Positions 1 to 64,000 of a stretch of DNA of 64,000 nucleotides are shown one piece after another. The translations under genes and the position numbers were made by a program. Under the pieces are notes generated by a model. That model ran no database searches. It was not told the DNA's origin and saw only the letters and a program-made list of their open reading frames with translations. Location of the stretch: the NCBI RefSeq assembly GCF_001742305.1, contig NZ_MJAT01000012.1, positions 310,001 through 374,000 of the forward strand, given 5' to 3'. Source of the stretch: Desulfuribacillus stibiiarsenatis (lineage in GTDB: Bacteria > Bacillota > Bacilli > Desulfuribacillales > Desulfuribacillaceae). The first letter of the stretch is position 1; every line of letters begins with the position of its first letter.

Positions 1-767
1 TGATGGATGCAGGAGTACCAATTAAGGCTCCAGTAGCGGGAATTGCAATGGGACTAGTAAAAGATAATGATAAAATTGCAGTTTTAAGTGACATTCAGGG
101 AATGGAAGATCACTTAGGTGATATGGATTTTAAAGTTGCTGGTACTAGAGAAGGTATTACAGCCTTACAAATGGATATGAAAATATCTGGTATTTCTAAA
201 GAGATATTAGTCCAAGCTTTAGAACAAGCAAAAGCCGGACGTAATCATATTTTAGATAAGATGCTAACAGCTATAGATAAGCCAAGAGCAGAGTTATCTC
301 AATATGCACCGAAAATTATCACATTAACGATTAAACCTGATAAGATTCGTGATGTTATTGGACCAGGTGGAAAAATCATTAACAAAATTATAGAAGAAAC
401 AGGCGTTAAAATCGATATCGAACAGGATGGTAAAGTGTTCATTGCTACTACAGATATCGAAAAAGGAAATCGTGCTAAGCAATTAATTGAGAATATTGTA
501 AAAGAAGTTGAAATTGGACAAACATATTTGGGGAAAGTAACAAGAGTCGAGAAATATGGTGCTTTTGTTGAGTTAATCCCTAATAAAGAAGGTTTGTTAC
601 ACATTTCTCAGTTATCTGATGAGCGTGTGAATAAAGTAGAAGATATAATAAATTTAGGCGATACCATTATGGTAAAAGTCACAGAGATTGATCCGCAAGG
701 AAAAGTGAAGTTATCTCATAAAGCGTATCTAGCAGATGAAAAGAACATTAAGAAGCAAGCAGAGTAA
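1..767 (+). CDS. pnp: Polyribonucleotide nucleotidyltransferase, C-terminal part (5' end outside window)
   Basis: C-terminal 254 residues of PNPase, the phosphorolytic 3'-5' exoribonuclease of RNA decay. The frame is open at the window edge; the first two bases complete a codon ending in TG, so about 450 upstream residues are missing. Visible parts are the end of the second RNase PH core ([18 protein letters not shown]), the alpha-helical linker, a KH domain around the loop IGPGGK (about residue 119) and a C-terminal S1 domain ([16 protein letters not shown]). The product ends normally with TAA. The order pnp-ylxY-mlpA downstream is that of B. subtilis. A terminator hairpin begins inside its last codons. 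Confidence 0.97.
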
Positions 768-785
768 CACTAAGCTTGCTTTTTT
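753..785 (+). terminator. Intrinsic terminator of pnp, overlapping its stop codon
   Basis: An 8-bp stem (753-760 with 774-781) is followed by a run of six T. The left arm lies inside the last codons of pnp, and the TAA stop (765-767) sits in the loop. Confidence 0.8.
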
Positions 786-853
786 GCTATAGTCATTCTT
801 ACGGATATCTTTCCAGCATACAATATAGAAAAAAGTTGTTGGAGGAGATACCG

Positions 854-1894
854 TTGAAAAAATATACATACTTTACTTTTCAATTTCCTAAAAAAACAAT
901 CATTATTGTTCTTATAGTAGTAGCAATTGTAGCAGCTTTACAGACGAGTTTTAATATTAAAGAAAGATGTATACGTAGTATTTTTGGAGTATCCCAAGGA
1001 GTTACCTTAGAAGGGGTAGCGATACAACACCATTTGGATCATGAACTCAAAGAATTTATTGATAAAGCAGCGAAAGATAAGTATCACGAACCTATTAATG
1101 CAAGAGTCGATAATGTTTGGAAAGGAATTCCTGGATTAAATGGCATTTCTGTTGATGTAGAAAAGACAATAGCGAAAGCAATGTCTGCTAAAAGAAATGA
1201 ACAGATTCAAATCCAATACAAGCAATGGGAACCAGAGATACAATTAAAAGATTTAGGCGCAGTTCCAGTGTATCGAGGGAATTCTGATAAAAAAGCAATG
1301 TCTTTAATGATTAATGTTGCTTGGGGAACAGAATGGATTGAGAATATATTAGATATTTTAGAAGAAAATAATGTAAAGGCAACTTTTTTTGTTGCAGGTA
1401 ACTGGGTTGAGAAAAATCATGAAAGCTTATTGAAGATACATCTTGCTGGTCATGAGATAGGTAGTCATGCGTACACCCATCGTAATATGAGCACATTAAG
1501 TAAAGCGGAATTGGCTTGGGAAATTGATAAAACAGATGAATTAGTGAAAAAAGTGATTCCTCATGCCAAAATCAATGTTTTCGGCCCACCTTCTGGTGAT
1601 TTTAATCAATTAGTGGTTGATGTAACAAATAGCAAAGGGAAAATTCACGTCTTATGGACACTTGATACTGTTGATTGGCAAAAGCCAGCTTCACAAGTGA
1701 TTATTCAAAGAATAGTGCCAAAGGCGGAGAACGGTGCTTTAGTTCTAATGCACCCTACGGAATCTACCGTAGAAGCTTTGAAGGCAATGGTGCCTGCTCT
1801 TCTAGAAAAAGGTTATAAGTTGATTACAGTATCTGAGTTGTTATCTTCTGAACGCAACGATTTAGTAATTGGTGATTCAATTGGTTTTCCATGA
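854..1894 (+). CDS. ylxY: YlxY-like polysaccharide deacetylase family protein
   Basis: 346-residue membrane-anchored NodB/polysaccharide deacetylase homologue. The TTG at 854 is chosen because GGAGGAG (841-847) precedes it and the protein then starts MKKYTYF followed by a signal-anchor helix (about residues 15-30); an upstream in-frame TTG at 776 lies in the pnp terminator. The NodB domain occupies about residues 155-330. The second motif is intact (SHAYTH, an H-x3-H pair), but the usual catalytic TFDDG is replaced by INVAWG, so deacetylase activity is doubtful. Its place between pnp and mlpA matches ylxY. Role inferred: cell wall or spore peptidoglycan. Confidence 0.85.
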   Translation: MKKYTYFTFQFPKKTIIIVLIVVAIVAALQTSFNIKERCIRSIFGVSQGVTLEGVAIQHHLDHELKEFIDKAAKDKYHEPINARVDNVWKGIPGLNGISVDVEKTIAKAMSAKRNEQIQIQYKQWEPEIQLKDLGAVPVYRGNSDKKAMSLMINVAWGTEWIENILDILEENNVKATFFVAGNWVEKNHESLLKIHLAGHEIGSHAYTHRNMSTLSKAELAWEIDKTDELVKKVIPHAKINVFGPPSGDFNQLVVDVTNSKGKIHVLWTLDTVDWQKPASQVIIQRIVPKAENGALVLMHPTESTVEALKAMVPALLEKGYKLITVSELLSSERNDLVIGDSIGFP

Positions 1895-1940
1895 AATATT
1901 TAGTATAGTATAAGAAATAATTGATTTGGAGGATGTTCAC

Positions 1941-3170
1941 TTGATTGAAAAAAGAACTTTACCTAACGGATTACGTGTAGTCATCGAAAAAATTCCATCT
2001 GTACGTTCTGTTTCGCTAGGTATTTGGATAGGTGCAGGTGCACGTAACGAAGTGCCTGTAAATAACGGAATTTCACATTATATAGAGCATATGCTTTTTA
2101 AAGGTACTCACAAATATTCTGCTAAACAAATAGCAGAAATATTTGATGGGATTGGTGGTCAGATTAATGCTCTTACTTCTAAAGAGTATACTTGTTATTA
2201 TGCTAAAGTAATCGATCTACATTTTGATATGGCTTTAGAAATCCTTGCTGATATGTTTTTTGATTCTAAGTTTGCCGAAGATGATATTGATAAAGAACGT
2301 GGAGTCATATTAGAAGAGTTAGCGATGTACGAAGATACTCCGGATGATTTAGTTCACGACTTGATTAGCAAAGCAGCCTATGGGAATCACCCACTGGGCT
2401 ATGCAATCCTAGGTACAAGAGAAGTATTGGAAACAATGAACCGTAAAGCCATCATTGAGTACATCCAGGATAACTATACTGCTGCAAATACGGTTATAAC
2501 GATTGCAGGGAATATAGATGAATCTGTTTTTGAAAAGGTTGAGAAGTTGTTTGCTTCGCTAAAAGGTGACAAACCGAAAGCAAGCGATAAAGCGCTGCCT
2601 ATTTTAAACGATAAATTAGTCATAAATAAAACCACTGAACAAGCGCATATATGTATTGCGAATCAAGGCTACCCAATTGGACATCAGGATATGTACGCGT
2701 TAGTTATTATCAATAATATCCTTGGTGGTAGCATGAGCTCTAGATTGTTTCAAGAAATACGGGAAGAGCGTGGCTTAGCATATTCTGTGTATTCTTATCA
2801 TTCTGCTTATCTAGATACAGGCATGTACGTAACGTATGTTGGAACTTCTCCAAAGCATATTAATGAATGCTTACACATTATTAAAAAAATCAATCATGAA
2901 ATGTACGAGAAGGGACTATCGAAAGAAGAGTTACATAAAGCGAAAGAGCAGTTGAAAGGGATGCTGATGCTTAGTCTTGAGAGCACAAGCAGCCGCATGA
3001 ATCGTTTAGGTAAAAATGAATTATTGTTAAATCGGCAAATACCACTTGATGAAACAATAGAAAAAATCAATCAAGTCAATCTCGAGCAGACGAACGCAGT
3101 ATGTCAGAATGTTTTTGTTAAGACTAGTGCGATAGCTGCAATTGGACCGTTCGATGATATTCAGTACTAA
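1941..3170 (+). CDS. mlpA: M16 family zinc peptidase (MlpA/YmxG)
   Basis: 409-residue M16 (pitrilysin/processing-peptidase-like) metalloprotease. The inverted zinc motif HxxEH is seen as HYIEH at residues 46-50, and the distal glutamate lies in EELAMYED about 70 residues later. The second half (RLFQEIREERGLAYSV) is the structural M16 repeat. TTG at 1941 is preferred because GGAGG (1928-1932) is 8 bases upstream; the in-frame TTG at 1926 would overlap that site. In B. subtilis the orthologue lies between ylxY and ymxH, as here except that dut is inserted. Substrate unknown. Confidence 0.93.
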   Translation: MIEKRTLPNGLRVVIEKIPSVRSVSLGIWIGAGARNEVPVNNGISHYIEHMLFKGTHKYSAKQIAEIFDGIGGQINALTSKEYTCYYAKVIDLHFDMALEILADMFFDSKFAEDDIDKERGVILEELAMYEDTPDDLVHDLISKAAYGNHPLGYAILGTREVLETMNRKAIIEYIQDNYTAANTVITIAGNIDESVFEKVEKLFASLKGDKPKASDKALPILNDKLVINKTTEQAHICIANQGYPIGHQDMYALVIINNILGGSMSSRLFQEIREERGLAYSVYSYHSAYLDTGMYVTYVGTSPKHINECLHIIKKINHEMYEKGLSKEELHKAKEQLKGMLMLSLESTSSRMNRLGKNELLLNRQIPLDETIEKINQVNLEQTNAVCQNVFVKTSAIAAIGPFDDIQY

Positions 3171-3191
3171 TGCTAAAACTATGGGGATATT

Positions 3192-3650
3192 ATGCAAAAT
3201 TTACGAATAAAAATAAAAAAATTATCAGATAAGATTGGTACTGTTATTCAAGAACCTAACTATGCTACAGCAGGCTCAGCAGGTATAGATTTAGCTGCGT
3301 GTATTGATGAACCAATTCTATTAGAACCGAATAACTGGTGCAAAATTCCGACTGGTCTAGCTTTAGAGATTCAATCCTTCAATGTCGTAGGATTAGTTTT
3401 CCCTAGGAGCGGCTTAGCATTGAAAAAGGGTATTACCTTGCAAAATGCAGTTGGCGTGATTGATGCAGACTACCGAGGGTCACTTGATATTATCGTGAGA
3501 AACGAAGGGACAGAACCGTGGCGCATTGAATGTGGTGATCGAATTGCGCAAATTGTTTTTATGCCAATTTTTAGAGCAGAATTCGAATATACAGAACGAC
3601 TAGAAACTACATGCAGAGGCGTGCAAGGCTTTGGATCTACAGGTAAATAA
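3192..3650 (+). CDS. dut: dUTP diphosphatase
   Basis: 152-residue trimeric-type dUTPase, hydrolysing dUTP to dUMP and pyrophosphate to keep uracil out of DNA and feed dTMP synthesis. All five family motifs are visible in order: AGIDLAA, PRSGLA, GVIDADYRG (with the catalytic aspartate), GDRIAQIV, and the C-terminal RGVQGFGSTGK that closes over the site. Length is normal. It lies 21 bases after mlpA, so it is probably cotranscribed, and ends at a strong terminator. Confidence 0.97.
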   Translation: MQNLRIKIKKLSDKIGTVIQEPNYATAGSAGIDLAACIDEPILLEPNNWCKIPTGLALEIQSFNVVGLVFPRSGLALKKGITLQNAVGVIDADYRGSLDIIVRNEGTEPWRIECGDRIAQIVFMPIFRAEFEYTERLETTCRGVQGFGSTGK

Positions 3651-3660
3651 TAAGTTATTA

Positions 3661-3692
3661 AAAAGCACAAGGTAATCTTTGTGCTTTTTTTC
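3661..3692 (+). terminator. Intrinsic terminator after dut
   Basis: A 10-bp stem (3661-3670 with 3679-3688) with a short loop and a T run. It ends the ylxY-mlpA-dut unit. Confidence 0.85.
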
Positions 3693-3756
3693 ATGTTTCT
3701 TTTATACAATAATTCTAAGGAGTTAGTTATCTAAGCTGATACTAGGGGGATTATAA

Positions 3757-4020
3757 ATGAGATATACAAACCTAAGCACGAAAGAAATTGTAGTGATTGA
3801 AACGGGGGAAAAATTAGGAGACTTACAAAAAGTTGATATGGAAATAGATCCGATGACTGGGCAAATTATACGGTTAATCATTCCACAATTTCAGAATTTT
3901 TCTTTCCAGCCGAGGAAATCACTGCATACTATTCCTTGGAACCAGGTCCGAATTTTTGGTGAAGATACAGTACTGATATCGATTCAACCAGCAGGAGCTA
4001 AGGAAATGTCACAAGACTAG
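3757..4020 (+). CDS. ymxH: YlmC/YmxH family sporulation protein
   Basis: 87-residue PRC-barrel-like protein of the YlmC/YmxH family. ATG at 3757 follows the site AGGGGGA. Recognised features are the GxxLGDL turn, then DMEIDPMTGQI and the downstream IPWNQV segment typical of small PRC-barrel proteins. The gene precedes dpaAB, as in B. subtilis. Members are linked to sporulation by expression and location; the biochemical role is not known. Its 3' end contains the -35 part of the sigma-K-like promoter for dpaA. Confidence 0.88.
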   Translation: MRYTNLSTKEIVVIETGEKLGDLQKVDMEIDPMTGQIIRLIIPQFQNFSFQPRKSLHTIPWNQVRIFGEDTVLISIQPAGAKEMSQD

Positions 4021-4038
4021 GTAGTAGCGCATAAGATA
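4011..4038 (+). promoter_or_regulatory. Sigma-K-type promoter of dpaAB
   Basis: AC (4011-4012), a 17-base spacer and CATAAGATA (4030-4038) give an exact match to the sigma-K consensus AC-N16/17-CATANNNTA. The start of transcription would be near 4045, leaving an 80-base leader to dpaA. In B. subtilis the spoVF (dpaAB) operon is transcribed by mother-cell sigma-K, so position and biology agree. The call rests on sequence only. Confidence 0.65.
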
Positions 4039-4124
4039 CCAGTAATGAAAAGCGAGACAAATTTAATAATTTCACTTGATATTTTTTTGTTTTCGCTTAC
4101 AATGTTGGAAAGGGGTTAGAATCG

Positions 4125-5024
4125 ATGCTTACAGGTTGCAAGATTGCCTTTTTAGGCGGTGACGCTCGACAAATTGAGGTCATACAACACTGCTCCGATT
4201 TAGATGCTTCCATTATACTGTATGGATATGAAAATTTGAAAAATGAATTTTCAGGTGCCATTAAAAAAAGTATAACCCCCGATTGTTTTCAAGATATGGA
4301 TGCAATCATATTACCTGTTACTGGTATGCGTGAAGATGGAAAAATCGACTCGTGTTTTACAAACAAAGAACTGAAATTAACAGAAGAGCATTTTAAAAAA
4401 GCAAATAAAAATGTAGTTGTCTTTACTGGGATTGCGAATGAGAAGCTAACTGGATTTTGCACAGAAAATCAACGATGTTTGATTGAATTAATGAATCTTG
4501 ATGAAGTTGCAATTCTGAATTCAATTCCCACTGCAGAGGGCGCTATACTGATGGCAATTCAGAATACTGATTTTACTCTTCACGGTTCAAATGCCGTAGT
4601 TTTAGGTCTTGGAAGAGTAGGTATCACTTTAGCTAGGACATTACAAGGCGTCGGTGCTAATGTATTTCTTGGTGCCCGCAAACCTGAGGATCTAGCTAGA
4701 GCTAGGGAAATGAGCTTACAAGGTTTTCATCTTGACGAATTACCACTGATTGCTGAGAAGGCAGACATAATATTTAATACAGTTCCAGCTACAATTTTAG
4801 ACGCTTCTGTACTAGTGAAAATACAACCACATGCTTTAATTATTGACTTAGCTTCTAAGCCTGGTGGTACCGATTTCCGTTATGCAGATAAACGTGGAAT
4901 TAAAGCAATGTTAGCACCCGGACTTCCAGGAATTGTAGCCCCTAAAACTGCTGGCAAAATCATTGCCAACTCTATAGCACGCTTGCTAGTAGAGCATAAG
5001 AGTAAGCTTGGGGGTGAAATATAA
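4125..5024 (+). CDS. dpaA: Dipicolinate synthase subunit A
   Basis: 299-residue DpaA (SpoVFA). With DpaB it converts dihydrodipicolinate, the DapA product, to dipicolinic acid in the mother cell for import into the forespore. An N-terminal domain contains FLGGDARQ. The C-terminal NAD(P)-binding Rossmann fold has the glycine-rich loop VLGLGRVG near residue 163, then the conserved LAPGLPGIVAPKTAG near the end. ATG 4125 follows GGAAAGGGG. The TAA overlaps the dpaB ATG by one base, showing translational coupling. A sigma-K-like promoter lies upstream. Confidence 0.96.
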   Translation: MLTGCKIAFLGGDARQIEVIQHCSDLDASIILYGYENLKNEFSGAIKKSITPDCFQDMDAIILPVTGMREDGKIDSCFTNKELKLTEEHFKKANKNVVVFTGIANEKLTGFCTENQRCLIELMNLDEVAILNSIPTAEGAILMAIQNTDFTLHGSNAVVLGLGRVGITLARTLQGVGANVFLGARKPEDLARAREMSLQGFHLDELPLIAEKADIIFNTVPATILDASVLVKIQPHALIIDLASKPGGTDFRYADKRGIKAMLAPGLPGIVAPKTAGKIIANSIARLLVEHKSKLGGEI

Positions 5025-5629
5025 TGAAATTTGCTGGAAAAACAATTGGTTTTGCATTGACGGGATCACATTGTACTTTTGCTCAAATTATGCCAATTAT
5101 CCAAAATTTAGTTGATGAGGGAGCAAGGATTATTCCTATTATCTCAGAAAGTGTCAAAAATACCGATACACGCTTTGGGAAATCAAAAGACTGGATTTCT
5201 CAGGTTGAAAGTATTACGAATGAGAAATGTATTTCAACGATTGTTGGTGCTGAACCTATTGGTCCCAAAAAAATTCTAGATGGGTTAGTAATTGCACCAT
5301 GTACTGGAAATACCATTAGCAAATTAGCAAACGCCATTACAGATTCTCCTGTTCTTATGGCTGCCAAAGCACATTTGCGTAATCAAAAACCTCTCATTAT
5401 TGCTGTATCTACCAATGATGGTCTTGGATTGAATGGTGCAAATATCGGTAGAATATGTGCGATAAAAAATATTTTTATGGTTCCATTTGGTCAAGACGAT
5501 CCTATAAATAAAGCGAACTCACTGGTCGCTGATATGGAACAAATAGCACAAACTATAGAACTCGCACTAGAATATAAACAAATTCAACCAGTCATTATCG
5601 AAGTATTTAATAAAAACAAGAGCCAGTAA
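5024..5629 (+). CDS. dpaB: Dipicolinate synthase subunit B
   Basis: 201-residue DpaB (SpoVFB), the flavoprotein-like second subunit of dipicolinate synthase. It has the HFCD/flavoprotein fold: KTIGFALTGSHCTF at the N terminus, the conserved IAPCTGNTISKLANAITD in the middle and LIIAVSTNDGLG near residue 125. The start overlaps the dpaA stop by one base (TAATG). It is followed by asd, dapG and dapA, so lysine/DAP and spore DPA synthesis are grouped. Length is normal. Confidence 0.95.
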   Translation: MKFAGKTIGFALTGSHCTFAQIMPIIQNLVDEGARIIPIISESVKNTDTRFGKSKDWISQVESITNEKCISTIVGAEPIGPKKILDGLVIAPCTGNTISKLANAITDSPVLMAAKAHLRNQKPLIIAVSTNDGLGLNGANIGRICAIKNIFMVPFGQDDPINKANSLVADMEQIAQTIELALEYKQIQPVIIEVFNKNKSQ

Positions 5630-5702
5630 TCAACTAGAATCATTACTAGTTAAAATAAAGATAGAACATAAAAATACAAATTAAAGGAGTTGCAAGAGGG
5701 TT

Positions 5703-6758
5703 ATGTTAAAAGAAAAGTTCAATGTCGCTGTTGTGGGAGCAACAGGAGCAGTAGGTCAAGCAATTGTACAAATTTTAGAAGAAAGAAATTTTCCTATCGA
5801 TGAGTTAAGACTACTAGCTTCTAAGAATTCAGTAGGTAAAGTAGTAATGTTTAAAGGCGAAGGTGTCACTGTACAAGAAGCTAATACTGACGCTTTTAAA
5901 GGTATTGATATTGCTTTATTTAGTGCAGGTGGTTCAGTTAGTAAAGCATTAGCACCAGCAGCAGTAAAAAGTGGTGCTATCGTAGTTGATAACACCAGTG
6001 CATATCGTATGGATGCCAATGTACCTTTGATTGTTCCTGAAGTAAATATCGAGAGAGCAAAAGATCATAATGGAATTATAGCGAATCCAAACTGCTCTAC
6101 CATTCAGATGGTAGTCGCATTAAAGCCTATCCTTGACAAGTGGGGTATCAAAAGAATTATCGTATCAACATATCAAGCTGTTTCTGGTTCTGGAGTAAAA
6201 GCAGTTCAAGAATTAAAGAATCAGTCACAAGCAATCTTAGAAGGTAAGACAGATTTCCCTAAAGAAATTTTACCTGTAGGTTCATTGCCTAAGCACTATC
6301 CAATTGCTTTTAATGCAATTCCTCAAATTGATGTATTCGAAGATAATGGATATACAAAAGAAGAGATGAAAATGGTAAACGAAACTATGAAGATTTTCGA
6401 AGATGACTCGATTCAAGTTACTCCGACAGCTGTAAGAATTCCTGTAGTCAATGGGCATTCAGAATCTGTGTATGTAGAGACGAAAGAGTCGTTTACAATG
6501 GATGAAGTAGTAGCAGCACTATCTAATTTTAAAGGGCTCCAAGTTGTGGATCAGTTAGAAGAACAAGAATATCCAATGCCAGCGGTAATCGATGGACAAT
6601 TAGATGTGTTTGTTGGACGTATACGTAAAGATTTATATAACGATAAGGGTATCAATATGTGGGTTGTTGCTGATAATCTGTTGAAAGGTGCTGCATGGAA
6701 TGCGGTACAGATAGCGGAATATTTAACTAAGACTGAAGAGGTATGGAACAAAAAATAA
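5703..6758 (+). CDS. asd: Aspartate-semialdehyde dehydrogenase
   Basis: 351-residue NADPH-dependent dehydrogenase that reduces beta-aspartyl phosphate to aspartate semialdehyde, the branch point to lysine/DAP, threonine and methionine. The Rossmann loop VVGATGAVG is at residues 9-17, and the catalytic cysteine is C131 in NPNCST. The late basic and histidine motif RIPVVNGHSESV is present. ATG 5703 is preceded by AGGAGTTGCAAGAGG. A small hairpin (5632-5651) sits in the leader. It forms a unit with dapG 23 bases downstream. Confidence 0.96.
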   Translation: MLKEKFNVAVVGATGAVGQAIVQILEERNFPIDELRLLASKNSVGKVVMFKGEGVTVQEANTDAFKGIDIALFSAGGSVSKALAPAAVKSGAIVVDNTSAYRMDANVPLIVPEVNIERAKDHNGIIANPNCSTIQMVVALKPILDKWGIKRIIVSTYQAVSGSGVKAVQELKNQSQAILEGKTDFPKEILPVGSLPKHYPIAFNAIPQIDVFEDNGYTKEEMKMVNETMKIFEDDSIQVTPTAVRIPVVNGHSESVYVETKESFTMDEVVAALSNFKGLQVVDQLEEQEYPMPAVIDGQLDVFVGRIRKDLYNDKGINMWVVADNLLKGAAWNAVQIAEYLTKTEEVWNKK

Positions 6759-6781
6759 ATTAACGATAAGCAGGGATCATC

Positions 6782-7996
6782 ATGAGTATCATCGTTCAAA
6801 AATTCGGTGGCTCATCATTGACCACCAGAGAACTTAGAGAACATGCTATTCGTCATATTGAAAAGGCGAAAAATCAAAATAAGCAAGTTGTTGTAGTAGT
6901 ATCAGCTATGGGTCGCAAAGGTGACCCATACGCTACTGATACATTACTTCAATTATTATCAGAAGATAATCATAAAGTTGCAAAACGTGAGAAGGACTTA
7001 CTATTACATTGTGGTGAGATTATTTCTGCCACCGTATTAGCAAATTTGCTTGAGAATAAGGGGCATTCTACAACGGTACTTACAGGTGGGCAAGCTGGTA
7101 TCCGTACAAATCAAGAGTATGGGAATGCTCAGATTCTTGAAATTGAGACTTCTAGGATTCTTTCAGAACTTAATCAAAATCGAATCGTGATTGTTACAGG
7201 CTTTCAAGGAGCAACTTACGTTGGGGACATCACGACACTTGGTCGTGGTGGTAGTGATACCACAGCAACTGCTTTAGGAGCAGCTCTAAAAGCTGATTAT
7301 TGCGATATTTTCACAGATGTCGATGGAATCATGACAGCAGACCCAAGAATTGTGAAAGATGCTCGCAAGCTTTCCTATGTAACCTATCACGAGATATGTA
7401 ATCTTGCTTATCAAGGTGCTAAAGTTATTCACCCTAGAGCTGTTGAAGCAGCAATGAGTGCTAACTTACCGATTAGAATTCGATCCACTTTTCTAGATAC
7501 TGAAGGCACTTTAGTAGCTGATCAAACGTATTTCGATTCAAATGACCAAAAGCAGCAGTACATCAGTGCTCTAACGGGTATTACGCAGATGTCAAATATT
7601 ACACAGATAAAGGTTATATTAGAAGAAGGTCCATTCGATTGGCAGATGAAAGTTTTCAAAGCAATGGCTGACCATCAGATAAGTGTAGATTTTATCAACA
7701 TTAATATGAGTGGAGTAGCCTATACTGTAGCCGATGATTACAGCGGAAAAGTAGTTAAAGTTTTAGAAACATTAGGGCTTCACCCAAAAGTGGAAACTAA
7801 TTGTGCAAAAATATCATGTGTAGGTGCCGCTATGGCTGGAGTACCAGGTGTAATGGCAAAAATCATAGAAGTATTAACTAAAGAAAATATTCGAATCTTA
7901 CAATCAGTCGATTCACATACAACTATCTGGGTTTTAGTGAAAGAACAAGATATGGAAAAGGGAGTACAAGCGTTACACGAAGCGTTCTATTTATAA
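6782..7996 (+). CDS. dapG: Aspartokinase I (DAP-type)
   Basis: 404-residue aspartate kinase, the first step of the aspartate pathway. The N-terminal kinase motif is VQKFGGSSL (residues 5-13); LGRGGSDTTA (about 156-165) and the TDVDGIMTADPR loop are intact. Two C-terminal ACT domains (from about residue 270) provide feedback control. The B. subtilis enzyme at this locus, DapG, is inhibited by meso-diaminopimelate; the same is inferred here from position. No lysine riboswitch is seen upstream. Confidence 0.94.
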   Translation: MSIIVQKFGGSSLTTRELREHAIRHIEKAKNQNKQVVVVVSAMGRKGDPYATDTLLQLLSEDNHKVAKREKDLLLHCGEIISATVLANLLENKGHSTTVLTGGQAGIRTNQEYGNAQILEIETSRILSELNQNRIVIVTGFQGATYVGDITTLGRGGSDTTATALGAALKADYCDIFTDVDGIMTADPRIVKDARKLSYVTYHEICNLAYQGAKVIHPRAVEAAMSANLPIRIRSTFLDTEGTLVADQTYFDSNDQKQQYISALTGITQMSNITQIKVILEEGPFDWQMKVFKAMADHQISVDFININMSGVAYTVADDYSGKVVKVLETLGLHPKVETNCAKISCVGAAMAGVPGVMAKIIEVLTKENIRILQSVDSHTTIWVLVKEQDMEKGVQALHEAFYL

Positions 7997-8021
7997 TTCA
8001 CTTATATGGGAGGGATTAATT

Positions 8022-8882
8022 TTGGTTTTCGGAAGATTGATTACAGCCATGGTAACACCTTTTACAGAGCAATTAGAGGTTGACTATGAGAAGGTAATGT
8101 CGCTTGTTGATCATTTAATTCAACAAGGTAATGATGGAATAGTCGTTGCTGGGACTACAGGAGAATCCCCTACTCTAACCAAGCAGGAAAAAATTAAACT
8201 TTTTGAAACTGTAGTATCGCATGCCAATGGTAGATTAAAAATCATTGCAGGTACTGGAAGCAATAATACGAAAGATTCTATAGAACTATCGCAAGCAGCA
8301 GAGAAAATTGGTGTAGACGGTGTTATGCTAGTTGTACCATACTACAATAAGCCTTCCCAGGAAGGATTATACCTTCATTTTAAAGCAATTGCTGAGTCCG
8401 TCAAATTGCCTGTAATGCTATATAATGTTCCTGGAAGAACGTCCATGAACATGGTTGCTGATACGGTAATAGAATTATCGAAAATCAAAAACATATGTTG
8501 CATAAAAGAAGCGAGCGGGGATTTGGGGCAAATTAATAAAATTATTATTAATACTGATAGCAATTTTATTGTCTACAGCGGTGACGATAGCAATACACTT
8601 CCAATACTTGCGATTGGTGGATATGGTGTTGTAAGTGTTGCTGGCCACATTGTAGGCAAGGAAATTAAAGCTATGATTAACTCTTTTGTATCTGGTAAGA
8701 CTAATGAAGCATTGGAAATCCATCAAAAGCTATCTCCAATATTTGATGGTATGTTTATTGCATCCAATCCAGTTCCAGTGAAAACATCATTAAACCTTAA
8801 GTTTTTGAATGTTGGCAATGTTAGGCCTCCGCTAGTGAAAGCAAACGAGCAACAAATTAAATTTTTAGAAAAATTATTATAA
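8022..8882 (+). CDS. dapA: 4-Hydroxy-tetrahydrodipicolinate synthase
   Basis: 286-residue class I aldolase condensing pyruvate with aspartate semialdehyde. It supplies both lysine/DAP synthesis and the dipicolinate made by DpaAB. The start is TTG (8022) with GGGAGGG at 8008-8014. Visible active-site parts are GTTGESPTL, the tyrosine in LYNVPGRT and the Schiff-base lysine K162 in CIKEASGD. Length is typical. It ends the asd-dapG-dapA run at a perfect inverted repeat. Confidence 0.96.
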   Translation: MVFGRLITAMVTPFTEQLEVDYEKVMSLVDHLIQQGNDGIVVAGTTGESPTLTKQEKIKLFETVVSHANGRLKIIAGTGSNNTKDSIELSQAAEKIGVDGVMLVVPYYNKPSQEGLYLHFKAIAESVKLPVMLYNVPGRTSMNMVADTVIELSKIKNICCIKEASGDLGQINKIIINTDSNFIVYSGDDSNTLPILAIGGYGVVSVAGHIVGKEIKAMINSFVSGKTNEALEIHQKLSPIFDGMFIASNPVPVKTSLNLKFLNVGNVRPPLVKANEQQIKFLEKLL

Positions 8883-8893
8883 TGCTATAAAAT

Positions 8894-8932
8894 AAGAAAC
8901 AACTGATCTATATAGATCAGTTGTTTCTTTGG
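8894..8932 (+). terminator. Terminator after dapA (long perfect inverted repeat)
   Basis: A 17-base arm (8894-8910) is perfectly complementary to 8913-8929 with only two bases between, giving a near-continuous 36-base palindrome rich in A/T at the base. It should act as a terminator, possibly in both directions. Confidence 0.75.
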
Positions 8933-8968
8933 GTCGGAATATTTGCCTTTAAAAGGGGATGAACAGGA

Positions 8969-9955
8969 TTGTACATTTTAACCTTACCTGCTAAAAAGTT
9001 GCATATTGTCATACCTATTTCAATGGTTTTAGGTTTTACTACAGGAATGTTTTTTAAAACATCCATAGTAAAGCCGGCAATTCTTCCCCTTACTTTTTTT
9101 ATGGTTCTTTCCGCTGTTTATGGCTATCCATGGGAAGAAATCATAAATAAAAAAGGTACTCCTATCATTGCAGCAGCATCTATAGTAAATTTTGTTTTTA
9201 TACCGATTGTTGCATGGATTGTGATTAAAATTTTCAACTTATCTCCTGAGTTTGCAGCAGGCTTCGCTATACTAGCGTCTCTACCAACCAGTAGTATGAG
9301 CATTATTTGGACAATGCTTGCTGGTGGAAACGTGGCGTTAGCGATTCGACTTAGTACATTGAGTCTTATTATGGGTGCAGTATTATTGCCAATATATCTA
9401 CATGTTTTTACCGGGTCCACATTAGCAGTACCATTACAGTCAATTTTACAATCAGTTGTTGTTGTTGTCTTATTGCCGTTATTATGTTCATATCTTATCA
9501 GTGTTTGCTCGAAATATTTCCATTGGCAAAGTTATGAGAGTACAATTAAATTTCTTCTTCCTAACATTAATAGTTGGATTTTAACTATCATTATATTTCT
9601 AAATATTAGTATGCAGTCCAACAGTTTATTTTTGTATAAAGTACAAATCCTATCACTAAGCTATGCTTTTTTGACGTTTTATATTGTAACATTTTCAATT
9701 TCATTTTTTATTGCATTTTATTCATTCACCAAATTAGATGGAATTGCTTTTATATATGGAACTGCTATACGGCATCTTTCCATTGGACTAGGACTAGCTA
9801 TTATAACCTTTGGCAACATGACGGGCTTTGTAATTACCTTTGCATACATATTCCAAGCACAAGCTGCAGCATGGTTTGGGCATTATGTGAAAAATAAAAA
9901 ATGGAAAGATAAAAGCAATTATAAAATAACAGAAAATTCTAACAATACCTTTTAG
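8969..9955 (+). CDS. BART-superfamily membrane permease (bile acid:sodium symporter / Acr3-like)
   Basis: 328-residue integral membrane protein with about nine to ten hydrophobic segments, resembling the bile-acid/arsenite/riboflavin transporter group. Seen are a conserved N-terminal ILPLTFFMVLSAVYG region and the half-repeat ILASLPTSSMSIIW. The cysteine typical of true Acr3 arsenite permeases (in an ACT-type motif) was not found, so the substrate is open. The start is TTG at 8969 with AAAGGGGAT upstream. It sits alone between two terminated units, a place with no counterpart in B. subtilis, so it may be an insertion. Confidence 0.65.
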   Translation: MYILTLPAKKLHIVIPISMVLGFTTGMFFKTSIVKPAILPLTFFMVLSAVYGYPWEEIINKKGTPIIAAASIVNFVFIPIVAWIVIKIFNLSPEFAAGFAILASLPTSSMSIIWTMLAGGNVALAIRLSTLSLIMGAVLLPIYLHVFTGSTLAVPLQSILQSVVVVVLLPLLCSYLISVCSKYFHWQSYESTIKFLLPNINSWILTIIIFLNISMQSNSLFLYKVQILSLSYAFLTFYIVTFSISFFIAFYSFTKLDGIAFIYGTAIRHLSIGLGLAIITFGNMTGFVITFAYIFQAQAAAWFGHYVKNKKWKDKSNYKITENSNNTF

Positions 9956-9967
9956 GTTATTGATAGC

Positions 9968-9996
9968 TTGTCTATGGGAAATACTTAATGTATAAT
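9968..9996 (+). promoter_or_regulatory. Sigma-A-type promoter for the RNase J gene
   Basis: TTGTCT (9968-9973), a 17-base spacer and a perfect TATAAT (9991-9996). Transcription would start near 10003, upstream of the TTG start at 10097. This argues against the ATG at 9995 as a start codon. Confidence 0.55.
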
Positions 9997-10096
9997 GTTC
10001 ACAAGTGATTGGTGCGGTTTCCCAAAAATACAACAATCAAATATCAACTACGCAGAAAGTTATTCTATATTTTATATACTCTATGGAGGTGTCATA

Positions 10097-11767
10097 TTGT
10101 CACGTAATCAAGAAAATCTATCCATTATTCCTCTGGGCGGAGTAGGGGAAATAGGGAAAAATATGTTTTTATTTCAGTATAAGGACGAAATCGTCATTGT
10201 TGATGCTGGATTGAAATTTCCTGACGAAGAAATGTTAGGAATTGATATTGTCATTCCAGATTTTACATATCTGATTGAGAATAAAGATAAGATTAAAGGC
10301 CTAGTTATTACTCATGGTCATGAAGATCATATTGGTGGCGTTCCGTATTTATTGAAGAATTTGTCTTTACCTATATATGGAACGAAGCTTACCATTGGTC
10401 TTGTAGAGAATAAATTGAAAGAACATCATTTATTAGAAACAGCCCAGTTAAATGTAGTGAAAAGTACAGCGACGATTCAGTTAGGAAATTACTTTAACAT
10501 TGAACTGTTTCATGTAAATCATAGTATTCCTGACTCCGTGGGGCTGGTAATTCAAACTCCAGAAGGAATTGTAGTCCATTCAGGAGACTTTAAATTTGAC
10601 CAAACGCCAGTAGATGGTAAGGTAACAAATTATCATAAACTTGCAGAACTTGGGCAGAAGAATGTTTTAGCGTTATTAGTGGATAGTACAAACGCAGAAC
10701 GTCCTGGAATTACACTATCAGAGCGAAGTGTTGGTTTATCAATTGATGAAGCATTCCGATCTTCGAAGCAAAGAATCATTGTTGCGACATTTGCTTCTAA
10801 CGTCCATAGAATTCAACAAGTCGTTGAATCTGCTGTGAAGTTCCATAGGAAGATAACAGTTGTAGGGCGCAGCATGATTAACGTAGTTCAAATTGCTATG
10901 GATTTAGGCTATTTACATGTACCAGACGGCGTATTAGTTGATATAGATGAAATAGATAAGCTACCTGCAGATGAGATTGTAATTTTATCGACAGGAAGCC
11001 AAGGGGAACCAATGTCTGCTCTTAGTCGCATGGCTAGAGGAGCACATCGTAAAGTTGAAGTATTACCTGGAGACACAGTAATATTAGCTGCAACACCAAT
11101 TCCTGGAAATGAGAAATTAGTTTCAAAAACAATTGATTTATTATTTAAATGTGGTGCCAATGTCACGTATCGTTCAGTTTCTGGCGTTCACGTGTCAGGT
11201 CACGGCAGTCAAGAAGAGCTAAAACTTATGATGAATTTAGTGAAGCCTAAGCATGTAATTCCGATTCACGGAGAATATCGTATGATGCGCGAATTAGGAA
11301 AGATTGCAGAACATGTAGGGATTCCTATAGAGAACGTTATTAAGATGGAGATTGGTGACGTTGTAGAGTTTACGCAAGGTACTGGAAGAATTGCAGGAAA
11401 AGTTCCTTCTGGTAATGTGTTAATAGACGGACTTGGAGTCGGTGATGTTGGTAATATTGTTCTTAGAGACCGTAAACTATTGTCACAAGATGGTATATTA
11501 GTTGTCGTAGTTACCTTGAGTAAAAAGGACGGCAGTGTGTTATCAGGGCCGGATATTATCTCTAGAGGATTCGTATATGTGCGTGAATCGGAAAAATTGT
11601 TAGATGAAGCCAACCAAATTGTCAATGACACATTAGCTCGCATGAATGCTGACAAGATGAGTGATTGGTCTTCAGTTAAGAATAACATTAAGGATTCATT
11701 AGGTAAGTTTTTATTTGAAAGAACAAGAAGAAAGCCGATGATATTACCAATTATCATGGAAGTATAG
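10097..11767 (+). CDS. rnj: Ribonuclease J
   Basis: 556-residue metallo-beta-lactamase/beta-CASP ribonuclease for 5'-3' exo- and endonucleolytic mRNA decay and rRNA maturation. TTG at 10097 is chosen because GGAGGT lies 6-8 bases upstream and the length becomes the family norm. The metal motif HGHEDH is complete at residues 73-78, followed by FHVNHSIPDS, HSGDFKFD and the beta-CASP STGSQGEP and HGEYRM motifs. The locus (after dapA, before tepA) is that of rnjB in B. subtilis. B. subtilis RNase J2, as I recall it, has a degenerate HGHADA, whereas this protein has the intact J1-type site, so J1-like activity is expected. Confidence 0.93.
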   Translation: MSRNQENLSIIPLGGVGEIGKNMFLFQYKDEIVIVDAGLKFPDEEMLGIDIVIPDFTYLIENKDKIKGLVITHGHEDHIGGVPYLLKNLSLPIYGTKLTIGLVENKLKEHHLLETAQLNVVKSTATIQLGNYFNIELFHVNHSIPDSVGLVIQTPEGIVVHSGDFKFDQTPVDGKVTNYHKLAELGQKNVLALLVDSTNAERPGITLSERSVGLSIDEAFRSSKQRIIVATFASNVHRIQQVVESAVKFHRKITVVGRSMINVVQIAMDLGYLHVPDGVLVDIDEIDKLPADEIVILSTGSQGEPMSALSRMARGAHRKVEVLPGDTVILAATPIPGNEKLVSKTIDLLFKCGANVTYRSVSGVHVSGHGSQEELKLMMNLVKPKHVIPIHGEYRMMRELGKIAEHVGIPIENVIKMEIGDVVEFTQGTGRIAGKVPSGNVLIDGLGVGDVGNIVLRDRKLLSQDGILVVVVTLSKKDGSVLSGPDIISRGFVYVRESEKLLDEANQIVNDTLARMNADKMSDWSSVKNNIKDSLGKFLFERTRRKPMILPIIMEV

Positions 11768-11782
11768 AGTTTTATAATCCAG

Positions 11783-11813
11783 AAACAGGATGCTGATTGC
11801 ATCCTGTTTTTTT
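11783..11813 (+). terminator. Intrinsic terminator after RNase J
   Basis: An 11-bp stem (11783-11793 with 11799-11809), a 5-base loop and a T run. Confidence 0.9.
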
Positions 11814-11893
11814 CGTATCTTTTTGTATACTAAGTGCATAATATGGAAAACATCTAAATTTGATATAAAGTAATGAAAGTGGGTGATCATTCA

Positions 11894-12007
11894 ATGGACC
11901 CAAAACAAAATGTACAACAAGAATTTGATGCAGATCAAATTGATGTAGAAAGTTTAGGGGATAGTACATTCTTCGATGAGAACGAGGGACAAGAAACCTG
12001 TGAGTAG
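11894..12007 (+). CDS. Possible 37-residue acidic protein
   Basis: A short open frame, ATG 11894 to TAG 12007, encoding MDPKQNVQQEFDADQIDVES and then a strongly acidic tail ending in QETCE. AGTGGGTGA lies upstream as a modest ribosome site. It is below usual gene-finding length, has no recognised family, and lies between the RNase J terminator and the next small gene. Its acidic, non-random composition and its position make it plausible but unproven. Confidence 0.35.
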   Translation: MDPKQNVQQEFDADQIDVESLGDSTFFDENEGQETCE

Positions 12008-12104
12008 GGAAATGATACTACTCTTTTAAGTTCTAGAACATTTATCCATTGCATATAATGTATTGATGACAGTAGATTTTACACACTATATGGGAGTGGA
12101 TATT

Positions 12105-12269
12105 ATGAAACTAGATGACTTAAAAGGAAAGAAAGTAGTGGATTATAAGATAACGAATAAGGATGAAGATATTCGAGTAGAAATTATATTCGAAAACAAT
12201 TTATATTTAAATATAAATCTTTCTAATCTTCCAGTGGATGCAATCACATTAGGAAAACGAAAAGGATAA
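12105..12269 (+). CDS. Small hypothetical protein (54 residues)
   Basis: Not recognised. ATG 12105 is preferred over the upstream in-frame TTG 12063 and ATG 12066 because GGGAGTGG (12092-12099) is properly spaced. The product begins MKLDDLKGKKVVDYKI and alternates charged and hydrophobic residues as in a small beta-sheet protein. It is soluble, without cysteine or a signal. A terminator follows directly, supporting a real monocistronic or bicistronic unit with the possible 37-residue gene upstream. Confidence 0.6.
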   Translation: MKLDDLKGKKVVDYKITNKDEDIRVEIIFENNLYLNINLSNLPVDAITLGKRKG

Positions 12270-12272
12270 TAA

Positions 12273-12302
12273 AAAAATCCGTCACAGAAGGCGGATTTTT
12301 CA
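12273..12302 (+). terminator. Intrinsic terminator
   Basis: A 9-bp stem (12273-12281 with 12292-12300) with A-tract and T-tract flanks, immediately after the 54-residue gene. Confidence 0.85.
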
Positions 12303-12400
12303 CATTAATACTGTTTATTTTATTTAAAAAGGTTGGATTTTTCCATTTTAAGTCTTATACTTAGAAAAGCACAGTATAATAACAGAAGGGTGGAGAAAAT

Positions 12401-12877
12401 ATGAATTCTTACGATACAAATTATTCTTATAGTACATTAGGACAAGTAAACGACACAACAAAAAGGGAAAAACCTAAAAATAGAAAAAATATTACATATA
12501 TAATGTTGACTGTATTATTTTGGCTTGCTCTCGTACTTGGAGGAATGTATGCTGCTAAAAGTTACGTTGAATCACGGAATCAAATATTTTTGAATCAGAT
12601 GAATGAAATCAAACAATCCAATGAAATGCTGACAATTTCTATAAAGGAGGAATTTGACACATTTAAAGAAGAAATGGCCCAGGTACACAAAGAACTAACA
12701 GTGATTAATGGAGAACTTAATATTATTAAGGAAGAACTACAATTAACAGGCCAATCAGTAGCTGGTAGTAACAATTCAAAGAATGCATTAGCAGACCGGA
12801 TGACTGAATTAGATAGACAATTAGTAGAATTGAGAAAACAGTTGAAGAAACTGGAGGATGCGGCCCGTGTATATTAG
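12401..12877 (+). CDS. Single-pass membrane protein with coiled coil
   Basis: 158 residues, family not recognised. A polar 30-residue N terminus rich in K/R (KREKPKNRKN) precedes one transmembrane helix (about residues 33-50) and a long heptad-like, E/K/L-rich extracytoplasmic segment predicted as coiled coil. ATG 12401 follows GGGTGGAG. Its end overlaps the next gene, whose ribosome site lies inside this frame, so the two are coupled. It may be a membrane partner or scaffold for the phosphodiester-glycosidase-domain protein (inference). Confidence 0.75.
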   Translation: MNSYDTNYSYSTLGQVNDTTKREKPKNRKNITYIMLTVLFWLALVLGGMYAAKSYVESRNQIFLNQMNEIKQSNEMLTISIKEEFDTFKEEMAQVHKELTVINGELNIIKEELQLTGQSVAGSNNSKNALADRMTELDRQLVELRKQLKKLEDAARVY

Positions 12878-13952
12878 AATTCAATTATTTGCAATTCTAC
12901 TACTAGCGCCATTTGTTGGCTTACTTGTTGGTTTTATTCATCAAGATACGCAACATGTATTCAGTTTAGGTGAATTAAAAATAGGCCAATCTGTCCCTGT
13001 AGATGTTTTACTTGATAATAAGCAAAACTTCGATTCGTTTAAAGATTTAACTTCAGATTCTATTGTTGCTGCAAATGTGACGAAAGAGATTTTATTGAAT
13101 ATGCGCAATAATGCACAAGCAGAAATTAAAGAATATGATGAGCAAAGAGCAGTCGTAGAAGTATTAGTGGAAACAAGTAAAAAAGAAAATAAAAATACTT
13201 CGGGAGTTTTAGACCAAATCTTAGCAAGAATTTTAGGAGATCCTATAGGCCAAACGTTTGGGAAGAATGCAACAATAAAGGTATACTCTTTGGAGGAAGC
13301 TGGTTATCGTGGCTATATGGCGAAAGTCCGCTTGTTAAACCCTGATGCTATTCAAATGGTTTTAGCCAATAATCAAATAGCGAGTAAGGGAGAGACTACG
13401 AGTCAAGCAGCTAAGCGCAATAACGCATTACTAGCAATTAATGCAGGTGGATTCTCCGCGAAAGACGGTAATATTGTACCTTTAGGTATCACGGTTATCA
13501 ATGGTGAAGTCTTAACATTTTCACAGTCCGATTTGAGCTTTGTAGGTTTCAATCAATCTGGGAATCTGGTGGGAGGGAAGATTTCATCAAAGGAGAAGAT
13601 CCAAGAGATGGGGATTCTGCATGGGGCTAGTTTTCTTCCTACACTTTTAAAAAATGGGGAGAAACAACCAATTCCGAAAGAATGGGCCAATGCTAGGCAT
13701 CCAAGAACATTGATTGGTCACTTTCAAAATGGGGATTTATTATTCATCGTGATTGATGGAAGAAGGCAAGGCTGGAGCGACGGAGTAACACTAGAAGAAG
13801 CGCAAACAAAACTTTTAGAGTTTAATGTGCGTGATGCATATAATTTAGATGGTGGCGGTTCAAGTACATTTTATTATGATGGTAAAGTACTAAACAAACC
13901 TTCCGGAGGTTCAGAAAGACGAGTTACCACCAATATAGTAATTAAACCGTAA
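12867..13952 (+). CDS. Membrane-anchored phosphodiester glycosidase (NAGPA) domain protein
   Basis: 361 residues with an N-terminal signal-anchor helix (about 5-22), a variable region and a C-terminal NAGPA/DUF2233 domain. The domain shows AINAGGFS, GITVINGEV, HPRTLIGHFQNGDL, IDGRRQGWSDGVTLEEA and the signature NLDGGGSSTFYYDG. Members cleave or bind phosphodiester-linked sugars and are linked to exopolysaccharide or wall metabolism. GTG 12867 is preferred to ATG 12858: the GGAGG at 12853-12857 directly abuts the ATG but is 9 bases from the GTG. The first 11 bases overlap the coiled-coil gene. Confidence 0.85.
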   Translation: MYIRIQLFAILLLAPFVGLLVGFIHQDTQHVFSLGELKIGQSVPVDVLLDNKQNFDSFKDLTSDSIVAANVTKEILLNMRNNAQAEIKEYDEQRAVVEVLVETSKKENKNTSGVLDQILARILGDPIGQTFGKNATIKVYSLEEAGYRGYMAKVRLLNPDAIQMVLANNQIASKGETTSQAAKRNNALLAINAGGFSAKDGNIVPLGITVINGEVLTFSQSDLSFVGFNQSGNLVGGKISSKEKIQEMGILHGASFLPTLLKNGEKQPIPKEWANARHPRTLIGHFQNGDLLFIVIDGRRQGWSDGVTLEEAQTKLLEFNVRDAYNLDGGGSSTFYYDGKVLNKPSGGSERRVTTNIVIKP

Positions 13953-13990
13953 GTTGTTTTATTATGATTCGATGATTGATATTGATACGA

Positions 13991-14031
13991 AAACTAGCAT
14001 TGAACGGCAATCCGTTTATGCTAGTTTTTTT
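13991..14031 (+). terminator. Intrinsic terminator
   Basis: A 10-bp outer stem (13991-14000 with 14018-14027), an inner 5-bp stem (14003-14007 with 14012-14016) and a T run. It separates the glycosidase gene from the nap cluster. Confidence 0.85.
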
Positions 14032-14140
14032 ATGAACTGAATTAAAGAATGCTGATCATTAATAATTGCAAACTTAGGTAATTCTCTTCGCAGAGGTTTA
14101 GCAATGCCTGGTTAATATTATGAAAGAAATATGAAATTGC

Positions 14141-14154
14141 GTGATGGTAGTCAC
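14141..14154 (+). promoter_or_regulatory. Crp/Fnr-type operator before the nap ferredoxin operon
   Basis: A perfect GTGA-N6-TCAC palindrome centred at 14147.5. If TACTAT (14177-14182) is the -10, the start lies near 14189 and the site is at about -41.5, the class II activator position. A perfect TATAAT at 14165-14170 is the alternative; it would put the site near -29.5. The same motif with the same spacing recurs before napA. Confidence 0.6.
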
Positions 14155-14260
14155 ATATTTTTTTTATAATAAGTGCTACTATGAATATATAAATACTGCT
14201 AATGTAACGATTTTAACTATAGCATGCTTACGGAATACATAATTCAAAGGGGGAGCCTCG

Positions 14261-14797
14261 TTGAGAAAATGGCCAGCAATATTTATTGGTTTTTTGATGT
14301 TTTATGTAATCAATATTTTTAAAGGGCCGCAAAAACCATTAGTAAGACCGCCAGGAGCATTACCTGAGGATGAGTTTTTAGCTGTATGTATTCGTTGTGG
14401 GCAATGTTCGCAGGTTTGTCCGTATCATAGTATTCATATTGCAGATGGGAAAAAAGGATTTTCAATCGGCACTCCATATCTAAATTTACGTGAGAAACCA
14501 TGTTTTTTATGTAAAGACTTTCATTGTATTGAAACTTGTCCAAGTAAAGCACTAGTCTCTATCGAGAAACAGAATGTAAAGATGGGATTAGCACAAATAG
14601 ATACGACTACCTGTAATGCTTGGCTAGGTGATGAATGTAGAATGTGTTATGTGTCTTGTCCATTTTACGATAAGGCGATTCAGCTTCCAGATTTCCGTAG
14701 ACCAGTCATAAGTCCAGAAAATTGTGTTGGCTGTGGAGTCTGTGAATATGTTTGCGTTAAAGATAATCCTGCCATTAAAGTCAACCCTATGGGATAG
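14261..14797 (+). CDS. NapG-type four-cluster ferredoxin, membrane-anchored
   Basis: 178-residue MauM/NapG-family ferredoxin. After a hydrophobic segment (residues 5-20) comes the family core RPPGAL, then four cysteine groups: CIRCGQCSQVCP, CFLCKDFHCIETCP, a third group C-x7-CRMCYVSCP and CVGCGVCEYVC. This predicts four [4Fe-4S] clusters relaying electrons from NapH towards NapA. The TTG start at 14261 follows AAAGGGGGA. Unlike usual NapG, the N terminus (MRKWPA) has no twin arginine, so its export route is unclear. It is the first gene of a tight run with napH, 11 bases apart, behind a Crp/Fnr-like box. Confidence 0.85.
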   Translation: MRKWPAIFIGFLMFYVINIFKGPQKPLVRPPGALPEDEFLAVCIRCGQCSQVCPYHSIHIADGKKGFSIGTPYLNLREKPCFLCKDFHCIETCPSKALVSIEKQNVKMGLAQIDTTTCNAWLGDECRMCYVSCPFYDKAIQLPDFRRPVISPENCVGCGVCEYVCVKDNPAIKVNPMG

Positions 14798-14808
14798 GAG
14801 GTAAACAT

Positions 14809-15654
14809 ATGAGAAAAAGCAATCGTTGGAATTATCCTAGAACACTAATTAGAGTACTATTTTTAGGAATTATTGTTTCACCACTTTTTGGATTCACATT
14901 CTTTCTGGGGACTTTTAGTTCTGGTCTATTCCTTGGCAAAATTCATTTAACGGATCCATTGGCAGGGCTGCAAATTGCATTAGCTCAACCTGGCTCCTTG
15001 ATGTCAGGTTTTATAGTATCTATTTTACTGGTGGTTTGTGTGTACGCTTTATTAGGTCGAGTGTATTGCAGTTGGGTATGTCCACTCGGACTATTATTGG
15101 AAATTGCAGATCAGTGGCTAGTTAAGATCCCTATTAGAATAAAGGCAACAGGGGATATTAGTAAGTCAATGAAATACACCGTGCTATCGGTCACCTTGTC
15201 TCTAGCGCTATTATCGTCAATGCCAGTCTTTGAGATTTTCTCTCCCATGTCTATATTTATGAGAATGTGGTTGTATGGGATAGGAATAGAGATATTACTA
15301 ATCATTGCCGTTATAGTCTTAAATTGGCTGTTTGGAGCAAATAGTTGGTGTAATAGAATCTGTCCCTTGGGTGCACTCTATTCATTGCTAGGGAAAGTTC
15401 GAGTCCTGTCTTTGAATATTGATACAAACCATTGTACTCAATGTGGTGCTTGTTATCAAGTGATTTGTAAGGTTGGTCCAGAAGTGTTACGACCAGCAAT
15501 TATGTCTGGAAATGCGTACTTAATTTCCAGTGATTGTACAAATTGTGGAGATTGTATTGGAAATTGTCCAAGTACTGCGTTAACCTTTACAATTCGTTTA
15601 CCTAGAAAAACTAGTATTACAAATATTTATGATGCTCCATCGAAACAAGCTTAA
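14809..15654 (+). CDS. napH: NapH-type membrane ferredoxin (quinol dehydrogenase)
   Basis: 281-residue membrane protein with four to five helices, two cytoplasmic CxxxCP motifs (CSWVCPLG and CNRICPLG) that are NapH hallmarks, and two C-terminal [4Fe-4S] sites (CTQCGACYQVIC with a later C, and CTNCGDCIGNCP). In NapGH systems it oxidises menaquinol and hands electrons to NapG, replacing NapC, which is absent here. ATG 14809 follows AGGAGG. A menaquinone synthesis block occurs in the same window. Confidence 0.9.
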   Translation: MRKSNRWNYPRTLIRVLFLGIIVSPLFGFTFFLGTFSSGLFLGKIHLTDPLAGLQIALAQPGSLMSGFIVSILLVVCVYALLGRVYCSWVCPLGLLLEIADQWLVKIPIRIKATGDISKSMKYTVLSVTLSLALLSSMPVFEIFSPMSIFMRMWLYGIGIEILLIIAVIVLNWLFGANSWCNRICPLGALYSLLGKVRVLSLNIDTNHCTQCGACYQVICKVGPEVLRPAIMSGNAYLISSDCTNCGDCIGNCPSTALTFTIRLPRKTSITNIYDAPSKQA

Positions 15655-15704
15655 TTAATTATGTGGAAAAGTTAATTTAAATAACGTTAGGAAAGGTGAT
15701 TAAA

Positions 15705-15962
15705 ATGATTATAGCTGGTATCGTAGTAAAAGTAGTGTCTGGAAAAGAAGAGCCATTAGCAGAATATTTGAAAGGCTTCCCCAATGTCACTGTAGAAGGA
15801 TCAACGGATGGCAATTTAGCCATTGTCGTTGAGGCTAATCATGCACAAGAATTAGAGAAATTAACACAACGATGGCAAGATAATCAAGAAGATATTATCG
15901 GTGTTTTCCCGGTATATGTAAATTCAGAAGACATTGATGAGGATATTTCTCGTGATTGCTAA
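15705..15962 (+). CDS. napD: NapD-like maturation chaperone
   Basis: 85-residue NapD family protein, a cytoplasmic chaperone that in studied systems binds the Tat signal of NapA during cofactor insertion. It begins MIIAGIVVKVV, the typical first beta strand, and has the ferredoxin-like beta-alpha-beta pattern with GFPNVTVEGSTDGNLAIVVE. ATG 15705 is chosen over the in-frame GTG 15696, which lies inside the ribosome site GAAAGGTG. Its presence is odd given that the NapA signal lacks a true RR pair. It overlaps the next gene by 11 bases. Confidence 0.85.
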   Translation: MIIAGIVVKVVSGKEEPLAEYLKGFPNVTVEGSTDGNLAIVVEANHAQELEKLTQRWQDNQEDIIGVFPVYVNSEDIDEDISRDC

Positions 15963-16506
15963 TGAACACGCTTTTTCCCGTCGAAAACTTGTAAAAGGGT
16001 TCTTGGGTGAAATGCTTGGTTATATAGGAAAAACAGCAGGGATTAATAAGAAGAGTAAATTCCTTAGACCACCTGGTGCGATAGATGAGTTAGAATTTAT
16101 CTCTACATGTTTACGTTGTGGAAAATGTCAAGTTAGCTGTCAAAAGGGATGTATTGAAATATTAGATCAAGAAAAAGGGATAGGTTTAGGGACACCTTAT
16201 ATACAATACAAGAATCAATCTTGTGATTTTTGTTTAGAGTGTATTAAAGTTTGCAGATCAGGCGCGTTATTGCATCCTGAAGATACAGAATTAGTGATTG
16301 GCAATGCTCACATTCATCAATATAAATGTTTAGCGTGGCAAGGAGCAATTTGCAATAACTGTGTTCATAGTTGCAAAAATAAAGCGATAAAACTTAAAGA
16401 TAATCGGTACCCAGATATTATAGAAGAATTATGTAGAGGCTGTGGAGCTTGTATGATTCAATGTTTTCAACAGCCAACAGCAATCTTTATACAACCTAAA
16501 AATTAA
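15952..16506 (+). CDS. Second NapG/NapF-type four-cluster ferredoxin with Tat-like N terminus
   Basis: 184 residues. GTG 15952 is preferred (GAGGATA is 8 bases upstream, within napD); TTG 15934 and ATG 15937 also lie in frame. The N terminus contains SRRKLVKGFLG, close to the Tat consensus, but the following segment is only weakly hydrophobic. The core RPPGAIDELEF and four cysteine groups (CLRCGKCQVSC, CDFCLECIKVC, C-x7-CNNCVHSC, CRGCGACMIQC) parallel the ferredoxin at 14261, suggesting a duplicated pair. It could be an exported NapG, or a NapF-like cytoplasmic maturation factor. Confidence 0.8.
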   Translation: MIANEHAFSRRKLVKGFLGEMLGYIGKTAGINKKSKFLRPPGAIDELEFISTCLRCGKCQVSCQKGCIEILDQEKGIGLGTPYIQYKNQSCDFCLECIKVCRSGALLHPEDTELVIGNAHIHQYKCLAWQGAICNNCVHSCKNKAIKLKDNRYPDIIEELCRGCGACMIQCFQQPTAIFIQPKN

Positions 16507-16526
16507 TTACAAATATTTTATTTTTG

Positions 16527-16540
16527 GTGATAGCCATCAC
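16527..16540 (+). promoter_or_regulatory. Crp/Fnr-type operator before napA
   Basis: A perfect GTGA-N6-TCAC centred at 16533.5. TAATAT at 16563-16568 is a plausible -10, placing the start near 16575 and the site at about -41.5. Geometry and half-sites equal those of the box at 14141. This suggests napA has its own promoter besides read-through from the ferredoxin genes. Confidence 0.6.
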
Positions 16541-16672
16541 ATACGGAATTAAAATTTGATGATAATATGAAAAGTACAAGAGAATTAAGTGACAAATGAC
16601 ACTTTTTGAAAGTTAGACTTTGAAAACTATTTTTATAGTTTTTCAATCATTATATTAAGGAGGAGTTCTTTA

Positions 16673-18991
16673 ATGTTACGTTTTACTAGAAAGCAAGTTT
16701 TAGTAGCTGCTGCGTCTGCTGCTGCATTATCAGCAATTGGAGGTTGTAGCTTAGAGGAAGAAACCCCGGCACAATCTCAACCAGGCCAACCAGCTCAAAC
16801 AGGTGCTGATGCAGATGCTTGGCACAAAACAGTGTGTCGTTATTGCGGAACAGGTTGTGGTCTGCTAGTTGGGACAAAACAAGGGAAAGCAGTTGCAGTA
16901 AAAGGCGATCCTGACAACACGGTAAACAAAGGTATGTTATGTGTAAAAGCTTACTTTTTGGCAAATGTATTATATGCGAAAACTCGTATAACTAAGCCTT
17001 TAATTAAGAAGAATGGTAAGTTTGAAGAAGCATCATGGGAAGAGGCATTAAATTTAATTGTTACAAAATTTACAGAGATTAAAACCACTCATGGATCTGA
17101 TGCTCTAGCGTTCTATGGTTCAGGGCAAGCAAGTATGGACGAATCTTATGTTTATAATAAATTATTTAAGGGCTTTATTGGTACCAATAACGTTGACGGC
17201 AACCCAAGAACATGTATGGCGAGTGCTGTAGCTGGCTTTAATCAAACATTTGGTAAAGATGAGCCAATGGGAACATACGATGACTTTGAAAAGGCGGATG
17301 TATTCTTCTTTATCGGATCGAATGCTGCAGAAGCTCACCCAATCTTATGGGCAAGAATTATAGAAAGACGAAACAAGAACCCACATGTGAAGATTATTGT
17401 ATGTGACCCACGTGAAACTCGTACAACTCAAGTTGCTGATAAAAAGTTAATATTTAAGCCAGGTGCAGACATTGCACTATTAAATAGTATGGCGTATGTA
17501 ATTGTAAATGAGAATCTAGTAGATCGTAACTTTATTGATAGCTATACTAACTTTGCACAAACAGTAGATGGTAAAGATGAAAAGCGTGATTGGAATCAAT
17601 ATGTAGAATTCCTACAACAATTCAAGCCTGAATTAGTAGAAGCAACTACAGGTGTAAAAGCAGAGCAAATTTATGAAGTTGCTCGGATGTTCGCAGAAAA
17701 GAGTAAAGAAACAATTTCGTTATGGTGCATGGGTGTGAACCAAAGAATCCGTGGAACGCACACGAACAACGTAATTCATAACCTGCATTTAATTACGGGT
17801 AAAATCTGTCGTCCTGGTTCTACTTCATTCTCTTTAACCGGCCAACCATCTGCTTGTGGCAGTGTGCGTGAAGTTGGAGCATTAGCGCACCTATTACCTG
17901 GTCATAGAATGATTGCCAATGCACAACATCGTAAAGAAATTGAAACTATTTGGGGAATTGCTGAAGGAACTATTAAGCCTACACCTGGTAGACCTCTCAT
18001 GAGAATGTTTCAAGGTACGGTTGACGGGGATATTAAGGGTATGTGGGTTATGGCTACAAATCCAGGGCACTCGTTACCGAATGTTAATAAATATCGTGCA
18101 GGTATGGAAAAGTGCTTCCTAGTAGTTTCAGAAGGTTTTCATCCGACGAGAACAAGTGAACTTGCAGATGTTATTCTACCTGCTGCAGTATGGTGCGAGA
18201 AAGAAGGACTTTACGGCAATGCAGAGAGAAGAACACAACACATGGCAAAGGCTATTGATGCACCAGGGGAAACAAAACCAGATGTATGGGCATTATTAGA
18301 AGTAGCGAAACGTATGGGTTATGGAGATTACTTCAAGTATAATTCGATTGATGATATTTTTGCAGAATATAGAAGATGTACAGTAGGTACTGGTTATGAT
18401 GTTGCACCTTTGGAACGCTTACGTAAAGAGCGTGGAGTTAGATGGCCAGTAGTCGGAGATGGAATGGGGACAGAAGGTTCTATCCGTTATGCAGCACCGT
18501 GGGATCCGTATGTAAAGGCAGAAGAAAAGATTAAGTTCTATGGTAAGCCAGATGGAAAAGCAGTTATTTTCTTTAGACCACATTTACCACCTGCAGAAAC
18601 AGTAAACGCGGAGTACCCAATGTATTTAACTACAGGTAGACTATTGGAACAATGGCATACAATGACAATGACTGGCACTGTAGAACAGTTAAATAAAATT
18701 GTTGAAGTACAAACTGCAGGTGAGGGTTGGTTCGTAGAAATGAACCCTAAAGATGCCGAGTCCTTAGGACTAAAAGATGGAGATAAAGTAAGAGTCACAT
18801 CTCCACGCGGTCAGTTAATTTCTAAAGTAAGCTTACATGGTCGTGGAACACCACAACCAGGACTATTATATATGAACTTCCACGATCCAAATGTGGAAAC
18901 ACTTACAAACATTGTTGTAAGTGACGCTGTTGATGCTGCTTCGGCACAACCAGAATATAAAGTATCCATCTGTAAAATCCAAAAGATCTAA
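16673..18991 (+). CDS. napA: NapA-type nitrate reductase catalytic subunit with lipobox
   Basis: 772-residue molybdopterin bis-MGD oxidoreductase of the periplasmic nitrate reductase group. A [4Fe-4S] site is formed by C55, C58, C62 and C90 (CRYCGTGC and GMLCVK). The Mo ligand is C181 in RTCMASAVAGFNQTFG, the NapA rather than formate dehydrogenase pattern. The C-terminal cofactor domain (TTGRLLEQWHT, then SPRGQL) is complete. The signal is unusual: FTRKQVLV has RK instead of RR, and the hydrophobic stretch ends in the lipobox AIGGC (C25), predicting a lipid-anchored enzyme outside the membrane. ATG 16673 follows AAGGAGGAG. The substrate could also be another oxyanion. Confidence 0.9.
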   Translation: MLRFTRKQVLVAAASAAALSAIGGCSLEEETPAQSQPGQPAQTGADADAWHKTVCRYCGTGCGLLVGTKQGKAVAVKGDPDNTVNKGMLCVKAYFLANVLYAKTRITKPLIKKNGKFEEASWEEALNLIVTKFTEIKTTHGSDALAFYGSGQASMDESYVYNKLFKGFIGTNNVDGNPRTCMASAVAGFNQTFGKDEPMGTYDDFEKADVFFFIGSNAAEAHPILWARIIERRNKNPHVKIIVCDPRETRTTQVADKKLIFKPGADIALLNSMAYVIVNENLVDRNFIDSYTNFAQTVDGKDEKRDWNQYVEFLQQFKPELVEATTGVKAEQIYEVARMFAEKSKETISLWCMGVNQRIRGTHTNNVIHNLHLITGKICRPGSTSFSLTGQPSACGSVREVGALAHLLPGHRMIANAQHRKEIETIWGIAEGTIKPTPGRPLMRMFQGTVDGDIKGMWVMATNPGHSLPNVNKYRAGMEKCFLVVSEGFHPTRTSELADVILPAAVWCEKEGLYGNAERRTQHMAKAIDAPGETKPDVWALLEVAKRMGYGDYFKYNSIDDIFAEYRRCTVGTGYDVAPLERLRKERGVRWPVVGDGMGTEGSIRYAAPWDPYVKAEEKIKFYGKPDGKAVIFFRPHLPPAETVNAEYPMYLTTGRLLEQWHTMTMTGTVEQLNKIVEVQTAGEGWFVEMNPKDAESLGLKDGDKVRVTSPRGQLISKVSLHGRGTPQPGLLYMNFHDPNVETLTNIVVSDAVDAASAQPEYKVSICKIQKI

Positions 18992-19030
18992 TTAAATACA
19001 CTTTCTATAGATATAATGATTTTATTATTT

Positions 19031-19075
19031 AGCAAACAAGGAACCCCTTCTACTTGTTTGCTTTTTCTTTTTTAG
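19031..19075 (+). terminator. Intrinsic terminator after napA
   Basis: A perfect 10-bp stem (19031-19040 with 19053-19062) with a 12-base loop, followed by T-rich sequence. Confidence 0.85.
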
Positions 19076-19149
19076 ATATTAACTACTGAAATTATTTATG
19101 TTATTCTATAGTAAGTAGATAGTTATTATAGGATTAGAGGGGGAGAAAA

Positions 19150-19392
19150 ATGACTATAAAAAAAACACGAATAACTATCATTTTGTTATCTTTTATTTTG
19201 ATTGCTCTATTAGTCGGATGTGGTACTGCAGATGAGGCAAAACAAAATGAAGTAGAAAATCAAGCAAAGTTAATACCCCATGATACATTAGGGAAAGAGT
19301 CTTGTTTAACTTGCCATTCGCCAAACGTTCCACCTCATAAAATGAAACAAAATAATTGCTTACTGTGCCATAAACCATTTCGCGAATCATAA
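19150..19392 (+). CDS. Small diheme c-type cytochrome lipoprotein (possible NapB substitute)
   Basis: 80 residues with a lipoprotein signal (hydrophobic to LLVGC, C24) and two haem c motifs, CLTCH (52-56) and CLLCH (70-74), only 18 residues apart, plus several extra histidines (H44, H63) that could serve as axial ligands. ATG 19150 follows GAGGGGGAG. It lies just after napA behind its own terminator and is the only cytochrome in the window. NapA partners are usually the diheme NapB of about 150 residues; this much shorter protein may do that job (inference). Confidence 0.8.
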   Translation: MTIKKTRITIILLSFILIALLVGCGTADEAKQNEVENQAKLIPHDTLGKESCLTCHSPNVPPHKMKQNNCLLCHKPFRES

Positions 19393-19437
19393 AACCATCG
19401 AAGGACAAAATATTACATTATAAACTGATATTCTTAT

Positions 19438-19465
19438 GAAAGAAGCCGTTGATGCGGCTTCTTTC
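19438..19465 (+). repeat. Strong hairpin after the cytochrome gene
   Basis: A GC-richer 11-bp perfect stem (19438-19448 with 19455-19465) with a 6-base loop. No clear T run follows, so it may be a weak terminator or an RNA-stabilising 3' hairpin. Confidence 0.5.
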
Positions 19466-19633
19466 GATATTCATACATATATTTATTCATATAAAAAAGT
19501 GTGTATAGTTTAAGAAGCAATTGAACAAAGAAAAACCTTGTATCTCACTTTAGATTATGAAAATATTTTGATATATTAATTCTTTAGAATCTTATATAAT
19601 AGTAGTAAATATATCTAGTATATTTATAAAGGG

Positions 19634-20608
19634 GTGATTGGCATCAGTATTCTTATTGTGGATGATTCAGTTTTAGTAAGGGTATTAATTCATGATTTGT
19701 TAAAAGAGAAAGGTTATAAGAATTTAGTTATGGCTTCATCTGCAAGGGAAGCGATTGCCTATATTCACCAGAACATAAATAAGAAACATATTACAAAGAA
19801 TCAACAAATCGACTTAATTCTTATGGATGGAATTATGCCAGATATAGAAGGCGTGCAGGCTTGTAAAATGGTCAGAGATATTGATGGTATGCAGGATGTA
19901 CCAATTATTATGGTTACAGGGAAAACGGACATAGCGACATTAGAGGCCGCTTTTGAAGCAGGGGCTAATGATTATATTACGAAACCTTTTAATACACTTG
20001 AACTATTAGCTCGAGTTAGAGCTGCTTTGCATCTCAAATATGAGATTGATAAAAGAAAAGCTAGAGAACGTGAATTAGAAGAAGTTAATAAATTGCTACA
20101 AGAGCTTTCATCCATTGATGGATTGACAGGTGTAGCAAATCGTAGGAGATTTGATGAAGCACTCTTAACGGAGCTAAAACGTGCTGTTCGCAAAAAAACG
20201 CAATTGTCAGTTGTGATGATTGATATAGATTTTTTCAAAGAATATAATGATACCTATGGACATCAACAAGGGGATGAATGCTTAAAGGAAATTGCCAATG
20301 TATTAAAGGAAGTAGGAAAGAGGCCTGGAGATGTTGTGGCTCGCTACGGTGGAGAAGAGTTTATCATTATATTGCCAGACACTGATGTTTTAGGTGCAGA
20401 AAATATTGCATCGATTGCTAGACAGAAAGTTGAGGAAAAAGAAATACCGCATAGTAAATCAAAGGTTAGTTCGTATGTTACAATTAGTATTGGCGTAGCT
20501 ACGACAAAAAACCATAGTTATACGAAAGAGAAAATATTATCAGAAGTTGATAAAGCACTATACCATGCGAAAAGAAACGGAAGAAACAGGGTATCCGTTT
20601 ATGAATAG
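19634..20608 (+). CDS. Response regulator with GGDEF diguanylate cyclase domain
   Basis: Up to 324 residues. The N-terminal REC domain shows ILIVDDS, the phospho-acceptor D65 in LILMDGIMPD, MVTG and the lysine in TKPF. A GGDEF domain follows, with active site GGEEF (about 239-243) and the inhibitory I-site RPGD exactly five residues before it. It should make cyclic di-GMP when phosphorylated and be product-inhibited. The start is uncertain: GTG 19634 sits inside the ribosome site AAAGGGGTGA, whereas ATC 19643 would be ideally spaced and give MSILIVDDS. No partner kinase lies nearby; an HD-GYP protein is at 58.2 kb. Confidence 0.92.
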   Translation: MIGISILIVDDSVLVRVLIHDLLKEKGYKNLVMASSAREAIAYIHQNINKKHITKNQQIDLILMDGIMPDIEGVQACKMVRDIDGMQDVPIIMVTGKTDIATLEAAFEAGANDYITKPFNTLELLARVRAALHLKYEIDKRKARERELEEVNKLLQELSSIDGLTGVANRRRFDEALLTELKRAVRKKTQLSVVMIDIDFFKEYNDTYGHQQGDECLKEIANVLKEVGKRPGDVVARYGGEEFIIILPDTDVLGAENIASIARQKVEEKEIPHSKSKVSSYVTISIGVATTKNHSYTKEKILSEVDKALYHAKRNGRNRVSVYE

Positions 20609-20674
20609 AACCGTATTTTGAGAATATAAGTAGTAATATAAAAAAGCTTAGACAATGCATATGGGGTGAAGAAT

Positions 20675-21244
20675 TTGAAAAAAGTAATATTATTATCAGG
20701 GAGTCCTAATAAAGTAGGAAATACAGTGCAAATCATGCAAGAATGTGAAAAGGTTATAAAAAATCAAGGTCTAGAGACGGAGATTATTTCTTTAGCAGGA
20801 AAGTCGATTCATTCTTGTGTAGGCTGTAGAAAATGTAAAGAAATTAAACGTTGTACCATAGACGATGGATTAAATGAAATTTTAGAAAAGGTAAAAGAAG
20901 CAGAAGGGTTTATTATTGGCGCTCCAGTTCACTTTGGCACTGCCCGTGGCGATTTAATGAATACGATACAAAGAATTGGTATGGTATCGTACGGGACAGA
21001 TCGATTCTTATCATGGAAAGTAGGAGGACCTATTGCAGTAGGACGTCGCGGAGGTTTGTCTACTGCTTATAATGAGATGCTTATGTTTTACTTCATTAAT
21101 GAAATGATTGTACCTGGTTCAACATATTGGAATATAGTATTCGGTAAAGAGCCTGGAGAAGCATTGAAAGACACAGAAGGGTTGAACACAGTAAAACGCT
21201 TCTCTGAAAATGTAGCTAAATTGATTACCAAAATTCATAATTAA
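20675..21244 (+). CDS. NADPH-dependent FMN reductase / iron-sulfur flavoprotein family
   Basis: 189-residue flavodoxin-fold protein. The N-terminal FMN loop is GSPNKVGNT. The segment CVGCRKCKEIKRC (C-x2-C-x2-C-x5-C) matches the compact cysteine motif of iron-sulfur flavoproteins; GAPVHFGTARG follows. TTG 20675 is chosen since GGGGTGA (20663-20669) precedes it; the in-frame GTG 20666 is within that site. Members reduce FMN or carry electrons in anaerobes; no partner is evident. It ends at a strong terminator. Confidence 0.82.
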   Translation: MKKVILLSGSPNKVGNTVQIMQECEKVIKNQGLETEIISLAGKSIHSCVGCRKCKEIKRCTIDDGLNEILEKVKEAEGFIIGAPVHFGTARGDLMNTIQRIGMVSYGTDRFLSWKVGGPIAVGRRGGLSTAYNEMLMFYFINEMIVPGSTYWNIVFGKEPGEALKDTEGLNTVKRFSENVAKLITKIHN

Positions 21245-21254
21245 TAGGTAATTC

Positions 21255-21296
21255 AAATACAACATCTAATCGATTGCAGATGTTGTATTTTTTTTG
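21255..21296 (+). terminator. Intrinsic terminator after the flavoprotein gene
   Basis: A perfect 13-bp stem (21255-21267 with 21278-21290), a 10-base loop and a long T run. Confidence 0.9.
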
Positions 21297-21350
21297 TTTA
21301 TTGACAAATACTAACTTCTATATCCAAATATTCTTGAAGGGGACATTGGT

Positions 21351-22130
21351 ATGCCAATATACAATAGAAGAAGACTCTTAAATCAAGATATTCCTACAAC
21401 GCCGAGCATTGCTCCAGCTGTTCCAGAAAAACCCAAAAATACGACTAACAAAAAAGATGAACAAAATATTATTGATACGATTAAAAATTTTGGACAAACT
21501 AATATTCCTCAAACTGAAAGCAACATTCATTGCATTAATATTATTGGACAAGTGGAGGGACATATGATTCTACCTCCACAGAACAAAACGACAAAATATG
21601 AACACATTATTCCGCAGATTGTAGCCGCGGAACAAAACGATAAAATTGAGGGGATTTTAATCATACTAAATACCGTTGGAGGAGATGTAGAGGCAGGTTT
21701 AGCATTAGCAGAAATGCTATCAAGTCTTTCAAAGCCAACCGTGACACTCGTTCTAGGTGGTGGGCACTCTATCGGGGTGCCGATTGCTGTTTCCTCTGAT
21801 TATAGTTATATTGCAGAGACGGCTACAATGACGATACACCCTATCCGCTTAACAGGTTTAGTGATTGGAGTGCCACAAACATTTGAATACTTAGATAAAA
21901 TGCAAGAGCGTGTAGTTCGTTTCGTTACGAAACACTCTAAAGTTTCAGAAGAAAAATTTAAAGAATTGATGTATAAAACAGGCGATTTAGCGAGAGACAT
22001 AGGTACAAATGTTATTGGTTCAGATGCAGTTAAATACGGGTTGATTGATGAAGTTGGTGGTTTAGGGCAAGCTCTTAAGAAGTTGAAGTCTTTAATAGAA
22101 CTAAGTAAAAAAGGAGACATGCTTCAGTGA
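21351..22130 (+). CDS. tepA: ClpP-like translocation-enhancing protein TepA
   Basis: 259-residue ClpP/crotonase-fold serine protease family member (YmfB/TepA). An N-terminal polar extension (about 75 residues) precedes the fold. The nucleophile serine lies in GGGHSIGVP and a histidine in [10 protein letters not shown], so the dyad looks intact; [17 protein letters not shown] is the oxyanion region. It is a putative cytoplasmic protein linked in B. subtilis to secretion and spore protein turnover. Its stop overlaps ylzJ by four bases, as expected from conserved order. Confidence 0.92.
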
Positions 22131-22345
22131 TAATATACACTCCACTCCCTATCGAATCTGTATTGCAAAGTAGCGAAGAGGTTCAACCAACGTACATTGA
22201 AATAGAATATGAGGGTCGATTGGTTCAATTAGAAACTATTGATAATTATCAAGCAAAAATAGTTCGTCTAGTGAGTAGTAATCCGAATGACTATTTAAAC
22301 AATACATATATGCCAGGCAAAATTATTTATTTTCGCCCAAATTAA
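22127..22345 (+). CDS. ylzJ: YlzJ-like small protein
   Basis: 72-residue YlzJ family protein of unknown function. GTG 22127 overlaps the tepA TGA (GTGA), and AAGGAGA lies about 10 bases upstream. The sequence [13 protein letters not shown], a central beta region and a PGKIIYFRP end are family-typical. The gene lies between tepA and spoIIIE, as in B. subtilis. Translational coupling to tepA is likely. Confidence 0.88.
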
Positions 22346-22362
22346 TACCAATGTATAATATT

Positions 22363-22393
22363 CCTCTATCCTTTAGGGTAGAGGCTTTTCTTT
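22363..22393 (+). terminator. Intrinsic terminator after ylzJ
   Basis: A 9-bp stem (22363-22371 with 22376-22384, one G-U pair), a 4-base loop and a T-rich tail. Confidence 0.8.
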
Positions 22394-22394
22394 C

Positions 22395-22424
22395 ATAGTC
22401 AGAATTTATAAAAATTCTGACTAT
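22395..22424 (+). repeat. Perfect 13-bp hairpin in the ylzJ-spoIIIE gap
   Basis: Arms 22395-22407 and 22412-22424 pair perfectly around a 4-base loop. There is no T run after it on either strand, so it is unlikely to be a simple terminator. It sits between the ylzJ terminator and the structured element that follows. Confidence 0.7.
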
Positions 22425-22429
22425 AAGTA

Positions 22430-22476
22430 ACAGCAACTAAGGCATTCACCTTCGTCGGAAGGACTTGCTGTATGCC
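22430..22476 (+). ncRNA. Possible pseudoknot RNA element upstream of spoIIIE
   Basis: Stem 1 pairs 22430-22436 with 22465-22471 (7 bp). Stem 2 pairs 22441-22445 with 22472-22476 (5 bp). Their 3' strands are contiguous, so the two helices could stack as an H-type pseudoknot. A further hairpin, 22449-22453 with 22458-22462 and a GTCG loop, fits inside the long loop. I do not recognise it as a known riboswitch. It ends 85 bases before spoIIIE. Called from manual pairing only. Confidence 0.35.
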
Positions 22477-22561
22477 AAGTTTTGTTTATATATTGCGATA
22501 AATTACTTTGTGGATTATGATTAAACAGGGAAGACAAGACAGAGAATAAAGAGGTGGGAGA

Positions 22562-24898
22562 TTGGAATTTTTTAAAGAATTAAATCGTAATCTTAAATAT
22601 GAATCGATTGGCATTATAATATTAGTTATATCAGCTTTGACTTTAGGTAAGTTTGGATCAATCGGTGGATCGCTAGCGTTTCTTACAAAGTTGATAGCGG
22701 GAAATTGGGGGTTTCTCTTACCGTTATTTGCGGGAGCTTTTGCGCTGTATCTCATGATTCATCGTTCTACTGTGAAGCCGAATACGCGCTTTTATGGAGT
22801 ATTTCTATTTTTCTTAATACTGTTAATTTATAGCCATTTGAACTTATATGTTCAACTTTTAGGGAAGACAGGTTCAGATTTCAATATCATTTCAAGTACA
22901 TATGTGGCAACGATAGAAAATAGAGTTACTGAAGAGTCCGTTGATTTAGGGGGCGGGCTCATTGGAGCATTACTATTATGGGGGTTCATTTATTTATTTG
23001 ATGTGAATGGAACGAAACTTGTGCTATTAGGATCTTTTCTTATTGCATTGTTATTCTTTACAAAGCTTTCGATTGGCGATGTATTTAAGAATATAAAAAT
23101 TAGAGTAGGGAATTTAAGAGATCAATGCGGCAACTACTTTTCCAAACTGTTTGATATCATGAAAAAGGATATAAATAAAAATGACCAGATTGATTCAAAA
23201 ACACATGAATCGACAGATAAAAATAGCTATATTCATGAAACTAAGAATGTAAATCAAGTGACGAAAGATCATTTTATAACCGCAGAAACGCAGCAAGATG
23301 AAACGGAAAAAGATGTAGTAGCAACAAAATTAGAAGATAAGGCAGTTACTGCAAGAAAGTTCGAAAAAGAAGAAGTATTAAAAGATCTAGAAGCAGTATT
23401 AGCAGTGGACAATAAGCCTCTTGCCGGTTTAACCAATATGTCATACGATTTTCCTCCCTTACAATTATTGCAACAAAGAGCTACGAAATCTAAGGGCGAC
23501 GCTGGGATAGTTGCAAATATTCGCAAATTAGAAGCAACCCTAGAAAGCTTTGGAGTAGTCGCTAAAGTTGTTCAATACAGTCAGGGACCTGCGGTTACTC
23601 GATATGAGTTACAACCAGCAATTGGGGTGAAAGTTAGTAAGATTTTAAACCTTACTGATGATTTAGCACTGGCCTTAGCAGCTAAAGATATACGAATGGA
23701 AGCTCCTATTCCTGGAAAAGCAGCAATTGGTATTGAAGTTCCTAACCAAGAAGTTGCTGTCATTGGTTTAAAAGAAGTGCTAGAAAGTAAAGAATTTAAG
23801 CAAGCAAACTCAAAATTAACAATTGCTTTAGGGAAAGACTTGTCCGGTAACTCAATAGTTGCAGATTTGGCGAAGATGCCGCATTTATTAGTTGCAGGAT
23901 CTACAGGATCAGGGAAGAGTGTTTGTGTCAATGGTATTATTACAAGTATCTTGTATAAAGCAAATCCTGATGAAGTTAAATTTTTTATGATTGATCCTAA
24001 GATGGTAGAATTAAACGTATATAATGATATTCCGCATCTAGTGACCCCTGTTGTCACAGATCCAAGACAAGCAGCATATATGCTTAAACGGGTCGTACAA
24101 GAAATGGAGCGCCGCTACCGACTTTTTGCTGATCGAAAAACCCGCGACTTAGAACGTTACAACACGATTATCCGCCAAGAAATTGAAAAGGGAAATCATA
24201 ATTTAGAATGTTTACCGCAGATAGTTGTAATCATTGATGAATTGGCAGATTTAATGATGGTTGCTCCGGGCGATGTTGAGGATGCCATTTGTAGAATTGC
24301 TCAAATGGCTAGAGCTGCAGGGATACATTTAATCATTGCTACACAAAGACCAAGTGTTGACGTTATCACTGGAATTATAAAAGCCAATATACCAAGTCGT
24401 ATTTCATTTGCTGTTGCTTCTCAGACTGATTCTCGGACAATTTTGGATATGGGTGGAGCGGAAAAGCTTTTAGGTAGAGGGGATATGTTATTTTATCCAG
24501 TGGGTGCTTCAAAGCCAGTAAGGATTCAAGGGGCGTATATAGCGGAAGAAGAAATTGAAGCAGTTGTAGATTTTATAAAGAAACAAAAAGAAGCAACGTA
24601 CAATGAAGAATTATTGAAATTTGACAGTGTAACAGAAGAGAAAGAAGCATCAAATGCTATAGAAGATGAGTTATACCCACAAGCAGTGGAGCTGATTCTA
24701 GAAGTAGGACAAGCATCTGTTTCATTTTTACAAAGAAAACTAAAAGTAGGATATGCTCGTGCAGCTCGTTTAATCGATTCTATGGAGGAAAATGGAGTTG
24801 TTGGTCCATTTGAAGGAAGTAAACCACGAGACGTGTTGCTGACTAAGGATGAGTACTATCACATCAAAGAACAACAAAAAGCTAATTTGGAAAACTAA
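22562..24898 (+). CDS. spoIIIE: DNA translocase SpoIIIE/FtsK
   Basis: 778-residue septal DNA pump (B. subtilis SpoIIIE is 787). About four N-terminal transmembrane helices (to about residue 180) and a charged linker are followed by the motor: Walker A GSTGSGKS near 445, Walker [13 protein letters not shown] and [12 protein letters not shown]. The C-terminal winged-helix gamma domain ([17 protein letters not shown]) reads orientation sequences. It moves the chromosome into the forespore. TTG 22562 follows AGGTGGGA. Locus tepA-ylzJ-spoIIIE is conserved. Confidence 0.95.
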
Positions 24899-24949
24899 AT
24901 TGCACCATATGGTATTTCTTATATTACTATCACATATGATTCATTAAAG

Positions 24950-24965
24950 TATCTTGTACAAGATA
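24950..24965 (+). repeat. 16-base perfect palindrome before the Asp23-family gene
   Basis: TATCTTGTACAAGATA reads the same on both strands and ends at the first base of the ribosome site AAAGGAGA (24965-24972) of the Asp23 gene. It could be a dimeric regulator site or a translation-affecting RNA hairpin. Confidence 0.6.
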
Positions 24966-24980
24966 AAGGAGAGATCTTTG

Positions 24981-25385
24981 ATGAAAGATGTGATAATAAA
25001 GGACGCCATTAATAAAAGTGGAATCAAAGGCGTATTAACATTTGATCCCGATGTTATTAAGACAATTGCTGCAATTGCTTCCTTAGAAATTGAAGGAATC
25101 TATGCCATCAGCGGGGGGATTTTTGATGGCATAGCCCAAAAGCTAAGCAATAAACATTTATATAAAGGTATTAAAGTCGAAATAGGTAGCGAAGAGGTTT
25201 CCATATCCTTGTACTTGATTGTTGAATACAACCACTCGATTCCAGATATTTATCATAATTTGAAGTCTAACCTTCAACAATCATTAGAATTTATGACTGG
25301 GTTAAAGGTTCAAGAAGTAAATGTAAGAATTGATGGACTAAAAATATATGACGATAAAGAAAAGGAAAAGGAAGTAACGTACTAA
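24981..25385 (+). CDS. Asp23/Gls24 family envelope stress protein
   Basis: 134-residue Asp23/Gls24 (YloU-like) protein. ATG 24981 follows AAAGGAGA; an in-frame TTG at 24954 lies in the palindrome and lacks a site. Family signatures are GVLTFDPDVIKTIAAIASLEIEGIYAI in pieces, a conserved VEIGSEEVSISLYLIVEY strand region and LKVQEVNVRIDGL at the end. Members associate with the membrane or envelope stress and sometimes with fatty-acid or wall genes; function here is unknown. It converges on a minus-strand gene, and a palindrome covers both stop codons. Confidence 0.88.
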   Translation: MKDVIIKDAINKSGIKGVLTFDPDVIKTIAAIASLEIEGIYAISGGIFDGIAQKLSNKHLYKGIKVEIGSEEVSISLYLIVEYNHSIPDIYHNLKSNLQQSLEFMTGLKVQEVNVRIDGLKIYDDKEKEKEVTY

Positions 25386-25396
25386 GGTACGTTACT
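25373..25396. repeat. Inverted repeat covering the stop codons of two convergent genes
   Basis: A perfect 10-bp stem (25373-25382 with 25387-25396) with a TAAG loop. It contains the plus-strand TAA (25383-25385) and the minus-strand TAA (25392-25394). It may be a shared 3' hairpin, though neither side has a T run. Confidence 0.65.
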
Positions 25397-25559
25397 CGTA
25401 ACTATCCATTTTTGTTTTACGATTCATATAGCGGTTTCTTATGAAATAACCGGCAATAGTAAAAGCAGCAAAGCTTACAAATTGAATAATCCACATATTT
25501 TTCATCTCGAAATTCGTTACAAAGCTCCATGGGCTTTTGCGTTGAAATTTAAATAACAT
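25392..25559 (-). CDS. 55-residue single-helix membrane protein
   Basis: ATG at 25559 reading left, with a near-perfect ribosome site AAAGGAGG (25567-25574 on the plus strand) 7 bases away. The product begins MLFKFQRKSPWSF, has one transmembrane helix (about WIIQFVSFAAFTIAGYFI) and a basic C-terminal tail RNRYMNRKTK. It is not recognised. The strong ribosome site and the only minus-strand orientation in this part of the window argue that it is real. It may be a sporulation-type small membrane protein (guess). Confidence 0.75.
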   Translation of the reverse strand: MLFKFQRKSPWSFVTNFEMKNMWIIQFVSFAAFTIAGYFIRNRYMNRKTKMDSYE

Positions 25560-25673
25560 AATGCTACCTCCTTTCTTTTGTATAATTATTTTTCACAAGT
25601 ATTAAGTCAGGTATGTAAAGATAAGACGATTATATATTAGCGATATTGGAAATATATTCTAAAAATAACTTGG

Positions 25674-25702
25674 AACTTGGTTGGTATAACCAAGTTTTTT
25701 TG
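25674..25702 (+). terminator. Intrinsic terminator just upstream of the GerA-GerC promoter
   Basis: A 9-bp stem (25674-25682 with 25688-25696) and a run of seven T. It would stop plus-strand read-through from the Asp23 unit and insulate the germination gene. Confidence 0.8.
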
Positions 25703-25709
25703 TATTGTG

Positions 25710-25716
25710 CATACTA
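25710..25716 (+). promoter_or_regulatory. Sporulation-sigma -10 element (sigma-G-like) before the GerA-GerC gene
   Basis: CATACTA matches the sigma-G -10 consensus exactly, 55 bases before the start codon. A well-spaced TGAATA-like -35 is not evident, so the assignment is weak. gerA-type operons are sigma-G dependent in B. subtilis. Confidence 0.35.
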
Positions 25717-25771
25717 TCCCGAATTACACAAATAATGTAATTAACAAGAATTTTGAAAGGATAGAGCATAT

Positions 25772-28501
25772 ATGGAAATCCCTAAAAGGGCAAAGCGCTT
25801 TACTGGTTTAGTAGAACCATGGAACATTCATAAAGAGCTGAGTCGAAATTTATCTGTATTAAAGGAATTATTTAAAAAAAGTGATGATGTCGTATTTAGA
25901 GACTTTTTTGTGAAATTCAACAATGTTGAAAAAAAAGGCGTAATTATATATATAGAAGGGTTAATTAATAGCGATGTGATAAACAGAGATATCCTTGAAA
26001 GAATCGTCACTGTTGATTTTTTAGTAAATCCATACCTAAAAACAGATGCGATGGATGGAAAAAAATGGATGAAAGAGTTTATCGAACGTTGTTTGTCTGC
26101 TAATAATTTAAGTCCATGTGAAACTATTACCGAGGTGAAAGATGGGATATTAAATGCACAAGCAGTGTTATTAATTGATGGTATTGACGCAGGTATCGTT
26201 GCAGGTGTAGAAGGATTTAGCTTGCGCGGAATTGATGAACCAGATTCTGGAGTCGTAATCCGTGGGCCAAGGGAAGGGTTTATAGAAAACCTTAGAACGA
26301 ATACGGCATTGATACGTAGAAAAATTAGAAGCCACCATTTAAAAGGTGAAACAATCACGGTAGGGAGAAAGACGAATACTAAAGTTTGTTTGGTATATTT
26401 AGATGACACTGTCAACCACGAAATATTAAAAGAGGTAAAAGAAAGGATACATAGAATCGAAATAGATGCGATTCTTGAGTCAGGTTATATTGAAGAACTA
26501 ATTGAAGACAATCCATTTTCGCCTTTTCCATCAATGAGTGTAACGGAAAGACCAGATGAAGCAACGGCTGCAATACTTGAGGGAAGAATAGCTATTATTA
26601 TAGACAATACCCCATTTGTGCTAATCCTCCCAATGGTATTCCAAGATTTATTGCATGTAAGTGAAGACTATTATAATCGCTACACTGGTGGTACGATGAT
26701 ACGAATTATTCGTTTTATCGCTTTATTTATTTCTTTATTTTTACCTAGCTTGTATATTGGTGTTGTCACGTTTCATCCAGAGATGTTACCGACTCCATTA
26801 TTGATAAGTATTGCTGCCGCACGGGAAGGTGTTCCATTTCCAGTAATTATTGAAGCTTTCTTAATGGAATTTACTTTTGAAGCGCTTAAAGAAGCTGGAG
26901 CAAGAATGCCAAAAGCAATTGGTTCCACAGTGAGTATCGTAGGGGCATTGATTTTGGGTGAAGCTGCAGTAAGTGCTGGGCTGGTTTCTCAACCGATGGT
27001 TATAGTCGTTGCAGGTACTGCAATCGCTGCTTTTGCAATTCCTGGTTTTGGGACCCATGCAGGAATTCGTTTTATTCGATTTATCTTTCTAATTTTAGCA
27101 GGAATTTTTGGGTTATATGGTGTTATTATAGGCTTAATGTTCATGCTTCTACATCTATGTTCTATGAGATCATTTGGTGTGCCTTACATGGCACCTTTTG
27201 CACCATTGATTACAGAAGATTTAAAGGACTCCATTGTTCGTGCCCCATGGTGGAGTTTAAAGTATCGTCCTCAATTATTCAATTGGAGGCGACAACGAAG
27301 AAATAAAACACCAAGACCAACACCGCCTATTGTCGTTCTATGTTTATGTATTTTAAGTGGTATGTTTTTAACGGGTTGTTGGAATATGGAAGAAATCAAT
27401 AATCGAGCAATAATCGGTGGTATTGGCATAGATAAAATCAAAGAGGAGGAAGATAAGGAGAATCAGATTTCTATGACGGTCCAAATCATTAAACCTGGAG
27501 TGGTGGCTGGTGCGTCCGAAGGTGGTGGCGGGGGCAATCCTAATGCAAATTGGATTCTCGATACGGAAGGAAAGAGTGTTTTTGAGGCAGCTAGAAACCT
27601 AGTGAGATATTCTGGAAGACAGATCTATTGGGGACATAATCAGGTTGTTGTCATTGGAGAAGAATTGGCTAGGGAAGGTGTAGGAACAATATTAGACTTT
27701 TTCGACCGTACTCCTGAAAATCGTCTAAGAACATGGTTTATTGTCGTAAAAGGAGAAGAAGCGAAAAAAGTTCTTTCAGCTACTCCCCACTTAGAATCCT
27801 TATTAGCAGTTGAACTTTCTTCAATGCTACAAGCAAGAAGAGATACATCATTTGCAGCTGCGATAAATTTACGTGATTTTTTATTTTTTCTCTCGATTCC
27901 CTCAAGAGCACCAGTAGCATCCGCTGTTGAGGTATACACGGACGCGGATGGAAAAGAATCACTATTAATTACCGGTAGCGCAGTATTTGACCGTGATAAG
28001 TTGATTGATTTCTATGATGAAAATCTAACGAGGGGAATACTATGGGTTGTAGGTGATGTCGATGGTGCAGTAATTCCAGTAGACTGGGATGGAATCGTAG
28101 GAGCAATTACTGCACGAGTACTTTCAGCTGGATCCAAAATCAAAACTGATGTTGAAAATGGGCAAGTCAATGTGACAATCACAATTGATATGAAAGGTAA
28201 AATTACAGAAATTGAAGAGGATATCGACTTAAGATCTTTAGAAGCATTAAAGAGTGTGGAAGATAAAGTTGCAGATAGTATAAAATCTGAAATAGAAAAA
28301 GTTATAGAAAAAGCAAAGGAAGATAAGGTCGATATCTTTGGCATCGGAGAACATGTACGGAGACAAAACCCTCGAGAATGGAAGGAGATATCACAAGATT
28401 GGAAAGAGATATTTCCCGATATCAATTTTCAGGTACAAGCAAATGTCAAAATTAAACGTTACGGTGTAACTAGAAACGTAGGAATCAGTAATTCACAATA
28501 A
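25772..28501 (+). CDS. Spore germination fusion protein: GerA family domain + Ger(x)C lipoprotein domain
   Basis: A single uninterrupted frame of 909 residues. Residues 1-~520 form a complete GerA/SpoVAF-type germinant receptor A subunit: a soluble N-terminal region, INRDILERIV, RGPREGFIENLRTNTALIRRK near 165, then about five membrane helices and the end RPQLFNWRRQRRN. Residues ~520-535 form a hydrophobic stretch ending in the lipobox LTGC (C536), followed by a full-length GerC: WNMEEINNRAIIGGIGID, GRQIYWGHN and the distal domain. Normally these are separate genes gerXA and gerXC. No in-frame start follows the GGAGG at 27285, so a polyprotein is predicted. No gerB permease gene is adjacent. 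Confidence 0.88.
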   Translation: MEIPKRAKRFTGLVEPWNIHKELSRNLSVLKELFKKSDDVVFRDFFVKFNNVEKKGVIIYIEGLINSDVINRDILERIVTVDFLVNPYLKTDAMDGKKWMKEFIERCLSANNLSPCETITEVKDGILNAQAVLLIDGIDAGIVAGVEGFSLRGIDEPDSGVVIRGPREGFIENLRTNTALIRRKIRSHHLKGETITVGRKTNTKVCLVYLDDTVNHEILKEVKERIHRIEIDAILESGYIEELIEDNPFSPFPSMSVTERPDEATAAILEGRIAIIIDNTPFVLILPMVFQDLLHVSEDYYNRYTGGTMIRIIRFIALFISLFLPSLYIGVVTFHPEMLPTPLLISIAAAREGVPFPVIIEAFLMEFTFEALKEAGARMPKAIGSTVSIVGALILGEAAVSAGLVSQPMVIVVAGTAIAAFAIPGFGTHAGIRFIRFIFLILAGIFGLYGVIIGLMFMLLHLCSMRSFGVPYMAPFAPLITEDLKDSIVRAPWWSLKYRPQLFNWRRQRRNKTPRPTPPIVVLCLCILSGMFLTGCWNMEEINNRAIIGGIGIDKIKEEEDKENQISMTVQIIKPGVVAGASEGGGGGNPNANWILDTEGKSVFEAARNLVRYSGRQIYWGHNQVVVIGEELAREGVGTILDFFDRTPENRLRTWFIVVKGEEAKKVLSATPHLESLLAVELSSMLQARRDTSFAAAINLRDFLFFLSIPSRAPVASAVEVYTDADGKESLLITGSAVFDRDKLIDFYDENLTRGILWVVGDVDGAVIPVDWDGIVGAITARVLSAGSKIKTDVENGQVNVTITIDMKGKITEIEEDIDLRSLEALKSVEDKVADSIKSEIEKVIEKAKEDKVDIFGIGEHVRRQNPREWKEISQDWKEIFPDINFQVQANVKIKRYGVTRNVGISNSQ

Positions 28502-28509
28502 TTAATTAT

Positions 28510-28542
28510 AAAAAAGATGCTAATTATGGCATCTTTTTTATA
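28510..28542 (+). terminator. Intrinsic terminator after the germination gene
   Basis: An 11-bp stem (28510-28520 with 28529-28539), an 8-base loop and a T run. Confidence 0.85.
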
Positions 28543-28605
28543 ATTAATGTATGATTTTATGCAGGAAACAGATTCTAAGTGTAGAATACTCTATTGGTGA
28601 TGCGT

Positions 28606-29061
28606 GTGAAACGGGTAATTTATTTGGAAAGTGAATACGATAAATTAGTAAACCATATGAGTAAAATCATAAGGGATTATGAATTTTGTTGCATCGGAAT
28701 CTCTGGAAATACTGGATTAGGGAAAAGTACTGCTGTTAAACAAGTCGCATGTAATCTGAATAAAGCCATTTTAGAGTGTCATGAGTTAGAACCAGAAGCT
28801 TGGGGATGTTTAAATGATACTTTTGCTGCAGCAAATAAAACGAATCAGCTACTACTTTTCGATGGAATCATTGTTTCTTTTCATTTGCATCGTAAATTTT
28901 ATCAAGATTTGTTCCTAAGGTATTTACATGCAACAACCATTGTAATTGAACATCCCGACATCTTTCTCGAGCAAAATAATTTATCTGGGGATGTATTTGA
29001 TATCATTTTCGAGATTCGAACAAATTCAAATCATCACGTAACATATCCGTTTCTTTATTGA
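28606..29061 (+). CDS. Small P-loop NTPase-like protein of unknown function
   Basis: 151 residues from GTG 28606 (GGTGAT precedes it; in-frame ATG 28600, GTG 28597 and TTG 28594 are alternatives). A Walker A loop, GNTGLGKST, occurs near residue 36, and a hydrophobic strand ending in LLLFDG may be Walker B. The rest is not recognised. Length and layout resemble kinase-like or AAA-type small NTPases. No counterpart is known to me at this place before the rodZ-like gene. Function unknown. Confidence 0.6.
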   Translation: MKRVIYLESEYDKLVNHMSKIIRDYEFCCIGISGNTGLGKSTAVKQVACNLNKAILECHELEPEAWGCLNDTFAAANKTNQLLLFDGIIVSFHLHRKFYQDLFLRYLHATTIVIEHPDIFLEQNNLSGDVFDIIFEIRTNSNHHVTYPFLY

Positions 29062-29123
29062 GGTTTGTATGGATTTGATACTTACTACACGGAATCTTAA
29101 TATAAATTTTTAGGGGTGAGATT

Positions 29124-29972
29124 GTGAGTTCAATTGGAGAATACTTAAAGAGCAAAAGAATAGAAACTGGGTTAACCATTGACGATATTTCGAATATAAC
29201 GAAAATTAGCACGCGTTATCTCCAAGGGATTGAGGATGATGATTGGTCTATGATGCCGGGAGATTTTTATGCGAAAGGTTTTATACGAAGTTATGCGAAA
29301 GCATTAGATGTAGATATTAGCGAATTATTATCTGAAAGTGAAAGCTTTAGAGACTTATCGAGAACACATAAGTCACAGCAAAGCACTTTTATTGCCCCAA
29401 GAACTTCTGCACCAGCTAGAGCGAAACGTTTCGGCAAACTTTTCTCACTTACTTTAGTGCTTTTATTAGTATTTGCTGTTATTCTTACAATTTTTTATTA
29501 TGTTTCAACGACAGAATTAGATACTCAAGATATTGATAATAATCAACTAAACCCTGACACTGTAATTGATCCGAATCAAGTGTCTGATCTTGAACCACTT
29601 CGAGAAAAGGATCCTATTACTATTCCGGAACTTAGTGAGGAGCAGCCAAGACCGGAAAACGTTACGATTACATTGACGGAGCAAACTCAAACAAGTTATA
29701 CATATCAAGTAAATTCTGCGGAACTAAGTATTAAGATTGAAGCTATAAATGGTACTTGCTGGTATGAGGTAAGGGAGAACGATGGTCGAGGCCGAGTGTT
29801 AAGTACGAAATCGTTGACCAAAGGTAATGCAGAGGAAGTGAATCATAATCAAAATCTTTGGATTCGACTTGGTAATCCAGATGCAGTCAATCTATTTATT
29901 AATGAGACATTATTGGATAAAGAAGCTAGCTCAAGCCCGAGAAATTTTCAATTGAATATTGAAAAGGATTAA
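29124..29972 (+). CDS. ymfM: RodZ/YmfM-like helix-turn-helix membrane protein
   Basis: 282 residues: N-terminal HTH domain of the RodZ type (MSSIGEYLKSKRIETGLTI, then YLQGIEDDDW and FYAKGFIRSYAKAL), one transmembrane helix (about 112-130), a proline/acid-rich linker and a C-terminal beta domain (DUF4115). RodZ couples MreB filaments to wall synthesis. GTG 29124 follows AGGGGTGA. In B. subtilis ymfM also lies just before pgsA-cinA-recA; here rimO is inserted between. A terminator follows. Confidence 0.88.
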   Translation: MSSIGEYLKSKRIETGLTIDDISNITKISTRYLQGIEDDDWSMMPGDFYAKGFIRSYAKALDVDISELLSESESFRDLSRTHKSQQSTFIAPRTSAPARAKRFGKLFSLTLVLLLVFAVILTIFYYVSTTELDTQDIDNNQLNPDTVIDPNQVSDLEPLREKDPITIPELSEEQPRPENVTITLTEQTQTSYTYQVNSAELSIKIEAINGTCWYEVRENDGRGRVLSTKSLTKGNAEEVNHNQNLWIRLGNPDAVNLFINETLLDKEASSSPRNFQLNIEKD

Positions 29973-29997
29973 AAACACCCTTAGTGGTGTTTTTTTG
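29971..29997 (+). terminator. Intrinsic terminator after the rodZ-like gene
   Basis: A 9-bp A/T-closed stem (29971-29979 with 29986-29994), a 6-base loop and a T run; it partly overlaps the stop codon. Confidence 0.75.
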
Positions 29998-30061
29998 ACA
30001 CAAATTAAGCCTTATATTATACTTGAAAAGGGTAAAAGCGATTAGCTTATGGGGGAGAAAA

Positions 30062-31408
30062 ATGAATCATTTATCGGTAACAATTGTAACATTAGGATGC
30101 GCTAAAAACTCTGTTGATTCAGATATTATGCAAGATATACTACGTTCAAAAGAATTTCATATCGTAGAAGATTTAAAGGATGCCCAAGTCATTGTAGTCA
30201 ATACGTGTGGTTTTATTGACTCTGCGAAAGAAGAGTCAATAAACACTATTTTGGATATAGCTGAATACAAGACTACGGGTAAATTACAATATTTAATAGT
30301 AACAGGATGCTTAGCGCAAAGGTATAAAGATGAGTTGATGAAAGAAATTCCGGAGATAGATGGAATTGTTGGAACAGGTGATTTTGATAATATACATAAG
30401 ATAATTTCTGAATGCCATCAGGGATCGCGGCCGGTTTATGTAGGTCATCCAGCTATCTCATATGATCAGTTCACTAATTTCCATGAAAATCGCAAAGCTG
30501 GGCCTAGTGCATATGTGAAAATTGCAGAAGGATGCAATAATTTTTGCACTTTTTGCATTATTCCTAAACTTCGTGGAGCTTACCGAAGTAGAACGATTGA
30601 ATCAATTACACGAGAAGTACAAGCGTTAGCTAAAAATGGAACGAAAGAAATCAATTTAGTTGCTCAAGATTCCAGTTGTTATGGAATAGACATATATGGT
30701 GAACCGAAAATAACAGGGTTGCTCTATGCTCTTCAAGAAGTAGAAGGAATTGAATGGATTCGTCTTCTATATGCTTATCCAGGTAACTTTAATGATGATT
30801 TAATCCATGCTGTCGCTTCACTTTCTAAGGTATGTAAATATGTAGAATTACCACTGCAACATAGTGAAGACCGAATCTTGAAACTAATGAGACGCCCAGG
30901 ACTACAAACCAATATTAGGGAGTTGATAGCAAAGATTCGAACACAAATTCCAAACGTTGCCATTCGTACTTCGTTGATAGTTGGTTTCCCAGGTGAGACG
31001 ATTGAAGATTTTGAATTACTTAAGCAATTTGTACAAGAGATTAAATTTGACCGACTAGGAGTCTTTACTTATTCTTTAGAGGAAGATACTGCTGCTGCAA
31101 ATTTAACGAACCATATTGAGCAAGATGTTAAAGAACGTCGTGCACATGAAATCATGGAGATTCAGAGGGGTATTACAGAAACTAGAAATTCTAATTTCGT
31201 GGGAAAAATTTTACCTATTCTAATCGAAAAATTACATGAAGATGGAACAACATATATCGGTAGGACACCATTTGATGCGCCAGAGATTGATGGTGAAGTA
31301 TTCGTTACGGGTAAGGAGATAGAAATTGGTAAAATCATACCTGTTACTATTACACATGTAATAGATTACGATTTAGCCGGGGAGGTTTCTAATGTTAAAC
31401 CTAGCTAA
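30062..31408 (+). CDS. rimO: Ribosomal protein S12 methylthiotransferase RimO
   Basis: 448-residue MiaB-family radical SAM enzyme that methylthiolates an aspartate of ribosomal protein S12. The N-terminal UPF0004 domain shows TLGCAKNSVDSD, VNTCGFI and TGCLAQRY (three cluster cysteines). The radical SAM motif CNNFCTFC (C-x3-C-x2-C) is near residue 160; a C-terminal TRAM domain is present. TLGCAKNSVDS and IPKLRGAYRSR favour RimO over MiaB. ATG 30062 follows GGGGGAGA; the in-frame ATG at 30023 lacks a site. It overlaps pgsA by 17 bases. Confidence 0.93.
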   Translation: MNHLSVTIVTLGCAKNSVDSDIMQDILRSKEFHIVEDLKDAQVIVVNTCGFIDSAKEESINTILDIAEYKTTGKLQYLIVTGCLAQRYKDELMKEIPEIDGIVGTGDFDNIHKIISECHQGSRPVYVGHPAISYDQFTNFHENRKAGPSAYVKIAEGCNNFCTFCIIPKLRGAYRSRTIESITREVQALAKNGTKEINLVAQDSSCYGIDIYGEPKITGLLYALQEVEGIEWIRLLYAYPGNFNDDLIHAVASLSKVCKYVELPLQHSEDRILKLMRRPGLQTNIRELIAKIRTQIPNVAIRTSLIVGFPGETIEDFELLKQFVQEIKFDRLGVFTYSLEEDTAAANLTNHIEQDVKERRAHEIMEIQRGITETRNSNFVGKILPILIEKLHEDGTTYIGRTPFDAPEIDGEVFVTGKEIEIGKIIPVTITHVIDYDLAGEVSNVKPS

Positions 31409-31973
31409 CAAAATTACTTTAACTAGAATATTTTTAGTGCCAATTGTCATGTTGTTTATGTTAGTGAAATTTGATTTTGGAAGAGTTTCCATAGTAGGTG
31501 TCAGTACATCATTAAGCGAGATTATTGCTGCATTTGTTTTTATATTAGCTGCTAGTACCGATGGTCTTGATGGATACATTGCTAGAAAGAAAAAAATGGT
31601 TACGAATTTAGGAAAATTCCTAGATCCTTTAGCAGATAAACTACTAATCTCTGCGGCTTTAATCTCATTAGTAGAAATGGGAAGGTTAGAGGCATATGTT
31701 GCAGTTATTATAATTAGTAGAGAATTCGCAGTAACAGGATTAAGACTTGTTGCTGCTGCTGATGGGCAAGTAATTGCTGCGAGTAAGCTTGGGAAAATAA
31801 AGACAATTGCTCAGATTGTAGCTGTTGCATTATTAATATTAAATAACTTTCCATTTACGTACATTAATTTACCTTTAGATTTAATCAGTTTATTTTTTGC
31901 TGTTATTATCACAATTGTTTCCGGTATAGATTACTTCTATAAAAATCGTCATGTGATTATAAAGAAATCTTAG
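31392..31973 (+). CDS. pgsA: CDP-diacylglycerol-glycerol-3-phosphate 3-phosphatidyltransferase
   Basis: 193-residue integral membrane enzyme of phosphatidylglycerol synthesis. It has the full CDP-alcohol phosphotransferase signature DG-x2-G-x2-AR-x8-G-x3-D-x3-D, seen from DGLDGYIARKK to FLDPLADKL. There are about five helices. The ribosome site (GGGGAGG) lies in the end of rimO, so translation is coupled. Gene order pgsA-cinA-recA is conserved in Bacilli. Confidence 0.95.
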   Translation: MLNLANKITLTRIFLVPIVMLFMLVKFDFGRVSIVGVSTSLSEIIAAFVFILAASTDGLDGYIARKKKMVTNLGKFLDPLADKLLISAALISLVEMGRLEAYVAVIIISREFAVTGLRLVAAADGQVIAASKLGKIKTIAQIVAVALLILNNFPFTYINLPLDLISLFFAVIITIVSGIDYFYKNRHVIIKKS

Positions 31974-31987
31974 GTGGAGGGGATTTA

Positions 31988-33229
31988 GTGAGAGCTGAAA
32001 TTATTGCTGTAGGGACTGAATTGTTATTAGGTCAAATAGCGAATACCAATGGTCAGTACTTATCGCAAAAGCTTGCAGAAGTTGGGATTGATGTGTATTA
32101 CCATACTTGCGTTGGTGATAATTTCGATAGAATCATCGAGATTTTAGATATTGCATACAACCGCTCTGACTTAATCATACTCACTGGTGGTTTAGGACCA
32201 ACGGATGACGATATTACCAAAGATGCAGTTGCTACATATTTGAATCTATCTCTTTTACTCGATGAAGTTTCGGCGCTACAGATTAAACAGTTTTTTTTAG
32301 AACGCCAGATACCTATGCCAGAACGAAATCTAAACCAAGCCATGTTACCAGAAGGGTCAATAGCATTAGAAAACTGCAATGGTACAGCTCCAGGTGTTTT
32401 TTTAGCTCATAACGAGAAATATATGTTACTGCTTCCTGGTCCGCCTAGGGAATTACAACCTATGTTTAGTAAAGTTGCCATACCAAAACTATTGCAATTT
32501 ATCCAAAAGGATTCCATCATACATTCATTAACATTACGTTTTTTTGGCGTGGGAGAGTCTCGACTAGTGGATATCATAGATGATATTTTAATATCACAGA
32601 CGAATCCTACAATTGCTCCACTATGTAGTGATCAAGAAGTTACATTAAGAATCACAGCAAAAGCAGGTAATGTGAAAGAAGCGCAAGAGCTGATTGAACC
32701 TGTTCGAGATTTAGTAATAAATCGATTACATGACTATTATTATGGGACTGATGAGCAATCGTTATTATCTCTGGTTCATGCACGATTATTACAACAAGGA
32801 TATACAATATCAGTTGCTGAGAGTTGTACAGGAGGTCTATTAAGTAATATGCTTTCCACACTTGCAGATAGCTCTCGATATTTCATGCAAGGGTTTGTTT
32901 GTTATAGTAATGCAGCAAAAATATCTTTTGGTGTTCCGGAACAATTGATTGAAGAAGCAGGAGCAGTAAGTGCTGAGGTATCAACATATTTGGCAAAACT
33001 AGCCAGAGGGAAGCATGATACAAATATTGGCATTGGTATCACTGGTTATGCAGGGCCTACTTCAGATTTTGGAAGAAATGTGGGAGAAGTATTTATAGCT
33101 ATCGATGCTGATGATTATCAAAAAATACATAAATTCCAGTTTAATGGAAACCGAGATTCTATACGTATGAAAACTGTCAAAACAGTATTATTTCTATTAT
33201 TGAAACACATGGAAAGTAAGGGTGAATAA
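31988..33229 (+). CDS. cinA: CinA: competence/damage-inducible protein, NMN deamidase
   Basis: 413 residues: an N-terminal MoCF/molybdopterin-binding-like domain (ELLLGQIANTNGQYLSQKL, LTGGLGPTDDDITKDA) and a C-terminal PncC-type nicotinamide mononucleotide amidohydrolase domain (VAESCTGGLLSNML, then GIGITGYAGPTSD). It recycles pyridine nucleotides; in B. subtilis it is cotranscribed with recA under competence and SOS control. GTG 31988 follows GGTGGAGGGG. Here a helicase gene and a terminator separate it from recA. Confidence 0.94.
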   Translation: MRAEIIAVGTELLLGQIANTNGQYLSQKLAEVGIDVYYHTCVGDNFDRIIEILDIAYNRSDLIILTGGLGPTDDDITKDAVATYLNLSLLLDEVSALQIKQFFLERQIPMPERNLNQAMLPEGSIALENCNGTAPGVFLAHNEKYMLLLPGPPRELQPMFSKVAIPKLLQFIQKDSIIHSLTLRFFGVGESRLVDIIDDILISQTNPTIAPLCSDQEVTLRITAKAGNVKEAQELIEPVRDLVINRLHDYYYGTDEQSLLSLVHARLLQQGYTISVAESCTGGLLSNMLSTLADSSRYFMQGFVCYSNAAKISFGVPEQLIEEAGAVSAEVSTYLAKLARGKHDTNIGIGITGYAGPTSDFGRNVGEVFIAIDADDYQKIHKFQFNGNRDSIRMKTVKTVLFLLLKHMESKGE

Positions 33230-33230
33230 A

Positions 33231-34808
33231 TTGGGTATTAAATTTGAAGAACTAGGTATTGATACGAAAATTTTAAAATCATTAAGTGATATGGGGTTCG
33301 AAGAACCGACACCGATACAAGAGGAATGTGTTCCAATTGTATTACAGGGGCATGATGTAATAGGCCAAGCTCAGACAGGAACAGGGAAAACAGCTGCTTT
33401 TGGAATCCCTCTGATTCAAAAGGTGGAGGAAAATAATAAAAATGTACAAGCATTAGTTCTGACACCTACAAGAGAACTAGCTATTCAAGTTGCAGGGGAA
33501 TTAAGAAAAATAGGTAAACTTAAACAGATTAAACCGTTGCCGATTTATGGTGGACAACATATTACGCATCAAATTCGTGCTTTGAATCAAGGAGCTCAAA
33601 TTGTCATAGGGACACCAGGACGCATTTTAGATCATTTGCGCAGAAAAACATTAAAGCTTGATGCAGTCAAAACAATCATATTAGATGAAGCAGATGAGAT
33701 GCTAGACATGGGGTTTGTCGATGACATTGAGAGCATTGTTTCTTCTGCTCCTAGAGAACGTCAAACTTTATTATTCTCAGCTACTATGCCATATGAAATA
33801 AAAAAATTATCGACTAGATATATGAAGTCACCAAAGAATATTGCTATCGCTAAGGGTGATGTGTCAGTACCACTAATTCAACAGTTCTATTACAAAGTAT
33901 TAGAACGCGACAAATTTGATAGTTTCTGCCGTATTCTCGATCAAGAAGAGATTGGATTAGGAATAGTTTTTTGCCGTACTAAGAAAGGTGTGGACGAATT
34001 AACTGATTCTTTACAAGATCGAGGATATCTAGCAGAGGGATTGCATGGAGACTTATCTCAGCCGCAACGTGACAAAGTAATGCAGAAATTCAGAGAAGCA
34101 TCGATAGAATTATTGATTGCTACAGACGTAGCCGCCAGAGGAATTGATGTAGAAAATGTAAGCCATGTATTTAACTATGATATCCCGCAGGACCCTGAGT
34201 CGTATGTACATCGTGTAGGTCGTACAGGAAGAGCTGGAAAAAAAGGTATAGCGATCACATTAGTGACTCCACGAGAGATTAAACAACTAGTAGCTATTCA
34301 AAAGCAAACAAAAGTAAACCTAAATGTGAAAGATGTACCATCTTTAGAAGAAGTGGCAAAAAGAATGAAAGAACAGTGGAAAGACAAGGTTACGGAAGCA
34401 GTAGAAAGTTCACAGTTATTAGAATATGAAACTGCTCTTCAAGATCTATTTGCTAAATATGGTGCAGAGTCTGTTGCCGCGGCAGCGATGAAAATAGCAG
34501 TCGATACATCATTCGCCAAACAAGATGTTCATACATATGATTTTGGTGATACTGGAAGCGCCAAAGGGATGGTTCGATTCTTTATTAATGTCGGGAAGAA
34601 TGGAGAGTTCACACCGAAAATAGTCATGGATATTCTCCAAGAGCATGCAGGAATCGCTTCCTCTACGATAGGGAAAATCAATATTTTTGACCGTTTTACA
34701 TTTGTTGAAGTAGCTGAGGCGCAAGCCCCATTTGTTTATGAGGCATTCCAAAACACGCGCGTCAATGGAAAAAGAATTAATGTTGAACCTGCAAAGCCGA
34801 GGGTATAA
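33231..34808 (+). CDS. DEAD-box RNA helicase with DbpA-type RNA-binding domain
   Basis: 525-residue helicase. Core motifs appear in order: Q motif PTPIQEE, AQTGTGKT, PTRELA, TPGR, DEAD, SAT, LIATDVAARGID and HRVGRTGRAG. The C-terminal domain (SAKGMVRFFINVG to IGKINIFDRFTFVEV) is the RRM-like domain of DbpA/YxiN, which in those proteins binds a 23S rRNA hairpin; a role in large-subunit assembly is inferred. It could also be CshA-like. TTG 33231 follows TAAGGGTGA; in-frame GTG 33222 lies inside that site and overlaps the cinA stop. Confidence 0.92.
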   Translation: MGIKFEELGIDTKILKSLSDMGFEEPTPIQEECVPIVLQGHDVIGQAQTGTGKTAAFGIPLIQKVEENNKNVQALVLTPTRELAIQVAGELRKIGKLKQIKPLPIYGGQHITHQIRALNQGAQIVIGTPGRILDHLRRKTLKLDAVKTIILDEADEMLDMGFVDDIESIVSSAPRERQTLLFSATMPYEIKKLSTRYMKSPKNIAIAKGDVSVPLIQQFYYKVLERDKFDSFCRILDQEEIGLGIVFCRTKKGVDELTDSLQDRGYLAEGLHGDLSQPQRDKVMQKFREASIELLIATDVAARGIDVENVSHVFNYDIPQDPESYVHRVGRTGRAGKKGIAITLVTPREIKQLVAIQKQTKVNLNVKDVPSLEEVAKRMKEQWKDKVTEAVESSQLLEYETALQDLFAKYGAESVAAAAMKIAVDTSFAKQDVHTYDFGDTGSAKGMVRFFINVGKNGEFTPKIVMDILQEHAGIASSTIGKINIFDRFTFVEVAEAQAPFVYEAFQNTRVNGKRINVEPAKPRV

Positions 34809-34818
34809 GAATATTTTT

Positions 34819-34848
34819 AAAAAGTGCTAATTAGCACTTTTTTTTTAT
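34819..34848 (+). terminator. Intrinsic terminator between helicase gene and recA
   Basis: A perfect 10-bp stem (34819-34828 with 34833-34842), a 4-base loop and T run. It separates cinA-helicase from recA. Confidence 0.9.
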
Positions 34849-34876
34849 AATTGAATCGTGTACAATAGAGTAAATC

Positions 34877-34888
34877 GAACTTCTGTTC
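34877..34888 (+). promoter_or_regulatory. LexA/DinR SOS box upstream of recA
   Basis: GAAC-TTCT-GTTC, with C before and T after, matches the Gram-positive SOS box (CGAAC-N4-GTTC). It lies about 10 bases downstream of a TACAAT -10 (34861-34866), where LexA would block transcription, and 39 bases before the recA start. Confidence 0.8.
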
Positions 34889-34926
34889 TTTTTATATGCT
34901 AAAAAATGGCTGGGGAGGATTTTATT

Positions 34927-35955
34927 ATGAGTGATCGTAAGCAAGCGTTGGAGATGGCTTTGAAACAAATAGAGAAACAATTCGGAAAAGGTTCTATCAT
35001 GAAATTAGGGGAATCCACATCAAATATAGTAGAAACTAGTTCTTCAGGTGCATTAGCGTTAGATATTGCGTTAGGAATAGGAGGATATCCAAAAGGTCGA
35101 ATCATCGAAATTTTTGGACCAGAATCTTCGGGTAAAACAACAGTCGCTTTACATGCAATTGCGGAAATTCAAAGTAAGGGTGGACAAGCAGCATTTATAG
35201 ATGCGGAACATGCACTAGATCCCTTATACGCTAAAAATTTAGGTGTAAATACGGATGAATTATTACTTTCTCAACCTGATACAGGTGAGCAAGCACTTGA
35301 GATTGCTGAAGCATTAGTGAGAAGTGGGGCTGTTGAAATTCTTGTTATTGACTCAGTAGCAGCTTTGGTTCCTAGAGCGGAAATAGAAGGAGAAATGGGT
35401 GATTCACATGTTGGTTTACAAGCAAGACTTATGTCACAAGCTTTACGTAAGCTTTCTGGTGCAATTAGTAAATCCAAAACAATTGCGATTTTTATTAACC
35501 AAATTCGCGAAAAAGTTGGTATTATGTTTGGAAATCCAGAGGTAACTCCGGGAGGACGCGCTTTAAAATTCTATTCTAGTGTAAGATTAGATGTAAGAAA
35601 AACAGAGTCTATTAAACAAGGAAACGATATCGTAGGAAATCGAGTGAAGATTAAAGTAGTAAAAAACAAGGTAGCACCTCCATTTAAACAAGCGGATGTG
35701 GATATCATGTATGGTGAGGGAATCTCAAGAGAAGGAAGTATATTAGACATTGGAACAGAGCTAGATATAGTGAATAAGAGTGGTGCGTGGTATTCTTTCG
35801 AAAGCGAAAGATTAGGGCAAGGAAGAGAAAACGCCAAGATATATCTAAAGGAAAACGACAATATAGCGAAGAAAATTGATCAAAGAATTAGAGACTATTA
35901 TCAGCTACATAAAGAGGCTGCGAAATCAATAAATGAAGAAACTATAGCAGAATAA
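34927..35955 (+). CDS. recA: Recombinase RecA
   Basis: 342-residue strand-exchange ATPase and LexA co-protease. Walker A is GPESSGKT, and the [14 protein letters not shown] loop, the PGGRALKF segment and the rest of the core are complete. ATG 34927 follows GGGGAGGA and gives the normal start [16 protein letters not shown]; the in-frame ATG 34906 is upstream of that site. Expression should be SOS-controlled through the box at 34877. Confidence 0.98.
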
Positions 35956-35965
35956 TCAAAATAAG

Positions 35966-36013
35966 ATGATATGTATCATATTTCTTGACAAGTAATAGCA
36001 CAAATAATACAAT
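35966..36013 (+). promoter_or_regulatory. Sigma-A promoter of rny with upstream inverted repeat
   Basis: TTGACA (35985-35990), a 17-base spacer and TACAAT (36008-36013) form a near-ideal promoter for rny. Directly upstream, ATGATA-TG-TATCAT (35966-35979) is a perfect inverted repeat that could be a regulator site. Confidence 0.75.
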
Positions 36014-36156
36014 GAAATTGCGTATTTCTGTTTCGTGTAAAATTGTGAAATTTTGGTTTTACTGTTAAATTAGAGACTTTATTCTTTTTCTGTTGGCTTT
36101 GTTTTAATAGACATGTGGCCTTCTGGTAATATATTATCAGAAGGAGGTTAGACCTG

Positions 36157-37707
36157 ATGGGGGAAATATCCATTGGAGTAGGTCTAATAGTCCTTATTGC
36201 AGTAAGTGTTATAGCATTTGTTATAGGTTTTTTTGTGAGAAAGTCAATAGCCGAAGCAAAAATATCGAGTGCTGAAGAAGCAGCTCGTAATATTGTGGAA
36301 AGTGCTAAAAAAGAAGTAGAAGCATCTAAGAAGGAAGCAATATTAGAAGCTAAAGATGAAGCTCATAAAATTCGTACAGAAGCTGAACGTGATTTACGTG
36401 AAAGAAGAAAAGAACTTGATCGACTAGAACGTAGAATATTGCAAAAAGAGGAATCATTAGACCGAAAAGTAGAGCAAGTAGAGCGAAAAGAAGAATCGCT
36501 TGTTGGAAAAGAACGGAAGATTACTGAACTAGAAGAAAAAATACAAGAAAAACTAGACGAACAAGTAGCAGAACTTGAACGCATTTCAGGACTAAACCAA
36601 AAAGAAGCGAAAGAAATTATCCTTAATAAGGTAGAAAATGAAGTTCGTTATGAAACTGCATTAATGATTAAAGAAATTGAATACCAGGCGAAAGAGGAAG
36701 CTGACAAACGCGCGCGAGAAGTTATTTCGATAGCTATTCAAAGATGTGCAGCAGATCACGTAGCAGAAACAACGGTATCAGTTGTAGCACTTCCTAATGA
36801 TGAGATGAAAGGTCGAATCATTGGACGGGAAGGTCGCAATATTAGAACACTTGAAGCCCTGACAGGAATAGATTTAATTATCGACGATACACCAGAAGCT
36901 GTAATTCTTTCAGGTTTTGAACCGATTCGACGTGAAGTTGCTCGAGTTGCTTTAGAGAAACTTGTAGCAGATGGAAGAATTCACCCAGCTAGAATTGAAG
37001 AGATGGTTGAGAAAGCTCGTAAAGAAGTAGATGAACGTATCCGTGAAGAAGGAGAGCAAGCAACCTTTGACACAGGTGTTCATGGACTGCATCCTGAGCT
37101 AATTAAACTATTAGGAAGACTAAAATTCCGTACAAGCTATGGACAAAATGTATTAAAGCATTCAACGGAAGTAGCACATCTTGCTGGCTTAATGGCAGCA
37201 GAGCTAGGTGTTGATGTAAAGCTAGCAAAACGTGCAGGACTTTTACACGACATTGGTAAGGCTATTGATCACGAAACTGAAGGTTCACATGTTGAAATCG
37301 GAATCGATATCGCGAAAAGGTACAACGAACCTAAGGAAGTCATTAATAGTATCGCTTCACATCATGGTGAATTTGAAGCAGAAAGTATTACGGCAGTATT
37401 AGTAACTGCTGCGGATGCTTTATCTGCTGCAAGACCAGGAGCTAGACGTGAAACACTTGAATCATATATTAAACGACTTGAGAAATTAGAGGCAATTGCT
37501 GATAATGTAGATGGCGTTGAAAAATCTTACGCGATTCAAGCAGGACGTGAGTTAAGAATTATTGTCCGTCCAGAACGTATAGACGATGTTGAGTCGGTTA
37601 CAGTAGCTCGAGAAATTAAGAAGAGAGTTGAAGCTGAACTAGATTATCCAGGGCAGATTAAAATTACGGTCATACGCGAAACACGAGCAGTAGAATATGC
37701 AAAATAA
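36157..37707 (+). CDS. rny: Ribonuclease Y
   Basis: 516-residue membrane-anchored endoribonuclease that starts mRNA decay. An N-terminal helix (about 4-25) is followed by a long charged coiled coil (to about 190), a KH domain ([15 protein letters not shown]) and an HD domain with HD in [10 protein letters not shown]. Length matches the family (about 520). ATG 36157 follows AAGGAGG. PNPase and RNase J in the same window are its usual degradosome partners in B. subtilis. Confidence 0.97.
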
Positions 37708-37736
37708 AGTGGCCTAGGTCACTTTATTTTTTATTC
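37701..37736 (+). terminator. Intrinsic terminator after rny
   Basis: An 11-bp stem (37701-37711 with 37720-37730) overlapping the stop codon, then a T-rich tail. Confidence 0.8.
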
Positions 37737-37868
37737 TTTGCTTCTTTTCAGGAAGTATTCTCAAATGACAATTGTGCTTTTAGAATGATAAGATTAAATA
37801 TAGGAATCATTGAAAGAGCAAACATGAATACTTTAAGATGTATAGTAGAGTGTAGAAAGAGGTATCTT

Positions 37869-38654
37869 GTGAAAATTTTATTCTTAGGCGATGTTGTCGG
37901 TAATGTTGGTATTCAAGTGATTAGGGATTATTTGTCTGTTGCGAAAGATAAATATCAACCAAATCTTATTATTGCAAACGGTGAAAATGCAGCGATTAAC
38001 GGTAAAGGTATTACTAAGAAAGCTGCTATGAGCCTATACGACTTAGGCATTGATATTTTGACGATGGGAAATCATGTTTGGGACCAAAATGAAATCTATG
38101 ATTTATTCGTATCCCACCCCAATCGAATTATTAGACCAGCAAACTATCCTAAATCATCACCAGGGCAATCCTATGTAACGATTAAATGTGGTGTGAAAAA
38201 TGTAACAATTATTAATATTAGTGGTCAGACATTTATGGATTCATTAAATTGTCCATTTCACGCTATTGACGAAATTTTAGAGCAAATTCCTAAAGATCAT
38301 TATGTTGTTGTAGACTTTCATGCGGAAGCCACTTCTGAAAAACTAGCGATGGGGCATTATCTGACTGGTAGAGTTACAGCAGTATTAGGCACTCACACGC
38401 ATGTTCAGACAAGCGATGCGCAAATCTTAAATAAACAAACAGCTTATATTACAGATGTTGGAATGGTAGGATGCAGCTCTGGGGTTTTGGGCATGAGCCA
38501 AGACTCAGTAATCAAACGTTTCACTACAAAATTACCTGTAAAATTAGAGATTATACAGAATACTGATTCGTGGCAGTTTTCTGCTGTACTGATTGAAACT
38601 GAAAGTAATAGTATCAAGGCTAAATCGATACATCAGATTTTAGAGCGCTCATAG
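37869..38654 (+). CDS. ymdB: YmdB metallophosphodiesterase
   Basis: 261-residue YmdB-family phosphodiesterase. In B. subtilis it hydrolyses cyclic nucleotides and controls biofilm versus motility decisions. Metal motifs are GDVVG (start), NGEN, MGNHVWD, and VDFHAEATSEK followed by GTHTHVQT. GTG 37869 gives the canonical start MKILFLGDVVG, with AAAGAGG upstream; longer in-frame starts (from 37785) have no site. Order rny-ymdB-spoVS is conserved. Confidence 0.94.
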   Translation: MKILFLGDVVGNVGIQVIRDYLSVAKDKYQPNLIIANGENAAINGKGITKKAAMSLYDLGIDILTMGNHVWDQNEIYDLFVSHPNRIIRPANYPKSSPGQSYVTIKCGVKNVTIINISGQTFMDSLNCPFHAIDEILEQIPKDHYVVVDFHAEATSEKLAMGHYLTGRVTAVLGTHTHVQTSDAQILNKQTAYITDVGMVGCSSGVLGMSQDSVIKRFTTKLPVKLEIIQNTDSWQFSAVLIETESNSIKAKSIHQILERS

Positions 38655-38706
38655 TATCTATAATATTTGTAAAATTCTAACGATTGTATATATTTGAATA
38701 ACGTAA

Positions 38707-38736
38707 GAAGGAATAGTTGGTAATTTCATAGAATAT
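38707..38736 (+). promoter_or_regulatory. Sigma-H-type promoter of spoVS
   Basis: GAAGGAATA (38707-38715), a 12-base spacer and ATAGAATAT (38728-38736) match RnAGGAwWW-N11/12-RnnGAATww at every specified base. spoVS is a sigma-H gene in B. subtilis, so sequence and biology agree. The start codon lies about 45 bases downstream. Confidence 0.75.
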
Positions 38737-38782
38737 ACATTTAAATGGTAGATATTTTACACACTAGAGGAGGTTCTAATTT

Positions 38783-39043
38783 ATGGAGGTATTAAAAGTT
38801 TCAGCAAAATCAAATCCTAATTCAGTGGCAGGTGCTCTAGCAGGCGTATTAAGGGAAAGCGGAACTGCAGAGTTACAAGCAATCGGTGCTGGTGCCATTA
38901 ATCAAGCAGTGAAAGCAGTAGCTATTGCGAGAGGGTTTGTTGCACCTAGTGGAGTTGACCTTGTATGTATTCCCGCGTTTACTGATATAATGATCGATGG
39001 GGAAGAAAGAACAGCTATAAAACTTATTGTAGAACCTAGGTAA
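38783..39043 (+). CDS. spoVS: Stage V sporulation protein S
   Basis: 86-residue SpoVS, an Alba-fold-like protein needed for proper progress of sporulation and spore coat assembly. The sequence (MEVLKVSAKSNPNSVAGALA, then GAGAINQAVKAVAIARG) is strongly conserved. ATG 38783 follows AGAGGAGG. A sigma-H promoter is directly upstream and a terminator directly downstream, so it is monocistronic. Confidence 0.97.
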   Translation: MEVLKVSAKSNPNSVAGALAGVLRESGTAELQAIGAGAINQAVKAVAIARGFVAPSGVDLVCIPAFTDIMIDGEERTAIKLIVEPR

Positions 39044-39054
39044 AATATCAATAG

Positions 39055-39092
39055 GACCTGTATTTATTCGAAATGAATAGACAGGTTCTTTT
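39055..39092 (+). terminator. Intrinsic terminator after spoVS
   Basis: Two stacked stems (39055-39061 with 39081-39087, and 39065-39069 with 39075-39079) and a T-rich tail. Confidence 0.8.
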
Positions 39093-39142
39093 ATTTTATA
39101 TGGAAATTCTATATGGAAAATTAAAAAGATGGGGTGAGTTCT

Positions 39143-40063
39143 TTGAAAATTGCTGATGGACATTGTGATTATCTTTACCAAAAATCTAGAAAACAGCCGA
39201 CAGTAATTTCCTATTCAACTCTAAAACAATCTCGTGTCAATATACAAAATTTTGCCTTGTTTGCTAGTAAACAAGGTGGTTCCATAGAGTCATCAGAAAA
39301 GATATTGCAAGAATATCAAAAACAAATACAGATATTTAAAGATGATTTCATAAATCGAACGGATTGTGTATTCATAAAATCTAAGAATGATTTTGATAAC
39401 AATAGTGTATTACATGTTCTTCTTTCGCTAGAAGGTTGTGACATACTTGCATATTCTAGTGATTTCTTCGATCAACTTTGGAACTTAGGTGCCAGGATTT
39501 TTGGTTTAACCTGGAACCACGATAATGCTTTTGCTACTTGTTGTCATACGAAAAAAAACACTGGGTTAACGTTTAAGGGTATTGAATTTATGCATAAATT
39601 AAGTAAGAATCATGCGATTGTCGATGTATCACACTTATCCGAGCAGTCATTTTGGGATATAATAGCACTCAATGAGAGTCAACCAACAATCATTGCGAGT
39701 CACTCGAATAGCAAGACTGTGTGTAATCATGTTCGAAACTTATCGGATGGACAAATTAAAGCAATCATTTCAAGTGGCGGAGTTATAGGAATAAATTATG
39801 TGCCAGAATTTCTAAATGAAGAGAAAGAAAAAGCCACTATGGATGATGTGATTCGTCACATAGATACTATAATTAAACACGGTGGAGAAAACGTGGTTGC
39901 TTTAGGCTCTGATTTTGATGGTGCTGCATTGATAAAAGAACTAAATTCGCCACATTCTTTACAAATCTTATCTTATAGGCTTAACAAGGAGTTTGGCGAT
40001 AAGATAGCGAATAAAGTTATGTTTGAAAACTGGAAGAATTTTTTGTTGGATAGATTACCTTAA
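39143..40063 (+). CDS. Membrane dipeptidase family (M19) peptidase
   Basis: 306-residue M19 (renal-dipeptidase-like) zinc peptidase. Visible metal motifs: HCD in DGHCDYL, LEGCD, a histidine in VDVSHLS, ASHSNSKTV and the aspartate in GSDFDG. Substrates of the family are dipeptides, sometimes D-amino-acid containing. TTG 39143 is chosen because GGGGTGA (39131-39137) precedes it; the in-frame GTG 39134 is inside that site. It is 18 bases before the PHP gene and probably cotranscribed with it. Confidence 0.9.
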   Translation: MKIADGHCDYLYQKSRKQPTVISYSTLKQSRVNIQNFALFASKQGGSIESSEKILQEYQKQIQIFKDDFINRTDCVFIKSKNDFDNNSVLHVLLSLEGCDILAYSSDFFDQLWNLGARIFGLTWNHDNAFATCCHTKKNTGLTFKGIEFMHKLSKNHAIVDVSHLSEQSFWDIIALNESQPTIIASHSNSKTVCNHVRNLSDGQIKAIISSGGVIGINYVPEFLNEEKEKATMDDVIRHIDTIIKHGGENVVALGSDFDGAALIKELNSPHSLQILSYRLNKEFGDKIANKVMFENWKNFLLDRLP

Positions 40064-40081
40064 AAGAAAAGGAGTTTATAG

Positions 40082-40894
40082 ATGATAGATTTACATATTC
40101 ATACCACAAGTTCCGATGGAACACGTACTCCTAAAAATACAATTATCGAAGCATATGAAAAAAAAATTCAAGCTATTTCTATTACTGATCATGATACAAC
40201 AGAAGGTTTCTCGGAGGCTGTTACGTTTGCTGAAGAATTTAACATTGAACTAATTCCTGGTGTAGAGATTAGCGCTTTTTACGGGACGCAAGAGATTCAT
40301 ATTCTTGGTTATTATATTGATGTAAAGAACAAGCCCTTGCAAGCAGAATTAGAAGTAATTAAACAATCAAGATCCAATAGAGCAATACAAATGGTCACAC
40401 TATTAAATAAATATAACTACGACATTAGTATACAAGAAGTAATGGAAGAGGCGAAGACTGGTACAATTGGCAGACCGCATATTGCTAGATGTTTAGTGCA
40501 GAAAGGGTATTATCGGTCTACAGATGAGGTATTCCACAATCTATTATCACGTGGGAAAAAAGCATATGTCGAAAGATATAAACTATCGATTCAAGACGCT
40601 ATAGAGTTGATTAGTAGTGCCGGCGGAATTTCAGTAGTTGCACATCCTGGATTATACAAATCACCACTAGACTGGACACAACTAATAAAGTATGGAATTT
40701 CTGGAGTTGAAGCATTTCATAGTAAACATGATAGAGCAACTTCCAAAAAATATAAAGATATAGCAACTAAACATGGTTTAATTGTGACAAGTGGATCTGA
40801 CTGCCATGGAAATGGAGAGGCGTCAATACTTGGAACAACTGAAGGTGAATATTCTATAATTGAGAATATGAAAGCATTACTACCAACAGTTTAA
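40082..40894 (+). CDS. PHP-domain phosphoesterase (nucleoside 3',5'-bisphosphate phosphatase type)
   Basis: 270-residue PHP protein. Metal motifs are DLHIHTTSSDG (start), ITDHDTTEG, PGVEIS, HILGYYID, VVAHPG and GSDCHGNG. Related RnmAMP/YciV/TrpH enzymes hydrolyse pAp or short RNA 5' ends; the exact substrate is inferred. ATG 40082 follows AAAGGAG. An intergenic stretch with no clear terminator follows before spoIVA. Confidence 0.88.
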   Translation: MIDLHIHTTSSDGTRTPKNTIIEAYEKKIQAISITDHDTTEGFSEAVTFAEEFNIELIPGVEISAFYGTQEIHILGYYIDVKNKPLQAELEVIKQSRSNRAIQMVTLLNKYNYDISIQEVMEEAKTGTIGRPHIARCLVQKGYYRSTDEVFHNLLSRGKKAYVERYKLSIQDAIELISSAGGISVVAHPGLYKSPLDWTQLIKYGISGVEAFHSKHDRATSKKYKDIATKHGLIVTSGSDCHGNGEASILGTTEGEYSIIENMKALLPTV

Positions 40895-41010
40895 AAAGAA
40901 TTGTAAAATAAAGAATAAAAAAATGAAAATTTTTATTAAGCTTGTTCTATAATAAGTAATCCCTCATATACTTTAAGCGAATAGGATTTCGCGCTAAGGA
41001 GGGTTTTATT

Positions 41011-42492
41011 GTGGAAAAGATCGATATTTTTAAAGATATTGCAGAGAGAACAGGTGGAGATGTTTATCTTGGAGTTGTAGGTCCAGTGCGTACAGGAAAA
41101 TCAACTTTCATAAAAAAGTTCATGGAATTGCTCGTGCTGCCTAAAATTGACAATCCGTCACAGCGTCAAAGAGCACAAGATGAACTACCTCAAAGTTCAG
41201 CAGGAAAAACAATCATGACAACAGAACCAAAATTCATTCCAAACAATGCTATTACCATTGAAGTTGAAGAAAATTTAAACATCAATGTTAGGGTAGTTGA
41301 CTGCGTGGGTTATGCAGTAGAAGGTGCTAAAGGTTATGAAGATGATGAAGGAAATCCACGCATGACAAATACACCATGGTATGACGATCCAATTCCGTTT
41401 CATGAAGCTGCTGAAATTGGAACTCGCAAAGTTATTGCAGAGCATGCAACGCTTGGTGTTGTAATCACAACAGATGGAACAATTGCAGACATCGCTAGAG
41501 AAAATTACATCGATGCTGAGGAACGTGTAGTTCAAGAACTAAAAGAAGTTGGCAAACCGTTTGTAATGATTGTGAATTCTATCAAGCCATTAAGTGAAGA
41601 AACACAGGCTCTAGCAAGTGAATTAAAAGAGAAATATGACATCCCAGTATTAGCGATGAGTTGTGCTATGATGGATTCACAAGATGTATACAAAACATTA
41701 AAAGAGGTATTATTCGAGTTCCCTGTTACAGAAGTAAATGTGAACTTACCGAGTTGGGTTATGGTTTTAGATAATGATCACTGGTTAAGAAGTAAATTTG
41801 AGAATTGCGTAAGTAATTCTTTGAATGATATTAAACGCATACGTGATGTGGATCGAGTAGTATGCGCATTATCTGAAGAAGAGTTCGTTGAAAAAGCGAA
41901 CCTATCGAATCTACAAATGGGGCAAGGCTCAGTTGATATTGATTTATTTGCACCTGATGAGTTATATGATCAAGTTCTTACTGAGATTGTCGGAGTTGAA
42001 ATACAGGGTAAAGACCATCTAATGAAATTAATGAAAGACTTAACATTTGCTAAAAAAGAGTATGACCAAATTGCTGGTGCACTAGCGATGGTGAAATCAA
42101 CAGGTTATGGTGTTGCATCTCCAAGAATTGAGGATATGCAATTGCAAGAACCAGAATTGATTCGCCAGGGGTCTAGATTTGGTGTTCGCCTAAAAGCGAC
42201 TGCACCAAGTATTCATATGATTAAGATTAATGTAGAGTCAGAATTTGCTCCAATCATTGGCTCTGAAAAGCAAAGTGAAGAACTCGTAAGATACCTAATG
42301 CAAGACTTTGAGGAAAACCCACTCAAAATATGGCAATCCGATATATTTGGTAGATCACTTGCTGATGTGGTTAAGGAAGGTATATCTGCAAAGCTATCAC
42401 TTATGCCGGAAAATGCAAGATATAAGTTTAAAGATACCCTAGAAAGAATCATCAACGAAGGTAGCGGTGGCCTCATAGCTATCATATTGTAA
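41011..42492 (+). CDS. spoIVA: Stage IV sporulation protein A
   Basis: 493-residue ATPase that polymerises on the outer forespore membrane as the base of the spore coat. N-terminal Walker A is GPVRTGKST, and the sensor-like region EVEENLNINVRVVDCVGYAV and conserved TNTPWYDDPIPFHEAAEIGT follow; the C-terminal end GSGGLIAIIL is the conserved localisation tail. GTG 41011 follows TAAGGAGGG. CATATACT at 40965-40972 resembles a sigma-E -10, which would fit its known regulation, but no good -35 was found. Confidence 0.97.
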   Translation: MEKIDIFKDIAERTGGDVYLGVVGPVRTGKSTFIKKFMELLVLPKIDNPSQRQRAQDELPQSSAGKTIMTTEPKFIPNNAITIEVEENLNINVRVVDCVGYAVEGAKGYEDDEGNPRMTNTPWYDDPIPFHEAAEIGTRKVIAEHATLGVVITTDGTIADIARENYIDAEERVVQELKEVGKPFVMIVNSIKPLSEETQALASELKEKYDIPVLAMSCAMMDSQDVYKTLKEVLFEFPVTEVNVNLPSWVMVLDNDHWLRSKFENCVSNSLNDIKRIRDVDRVVCALSEEEFVEKANLSNLQMGQGSVDIDLFAPDELYDQVLTEIVGVEIQGKDHLMKLMKDLTFAKKEYDQIAGALAMVKSTGYGVASPRIEDMQLQEPELIRQGSRFGVRLKATAPSIHMIKINVESEFAPIIGSEKQSEELVRYLMQDFEENPLKIWQSDIFGRSLADVVKEGISAKLSLMPENARYKFKDTLERIINEGSGGLIAIIL

Positions 42493-42499
42493 TAAGTCT

Positions 42500-42531
42500 A
42501 AAGAAGCACAAAAAAAGTGCTTCTTTTTTTA
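42500..42531 (+). terminator. Intrinsic terminator after spoIVA
   Basis: A 10-bp stem (42500-42509 with 42517-42526), a 7-base A loop and a T run. Confidence 0.9.
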
Positions 42532-42578
42532 TTTGTTAGGAGAAAAGTAATGAATTTAAGCTTTAAAATAGTAAAATG

Positions 42579-42606
42579 TTGAAATAATACTACTCTATGG
42601 TATAAT
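42579..42606 (+). promoter_or_regulatory. Sigma-A promoter of the HU gene
   Basis: TTGAAA (42579-42584), a 16-base spacer and a perfect TATAAT (42601-42606), 72 bases before the start codon. Confidence 0.65.
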
Positions 42607-42677
42607 CAGTCTTGATTTTAGTAGTCGCTAATAGGGGTTACTATTATATAACGAAAATATAAGAAGGAGGTGAACTC

Positions 42678-42950
42678 ATGAACAAAACAGAATTAGTTGC
42701 AAAAGTAGCAGAAATGACGAATTTAACTAAAAAAGATGCGGGTAAAGCTGTTGAAGCGACATTAGACGCAATCTCTGAAGCATTAACGAATAATGATAAA
42801 GTTCAATTAATAGGTTTCGGAAACTTTGAAGTAAGAGAACGTGCTGCTAGAAAGGGCCGTAATCCACAAACTGGGACTGAAATTGAAATTCCTGCGAGTA
42901 AAGTTCCTGCTTTTAAGCCTGGGAAAGCATTAAAAGACGCGGTAAACTAG
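42678..42950 (+). CDS. hup: DNA-binding protein HU
   Basis: 90-residue HU-beta type nucleoid protein. It starts [21 protein letters not shown]; the conserved [21 protein letters not shown] forms the DNA-contacting arm. ATG 42678 follows AAGGAGGTG. It is the hbs locus between spoIVA and mtrA(folE) in B. subtilis. Promoter and terminator flank it, so it is monocistronic. Confidence 0.97.
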
Positions 42951-42985
42951 TATTTACATAACTTTGCTTTTATATATTTTTATAG

Positions 42986-43016
42986 AATAGGATATCGAAA
43001 AGATATCCTATTTTTA
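42986..43016 (+). terminator. Intrinsic terminator after hup
   Basis: An 11-bp perfect stem (42986-42996 with 43002-43012), a 5-base loop and a T run. Confidence 0.9.
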
Positions 43017-43084
43017 TTTCCCTATTTCACTTTTTCAATTATTCAAGGTATACTATTGCATATCGCAATAAGCAGGAGGATTTT

Positions 43085-43651
43085 ATGACTAATTTTGATC
43101 ATGATAAAATTGTGAAGGCAGTAACAATGATTCTAGAAGCAATCGGTGAAGACCCAACAAGAGAAGGTCTCCAAGATACTCCTAAGAGAGTCGCAAAGAT
43201 GTATGAAGAAGTATTTGCAGGGATTCATGAAGATCCGGCTAGCCCATTGGGGACTATATTTAATGAAAATCATGGGGAATTAGTGATTGTTAAAGATATT
43301 CCATTTCATTCAATGTGTGAACATCACCTAGTCCCATTCTTTGGAGTTGCCCATGTTGCGTACATTCCCTCTGACGGAAAGGTAACTGGATTAAGCAAAT
43401 TAGCTCGTGTCATTGATATAGTTACTAAGAGACCTCAACTTCAAGAGCGAATTACTACTACTGTAGCTGAAGTTATAGTAGAAAAGTTAAATCCACTAGG
43501 TGTTGCCGTAGTGATTGAGGCTGAGCATATGTGTATGACTATGAGAGGTATAAAAAAACCTGGATCAAAAACTATCACGTCTGCCGTACGTGGAATTTTT
43601 GAAAATGATATTGCATTACGTGCAGAAGCATTTAGTTTAATCAAGGGTTAG
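43085..43651 (+). CDS. folE: GTP cyclohydrolase I
   Basis: 188-residue enzyme of the first folate step (MtrA of B. subtilis). Zinc and substrate residues appear in [14 protein letters not shown], and [14 protein letters not shown] near the end is intact. ATG 43085 follows GCAGGAGG. A small inverted repeat (TATTGC-N5-GCAATA-like) sits just upstream of that site. In B. subtilis the gene is directly followed by mtrB; here three genes intervene. Confidence 0.97.
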
Positions 43652-43691
43652 TTATAAAGATCTCTATATTTTACTTTTAAATGGGGGTATA

Positions 43692-44456
43692 ATGATGAAA
43701 TTTGTAAGGTTTAAAATCAATCAATCGATTCGTTATGGCATATTAGAAGATGATATGGTTCGTGAAATTGATAGTGACTTTCTAGCTGAATATGAACTTA
43801 CAAATGCTTATTATAAATTGCAAGAAGTCAAGTTATTAGCGCCAGTTATACCTTCAAAATTAATAGCTGTAGGAATTAACTATCAGGATCACGCGGCCGA
43901 ACTTCAATTTACTACTCCAAAAGAGCCGCTAATATTCCTAAAACCTAGTTCAGCGATTATTGGTTATGGACAGGAGATTAATCAACCCGAAACAGCTAGT
44001 CGTATTGATTATGAAGGGGAATTAGCAATTGTAATTGGCGAGGTTGCAAAGAATATTAGACAAGAGGATGCGAGAAGATATATTCTTGGGGCAACCATTT
44101 GCAACGATGTGACGGCGCGCGATTTACAAAAGCTAGACAATCAATGGACCAGATGTAAGGGGTTTGATACATTTGCACCTCTTGGACCTTGGATTGTCAC
44201 AGATTTAGATTATGATAATTTGTCCATCGTAACGAGGCTAAATGGGAAGCAAGTACAATCTTCAAATACAAGTAATATGGTACATAACACAAATCGATTA
44301 GTTTCCTATATTTCTTCTATCATGACATTGTACCCTGGAGATGTAATTATCACGGGAACGCCTTCTGGTATTGGACCAATGAAACATGGTGATATAGTAG
44401 AAATTGAAATCGAAGGCATTGGAATTTTAAGAAATTCTTTTACAGCATTAGTATAG
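43692..44456 (+). CDS. Fumarylacetoacetate hydrolase family protein
   Basis: 254-residue FAH-fold protein. An N-terminal small domain is followed by the catalytic fold with GINYQDHAAE, FLKPSSAIIG, the metal ligands in YEGELAIVIG, CNDVTARDLQ, GFDTFAPLGPW and ITGTPSGIGPM. Members act on acylpyruvates, oxaloacetate or catechol ring products; substrate not assignable. ATG 43692 (ATGATG) follows GGGGG. It is the first of three genes inserted between folE and mtrB. Confidence 0.88.
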   Translation: MMKFVRFKINQSIRYGILEDDMVREIDSDFLAEYELTNAYYKLQEVKLLAPVIPSKLIAVGINYQDHAAELQFTTPKEPLIFLKPSSAIIGYGQEINQPETASRIDYEGELAIVIGEVAKNIRQEDARRYILGATICNDVTARDLQKLDNQWTRCKGFDTFAPLGPWIVTDLDYDNLSIVTRLNGKQVQSSNTSNMVHNTNRLVSYISSIMTLYPGDVIITGTPSGIGPMKHGDIVEIEIEGIGILRNSFTALV

Positions 44457-44465
44457 GAGATTTAC

Positions 44466-44804
44466 ATGACGAGAAGAAAAACAACACATATCAACGAGTC
44501 ATTTACATGTGAAAATTGCGGATTTGAAGTACCACCAATTAAAGGTGGTGGCTGCAGAAATCATTGTCCTAGTTGTCTTGTTTCGAAACATCTAGATAAT
44601 GTGCCAGGAGATAGAGAAAGTGCATGTAAAAGTTTAATGGACCCAGTGGACATAGAATATAAGAGCCATAAGGGATATATGATACTACATAAATGTCGTG
44701 CATGTGGTATGGTAAAGTATAACAAGGCTGCACTAGATACATTAGAATCGCCTGATTGTTTGGATGAGATCTTAAAAATAATGAAAAATAAATCGATCAC
44801 CTAA
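44466..44804 (+). CDS. RNHCP domain zinc-ribbon protein
   Basis: 112-residue RNHCP family protein of unknown function. Cysteine pairs typical of a double zinc ribbon are seen: CENCG, the name-giving RNHCPSCL, and HKCRACGM in the second half. The name motif directly follows GGGC. ATG 44466 is 9 bases after the FAH stop, with TAGGAG upstream, so the two are probably cotranscribed. A nucleic-acid-related role is a guess from the zinc ribbons and location beside mtrB. Confidence 0.88.
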   Translation: MTRRKTTHINESFTCENCGFEVPPIKGGGCRNHCPSCLVSKHLDNVPGDRESACKSLMDPVDIEYKSHKGYMILHKCRACGMVKYNKAALDTLESPDCLDEILKIMKNKSIT

Positions 44805-44863
44805 CAATTATTTTTACAACTCAACATATGATAATAATACAAATATGTTGGGAAGTGTGGTTT

Positions 44864-45148
44864 ATGGACGCCGGCCATACAATAGATATAGTAAATTCAC
44901 AAAGTGTAACATTTATAGCGATTGTCAGTGCATTAGTCCAATTAAGTAAACGGTATATTAATCCTTATTATGCGCCTTTAGTATCAATTGTATTTGGGTT
45001 ACTCATTTCAATAGGTTTTTATTATAGTGGCATAGATACAAGTGATAACTGGTTTATTGCTATAGTACGTGGTATAATAATTGGACTATCAGCAAGTGGG
45101 CTTTATTCAAATATTAACATGACACAAAAGCGAACGAAGAAAACTTAG
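44864..45148 (+). CDS. Small holin-like membrane protein
   Basis: 94 residues from ATG 44864 (GGGAAGTGTGG upstream); a longer in-frame start at 44828 has no site. A helix (about [16 protein letters not shown]), a short turn with YINPYYAPL, two further helices and a basic tail resemble small phage-type holins or related membrane proteins, but no family is certain. It lies 17 bases before mtrB. No other phage genes are nearby. Confidence 0.65.
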
Positions 45149-45165
45149 AGTATGGAGAGTGTAGC

Positions 45166-45399
45166 ATGGCAGATCATAATAGCAGTGAATATTTTGTAAT
45201 AAAAGCGCTAGAAAACGGAGTAAACGTAATAGGATTAACAAGAGGTCATGACACAAGATTTCATCATTCTGAGAAATTAGATAAAGGCGAAGTAATGATT
45301 GCTCAATTTACTGAGCATACATCCGCTGTTAAAGTTAGGGGTAAGGCAGTAATTCAAACGAAATTTGGTTTACTATATACAACAGACAAGGAAGTGTAG
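45166..45399 (+). CDS. mtrB: Trp RNA-binding attenuation protein (TRAP)
   Basis: 77-residue TRAP subunit. In Bacilli it forms an 11-mer ring that, with tryptophan, binds (G/U)AG repeats in trp leader RNA and causes termination. The sequence closely follows the B. subtilis protein: [28 protein letters not shown] and [17 protein letters not shown], including the RNA-contacting lysines and arginine. ATG 45166 follows GGAGAGTG. No trp operon or clear TRAP target is in this window. Confidence 0.96.
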
Positions 45400-45420
45400 G
45401 AATAGCCTGCGCTTTTTTTT
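45393..45420 (+). terminator. Intrinsic terminator after mtrB
   Basis: An 8-bp stem with two G-U pairs (45393-45400 with 45406-45413) and a run of eight T. The mtrB stop codon lies in the left arm. Confidence 0.8.
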
Positions 45421-45451
45421 CATAAAATGGGGCATAAGGAGGTTTTACATT

Positions 45452-45940
45452 ATGCTCGAGTTCGGAAGAGGGATATTTACCGCATGTGTCATTTCTACGT
45501 TTATATTGCTTTTAGTATCTTTTTACCCAATTGGAAATGATGAGTTTACGTTACAGACAGCTACTCCAGTTGTTAAACAGAATGATAGCACTATTCAAGA
45601 TAAAGAAAAGATAAAAAGCATAATTGGGAACATAGATATAGATCAAACAATCAATAAAATTATTCTCGAAAATGAGGATACAATGGATGTGTATATGAAC
45701 CTATTAGATGATCCCTCTGATTATGGGTTAATGGATAGTTATAAATTGTCGGATGCCGTATTCAGAGATTTCTCACAAATTAATGCCATTCGATTTTATA
45801 TGTATAAAAATAATAAGCCTATTCTTTTAGTGAATACGAATAAAACCACCTTTTTTAATGAGTCAAAGAACCTTAATGCGTCTGGAGAATATTTTAAAAA
45901 TATTCAAAAAGTGTTTTCATACACACTGATTCAAGAGTAA
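45452..45940 (+). CDS. Hypothetical membrane-anchored protein
   Basis: 162 residues, not recognised. ATG 45452 with AAGGAGG (45436-45442) is chosen over longer frames starting inside mtrB. One N-terminal helix (about 7-25) anchors an extracytoplasmic, acidic and asparagine-rich domain. No cysteine-based or enzymatic motif was seen. It is a single gene between the mtrB terminator and tldD. Confidence 0.7.
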   Translation: MLEFGRGIFTACVISTFILLLVSFYPIGNDEFTLQTATPVVKQNDSTIQDKEKIKSIIGNIDIDQTINKIILENEDTMDVYMNLLDDPSDYGLMDSYKLSDAVFRDFSQINAIRFYMYKNNKPILLVNTNKTTFFNESKNLNASGEYFKNIQKVFSYTLIQE

Positions 45941-46014
45941 TGAAACATATTACTTTCTAGTATACAGTTTGTGCAATTGTATAAAATAATAATGATGATA
46001 TAGGGGGGATTATT

Positions 46015-47409
46015 ATGATAGAAGCTGATTTATTGAAAAAAGTTGTACAAGAAGCTTTAAAGAACGGTGGAGAATTTGCAGAAGCATACTTTGAACATAA
46101 AATAAGACAAGCTATCACTTGTGAAGATGGTAAAATAGAGAGAATTATTTCTGGTTTTGATTTAGGTGTTGGTATTCGCGTCATAGATAAGGATACCATA
46201 TCTTATGCATTCTCGGATGATATTAGCGAAGAAGCCCTGCTAGAGGCCGCTAGAGTAGCAGGAAGTGCAGCGAAAAATAAAATTAATCATGCAATTAACT
46301 TGAATAAATATCACTTTGATAAGATACATAACATTAAAATCAGGCCTGAAACTATTGAAAAGCGCGACAAGGTAAATTGGGTACTACAAGCAGATCAAGC
46401 TGCGAGAAAATATAGTCCTTATATTTCACAAGTAATGGTCGGCTACACAGACTCTATTCAGAACATAAAAATCGTAAATTCGAATGGTTTATTCGCTGAA
46501 GATGAAAGAATTCATACAAGATTAAGTGTTCAATCTGTTGCAATGAAAGATGGTATCATGCAAACAGGTTATTATGGTCCGGGTCAAATGATTGGCAGTG
46601 AACTATTTGATACAGTTTCCCCAGAGAGTGTAGGTATAGAAGCGGCACGTATTGCAGTTACGATGTTAGATGCAAGTCCCGCTCCATCGGGCAGCCTACC
46701 TGTTGTTATTTCAAATGGATTTGGAGGGGTTTTGTTTCATGAAGCTTGCGGTCATCCACTAGAGGCGGATGCCATTCAAAAAGGAACCAGTGTATATAAA
46801 GATTTAGTGGGCAAACAGGTGGCCTCTCCATTAATAACAGCCATCGATAGTTCTCTAATCGTAAATGGTTGGGGGTCATACCATATAGATGATGAGGGTC
46901 ATCCCGCACAATCAAATGTTTTAATTAAAGATGGAATCCTACAAGATTACATGTACGATTATAAGCGTGCATTAGTAGAAGGTCGAAAATCCACTGGTAA
47001 TGGTCGAAGAATGTCATATCAGCATATTCCAATCCCTCGTATGACAAATACTTATATTGATAGAGGGAATTCAAATCCTCAAGATATTATTAGTACTACA
47101 AAGGAAGGTTTTTTTGCGAAACGCCTTAGTGGAGGACAGGTGAATCCTGCTACAGGAGATTTTACCTTTGTGGTATCTGAGGGTTATATGATTCGTAATG
47201 GTCAGATTGCTGAACCTGTAAGGGGAGCCACTCTAATAGGCAACGGTCCAGAGGTATTAAAGAAAATTGATATGGTTGGAAACGATCTTGAGCTTGCTCC
47301 AGGGATGTGTGGTAAAAGCGGACAAAATGTACCCGCTGGTGTTGGTCAGCCTACTTTACGTATAAGTGAGTGTACTATAGGCGGAACTGAAATCAAAGGG
47401 GGGAAGTAA
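46015..47409 (+). CDS. tldD: TldD metalloprotease family protein
   Basis: 464-residue TldD, the catalytic half of the heterodimeric TldD/E zinc protease. The HExxxH-type site is seen as HEACGH in GVLFHEACGHPLEAD near residue 240; the downstream zinc ligand region RMTNTYID and GGQVNPATGDF are present. In other bacteria TldDE matures modified peptides (microcin B17) or degrades CcdA. ATG 46015 follows TAGGGGGG. It pairs with tldE two bases downstream. Confidence 0.93.
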   Translation: MIEADLLKKVVQEALKNGGEFAEAYFEHKIRQAITCEDGKIERIISGFDLGVGIRVIDKDTISYAFSDDISEEALLEAARVAGSAAKNKINHAINLNKYHFDKIHNIKIRPETIEKRDKVNWVLQADQAARKYSPYISQVMVGYTDSIQNIKIVNSNGLFAEDERIHTRLSVQSVAMKDGIMQTGYYGPGQMIGSELFDTVSPESVGIEAARIAVTMLDASPAPSGSLPVVISNGFGGVLFHEACGHPLEADAIQKGTSVYKDLVGKQVASPLITAIDSSLIVNGWGSYHIDDEGHPAQSNVLIKDGILQDYMYDYKRALVEGRKSTGNGRRMSYQHIPIPRMTNTYIDRGNSNPQDIISTTKEGFFAKRLSGGQVNPATGDFTFVVSEGYMIRNGQIAEPVRGATLIGNGPEVLKKIDMVGNDLELAPGMCGKSGQNVPAGVGQPTLRISECTIGGTEIKGGK

Positions 47410-47410
47410 T

Positions 47411-48754
47411 GTGAGTAATAATTGGAACCAATGGATAGAATATGCGTTGCAAAAAGGAGCAGAAGAAGTCGAAATCATTTATGAGCACTCTGCGACGAAC
47501 AACATAAAAGTATATGAACAAAAAGTAGAAGCATTAACGTCAGCGACTTCTAAAGGGGTCGGTATACGTGTGTTTATAAAAAAAGGTATGGGTTTTGCTT
47601 ATACATCTGATTTAACAACTGAAACGATCCAAAAAGTAGTGGAAGAAGCGATTGAAAATGCAACAATTTGTCCACCAGATGAGTTTAATGGATTGCCAGA
47701 GAAGCAAAATTACCAAAGTATTGAAGCTATATATCATGAAAATTATAAAGAAATCAGTATGGAGCAAAAGATTAAGTTCCTAATGGATTTAGAAAAACAA
47801 GCAAAGGATTACGACTCAGAAATTACAAAAGTAGTACAGGCTTCCTTTGCAGATCAAGTGACCAGCATTCAATTACTTAACTCGAAAGGGTTTGATGGTA
47901 GTTTTAAAAGTAACTACTGTTATGGAGGAGTATATGTAGCCGCTGAGCGTGTCGGGGAAATGCAGACAGGGGGAGGTATGACCTTTAGTCGTAACTTTCA
48001 TCAATTAGACCCTGATATTGCAGTACAAGAAGCATGTGATACGGCACTAATTTTACTTGGTGGTAAGAAAATCAAGTCACAAAAAGCAAATATTGTATTT
48101 GATAAAAAAGTTGGTATGATGTTTATGTACATCTTAGCAAATTCGTTATCCGCGGATGCTGTACAAAAAGGAAGATCGCTTTTTAAAGATAAAAAGAACC
48201 AATATATAGCTAGTCCGTTAGTTTCGATTATTGATGATGGATTGTATGAAAAGGGATTGGCTACTTCACCATTTGATGGAGAAGGAGTACCTTCTAGTAC
48301 GACACATCTCATCCAAAATGGTGTGTTAAAAGACTATATGTATGACACGTATACTGCTAGAAAAGATAAAGTGAGGTCTACAGGGAATGCTTCGAGATCA
48401 TATAGATCTACACCATCTCTTTCAACGACAAATTTCTACTTAGAAAATGGAACTTCATCGAAACAGGATATTATTGGATCTGTGAAAAATGGATTTTATG
48501 TCATGGAAGTTTCAGGACTAGTAACAGGTGGTGCGAATCCAATTACAGGAGACTTCTCTGTTGGTGCTACAGGTAGATGGATAGAAAATGGGGAATTCAC
48601 AACATCTGTTCGAGAAGTGACCATAGCAGGTAATATAATATCGATGTTAAAGGATATTGAGATGGTTGGTAACGATATGGAAATCATTCCGATTATGGGT
48701 TCCTTCGGATGCCCAACCATCAAAGTAAATGAATTAGCCATTAGTGGAATGTAA
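47411..48754 (+). CDS. tldE: TldE/PmbA family protein
   Basis: 447-residue TldE (PmbA), the non-catalytic partner of TldD. It shares the fold (GVGIRVF, RSTGNASRSYRSTPS, VTGGANPITGDFS) but lacks the HExxxH motif at the equivalent place (FMYILANSLSADA). GTG 47411 with AAAGGGGGG upstream overlaps the end of tldD closely, so the two are coupled. No peptide-antibiotic cluster is nearby. A terminator follows. Confidence 0.93.
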   Translation: MSNNWNQWIEYALQKGAEEVEIIYEHSATNNIKVYEQKVEALTSATSKGVGIRVFIKKGMGFAYTSDLTTETIQKVVEEAIENATICPPDEFNGLPEKQNYQSIEAIYHENYKEISMEQKIKFLMDLEKQAKDYDSEITKVVQASFADQVTSIQLLNSKGFDGSFKSNYCYGGVYVAAERVGEMQTGGGMTFSRNFHQLDPDIAVQEACDTALILLGGKKIKSQKANIVFDKKVGMMFMYILANSLSADAVQKGRSLFKDKKNQYIASPLVSIIDDGLYEKGLATSPFDGEGVPSSTTHLIQNGVLKDYMYDTYTARKDKVRSTGNASRSYRSTPSLSTTNFYLENGTSSKQDIIGSVKNGFYVMEVSGLVTGGANPITGDFSVGATGRWIENGEFTTSVREVTIAGNIISMLKDIEMVGNDMEIIPIMGSFGCPTIKVNELAISGM

Positions 48755-48790
48755 GAATGATTTTCTTAATACGAATTATATTATAATTGT

Positions 48791-48826
48791 AAAAAGAGTC
48801 TATACTAAAACTAGACTCTTTTTACT
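48791..48826 (+). terminator. Intrinsic terminator after tldE
   Basis: A perfect 12-bp stem (48791-48802 with 48812-48823), a 9-base loop and a T-rich base. Confidence 0.9.
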
Positions 48827-48912
48827 TGTTGGCAAATTATTTTAATGGTGGTATAGTTAAATTTAGGTTTTTCTCTTGAAATCAAATGAAGATACGTATT
48901 GGAGGAGTATGC

Positions 48913-49782
48913 GTGCAAGTAGTACAAGGCATCATACAAAAACACATGGATGAAGTACAGCAATCGTTCATATATCAAAGTAAAAATGACTTGTTAGATC
49001 AATATATAGAATATAAAAATGCGGATGATTACAAGGCTATTTTAATTCATCTCATGTTACAGTCAAGTGGATTACCGATGAAACAAATACACACGTTATG
49101 CATAGCAAGTGAACTTGTTGATTCTGGTATTAAGACACATGAAAAAATCGAAGCAGTTCATCAGGCGGAGATTACAAAACGACAATTAACAGTATTAGCA
49201 GGAGACTTTTATAGTAGTAAATACTATAAAATATTGGCAGATCATAATCTAATTCCTGCAATAAAGATTCTTGCTAAAGCGATTCAGGAAATTAATGAAG
49301 CAAAAATGAGTAGACACTACGCCAATATTCAAGATATTACACCTAGCGTGTATATAGCTTGGCTTGAAAAGATACATGCCTCTATCTTAGGACACTTAGT
49401 AGATGAATATGCTATCGAAAGAGATATTTGGTATGAAATATGCTCAAATGTATCGTTAGTTCAAGCTTTGCTGGAAGAGCAAGTACAAATGGTTCCCACT
49501 TATAATGGAGTGTTATCTTTTAAAATAGTACTGTTATATCAAAAATTAAATACTGAAGAAAAAAACGAATTTTCTAATATCCTAAATAATAAGGAAAAAC
49601 TCACAGCAGTTTTAGTCAAATATAACATACAAGCAATTATTAATCATTACGCGGAACAGTTCTCCAATCGCGCAATACAATGCATTGACCAATTGCAAAC
49701 GAAGTTTGTAAAAGATGAAGTTCGCAAGTGCGTGAATCAATTATTTCAACATACAATGAATCATTCGTTAGCACATGAATAG
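48913..49782 (+). CDS. hepS: Heptaprenyl diphosphate synthase component I
   Basis: 289-residue HepS-like subunit, the non-catalytic small partner that sets chain length of the heptaprenyl chain with HepT. Recognised by the N-terminal helical pattern and LAGDFYSSKYYKIL, a family signature, and by position before menG and hepT. GTG 48913 with GGAGGAG (48901-48907) is preferred over ATG 48886. It starts the menaquinone block and is somewhat longer than the B. subtilis protein (about 250). Confidence 0.88.
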   Translation: MQVVQGIIQKHMDEVQQSFIYQSKNDLLDQYIEYKNADDYKAILIHLMLQSSGLPMKQIHTLCIASELVDSGIKTHEKIEAVHQAEITKRQLTVLAGDFYSSKYYKILADHNLIPAIKILAKAIQEINEAKMSRHYANIQDITPSVYIAWLEKIHASILGHLVDEYAIERDIWYEICSNVSLVQALLEEQVQMVPTYNGVLSFKIVLLYQKLNTEEKNEFSNILNNKEKLTAVLVKYNIQAIINHYAEQFSNRAIQCIDQLQTKFVKDEVRKCVNQLFQHTMNHSLAHE

Positions 49783-49793
49783 GAGGTAGCTAG

Positions 49794-50537
49794 ATGCAGC
49801 AACAGAAAAAAGAAGAGCTGGTCCATTCAGTGTTCTCTTCAATAGCAAGTAAATACGATATTATGAATACGATATTAAGCTTTAATCGCCATAAGGCTTG
49901 GCGAAAGTTCACAATGGGAAAAATGAATGTTAAAAAGGGCCAAAGTGCTATTGATTTATGTACTGGAACCGGAGATTGGGCTTTATCATTAGCGCAATCC
50001 GTTGGGAGTCAAGGTAGAATCGTAGGGCTTGATTTTTGTGAGAGTATGCTGGATGTTGCAGAAAAGAAAATTGCGGAAAGTAAGTATCGCGATGTTATAG
50101 AATTAATTCACGGTAATGCAATGGAAATCCCATTTGATGATAATTCTTTTGATTTCGCAACTATAGGCTTTGCATTACGGAACGTTCCTGATATTAAACA
50201 AGTTTTATCAGAGATGCAAAGAGTTGTAAAACCAGGTGGAAAAGTTGTATCTCTAGAGTTATCAAAACCAACTTGGCCACCTTTTCGATCCCTATATTAC
50301 TTGTACTTTAATCATTTATTACCAATTATGGGCAAGTTAGCTGTGGGGAAAGCAGAACCTTATCAATGGTTACCAGAATCTCTGAAAAACTTTCCTGATC
50401 ATATACAGCTTAAAAATATATTTGAAGAATTAAATATGGATACGGAAGTATATCAACTGACTGGTGGAATTGTAGCACTACACATTGGAACTAAGCGTAA
50501 TAATATCATTGAAGAGAAAGAGGATTTCAATGTATAA
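49794..50537 (+). CDS. menG: Demethylmenaquinone methyltransferase
   Basis: 247-residue UbiE/MenG SAM methyltransferase doing the last step of menaquinone synthesis. The SAM loop is DLCTGTGDWAL, and IGFALRNVPD and KPGGKVVSLELSKP are family signatures. ATG 49794 follows AGGAGGT. It lies between hepS and the prenyltransferase gene, overlapping the latter by 8 bases. Confidence 0.95.
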   Translation: MQQQKKEELVHSVFSSIASKYDIMNTILSFNRHKAWRKFTMGKMNVKKGQSAIDLCTGTGDWALSLAQSVGSQGRIVGLDFCESMLDVAEKKIAESKYRDVIELIHGNAMEIPFDDNSFDFATIGFALRNVPDIKQVLSEMQRVVKPGGKVVSLELSKPTWPPFRSLYYLYFNHLLPIMGKLAVGKAEPYQWLPESLKNFPDHIQLKNIFEELNMDTEVYQLTGGIVALHIGTKRNNIIEEKEDFNV

Positions 50538-51393
50538 AAAAGTTAAAGATATTTTAAATATGATTAAGTTTGAACATACAATTTTTGCTCTACCATTTGC
50601 TTTTATCGGTGCTTTTATTGGTAGTATTATTACATATGGAGAAATCCCTTCTATCTATACGATTTTTTGGATTACAGTTGCTATGGTGGGTGCTAGAAGT
50701 GCTGCGATGGCACTAAACCGTCTCATTGATCGGTCGATTGATGCGGTGAATCCTAGAACAGCGAACAGAGAAATTCCAGCAGGTAAAATATCTGTTCGTG
50801 ATGTGTTAATATTTACAGTGATTTCTTTTGCTATTTTGTTTTTTGCGGCGTATCAGTTAAATTCATTAGCGATAAAACTTTTACCTATTGCTGTTTTTGT
50901 ATTAGTATTATATTCGTATACTAAGCGATTCACATGGCTTTGCCATGTAGTGTTAGGCGCTGCTATTGGACTAGCCCCGCTAGGTGGTTGGGTAGGAGCT
51001 ACCGGAACATTACCAGCGGAGGCATGGATTATTTTTGTAACTGTAACCCTTTGGACAGCAGGGTTTGATATTATTTATGCTTGCCAAGACTTCGAGTTTG
51101 ATAAAATGAGAAAACTACATAGTATACCCGTAAGATTTGGTATTAAAAAGGCACTATTATCTGCACGAATTATGCATGGAATAACAGCAATATTATTATT
51201 TAGCTGGCTTCTTGTGTACCCGCTAAGTTGGTGGTACGCAATTGGAGCTTTTATTGCGAATTTAATTCTTCATTATGAGCATACTTTAGTGAAACATGAT
51301 GATTTATCGAAATTAAATACAGCTTTCTTCACTATGAATGGAATCTTAAGTGTTGTAGTCTTTACTTTTACACTGCTTGATATCTTACTATAG
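50530..51393 (+). CDS. mqnP: UbiA-type prenyltransferase of the futalosine pathway (MqnP)
   Basis: 287-residue membrane prenyltransferase with about eight helices. Two aspartate motifs bind Mg-prenyl diphosphate: NRLIDRSIDAVNPRT and YACQDFEFDK. It would attach the heptaprenyl chain to the dihydroxynaphthoate-type precursor. Location among mqn genes supports MqnP over MenA or UbiA. ATG 50530 follows AGAGGAT within menG; the longer in-frame start at 50485 is not supported. Confidence 0.85.
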   Translation: MYKKVKDILNMIKFEHTIFALPFAFIGAFIGSIITYGEIPSIYTIFWITVAMVGARSAAMALNRLIDRSIDAVNPRTANREIPAGKISVRDVLIFTVISFAILFFAAYQLNSLAIKLLPIAVFVLVLYSYTKRFTWLCHVVLGAAIGLAPLGGWVGATGTLPAEAWIIFVTVTLWTAGFDIIYACQDFEFDKMRKLHSIPVRFGIKKALLSARIMHGITAILLFSWLLVYPLSWWYAIGAFIANLILHYEHTLVKHDDLSKLNTAFFTMNGILSVVVFTFTLLDILL

Positions 51394-51409
51394 AAAATTG
51401 GTGGTAGAT

Positions 51410-52024
51410 TTGAAACAACGGAAAATAGTAGTTGGGATTACTGGTGCTAGTGGAAGTATCTATGCTATTGAGTTAATCAAATTTTTACTTCAAAATAATA
51501 TTGAAATTCATCTCCTCGTTACAGACGCTGGACGTTTGGTAATTGGGCATGAACTCTTACACTTTAATTCGAAAGAGCTAATGGGTAAGAATATAACAGA
51601 TTTGCTCACACAGCTAAAGATTGATACAGAAGATCATAATTTGAATATTCATGAGATGAATGATTTTGCCGCTTGTATTGCGAGTGGCTCTTATTTCATA
51701 GATGGTATGGTAATTTTACCGTGTACGATGGGGACATTATCAGCTATTGCTAATGGTGCATCAAAAAACTTATTAGAAAGAGTAGCGGATACAGCTTTGA
51801 AAGAGGGCAGAAAACTTATCATAGTTCCACGAGAGACTCCTCTGAATCGCATCCACTTGAAAAATATGCTATCGGTTGTTGACGCAGGGGCAACTATTTT
51901 ACCAGCTATGCCAGCCTTTTATCATCAGCCACAGTCAATAAAAGATATTGTCTTGTTTTTGGTAGGAAAAATACTGGACCAACTAATGATTGAACATCAG
52001 CTATTTAAACGCTGGGGAGAATAA
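51410..52024 (+). CDS. ubiX: UbiX-type flavin prenyltransferase
   Basis: 204-residue UbiX/Pad1-type enzyme (called MqnQ in futalosine clusters) making prenylated FMN for a UbiD-type decarboxylase (MqnL). The FMN fold is shown by GITGASGSIYAI, PCTMGTLSAIANG and RETPLNRIHLKNM. TTG 51410 is chosen with GGTGG upstream; GTG 51401 is also in frame. No ubiD/mqnL gene occurs in the window, so the partner must be elsewhere. Confidence 0.92.
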   Translation: MKQRKIVVGITGASGSIYAIELIKFLLQNNIEIHLLVTDAGRLVIGHELLHFNSKELMGKNITDLLTQLKIDTEDHNLNIHEMNDFAACIASGSYFIDGMVILPCTMGTLSAIANGASKNLLERVADTALKEGRKLIIVPRETPLNRIHLKNMLSVVDAGATILPAMPAFYHQPQSIKDIVLFLVGKILDQLMIEHQLFKRWGE

Positions 52025-52041
52025 TTCAGGAGGTACAAATA

Positions 52042-53151
52042 ATGGAAATCATAACTGAGCAAAACAACTTATATGATATATGGCAAAAGGTGAAGAACGG
52101 AATTCGTCTTACGAAAGAAGATGGACTTCGTTTATTTGCATCTAAAGATTTATTAGAAATTGGATATATGGCAAATTTCGTTCGTGAGAAAAAACATAAA
52201 GATAATGCATTTTTTATAGTCAATCGTCATATTAACCACACGAACATATGCGTTACACGTTGCAAACTATGTGCATTTGGTGTAGATAAAGAAGATATTA
52301 CTTCTTATACGATGACTCTTGAAGAAATAGAAAAGAGAGCCAAAGAGTCAATGAAAGCAAACATTACAGAATTACATATCGTAGGCGGTCTAAACCCTGA
52401 GCTTTCATTAGAATTTTATGAAGAAATGCTACAAAGATTGTCAAAAATTATGCCAACCGTCCACCTACAAGCATTTACAGCCGTAGAAATACACTATTAT
52501 GCTCAGGAAAATCAATTAACAATCGCAGAAGTATTAAGTCGCTTGAAAAATGCTGGTTTAGGGTCTTTGCCTGGTGGAGGTGCGGAGGTATTCGCGAAAC
52601 GAGTTAGGGATAAGATTTGTCCAGAAAAAATAAGTGGTGAACAATGGCTAGAGGTACATAGAACCGCTCATCAACTTGGTATGCGTAGTAATGCTACGTT
52701 ATTGTATGGGCATGTCGAGACCTACGAAGAGAGGGTTGACCATTTCATAAAGCTTAGAGAACTACAAGATGAAACAGGTGGATTCCTTACATTTATCCCA
52801 TTAGCTTTCCATCCTAAAAATACGGAACTTTCCGGAGAGTTAGTAGGCTTAAGTCGCACGACTGGAATCGAAGACTTAAAGATGCTAGCGATTTCGAGAT
52901 TGATGTTAGATAACTTTGACCATATTAAAGCGTTTTGGATTATGGTTGGACCCAAAATTGCACAAATCTCTTTGCGTTTTGGTGTAGACGATATTGATGG
53001 TACGATTATCGAAGAGCGTATTACTCATGCTGCAGGAGGGGAAACTGAACAGGGTTTATCAAAAGCAGACATTGTAAAGATGATTAAAGACGCTGGTAGA
53101 AAACCGATTGAAAGAGATACTTTATATAACATTGTCAATCAGGAGTTTTAA
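52042..53151 (+). CDS. mqnE: Aminofutalosine synthase
   Basis: 369-residue radical SAM enzyme joining SAM-derived adenosyl to enolpyruvyl-benzoate to give aminofutalosine. The C-x3-C-x2-C cluster motif is CVTRCKLC in HINHTNICVTRCKLCAF; FHPKNTELSG and the distal HAAGGETEQGLS distinguish it from MqnC. ATG 52042 follows CAGGAGG. It is separated from mqnA by a single base. Confidence 0.94.
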   Translation: MEIITEQNNLYDIWQKVKNGIRLTKEDGLRLFASKDLLEIGYMANFVREKKHKDNAFFIVNRHINHTNICVTRCKLCAFGVDKEDITSYTMTLEEIEKRAKESMKANITELHIVGGLNPELSLEFYEEMLQRLSKIMPTVHLQAFTAVEIHYYAQENQLTIAEVLSRLKNAGLGSLPGGGAEVFAKRVRDKICPEKISGEQWLEVHRTAHQLGMRSNATLLYGHVETYEERVDHFIKLRELQDETGGFLTFIPLAFHPKNTELSGELVGLSRTTGIEDLKMLAISRLMLDNFDHIKAFWIMVGPKIAQISLRFGVDDIDGTIIEERITHAAGGETEQGLSKADIVKMIKDAGRKPIERDTLYNIVNQEF

Positions 53152-53152
53152 T

Positions 53153-54001
53153 ATGACAAAGATTAAAGTGGGCCGTATAGATTTTCTGAATATTTTACCG
53201 ATTTATCATTATTTCGATCAGATGAAACCAGAGAATGTAGAAGTAGTGAATAAAGTTCCGGCTGTATTAAATGAATTATTAGCAAAAGGAGAAATTGATG
53301 TTGGGCCAATTTCATCTTTTGCATATGCTCAAAATGCAAGCGAATATTTATTATTACCTAATTTATCTGTTTCTTCCTATGGGAAAGTTCGTTCTATTTT
53401 TCTCATTTCAAAGAAGCCTATAGATCTATTACAGGATTCAAATATAGCTTTAACTAACACATCAGCTACATCCATTCATCTCTTGAAAATAATTCTAGAA
53501 AAGTATTATCATATCGATGCGAACTATGACGTAATGTTACCAAACTTAACTAACATGCTAGAATATCATGATGCTTCTCTTTTAATCGGGGACGATGCGT
53601 TTGTTGACGAACAAGTAATATTAGACAATAATCTGTTCATATACGACCTTGGTGAGTTATGGAGACAATTAACAGGGTTAAGTATGACTTTTGCTGTATG
53701 GGCAGTTCGAAAAAGTTCTATAGAAAAGTTTAGGGAGTCACTTTTAGATGTTTATCACGCATTCATTGATTGTAAGCAATTAGGAAAAGAAGACTTAAAT
53801 ACAATTATAGATATTGCAAATAAGAAATTCGAACGTGGACACCAATTCTGGAAAAACTATTATGAAGGCTTAATTTATGATTTTGACCAACCTATGATCG
53901 ATAGCCTGAATAAATTTTTCTATGATGCATTTGAGTGCGGTTATCTACCAGAACCAGTGGAAGTAGAAGTCTGGAGGGAAGCAAATGAATCCAATCGATG
54001 A
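53153..54001 (+). CDS. mqnA: Chorismate dehydratase
   Basis: 282-residue periplasmic-binding-protein-fold enzyme (MqnA) that dehydrates chorismate to 3-enolpyruvyl-benzoate, the first futalosine step. Signatures: KVGRIDFLNILPIY at the start, GEIDVGPISSFAYAQN, and LIGDDAF near residue 145. ATG 53153 follows AGGAG; the in-frame start at 53108 is inside mqnE. It overlaps mqnC by 17 bases. Confidence 0.93.
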   Translation: MTKIKVGRIDFLNILPIYHYFDQMKPENVEVVNKVPAVLNELLAKGEIDVGPISSFAYAQNASEYLLLPNLSVSSYGKVRSIFLISKKPIDLLQDSNIALTNTSATSIHLLKIILEKYYHIDANYDVMLPNLTNMLEYHDASLLIGDDAFVDEQVILDNNLFIYDLGELWRQLTGLSMTFAVWAVRKSSIEKFRESLLDVYHAFIDCKQLGKEDLNTIIDIANKKFERGHQFWKNYYEGLIYDFDQPMIDSLNKFFYDAFECGYLPEPVEVEVWREANESNR

Positions 54002-55055
54002 AATTTTACATAAAGCACTACAGATGCAGCGAGTTACGAATCTCGAGGCAGAACAATTATTTGATTCTGGTGACTTACTAGATTTAGGATTTGTAGCAAG
54101 AAAGAATATGCAACATAGAAATAAGGACGGTATTATAACCTTTGTCATTGATAGGAACATAAATTATACTAACATATGTGATACGAAGTGTAAGTTTTGT
54201 GCTTTTTATAAAACAGAGCAAGATACTGAAGGGTACGTACTTTCTTATGAACAAATTTATGAGAAAATTGAGGAAACAATCGCCCATGGTGGCACACAGA
54301 TTTTGATGCAAGGTGGCACTCATCCCACCTTACCCTTTGAATACTATTTAGAATTAATCAGAAACATTAAAGAAAAATACCCAGTCATTCATATTCATTC
54401 TTTTTCACCGCCAGAAATTTGGCACTTCTCTAAGATTTCTGGTTTGACATTGGAGAAAGTAATAAGTGAGTTAAAAGCTTATGGTCTAGATTCGATTCCT
54501 GGTGGCGGTGCAGAGATACTTGTAGATCGTGTAAGAAAAAGAGTCAGTCCCAATAAAATTAGTGCGGATCAATGGATTGAAGTGATGCGTGTTGCTCACC
54601 ATCTTGGAATGAAATCTACAGCAACGATGGTGTTTGGTCTAGGTGAGACTTACCAAGAGAGGATAGAACATTTTCAAAGGATACGTGACTTACAGGATGA
54701 AACGGGAGGATTCACAGCATTTATTCCTTGGAGTTTTCAGCCGAATTTTACGGAGTTAGGTGGTAAAGCATCCACTTCGTATGATTACTTAAGGACGCTG
54801 GCTATTTCAAGAATTTATCTCGATAATGTGCCGAACATACAAGCTTCTTGGGTAACCCAAGGTGGTAAAATGGCACAAATTGCATTATACTTTGGTGGTA
54901 ATGATTTTGGAGGTACAATGTTAGAGGAAAATGTAGTACGGGCAGCTGGCACACAAAATAAAGTTCCTTTACAGGAAATCTTAACGCTTATTAAAGATAC
55001 AGGATATACTCCAGCAAAACGTAACACAAAATACGAAATCATTGAGACCTACTAA
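53985..55055 (+). CDS. mqnC: Cyclic dehypoxanthinyl futalosine synthase
   Basis: 356-residue radical SAM enzyme forming the bicyclic ring of the futalosine route. Cluster motif CDTKCKFC in TNICDTKCKFCAF; MQGGTHP, SIPGGGAEIL and the end AAGTQNKVPLQEIL are MqnC features. ATG 53985 follows GGAGGGA. The remaining steps (aminofutalosine deaminase or MqnB-type hydrolase, and MqnD) have no gene in this window. Confidence 0.95.
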   Translation: MNPIDEILHKALQMQRVTNLEAEQLFDSGDLLDLGFVARKNMQHRNKDGIITFVIDRNINYTNICDTKCKFCAFYKTEQDTEGYVLSYEQIYEKIEETIAHGGTQILMQGGTHPTLPFEYYLELIRNIKEKYPVIHIHSFSPPEIWHFSKISGLTLEKVISELKAYGLDSIPGGGAEILVDRVRKRVSPNKISADQWIEVMRVAHHLGMKSTATMVFGLGETYQERIEHFQRIRDLQDETGGFTAFIPWSFQPNFTELGGKASTSYDYLRTLAISRIYLDNVPNIQASWVTQGGKMAQIALYFGGNDFGGTMLEENVVRAAGTQNKVPLQEILTLIKDTGYTPAKRNTKYEIIETY

Positions 55056-55066
55056 GGTGGAAAAAT

Positions 55067-56041
55067 ATGAAACTAGTGAACTTATACAATAAGCTAAGAC
55101 CAGAATTAATAAAAATCGAGAATCAACTCCAAAAGGAAGTCGATTCTGATCATTTGTTGCTAAAACAAACAGCGCAGCATTTATTAGAAGCTGGCGGTAA
55201 AAGGATCCGCCCTATTTTTGTGCTGCTAGCAGGAAAATTCGGGAACTATGATTTTGATAAGCTTAGCAAGGTAGCTATCACTTTAGAACTGATTCATATG
55301 GCTTCTTTAGTACATGATGATGTGATAGATAATGCAGATACAAGAAGAGGATACCCTACAGTGAAAGCGCAATGGGATAATCTTACGGCCATGTACACAG
55401 GCGATTATATCCTAGCGCGGTCACTAATCTTGATTTCTCAATTTGACAATCAAGAAATACACAAGATTTTGTCAAAAGCAATTGTACAGATGGTAGAGGG
55501 TGAAATTGAGCAAATTAGAGATTTTTATAACGTTGATCAAGATTTACCTAACTATCTAAAAAGAATTAAGCGGAAAACTGCCCTACTAATTTCAGTGAGC
55601 TGTCAGCTTGGGGCTTTGGCAGTGGATACGCCAAGACAACATATCATTAATATTAAAAGGTTCGGTTATAATGTAGGTATGGCATTTCAAATTACTGATG
55701 ATATTTTAGATTTTACGGCAACGAGTGAACAGTTAGGAAAACCAGCAGGTAGCGACTTAAAGCAAGGAAATATTACTTTGCCTGTAATCTATGCTTTACA
55801 ACAGAAAGAAAATCCTATGCTAGCTAAAGAGTTAAGGAATCTAATTGCTTCACCTAAGTTAGCAAACAATATAGAACATGCGATACAACTTGTAAAACAA
55901 AGTGGAGGATTAGAATTCTCTACGAAATTAAGCGATCAATACTTAGCAAAAGCTTTTGATGTACTACAAGAACTTCCAGATATACCTGCAAGAAAACACA
56001 TGTATGACATAGCTGCTTTTATAGGCAAGAGAGATTATTAG
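55067..56041 (+). CDS. hepT: Heptaprenyl diphosphate synthase component II
   Basis: 324-residue polyprenyl synthase catalytic subunit, partner of HepS. First aspartate-rich motif: LVHDDVIDNADTRRG; second: DDILDF. The preceding GGKRIRP motif is present. ATG 55067 lies 11 bases after mqnC. The order hepS-menG-(mqn genes)-hepT-ndk keeps the B. subtilis frame, with the futalosine genes inserted. Confidence 0.95.
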   Translation: MKLVNLYNKLRPELIKIENQLQKEVDSDHLLLKQTAQHLLEAGGKRIRPIFVLLAGKFGNYDFDKLSKVAITLELIHMASLVHDDVIDNADTRRGYPTVKAQWDNLTAMYTGDYILARSLILISQFDNQEIHKILSKAIVQMVEGEIEQIRDFYNVDQDLPNYLKRIKRKTALLISVSCQLGALAVDTPRQHIINIKRFGYNVGMAFQITDDILDFTATSEQLGKPAGSDLKQGNITLPVIYALQQKENPMLAKELRNLIASPKLANNIEHAIQLVKQSGGLEFSTKLSDQYLAKAFDVLQELPDIPARKHMYDIAAFIGKRDY

Positions 56042-56128
56042 AATTGTAAGTTGCATAAACTCTGGGTTTTTGGTAGGATGTTTTTTGTTGAGTCAATTAT
56101 TAATTAGAGATAATGGAGGATTTAAAAG

Positions 56129-56572
56129 ATGGAAAGAACTTTTGTAATGGTAAAACCAGATGGCGTTCAAAGATGCATTGTTGGTGAGGTTGTAAGTAGA
56201 TTTGAGAAAAAAGGTTTTAAAATTGTAGGTGCTAAATTATTACAAGTATCGAAGGAACTAGCTGAAGAGCATTACGAGCAACATAAAGAGCGTCCTTTCT
56301 TTGGCGAATTAGTTGACTTTATTACTTCAAGCCCAGTTTTTGCAATGGTATTAGAAGGGAATAATGTTGTTACATCTGCTAGAACAATGATGGGTGCAAC
56401 GAATCCTAAGGACTCTGCTCCTGGTACTATTCGTGGAGACTATGCTGTTAATATTGGTATGAACATTATTCATGGTTCTGATTCACTAGAGAGCGCTGAG
56501 CGCGAAATTAACCTATGGTTCAAAAATGAAGAACTAACTCAATATGATGTAACAGTTAGCAAGTGGATTTAA
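56129..56572 (+). CDS. ndk: Nucleoside diphosphate kinase
   Basis: 147-residue NDP kinase balancing nucleoside triphosphates. The start [15 protein letters not shown] and the catalytic histidine in IIHGSDS are typical. ATG 56129 follows ATGGAGG. In B. subtilis ndk also follows hepT. A terminator ends it. Confidence 0.97.
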
Positions 56573-56590
56573 TATTTTACATAGTTGCAT

Positions 56591-56632
56591 AAAACTACAA
56601 GTAGTGTGTTTCCGCTATTTGTAGTTTTTTTT
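56591..56632 (+). terminator. Intrinsic terminator after ndk
   Basis: A 10-bp stem (56591-56600 with 56619-56628), extended inward by a weaker 4-bp stem, with a T run. Confidence 0.85.
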
Positions 56633-56700
56633 ATTCTTATCCCTTATAATTAGGTATATGGATTTTAAATTTTGTAAAAAGCACGAAGGCGAGGTTTTTT

Positions 56701-57471
56701 ATGAAGCAACCGATATCGAATAAAAGAAACTTGGCTAAAATAGTGGTGACTATTCTCTTTGTTTGTGCATGGACAGCTGGAGGGCTATATTACTTTCTTG
56801 ACGATACCACTCATCTCTCAAGTCATATAATAGACGAACCTGAAACTCCATCGAATCTAGAAGATGTAACAAGTCAAGAACTTGATTTACAACCCTATGC
56901 GATTGTTACAATTGATTCTTACTCTAGTGTGGAATTAACGATTAATAAAGACTATCAAATACTATCGGCATTAGGTCTAAATGAACATGGAAAATCACTC
57001 GTCCTTGCAATAAGTGTTCTAGGAAATCCTTTCGAAAATGCTTTGCAGCAAATTTTAGATTACAATAAGGCAAATCATTTATCGCTACCTGCGAGTGATC
57101 TCGTTGCTACAGTGTATTTTGTTAATGAACGGAATGGCTATTCTGACATTGAGAGTCATATCTTAGATGTATTTAAACAACGTATCAACATAGAAAATAT
57201 ATACGTAATTGAAGTAAATGAAGCTATTATACAAGGGGCAAAAAAAAATCATGTATCTCCTAGTAAATTTGCTTTCAATTTATTACAAAAGAGGCAGTTA
57301 GATGATTCGCAACAATATAATCTTGAAAAAATAGTAGAACAAGCAGAAGTAAATAAGGCATCAAATGCCTCAAATAAAGAATCAATAACAGTTAAAAAAT
57401 ATAAAATTGAAGCTCCTAAGGCACCATTAGTGCCTACGATTCCTAAAATTGATGAAATATCCATTAAATAA
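56701..57471 (+). CDS. RsgI-like periplasmic-domain membrane protein
   Basis: 256 residues. A short cytoplasmic tail and one helix (about 12-32) are followed by a domain like the juxtamembrane domain of anti-sigma factor RsgI: YAIVTIDSYSSVELTINKDY, then LNEHGKSLV and a helix pair. In RsgI proteins the strand carries an Asn-Pro autocleavage site (ID-x-NP); here the corresponding residues are YS, so cleavage seems lost. The cytoplasmic sigma-binding domain is missing too. The tail is lysine/proline rich. Role unknown. Confidence 0.65.
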   Translation: MKQPISNKRNLAKIVVTILFVCAWTAGGLYYFLDDTTHLSSHIIDEPETPSNLEDVTSQELDLQPYAIVTIDSYSSVELTINKDYQILSALGLNEHGKSLVLAISVLGNPFENALQQILDYNKANHLSLPASDLVATVYFVNERNGYSDIESHILDVFKQRINIENIYVIEVNEAIIQGAKKNHVSPSKFAFNLLQKRQLDDSQQYNLEKIVEQAEVNKASNASNKESITVKKYKIEAPKAPLVPTIPKIDEISIK

Positions 57472-57511
57472 AAAAATAACTTCAGTGTTTTTTAGTTGAA
57501 GTTATTTTTTT
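57471..57511. terminator. Shared bidirectional terminator
   Basis: A 14-bp stem (57471-57484 with 57497-57510) with A and T runs on the two sides. It lies between the convergent RsgI-like gene and the minus-strand DUF2062 gene. Confidence 0.85.
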
Positions 57512-57993
57512 CTTCTTATGAAATTTAACTTTCCAATTGCTATTTTAATGCGTTCGAAATAGATTACACGATATCTCTTAAGGAAGAAATATAAGATTAA
57601 GTAAATAGCACCACCAAAGAATATACAATTAATCATTGCTCCCACAAAAAAAGATGTCCCAGGATTGATTGTATGAATTAAAGTTTCGTCAAGCTCATCA
57701 TAGGTCTGTAATGGTGCGTTTATGTTTAATATAAAATTCCCAACAGAGAAATTCAAATAAAATAAAAATGCCCAAAAAAATGTTAATGATGCGCCACCAA
57801 TTAAGCCTGCTATTGGATTTCCACCGAATATTCTAGCAAATACTGGAGATATTAAAACTCCGAAACCAAATGTTGGGAAAAAATTCACTATCATTCCTAG
57901 GGAGAATCCCCTAGCAATTTTTTCATCGCTACCTTTAATACGTAGCAACCGGATAGCATAATATAAGTAAAACTTCTTCATCCATTGTAGCAT
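57502..57993 (-). CDS. DUF2062 family membrane protein
   Basis: 163 residues from ATG 57993 reading left; GGGGAG is about 11 bases upstream, and an upstream in-frame TTG at 58017 is the alternative. Three to four hydrophobic segments and the family signature KIARGFSLGMIVNFFPTFGFG near the start, then GNPIAGLIGG, identify DUF2062. Function unknown; related domains sit next to glycosyltransferases in other bacteria. It is divergent from the HD-GYP gene. Confidence 0.85.
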   Translation of the reverse strand: MLQWMKKFYLYYAIRLLRIKGSDEKIARGFSLGMIVNFFPTFGFGVLISPVFARIFGGNPIAGLIGGASLTFFWAFLFYLNFSVGNFILNINAPLQTYDELDETLIHTINPGTSFFVGAMINCIFFGGAIYLILYFFLKRYRVIYFERIKIAIGKLNFIRRKK

Positions 57994-58162
57994 CCGTTGA
58001 TTTTCTCCCCAAACCAATCATTAGTAAATACACATTTATAGTAACACATAATGTATTGAATTGAAATAATATAATGATAGTATATTTTAAGCTACTTTCT
58101 TTTTTTTAGAAAATATCCTAGAATAGAGTAAGTACATATTATTTTTTGAAGGGAAGAATTCT

Positions 58163-59224
58163 ATGCGATACGTGTCTCTTGATACAGTCGAGCCTGGTCA
58201 TGTTTTGGCACGTAGTATCTATGCCAGTGACAGCAGAACTTTATTACAACAAGGTGTACATTTGACAGTTGGTATGATTAATCAATTGCGACGCGTTGGC
58301 GTACAAATGATATATATTGAAAGCAAGTATACGGATGATGTGAAAATAGAAGATGTTGTTTCTGAAGAAACACGACGTCAAGCGATGTCAAATCTAGCGT
58401 CTGCTGTCCAATGCGTTCAAGGTGGAAAAGAAATTAATGTAAAAGATATCAATAATACGGTGAACAACATCATTGACGAAATATTGAAAAATAAAGAAGT
58501 CTTACTTCATTTATCCGATATTAGAACGGAAGATAATGAGCTATTCGTACACTCGCAAAACGTGTGTATTATGTCTATTCTTATTGGCATTAAATTAGGT
58601 CTCACGCAAACACAACTTAAAGATCTTGCAATGGGCGCAATCTTGCACGATATTGGGAAAGTAGTGAAAGACCAGGCAGGTACTCAAGATAAGAAAAAAA
58701 TTCCTTCCTACGCATCCAAAGATGATGATCATACATGGAAAGGGTTTAATTTATTAAGAAAAAGGCACGATATCACCACTGTAGCAGCCCATATACCTTT
58801 ACAACATCATGAACATATAGATGGAACGGGTTTCCCTAGAGGTATAGAGGGGGCAGAAATTCAACCTTTAGCAAAAATTGTAGCAGTGGCTAATCACTTT
58901 GATAACTTAATCTCTAATATTGCAGGAAATGAGATGTTACTTCCTCATGAGGCATGCGAGATTATCATGGGGTATACGAATTCAAGATTTGATCACAAGG
59001 TAGTAGTTAAATTTCTTGAAAGTGTAGCTTTGTATCCTACGGGATCATCTGTGTTACTGAGTACAGGAGATGCTGGAATTGTAATTAACCAGCACAATGG
59101 TCTGCCAGCTCGACCTATTGTCAGGGTAATTCGAAAATATAGTCAAGAGGATCAAGATCCTGAGATTTTTGAAATAGATTTAGCAAAAGAAACGACAATT
59201 TTTATCAAAAGGGTCTTAGCATAG
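58163..59224 (+). CDS. HD-GYP-type cyclic di-GMP phosphodiesterase
   Basis: 353 residues: an N-terminal segment (MRYVSLDTVEPGHVLARSIY, common in these proteins), then an HD-GYP domain with HSQNV, LHDIGK near residue 170, HIPLQHHEHIDGTGFPRG and AVANHFDNL. The signature triplet is GFP rather than GYP, a tolerated-looking change. A C-terminal beta domain follows. It should degrade the cyclic di-GMP that the GGDEF protein at 19.6 kb could make. ATG 58163 follows GAAGGGAAG. Confidence 0.9.
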   Translation: MRYVSLDTVEPGHVLARSIYASDSRTLLQQGVHLTVGMINQLRRVGVQMIYIESKYTDDVKIEDVVSEETRRQAMSNLASAVQCVQGGKEINVKDINNTVNNIIDEILKNKEVLLHLSDIRTEDNELFVHSQNVCIMSILIGIKLGLTQTQLKDLAMGAILHDIGKVVKDQAGTQDKKKIPSYASKDDDHTWKGFNLLRKRHDITTVAAHIPLQHHEHIDGTGFPRGIEGAEIQPLAKIVAVANHFDNLISNIAGNEMLLPHEACEIIMGYTNSRFDHKVVVKFLESVALYPTGSSVLLSTGDAGIVINQHNGLPARPIVRVIRKYSQEDQDPEIFEIDLAKETTIFIKRVLA

Positions 59225-59267
59225 TTTCAGAGATTATTATGAATGATATAGGGAGAGGTAAATAAAA

Positions 59268-60038
59268 ATGGATGATTTTAAGGATTTTATATCTAAAGTA
59301 TTTAAAAAGACCGGCTTAGATTTAGCTCAATACAAAGAACCACAAATGAAACGCAGATTAACATCGCTATACTTAAAACATGGACATAAAAACTTTAATG
59401 AATTCTTTCAAGCAATAGACAAAGATCGTAAACTGTACGATGAGTTTTTAGATCGCATGACAATTAACGTATCGGAGTTTTTCAGAAACTCCAATCGTTG
59501 GCAAATTTTACAGGACAAGATTCTACCAAGAATTATTAAGGATAATCGAAGGCCAAAGGTCTGGAGCGCAGCATGTTCTACTGGAGAAGAACCATATACA
59601 CTAGCGATCATTTTATCAGAGCTTTTACCGCAGAGTCAGGTACAGGTAATAGCGACGGACATTGATGAAACAGCTATTAGTAAGGCTAAAGAAGGAATTT
59701 ATGTAAAAAGGTCTTTACAAGAAGTGCCACCACATATTGTCAAAAAGTATTTTAGTGAGACGGCAAAAGGATATGCCATAAGTGATGACATAAAAAAATT
59801 AGTCACTTTTAAAAAACATAACCTTCTCGCGGATAAATTTGATACAAATTATGATCTAATCGTCTGTAGAAATGTAATGATATATTTTACCGATGAAGCA
59901 AAGCATGAGCTATATATGAAATTTAGTGGTGCACTAAAGAATGAAGGAGTATTATTTGTAGGAAGTACAGAGCAGATTTTTAATCCGCAGACTTATAATT
60001 TTAAAGCTCTTGATACCTTCTTTTACGAAAAATATTAG
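59268..60038 (+). CDS. cheR: CheR-type chemotaxis methyltransferase
   Basis: 256-residue SAM-dependent methyltransferase that methylates receptor glutamates. The N-terminal helical domain (YKEPQMKRRLTSLYLKHG) is followed by the catalytic domain with VWSAACSTGEEPYTLA and VCRNVMIYF. ATG 59268 lies 43 bases after the HD-GYP gene (GGGAGAGG upstream), so they may share a transcript. No other chemotaxis genes are present in the window; in B. subtilis cheR lies close to ndk, as here. Confidence 0.94.
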   Translation: MDDFKDFISKVFKKTGLDLAQYKEPQMKRRLTSLYLKHGHKNFNEFFQAIDKDRKLYDEFLDRMTINVSEFFRNSNRWQILQDKILPRIIKDNRRPKVWSAACSTGEEPYTLAIILSELLPQSQVQVIATDIDETAISKAKEGIYVKRSLQEVPPHIVKKYFSETAKGYAISDDIKKLVTFKKHNLLADKFDTNYDLIVCRNVMIYFTDEAKHELYMKFSGALKNEGVLFVGSTEQIFNPQTYNFKALDTFFYEKY

Positions 60039-60067
60039 GAGTCACAACAAATTTACAATCGCTAGGC

Positions 60068-60108
60068 AATAGATATGTGCTTTTTACTAGTACGTATCTA
60101 TTTTTTTG
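60068..60108 (+). terminator. Intrinsic terminator after cheR
   Basis: An 11-bp stem with one G-T pair (60068-60078 with 60092-60102), a 13-base loop and a T run. Confidence 0.8.
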
Positions 60109-60148
60109 TATAGAATATAGATAATGCATTTACTTGGAGGTAGGTACT

Positions 60149-60829
60149 ATGGGGGATTATAAAAAATATTTATTACAAATTCCAATATTCTCAGAGTTAA
60201 CTGAAGAAGGGCTTTCGGAAATCAGTGAACTAGTATTAGTTCGTAAGTATAAAAAAAGACAAATTATGTTTGTTGAAGGGGAACCAGGGGAAGCGATTCA
60301 TTTTGTGATTAATGGCAAGGTAAAATTATCAAAAAGCACAGCAGATGGTAGAGAACTGATTTTAGGAATACGACAATCAGGCGATACATTTGCAGAAGTT
60401 GTATTATTTGATGGTGGAACGTACCCCGCAACTGCGGAGGCAATTGAAGATTCTGAGGCAGGGCTAATTCGTAACAAGGATATCGATCAGTTAGTTAGGA
60501 ATAATTCATCAATTGCAATCGCCCTTATTAAGACAATGAGCAGAAGATTGCGTTTATTTCAGCAACAAATGCGCGATCTGGCTTTAAAAGATACATTAGG
60601 AAGTATGGTTAGTACGCTACAGAGACTTGCTAAAGAGCATGGCATTGATACTCCTGAAGGGCTTTTAATCGATTTATCACTAACTCACCAAGAGTTAGCA
60701 AATTTTATAGGAACTTCTCGTGAAAGTGTGAATCGACTGCTCAGTGATCTGAAAAAAAGTAATGTCATTTCTGTAGACAAAGGGAAAATAATGATTATCG
60801 ATATGAAAAAATTAAAAGAATGGGCATGA
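60149..60829 (+). CDS. Crp/Fnr family transcription regulator (no cysteines)
   Basis: 226 residues: cyclic-nucleotide-binding-type beta barrel (about 20-130, with GEPGEAIHFVINGKVKL and GDTFAEVVLFDGGTYPATA), a dimerisation helix and a winged helix-turn-helix with recognition helix TSRESVNRLLSDL. The R-E-S-V-x-R pattern is like Crp and should read GTGA half-sites. It has no cysteine at all, so it cannot hold an Fnr-type iron-sulfur cluster. It is a natural candidate for the boxes at 14141 and 16527. ATG 60149 follows GGAGG; TTG-type starts upstream were set aside. Confidence 0.92.
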   Translation: MGDYKKYLLQIPIFSELTEEGLSEISELVLVRKYKKRQIMFVEGEPGEAIHFVINGKVKLSKSTADGRELILGIRQSGDTFAEVVLFDGGTYPATAEAIEDSEAGLIRNKDIDQLVRNNSSIAIALIKTMSRRLRLFQQQMRDLALKDTLGSMVSTLQRLAKEHGIDTPEGLLIDLSLTHQELANFIGTSRESVNRLLSDLKKSNVISVDKGKIMIIDMKKLKEWA

Positions 60830-60897
60830 TAGTATACATAGATATGTAAAGATAGTGATAAGTATTTTTGATGAGTATTGGTTCTAAGGGGGATTGT

Positions 60898-61953
60898 ATG
60901 AAGACGAAGGATTTACTAAAGCGAATAACAGAATTAACAGGTGTATCAGGTTACGAACACCAGGTTCAGAAATTTGTTATTGAAGAACTCCATAAATATA
61001 CTACAGATATAAAGACAGATGTTTTAGGAAATGTAATTGCAATGATTCCTGGCGAGGGAACTGGAAAAAAACCATCAGTTATGGTAGCAGCTCATGCCGA
61101 TGAAATAGGCTTCATGATTACCAAAATAGAAAAAGGCGGGTTTGTAAGAGTCACCTCAGTTGGAGGCATAGACCCACGTACTGTGATTGCGCAGGAAGTT
61201 ATCGTCCATGGGAAAGAGGATTTGCTAGGTATATTTGGAGCGAAGCCCCCCCACCTATTAAGTCCTGACGATTCTAAAAAAGCAATACCTTTAGATGAAC
61301 TCTTTATTGATTTAGGTATGACAGAAGAGCAAGTGAAAGCATTGGTAAGAATTGGTGATACAGCTACAATTAAACGCTCAACTACATCGTTATTAGGAAA
61401 ACACATATCAGGTAAAGCGATGGATGACAGAGCTGGACTTGTCGTTTTATTTGAAATGCTAAAAGAATTGAAGAAAATTAGATTTCAATGTGACGTATAC
61501 TTTGTGTCTACAATTCAAGAAGAAGTAGGAGTTAGGGGAGCTATGACAAGTACCTACGGCATTGTACCGGATGTAGGAATTGCTGTAGATGTGTGCCATG
61601 GAGAGATGCCTGGAGTACCCTCGGATGTAGCCTTTGAATTAGGAAAAGGACCAGTGATCGCTTATGGTCCGAATATTCATAATAAAGTCTATCACGTACT
61701 AGTGAACGCTGCTAAAGAAGAGAACATCCCTTATCAGATAGAAGTTTCTCAGGGACCGACAGGAACTGATGCTCGAGCCATGCAGATCACCAGGTCAGGT
61801 GTAGCAACTGGCTTACTATCTATACCATTACGATATATGCACACATCAGTGGAGACATTATCCTTAAAAGATGTATCTAATGGGGGGAAGCTGTTAGCAA
61901 AAACGATTCAAAGAATAGATTCTTCATTTGTGGAGGGATTGACATGTTATTAA
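60898..61953 (+). CDS. M42 family aminopeptidase (first of three)
   Basis: 351-residue M42 zinc/cobalt aminopeptidase (glutamyl aminopeptidase/TET type). Metal and catalytic residues are visible: VAAHADEIGFMI, MDDRAG, the EE pair in IQEEVGVRGA, and the histidine in RYMHTSVE. ATG 60898 follows AAGGGGGA; the in-frame ATG at 60868 has no site. It has a loop insertion (GAKPPHLLSPDDSKKAIP) longer than the third copy. Its end overlaps the second gene by 10 bases. Confidence 0.9.
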   Translation: MKTKDLLKRITELTGVSGYEHQVQKFVIEELHKYTTDIKTDVLGNVIAMIPGEGTGKKPSVMVAAHADEIGFMITKIEKGGFVRVTSVGGIDPRTVIAQEVIVHGKEDLLGIFGAKPPHLLSPDDSKKAIPLDELFIDLGMTEEQVKALVRIGDTATIKRSTTSLLGKHISGKAMDDRAGLVVLFEMLKELKKIRFQCDVYFVSTIQEEVGVRGAMTSTYGIVPDVGIAVDVCHGEMPGVPSDVAFELGKGPVIAYGPNIHNKVYHVLVNAAKEENIPYQIEVSQGPTGTDARAMQITRSGVATGLLSIPLRYMHTSVETLSLKDVSNGGKLLAKTIQRIDSSFVEGLTCY

Positions 61954-62966
61954 AAAAACTCACAGAAGCAAATGGAGTGTCAGGTTGCGAAGACGAAGTC
62001 AGACAATTGATTATTGATGAAATTAAACCGTATGCCGATGAAATCGAAATCGATGTGTTAGGAAATATCATTGCGAAAAAGAATACAACATTACCAGGGC
62101 CTAAACTTATGCTAGCTGCACATATGGACGAAGTAGGATTGATGATTGTCAGTATAGAGAAAAATGGGTTGTTAAAATTTCGACCTGTAGGTGGGATTGA
62201 CAGTCGCATATTGGTTTCCAAACCAGTCCATATTGGCAAAGAGAAAATTTACGGAGTAATAGGTGCGAAAGCAATACACTTACAATCCCCTAATGAACGG
62301 ACCATTCCGTTAACGATAGAACAGCTATATATTGATATTGGCGCGAAAACAAAAGAAGAAGCAGAAACGAAAGTGAACATAGGTGATTATGTAGCATTTA
62401 TTTCTGATTATCAGAAAATGGGAGTAGATTGCGCAAAAGGTAAAGCATTTGATGATCGTGTTGGATGTGCTGCGCTGATTGAAATATTAAAACAAAGATA
62501 TGATATCCCTCTATATACAGTGTTTACTGTCCAAGAAGAGGTGGGATTACGTGGTGCAACCGTTGCAACCTATTCCATAAAACCAGATATTGCAATAGTT
62601 TTAGAGGGTACTACTGCATCAGATGTGATTGGTACTAAGGAAGATCAATATATTACACAATTAGGAAAAGGGCCTGCAATATCTGTCATGGATCGTAGTA
62701 CAATTGCGAATCCAATGTTTACAAAATTTATCCTACAAGTAGCACATCAATATAGCATTCCTGTACAGATACGTGAAGGAGCTACAGGTGGAAACGATGC
62801 AGGGAAAATACACATCACAAATGAAGGTGTTTTGACAGCTGTTATCTCTCTTCCTATTCGATATATTCATTCACCAAATTCAATGATTCACTTACAAGAT
62901 TATAAGAATTATTTAGAGTTGACGAATCGCTGTATAGAAGAGATAGCAAAAGGAGGACTTATATAA
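61944..62966 (+). CDS. M42 family aminopeptidase (second of three)
   Basis: 340-residue paralogue of the gene upstream. Key residues: AAHMDEVGLMI, FDDRVG, VQEEVGLRGA, VLEGTTASD and RYIHSPNS. ATG 61944 lies in the end of the first gene, with GGAGGG upstream, and its stop overlaps the third gene by one base, so all three are translationally coupled. Members form dodecameric shells; three paralogues may give different specificities or mixed particles. Confidence 0.9.
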   Translation: MLLKKLTEANGVSGCEDEVRQLIIDEIKPYADEIEIDVLGNIIAKKNTTLPGPKLMLAAHMDEVGLMIVSIEKNGLLKFRPVGGIDSRILVSKPVHIGKEKIYGVIGAKAIHLQSPNERTIPLTIEQLYIDIGAKTKEEAETKVNIGDYVAFISDYQKMGVDCAKGKAFDDRVGCAALIEILKQRYDIPLYTVFTVQEEVGLRGATVATYSIKPDIAIVLEGTTASDVIGTKEDQYITQLGKGPAISVMDRSTIANPMFTKFILQVAHQYSIPVQIREGATGGNDAGKIHITNEGVLTAVISLPIRYIHSPNSMIHLQDYKNYLELTNRCIEEIAKGGLI

Positions 62967-63961
62967 TGAAAGAAACGTTAAAAAAACTGGTTGAAGCCTA
63001 TGGACCTCCAGGCAACGAAATAAATGTACGAAACATTATAATTTCTGAAATTGAAGATTATATAGACGATTTAAAAATAGATGTTCTTGGTAATATAATA
63101 GCTCTAAAAAAAGGGAATCCCAATGGAAAGAAAATGATGTTTGCAGCTCATATGGATGAAATCGGTTTAATGGTAACTCACATTGATAAAGATGGTTTTT
63201 TACGGTTCGCCGTAATGGGTGGAGTCAAGGTTCATAATCTCGTTGGCGAGCGAGTTCAATTTGCGAATGGCATTCTAGGTGTCATTGGTGTAGAATCACT
63301 CAAAAGCTGGAAGGATATTGATGTTTATAAATTATTTATCGATATTGGAGTAAAGAGTCGAGAAGAAGCACAAAAAAAAGTAAGTGTCGGCAATTCATGT
63401 GGTGTGAATCGTGATTTCTTAGCATTAGAAGATCGTATTGTTGCTAAATCATTGGATGATCGAATTGGTTGCTTAATTCAAATTCAAATGCTAAAACAGA
63501 TGAAAAGTATTGTTCCCTCACATGACGTATATTTCGTATTTACTGTGCAAGAAGAAGTAGGATTAAGAGGGGCTAAAACAGCAGCTTATGGAGTATATCC
63601 AGATATTGCAATAGCAATCGATGTAACAATCGCAGGAGATACACCAGAGCCACCTAAGGTAGATTTATATCTAGGCAAAGGCCCAGCGATAAAAATTAAG
63701 GATGTAAGCATGATAACGAATCAAGTAGTAAAAGATTTTATGATTGATACATCAGAGAAATACAAGATACCTTATCAATTAGAAGTTTTACCATATGGTG
63801 GGACAGATGCAGGTGCTATTCATTTAACGAAAGATGGTGTGCCTTCAGGATGCATCTCCATTCCTTGCCGATATGTACACAGTCCATCTGAAATGGTTGA
63901 TTTACATGATGTTCATTATGCGATACAATTGGGGTTAAAATTAATAGAGAGTTACAAATAG
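62966..63961 (+). CDS. M42 family aminopeptidase (third of three)
   Basis: 331-residue third paralogue. Key residues: AAHMDEIGLMVTH, LDDRIG, VQEEVGLRGA, AIDVTIAGDTPEPP and RYVHSPSEMVD. ATG 62966 overlaps the previous stop (TAATG). The insertion after the first metal region is reduced compared with the first copy. A purine-rich AGGTGGGGGTA just before the window end suggests a further gene beyond 64000. Confidence 0.9.
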   Translation: MKETLKKLVEAYGPPGNEINVRNIIISEIEDYIDDLKIDVLGNIIALKKGNPNGKKMMFAAHMDEIGLMVTHIDKDGFLRFAVMGGVKVHNLVGERVQFANGILGVIGVESLKSWKDIDVYKLFIDIGVKSREEAQKKVSVGNSCGVNRDFLALEDRIVAKSLDDRIGCLIQIQMLKQMKSIVPSHDVYFVFTVQEEVGLRGAKTAAYGVYPDIAIAIDVTIAGDTPEPPKVDLYLGKGPAIKIKDVSMITNQVVKDFMIDTSEKYKIPYQLEVLPYGGTDAGAIHLTKDGVPSGCISIPCRYVHSPSEMVDLHDVHYAIQLGLKLIESYK

Positions 63962-64000
63962 TATAGTTTATAGTATTCGTAACTATTGTAGGTGGGGGTA

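Follow-up and report, generated by a model that had tools for sequence, protein, structure and literature searches.

A single open reading frame of Desulfuribacillus stibiiarsenatis encodes a complete GerA subunit joined to a complete GerC lipoprotein of a spore germinant receptor, the sensor that wakes bacterial spores and whose A and C parts normally come from separate genes. The lipoprotein signal of GerC is retained inside the chain, and we consider it moderately likely that the product is a bacterial polyprotein in which the tail of a multi-pass subunit doubles as the n-region of an internal lipoprotein signal, with cleavage by signal peptidase LspA before Cys536 releasing the two subunits 1:1. 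The protein families and the probable function are ordinary; the A-C architecture is unusual. No published GerA-GerC fusion was found in the open-access literature.

The fused gene and its junction

The gene lies in a stretch of 64,000 nucleotides, here called the window, to which the positions below refer. Its frame is open from ATG to TAA over 909 codons (909 aa), and the following features can be recognized in and before it.

25709..25737, plus strand: promoter-like block GCATA-N17-AATAATG upstream of the fusion in both species (see below); partial match, with weak resemblance to a forespore (sigma-F/G) promoter
25755..25761, plus strand: likely ribosome-binding site GAAAGGA, 10 nt 5′ of the ATG (direct sequence reading)
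25772..28501, plus strand: fused gerA-gerC gene (open frame and translation; Pfam and NCBIfam matches; ortholog in the sister genus also fused)
25859..27274, plus strand: GerA part, PF03323, residues 30-501, comprising the predicted core-side N-terminal domain and the membrane helices (Pfam)
27275..27328, plus strand: junction, the GerA tail of residues 502-519 including basic WRRQRRN (505-511), in place of a gerA stop and a gerC start; predicted disordered
27329..27376, plus strand: hydrophobic segment of the GerC lipoprotein signal, residues 520-535 (hydropathy; lone helix in the structure model; alignment with separate GerC signals)
27368..27379, plus strand: lipobox LTGC, with Cys536 at 27377-27379 (direct reading; identical in the sister genus)
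27386..27931, plus strand: GerC N-terminal domain PF25198 (Spore_GerAC_N), residues 539-720 (Pfam, 2-175 of 176, E 7e-47)
27971..28465, plus strand: GerC C-terminal domain PF05504 (Spore_GerAC), residues 734-898 (Pfam, 1-167 of 167, E 1e-42)

Neither the A nor the C subunit is missing any domain within the fusion. The GerA part is matched over the full length of the subunit family profile (PF03323, 3-465 of 466, E 4e-187, 623 bits against a cut-off of 27), its hydrophobic segments lie between residues 273 and 468 by hydropathy, and its N-terminal domain matches, by sequence and predicted fold, the crystal structures of the GerK3A and GerIA N-terminal domains (PDB 6o59 and 9prb). The GerC part is likewise a full-length member of the Ger(x)C lipoprotein family, matched by PF25198, by PF05504 and by TIGR02887 (residues 522-901, profile 4-371 of 371, 316 bits against a cut-off of 163), and it matches GerBC (PDB 3n54) by sequence and predicted fold. 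These near end-to-end matches within one open frame bear out the initial annotation, which had read the gene as one unbroken frame of a full GerA and a full GerC; its placing of LTGC inside the chain after the WRRQRRN stretch also holds, Cys536 being confirmed by translation.

The fusion point combines the short variable GerA tail, the site of the gerA stop in other species, with the n-region of the GerC signal. The signal has the form expected of a Ger(x)C lipoprotein, with the lipobox and its cysteine directly before a mature domain that begins CWN, except that it is internal and not N-terminal, and the mature start of the GerC part aligns with that of separate GerC lipoproteins. The hydrophobic segment before Cys536 is short (~16 residues). 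An AlphaFold model of the fusion, for which the input alignment included read-through rows, shows modules that fold separately, with a disordered link at 491-519 and an isolated helix at 520-533; with a mean pLDDT of 69 it is indicative only.

The order is represented in the genome set by one other genome, that of Desulfuribacillus alkaliarsenatis, classed there as a separate genus, and it too has the fusion, as an uninterrupted frame of 908 residues with 66% identity. The two loci have the same order of genes for a ClpP-like protein, FtsK, Asp23, the fusion, RodZ, RimO, PgsA and CinA. The WR(R/K)QRRN tail, a PRP motif, the hydrophobic segment and LTGC with Cys536 are common to both proteins, although for the lipobox two species are a small sample. 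Within residues 503-536 the two species differ at 74% of synonymous sites and at only 20% of nonsynonymous ones; the junction alignment has a single gap, of one codon, and neither of the other two frames is free of stops. Such a pattern indicates that the junction is under purifying selection, and the comparison points to strong purifying selection over the full length of the gene.

The junction of the window's species contains a single start-like codon, the ATG at residue 531, which lies within the hydrophobic segment and therefore could not supply a GerC signal. The GGAGG at 27285-27289 lacks an in-frame start at suitable spacing and is not shared by the sister species, where GTG, TTG and ATG codons occur in the hydrophobic segment without a Shine-Dalgarno sequence or basic n-region. 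Reading of the junction thus revealed, in either species, no in-frame GerC start with both a ribosome-binding site and a basic n-region. Because its start-like codons lack these signals, a separately started GerC appears unlikely in both species, and with no stop and no usable internal start a single translation product would cover both proteins.

Upstream of the gene, a clear sigma-G promoter was sought and rejected, the match being partial though conserved in both species; the conserved GCATA-N17-AATAATG block, a weak match, would fit forespore expression. Between asp23 and the fusion (25675-25701), direct reading reveals a hairpin, ACTTGGTT-AACCAAGT, followed by a T run, which looks like a transcription terminator. 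Downstream, a 155-aa ORF that matches DUF3388 and, weakly, STAND-type NTPases lies between the fusion and rodZ (28594-29061); in D. alkaliarsenatis rodZ directly follows the fusion and this ORF is absent.

Fate of the internal lipobox

In published models the A subunit has its N-terminal domain and small C-terminal tail on the core face of the spore inner membrane, with the C subunits forming a ring outside (PMC13170314), so that a fused chain would fit without rearrangement. GerAA is considered the lining of a cation channel and GerAB the germinant-binding subunit, and C subunits are lipidated with a contribution from GerF (Lgt) (PMC11841064). By family analogy, the fusion would share this topology and would serve in a germinant-gated channel. 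Genes for Lgt and LspA are present in both genomes. In D. alkaliarsenatis, three small Lgt-matching pieces also lie together at G001:C1:56921-57287, with an intact lgt elsewhere, and possibly represent a broken second copy.

The proposed sequence of events is as follows. The A and C portion of a GerA-family nutrient germinant receptor would be made as one polypeptide, whose GerA part would take its place in the spore inner membrane with both the N-terminal domain and the C-terminal tail facing the core. The basic GerA tail would act as the cytosolic n-region of the GerC signal, and the ~16-residue hydrophobic segment would cross the membrane, GerC emerging on the outer face with Cys536 at the outer leaflet. 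Lgt would then lipidate Cys536 and LspA would cut just before it, yielding a normal GerC in a 1:1 ratio with GerA, and the released subunits would assemble with a GerB made from a separate gene. That the fused A and C assemble with GerB into a germinant-responsive complex is probable by analogy with other receptors, and the explanation as a whole, including the cleavage, the equal ratio and the separate GerB, is one to which we give somewhat better than even chances.

The main alternative, a serious one although we think it the less probable, is that the signal segment stays in place as an extra membrane helix, with Cys536 perhaps lipidated and uncut, and that A and C work as one linked subunit with their ratio and place in the ring fixed. 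The topology permits this, with the A tail inside, one crossing and C outside; the some 50 residues that separate the signal helix from the final membrane helix of GerA leave enough slack, and the fusion has been retained across two genera. Against an uncut chain stand the presence of LspA and the conservation in both species of a canonical lipobox and a short hydrophobic segment, which are typical of cleaved signals. No example was found in the literature of LspA processing a lipobox within a polytopic protein, and this counts against cleavage. Because the lipobox is intact and the hydrophobic segment short, cleavage at Cys536 is nevertheless favoured as the most likely outcome, being rated about twice as probable as the uncut tether.

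A probable third subunit

No gerB was found beside the fusion among the ORFs of the window, as the initial annotation had noted; this holds for the locus but does not extend to the genome, since both species keep an orphan gerB elsewhere. A genome search of the window's species yields two gerA, two gerB and two gerC, the parts of the fusion counted. One of each belongs to an intact gerA-gerB-gerC operon on contig C1, and the remainder are the fusion and the orphan gerB (C1:290083-291027). The genome of D. alkaliarsenatis holds two complete A/B/C sets, the fusion, an orphan gerB (C1:107150-108100) and one lone gerA. The orphan GerB proteins of the two species share 56% identity, against only ~22-25% with the other GerB proteins of both genomes, and their genes have the same neighbours on both sides, as expected of syntenic orthologs. 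All three subunits are accordingly encoded in both genomes when the fusion and the orphan gerB are taken together.

The product of the fusion and that of the orphan gerB most likely form one complete receptor, because the orphan gene brings the window's genome to two A, two B and two C. Gene counts and synteny suggest that the two are probably partners; since the similarity profiles and tree of orphan GerB and fused GerA across the other operons agree only weakly, we infer this pairing from the former. The lone gerA-family gene of D. alkaliarsenatis, its fourth (L117 4405-5871; G001:C1 about 64400-65900), has no adjoining gerB or gerC, and no counterpart of it was found in the window's genome.

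It is improbable that the fusion acts independently of GerB, for instance as an auxiliary ion channel like SpoVAF, even though its locus lacks a gerB and GerA homologues that act without a B subunit are known (SpoVAF/FigP; PMC11841064). An otherwise unpaired, syntenic gerB has been kept in both genomes, and most related operons examined have A and C alongside a B gene. A SpoVAF-type protein is a stand-alone A without a GerC partner, whereas here a complete GerC is part of the same protein.

Distribution and comparison with known systems

Among other spore formers, ~70 distinct gerA-gerC pairs were resolved at the gene level, and all are separate with a stop between, at gaps of -35 to +106 nt (mostly -4 to +36), in agreement with the initial annotation that separate genes are the known arrangement. 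Searches covered samples of 399 genomes from the class and 398 from the phylum, the best two places per genome being scored, and among the matches listed no stop-free match spanning GerA and GerC occurs beyond the two Desulfuribacillus species. The classes of G435 and G579 were also searched and, with only 3 and 10 genomes, added little; over roughly 850 genomes in all, no further fusion is present among the matches listed from the best two places of each. Fusions elsewhere could have been missed by these searches, and the fusion is so far known from one small lineage only. About 12 other genomes with long open frames were considered as carrying fusions and rejected on inspection, GerA ending at its own stop in all (among them G094, G034, G024, G160, G645, G574, G651, G411, G752, G486 and G494).

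In Paenibacillus tianmuensis (L005 4001-6742), the separate gerA and gerC genes share a reading frame, and little besides one stop codon divides them. This arrangement is likely a picture of the state before fusion, from which fusion would be a small step.

That the genes are really separate or non-functional, and the fusion a sequencing or assembly error or a decaying pseudogene, is suggested by the rule of separate genes elsewhere and by the one Paenibacillus pair hardly more than a stop codon apart, but is extremely improbable given the strong purifying selection over the entire gene, junction included, and an independently sequenced ortholog in another genus with the same junction. The D. 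alkaliarsenatis AHT28 genome was sequenced to about 536-fold coverage (PMC5105095). The fusion is best regarded as a real inherited variant, because the other genome of the order has it at the same locus. The initial annotation had proposed a search for the same fusion in related spore formers, which D. alkaliarsenatis now answers, and had named two findings that would speak against it; neither is seen, as no stop is hidden at the junction in either species and the sole relative with the same flanking genes is fused too.

The number and ratio of germinant receptor subunits are still argued from AlphaFold models, with five or six protomers (PMC11841064, PMC13170314). That an A-C fusion occurs naturally and has persisted in two genera is consistent with a 1:1 ratio of A to C and with an A tail on the membrane face opposite C; the fusion also offers biochemistry a ready-made linked A-C unit. 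If the chain is cleaved, a lipoprotein signal would work inside a polytopic membrane protein, which would widen the known range of LspA substrates.

Several known systems share parts of this arrangement. Receptor gene orders vary, and Clostridium botulinum, with its divergent gerCA/gerB clusters and its split or orphan gerB genes, resembles the fusion system in having gerB apart from gerA and gerC; in that species A and C each retain a gene of their own, and its orphan gerB has no demonstrated function (PMC5083711). The GerA, GerB and GerK receptors of B. subtilis (gerA, gerB and gerC genes) likewise have full-length A and C subunits, by sequence and fold, and a B gene in the same genome, whereas here A and C form one ORF and the B gene lies far from them in the genome. 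Separate adjacent gerA-gerC pairs of Paenibacillus, relatives of Desulfotomaculum and others agree with the fusion in A-then-C order, domains and, approximately, position of the signal and lipobox, but in each pair the two genes keep separate starts and stops. In the fbcH cytochrome b/c1 polyprotein of Bradyrhizobium, an exported protein with a cleaved internal signal continues the frame of a polytopic membrane protein; the proteins concerned are unrelated to those of the fusion, and the cleavage site is one for type I signal peptidase instead of a lipobox.
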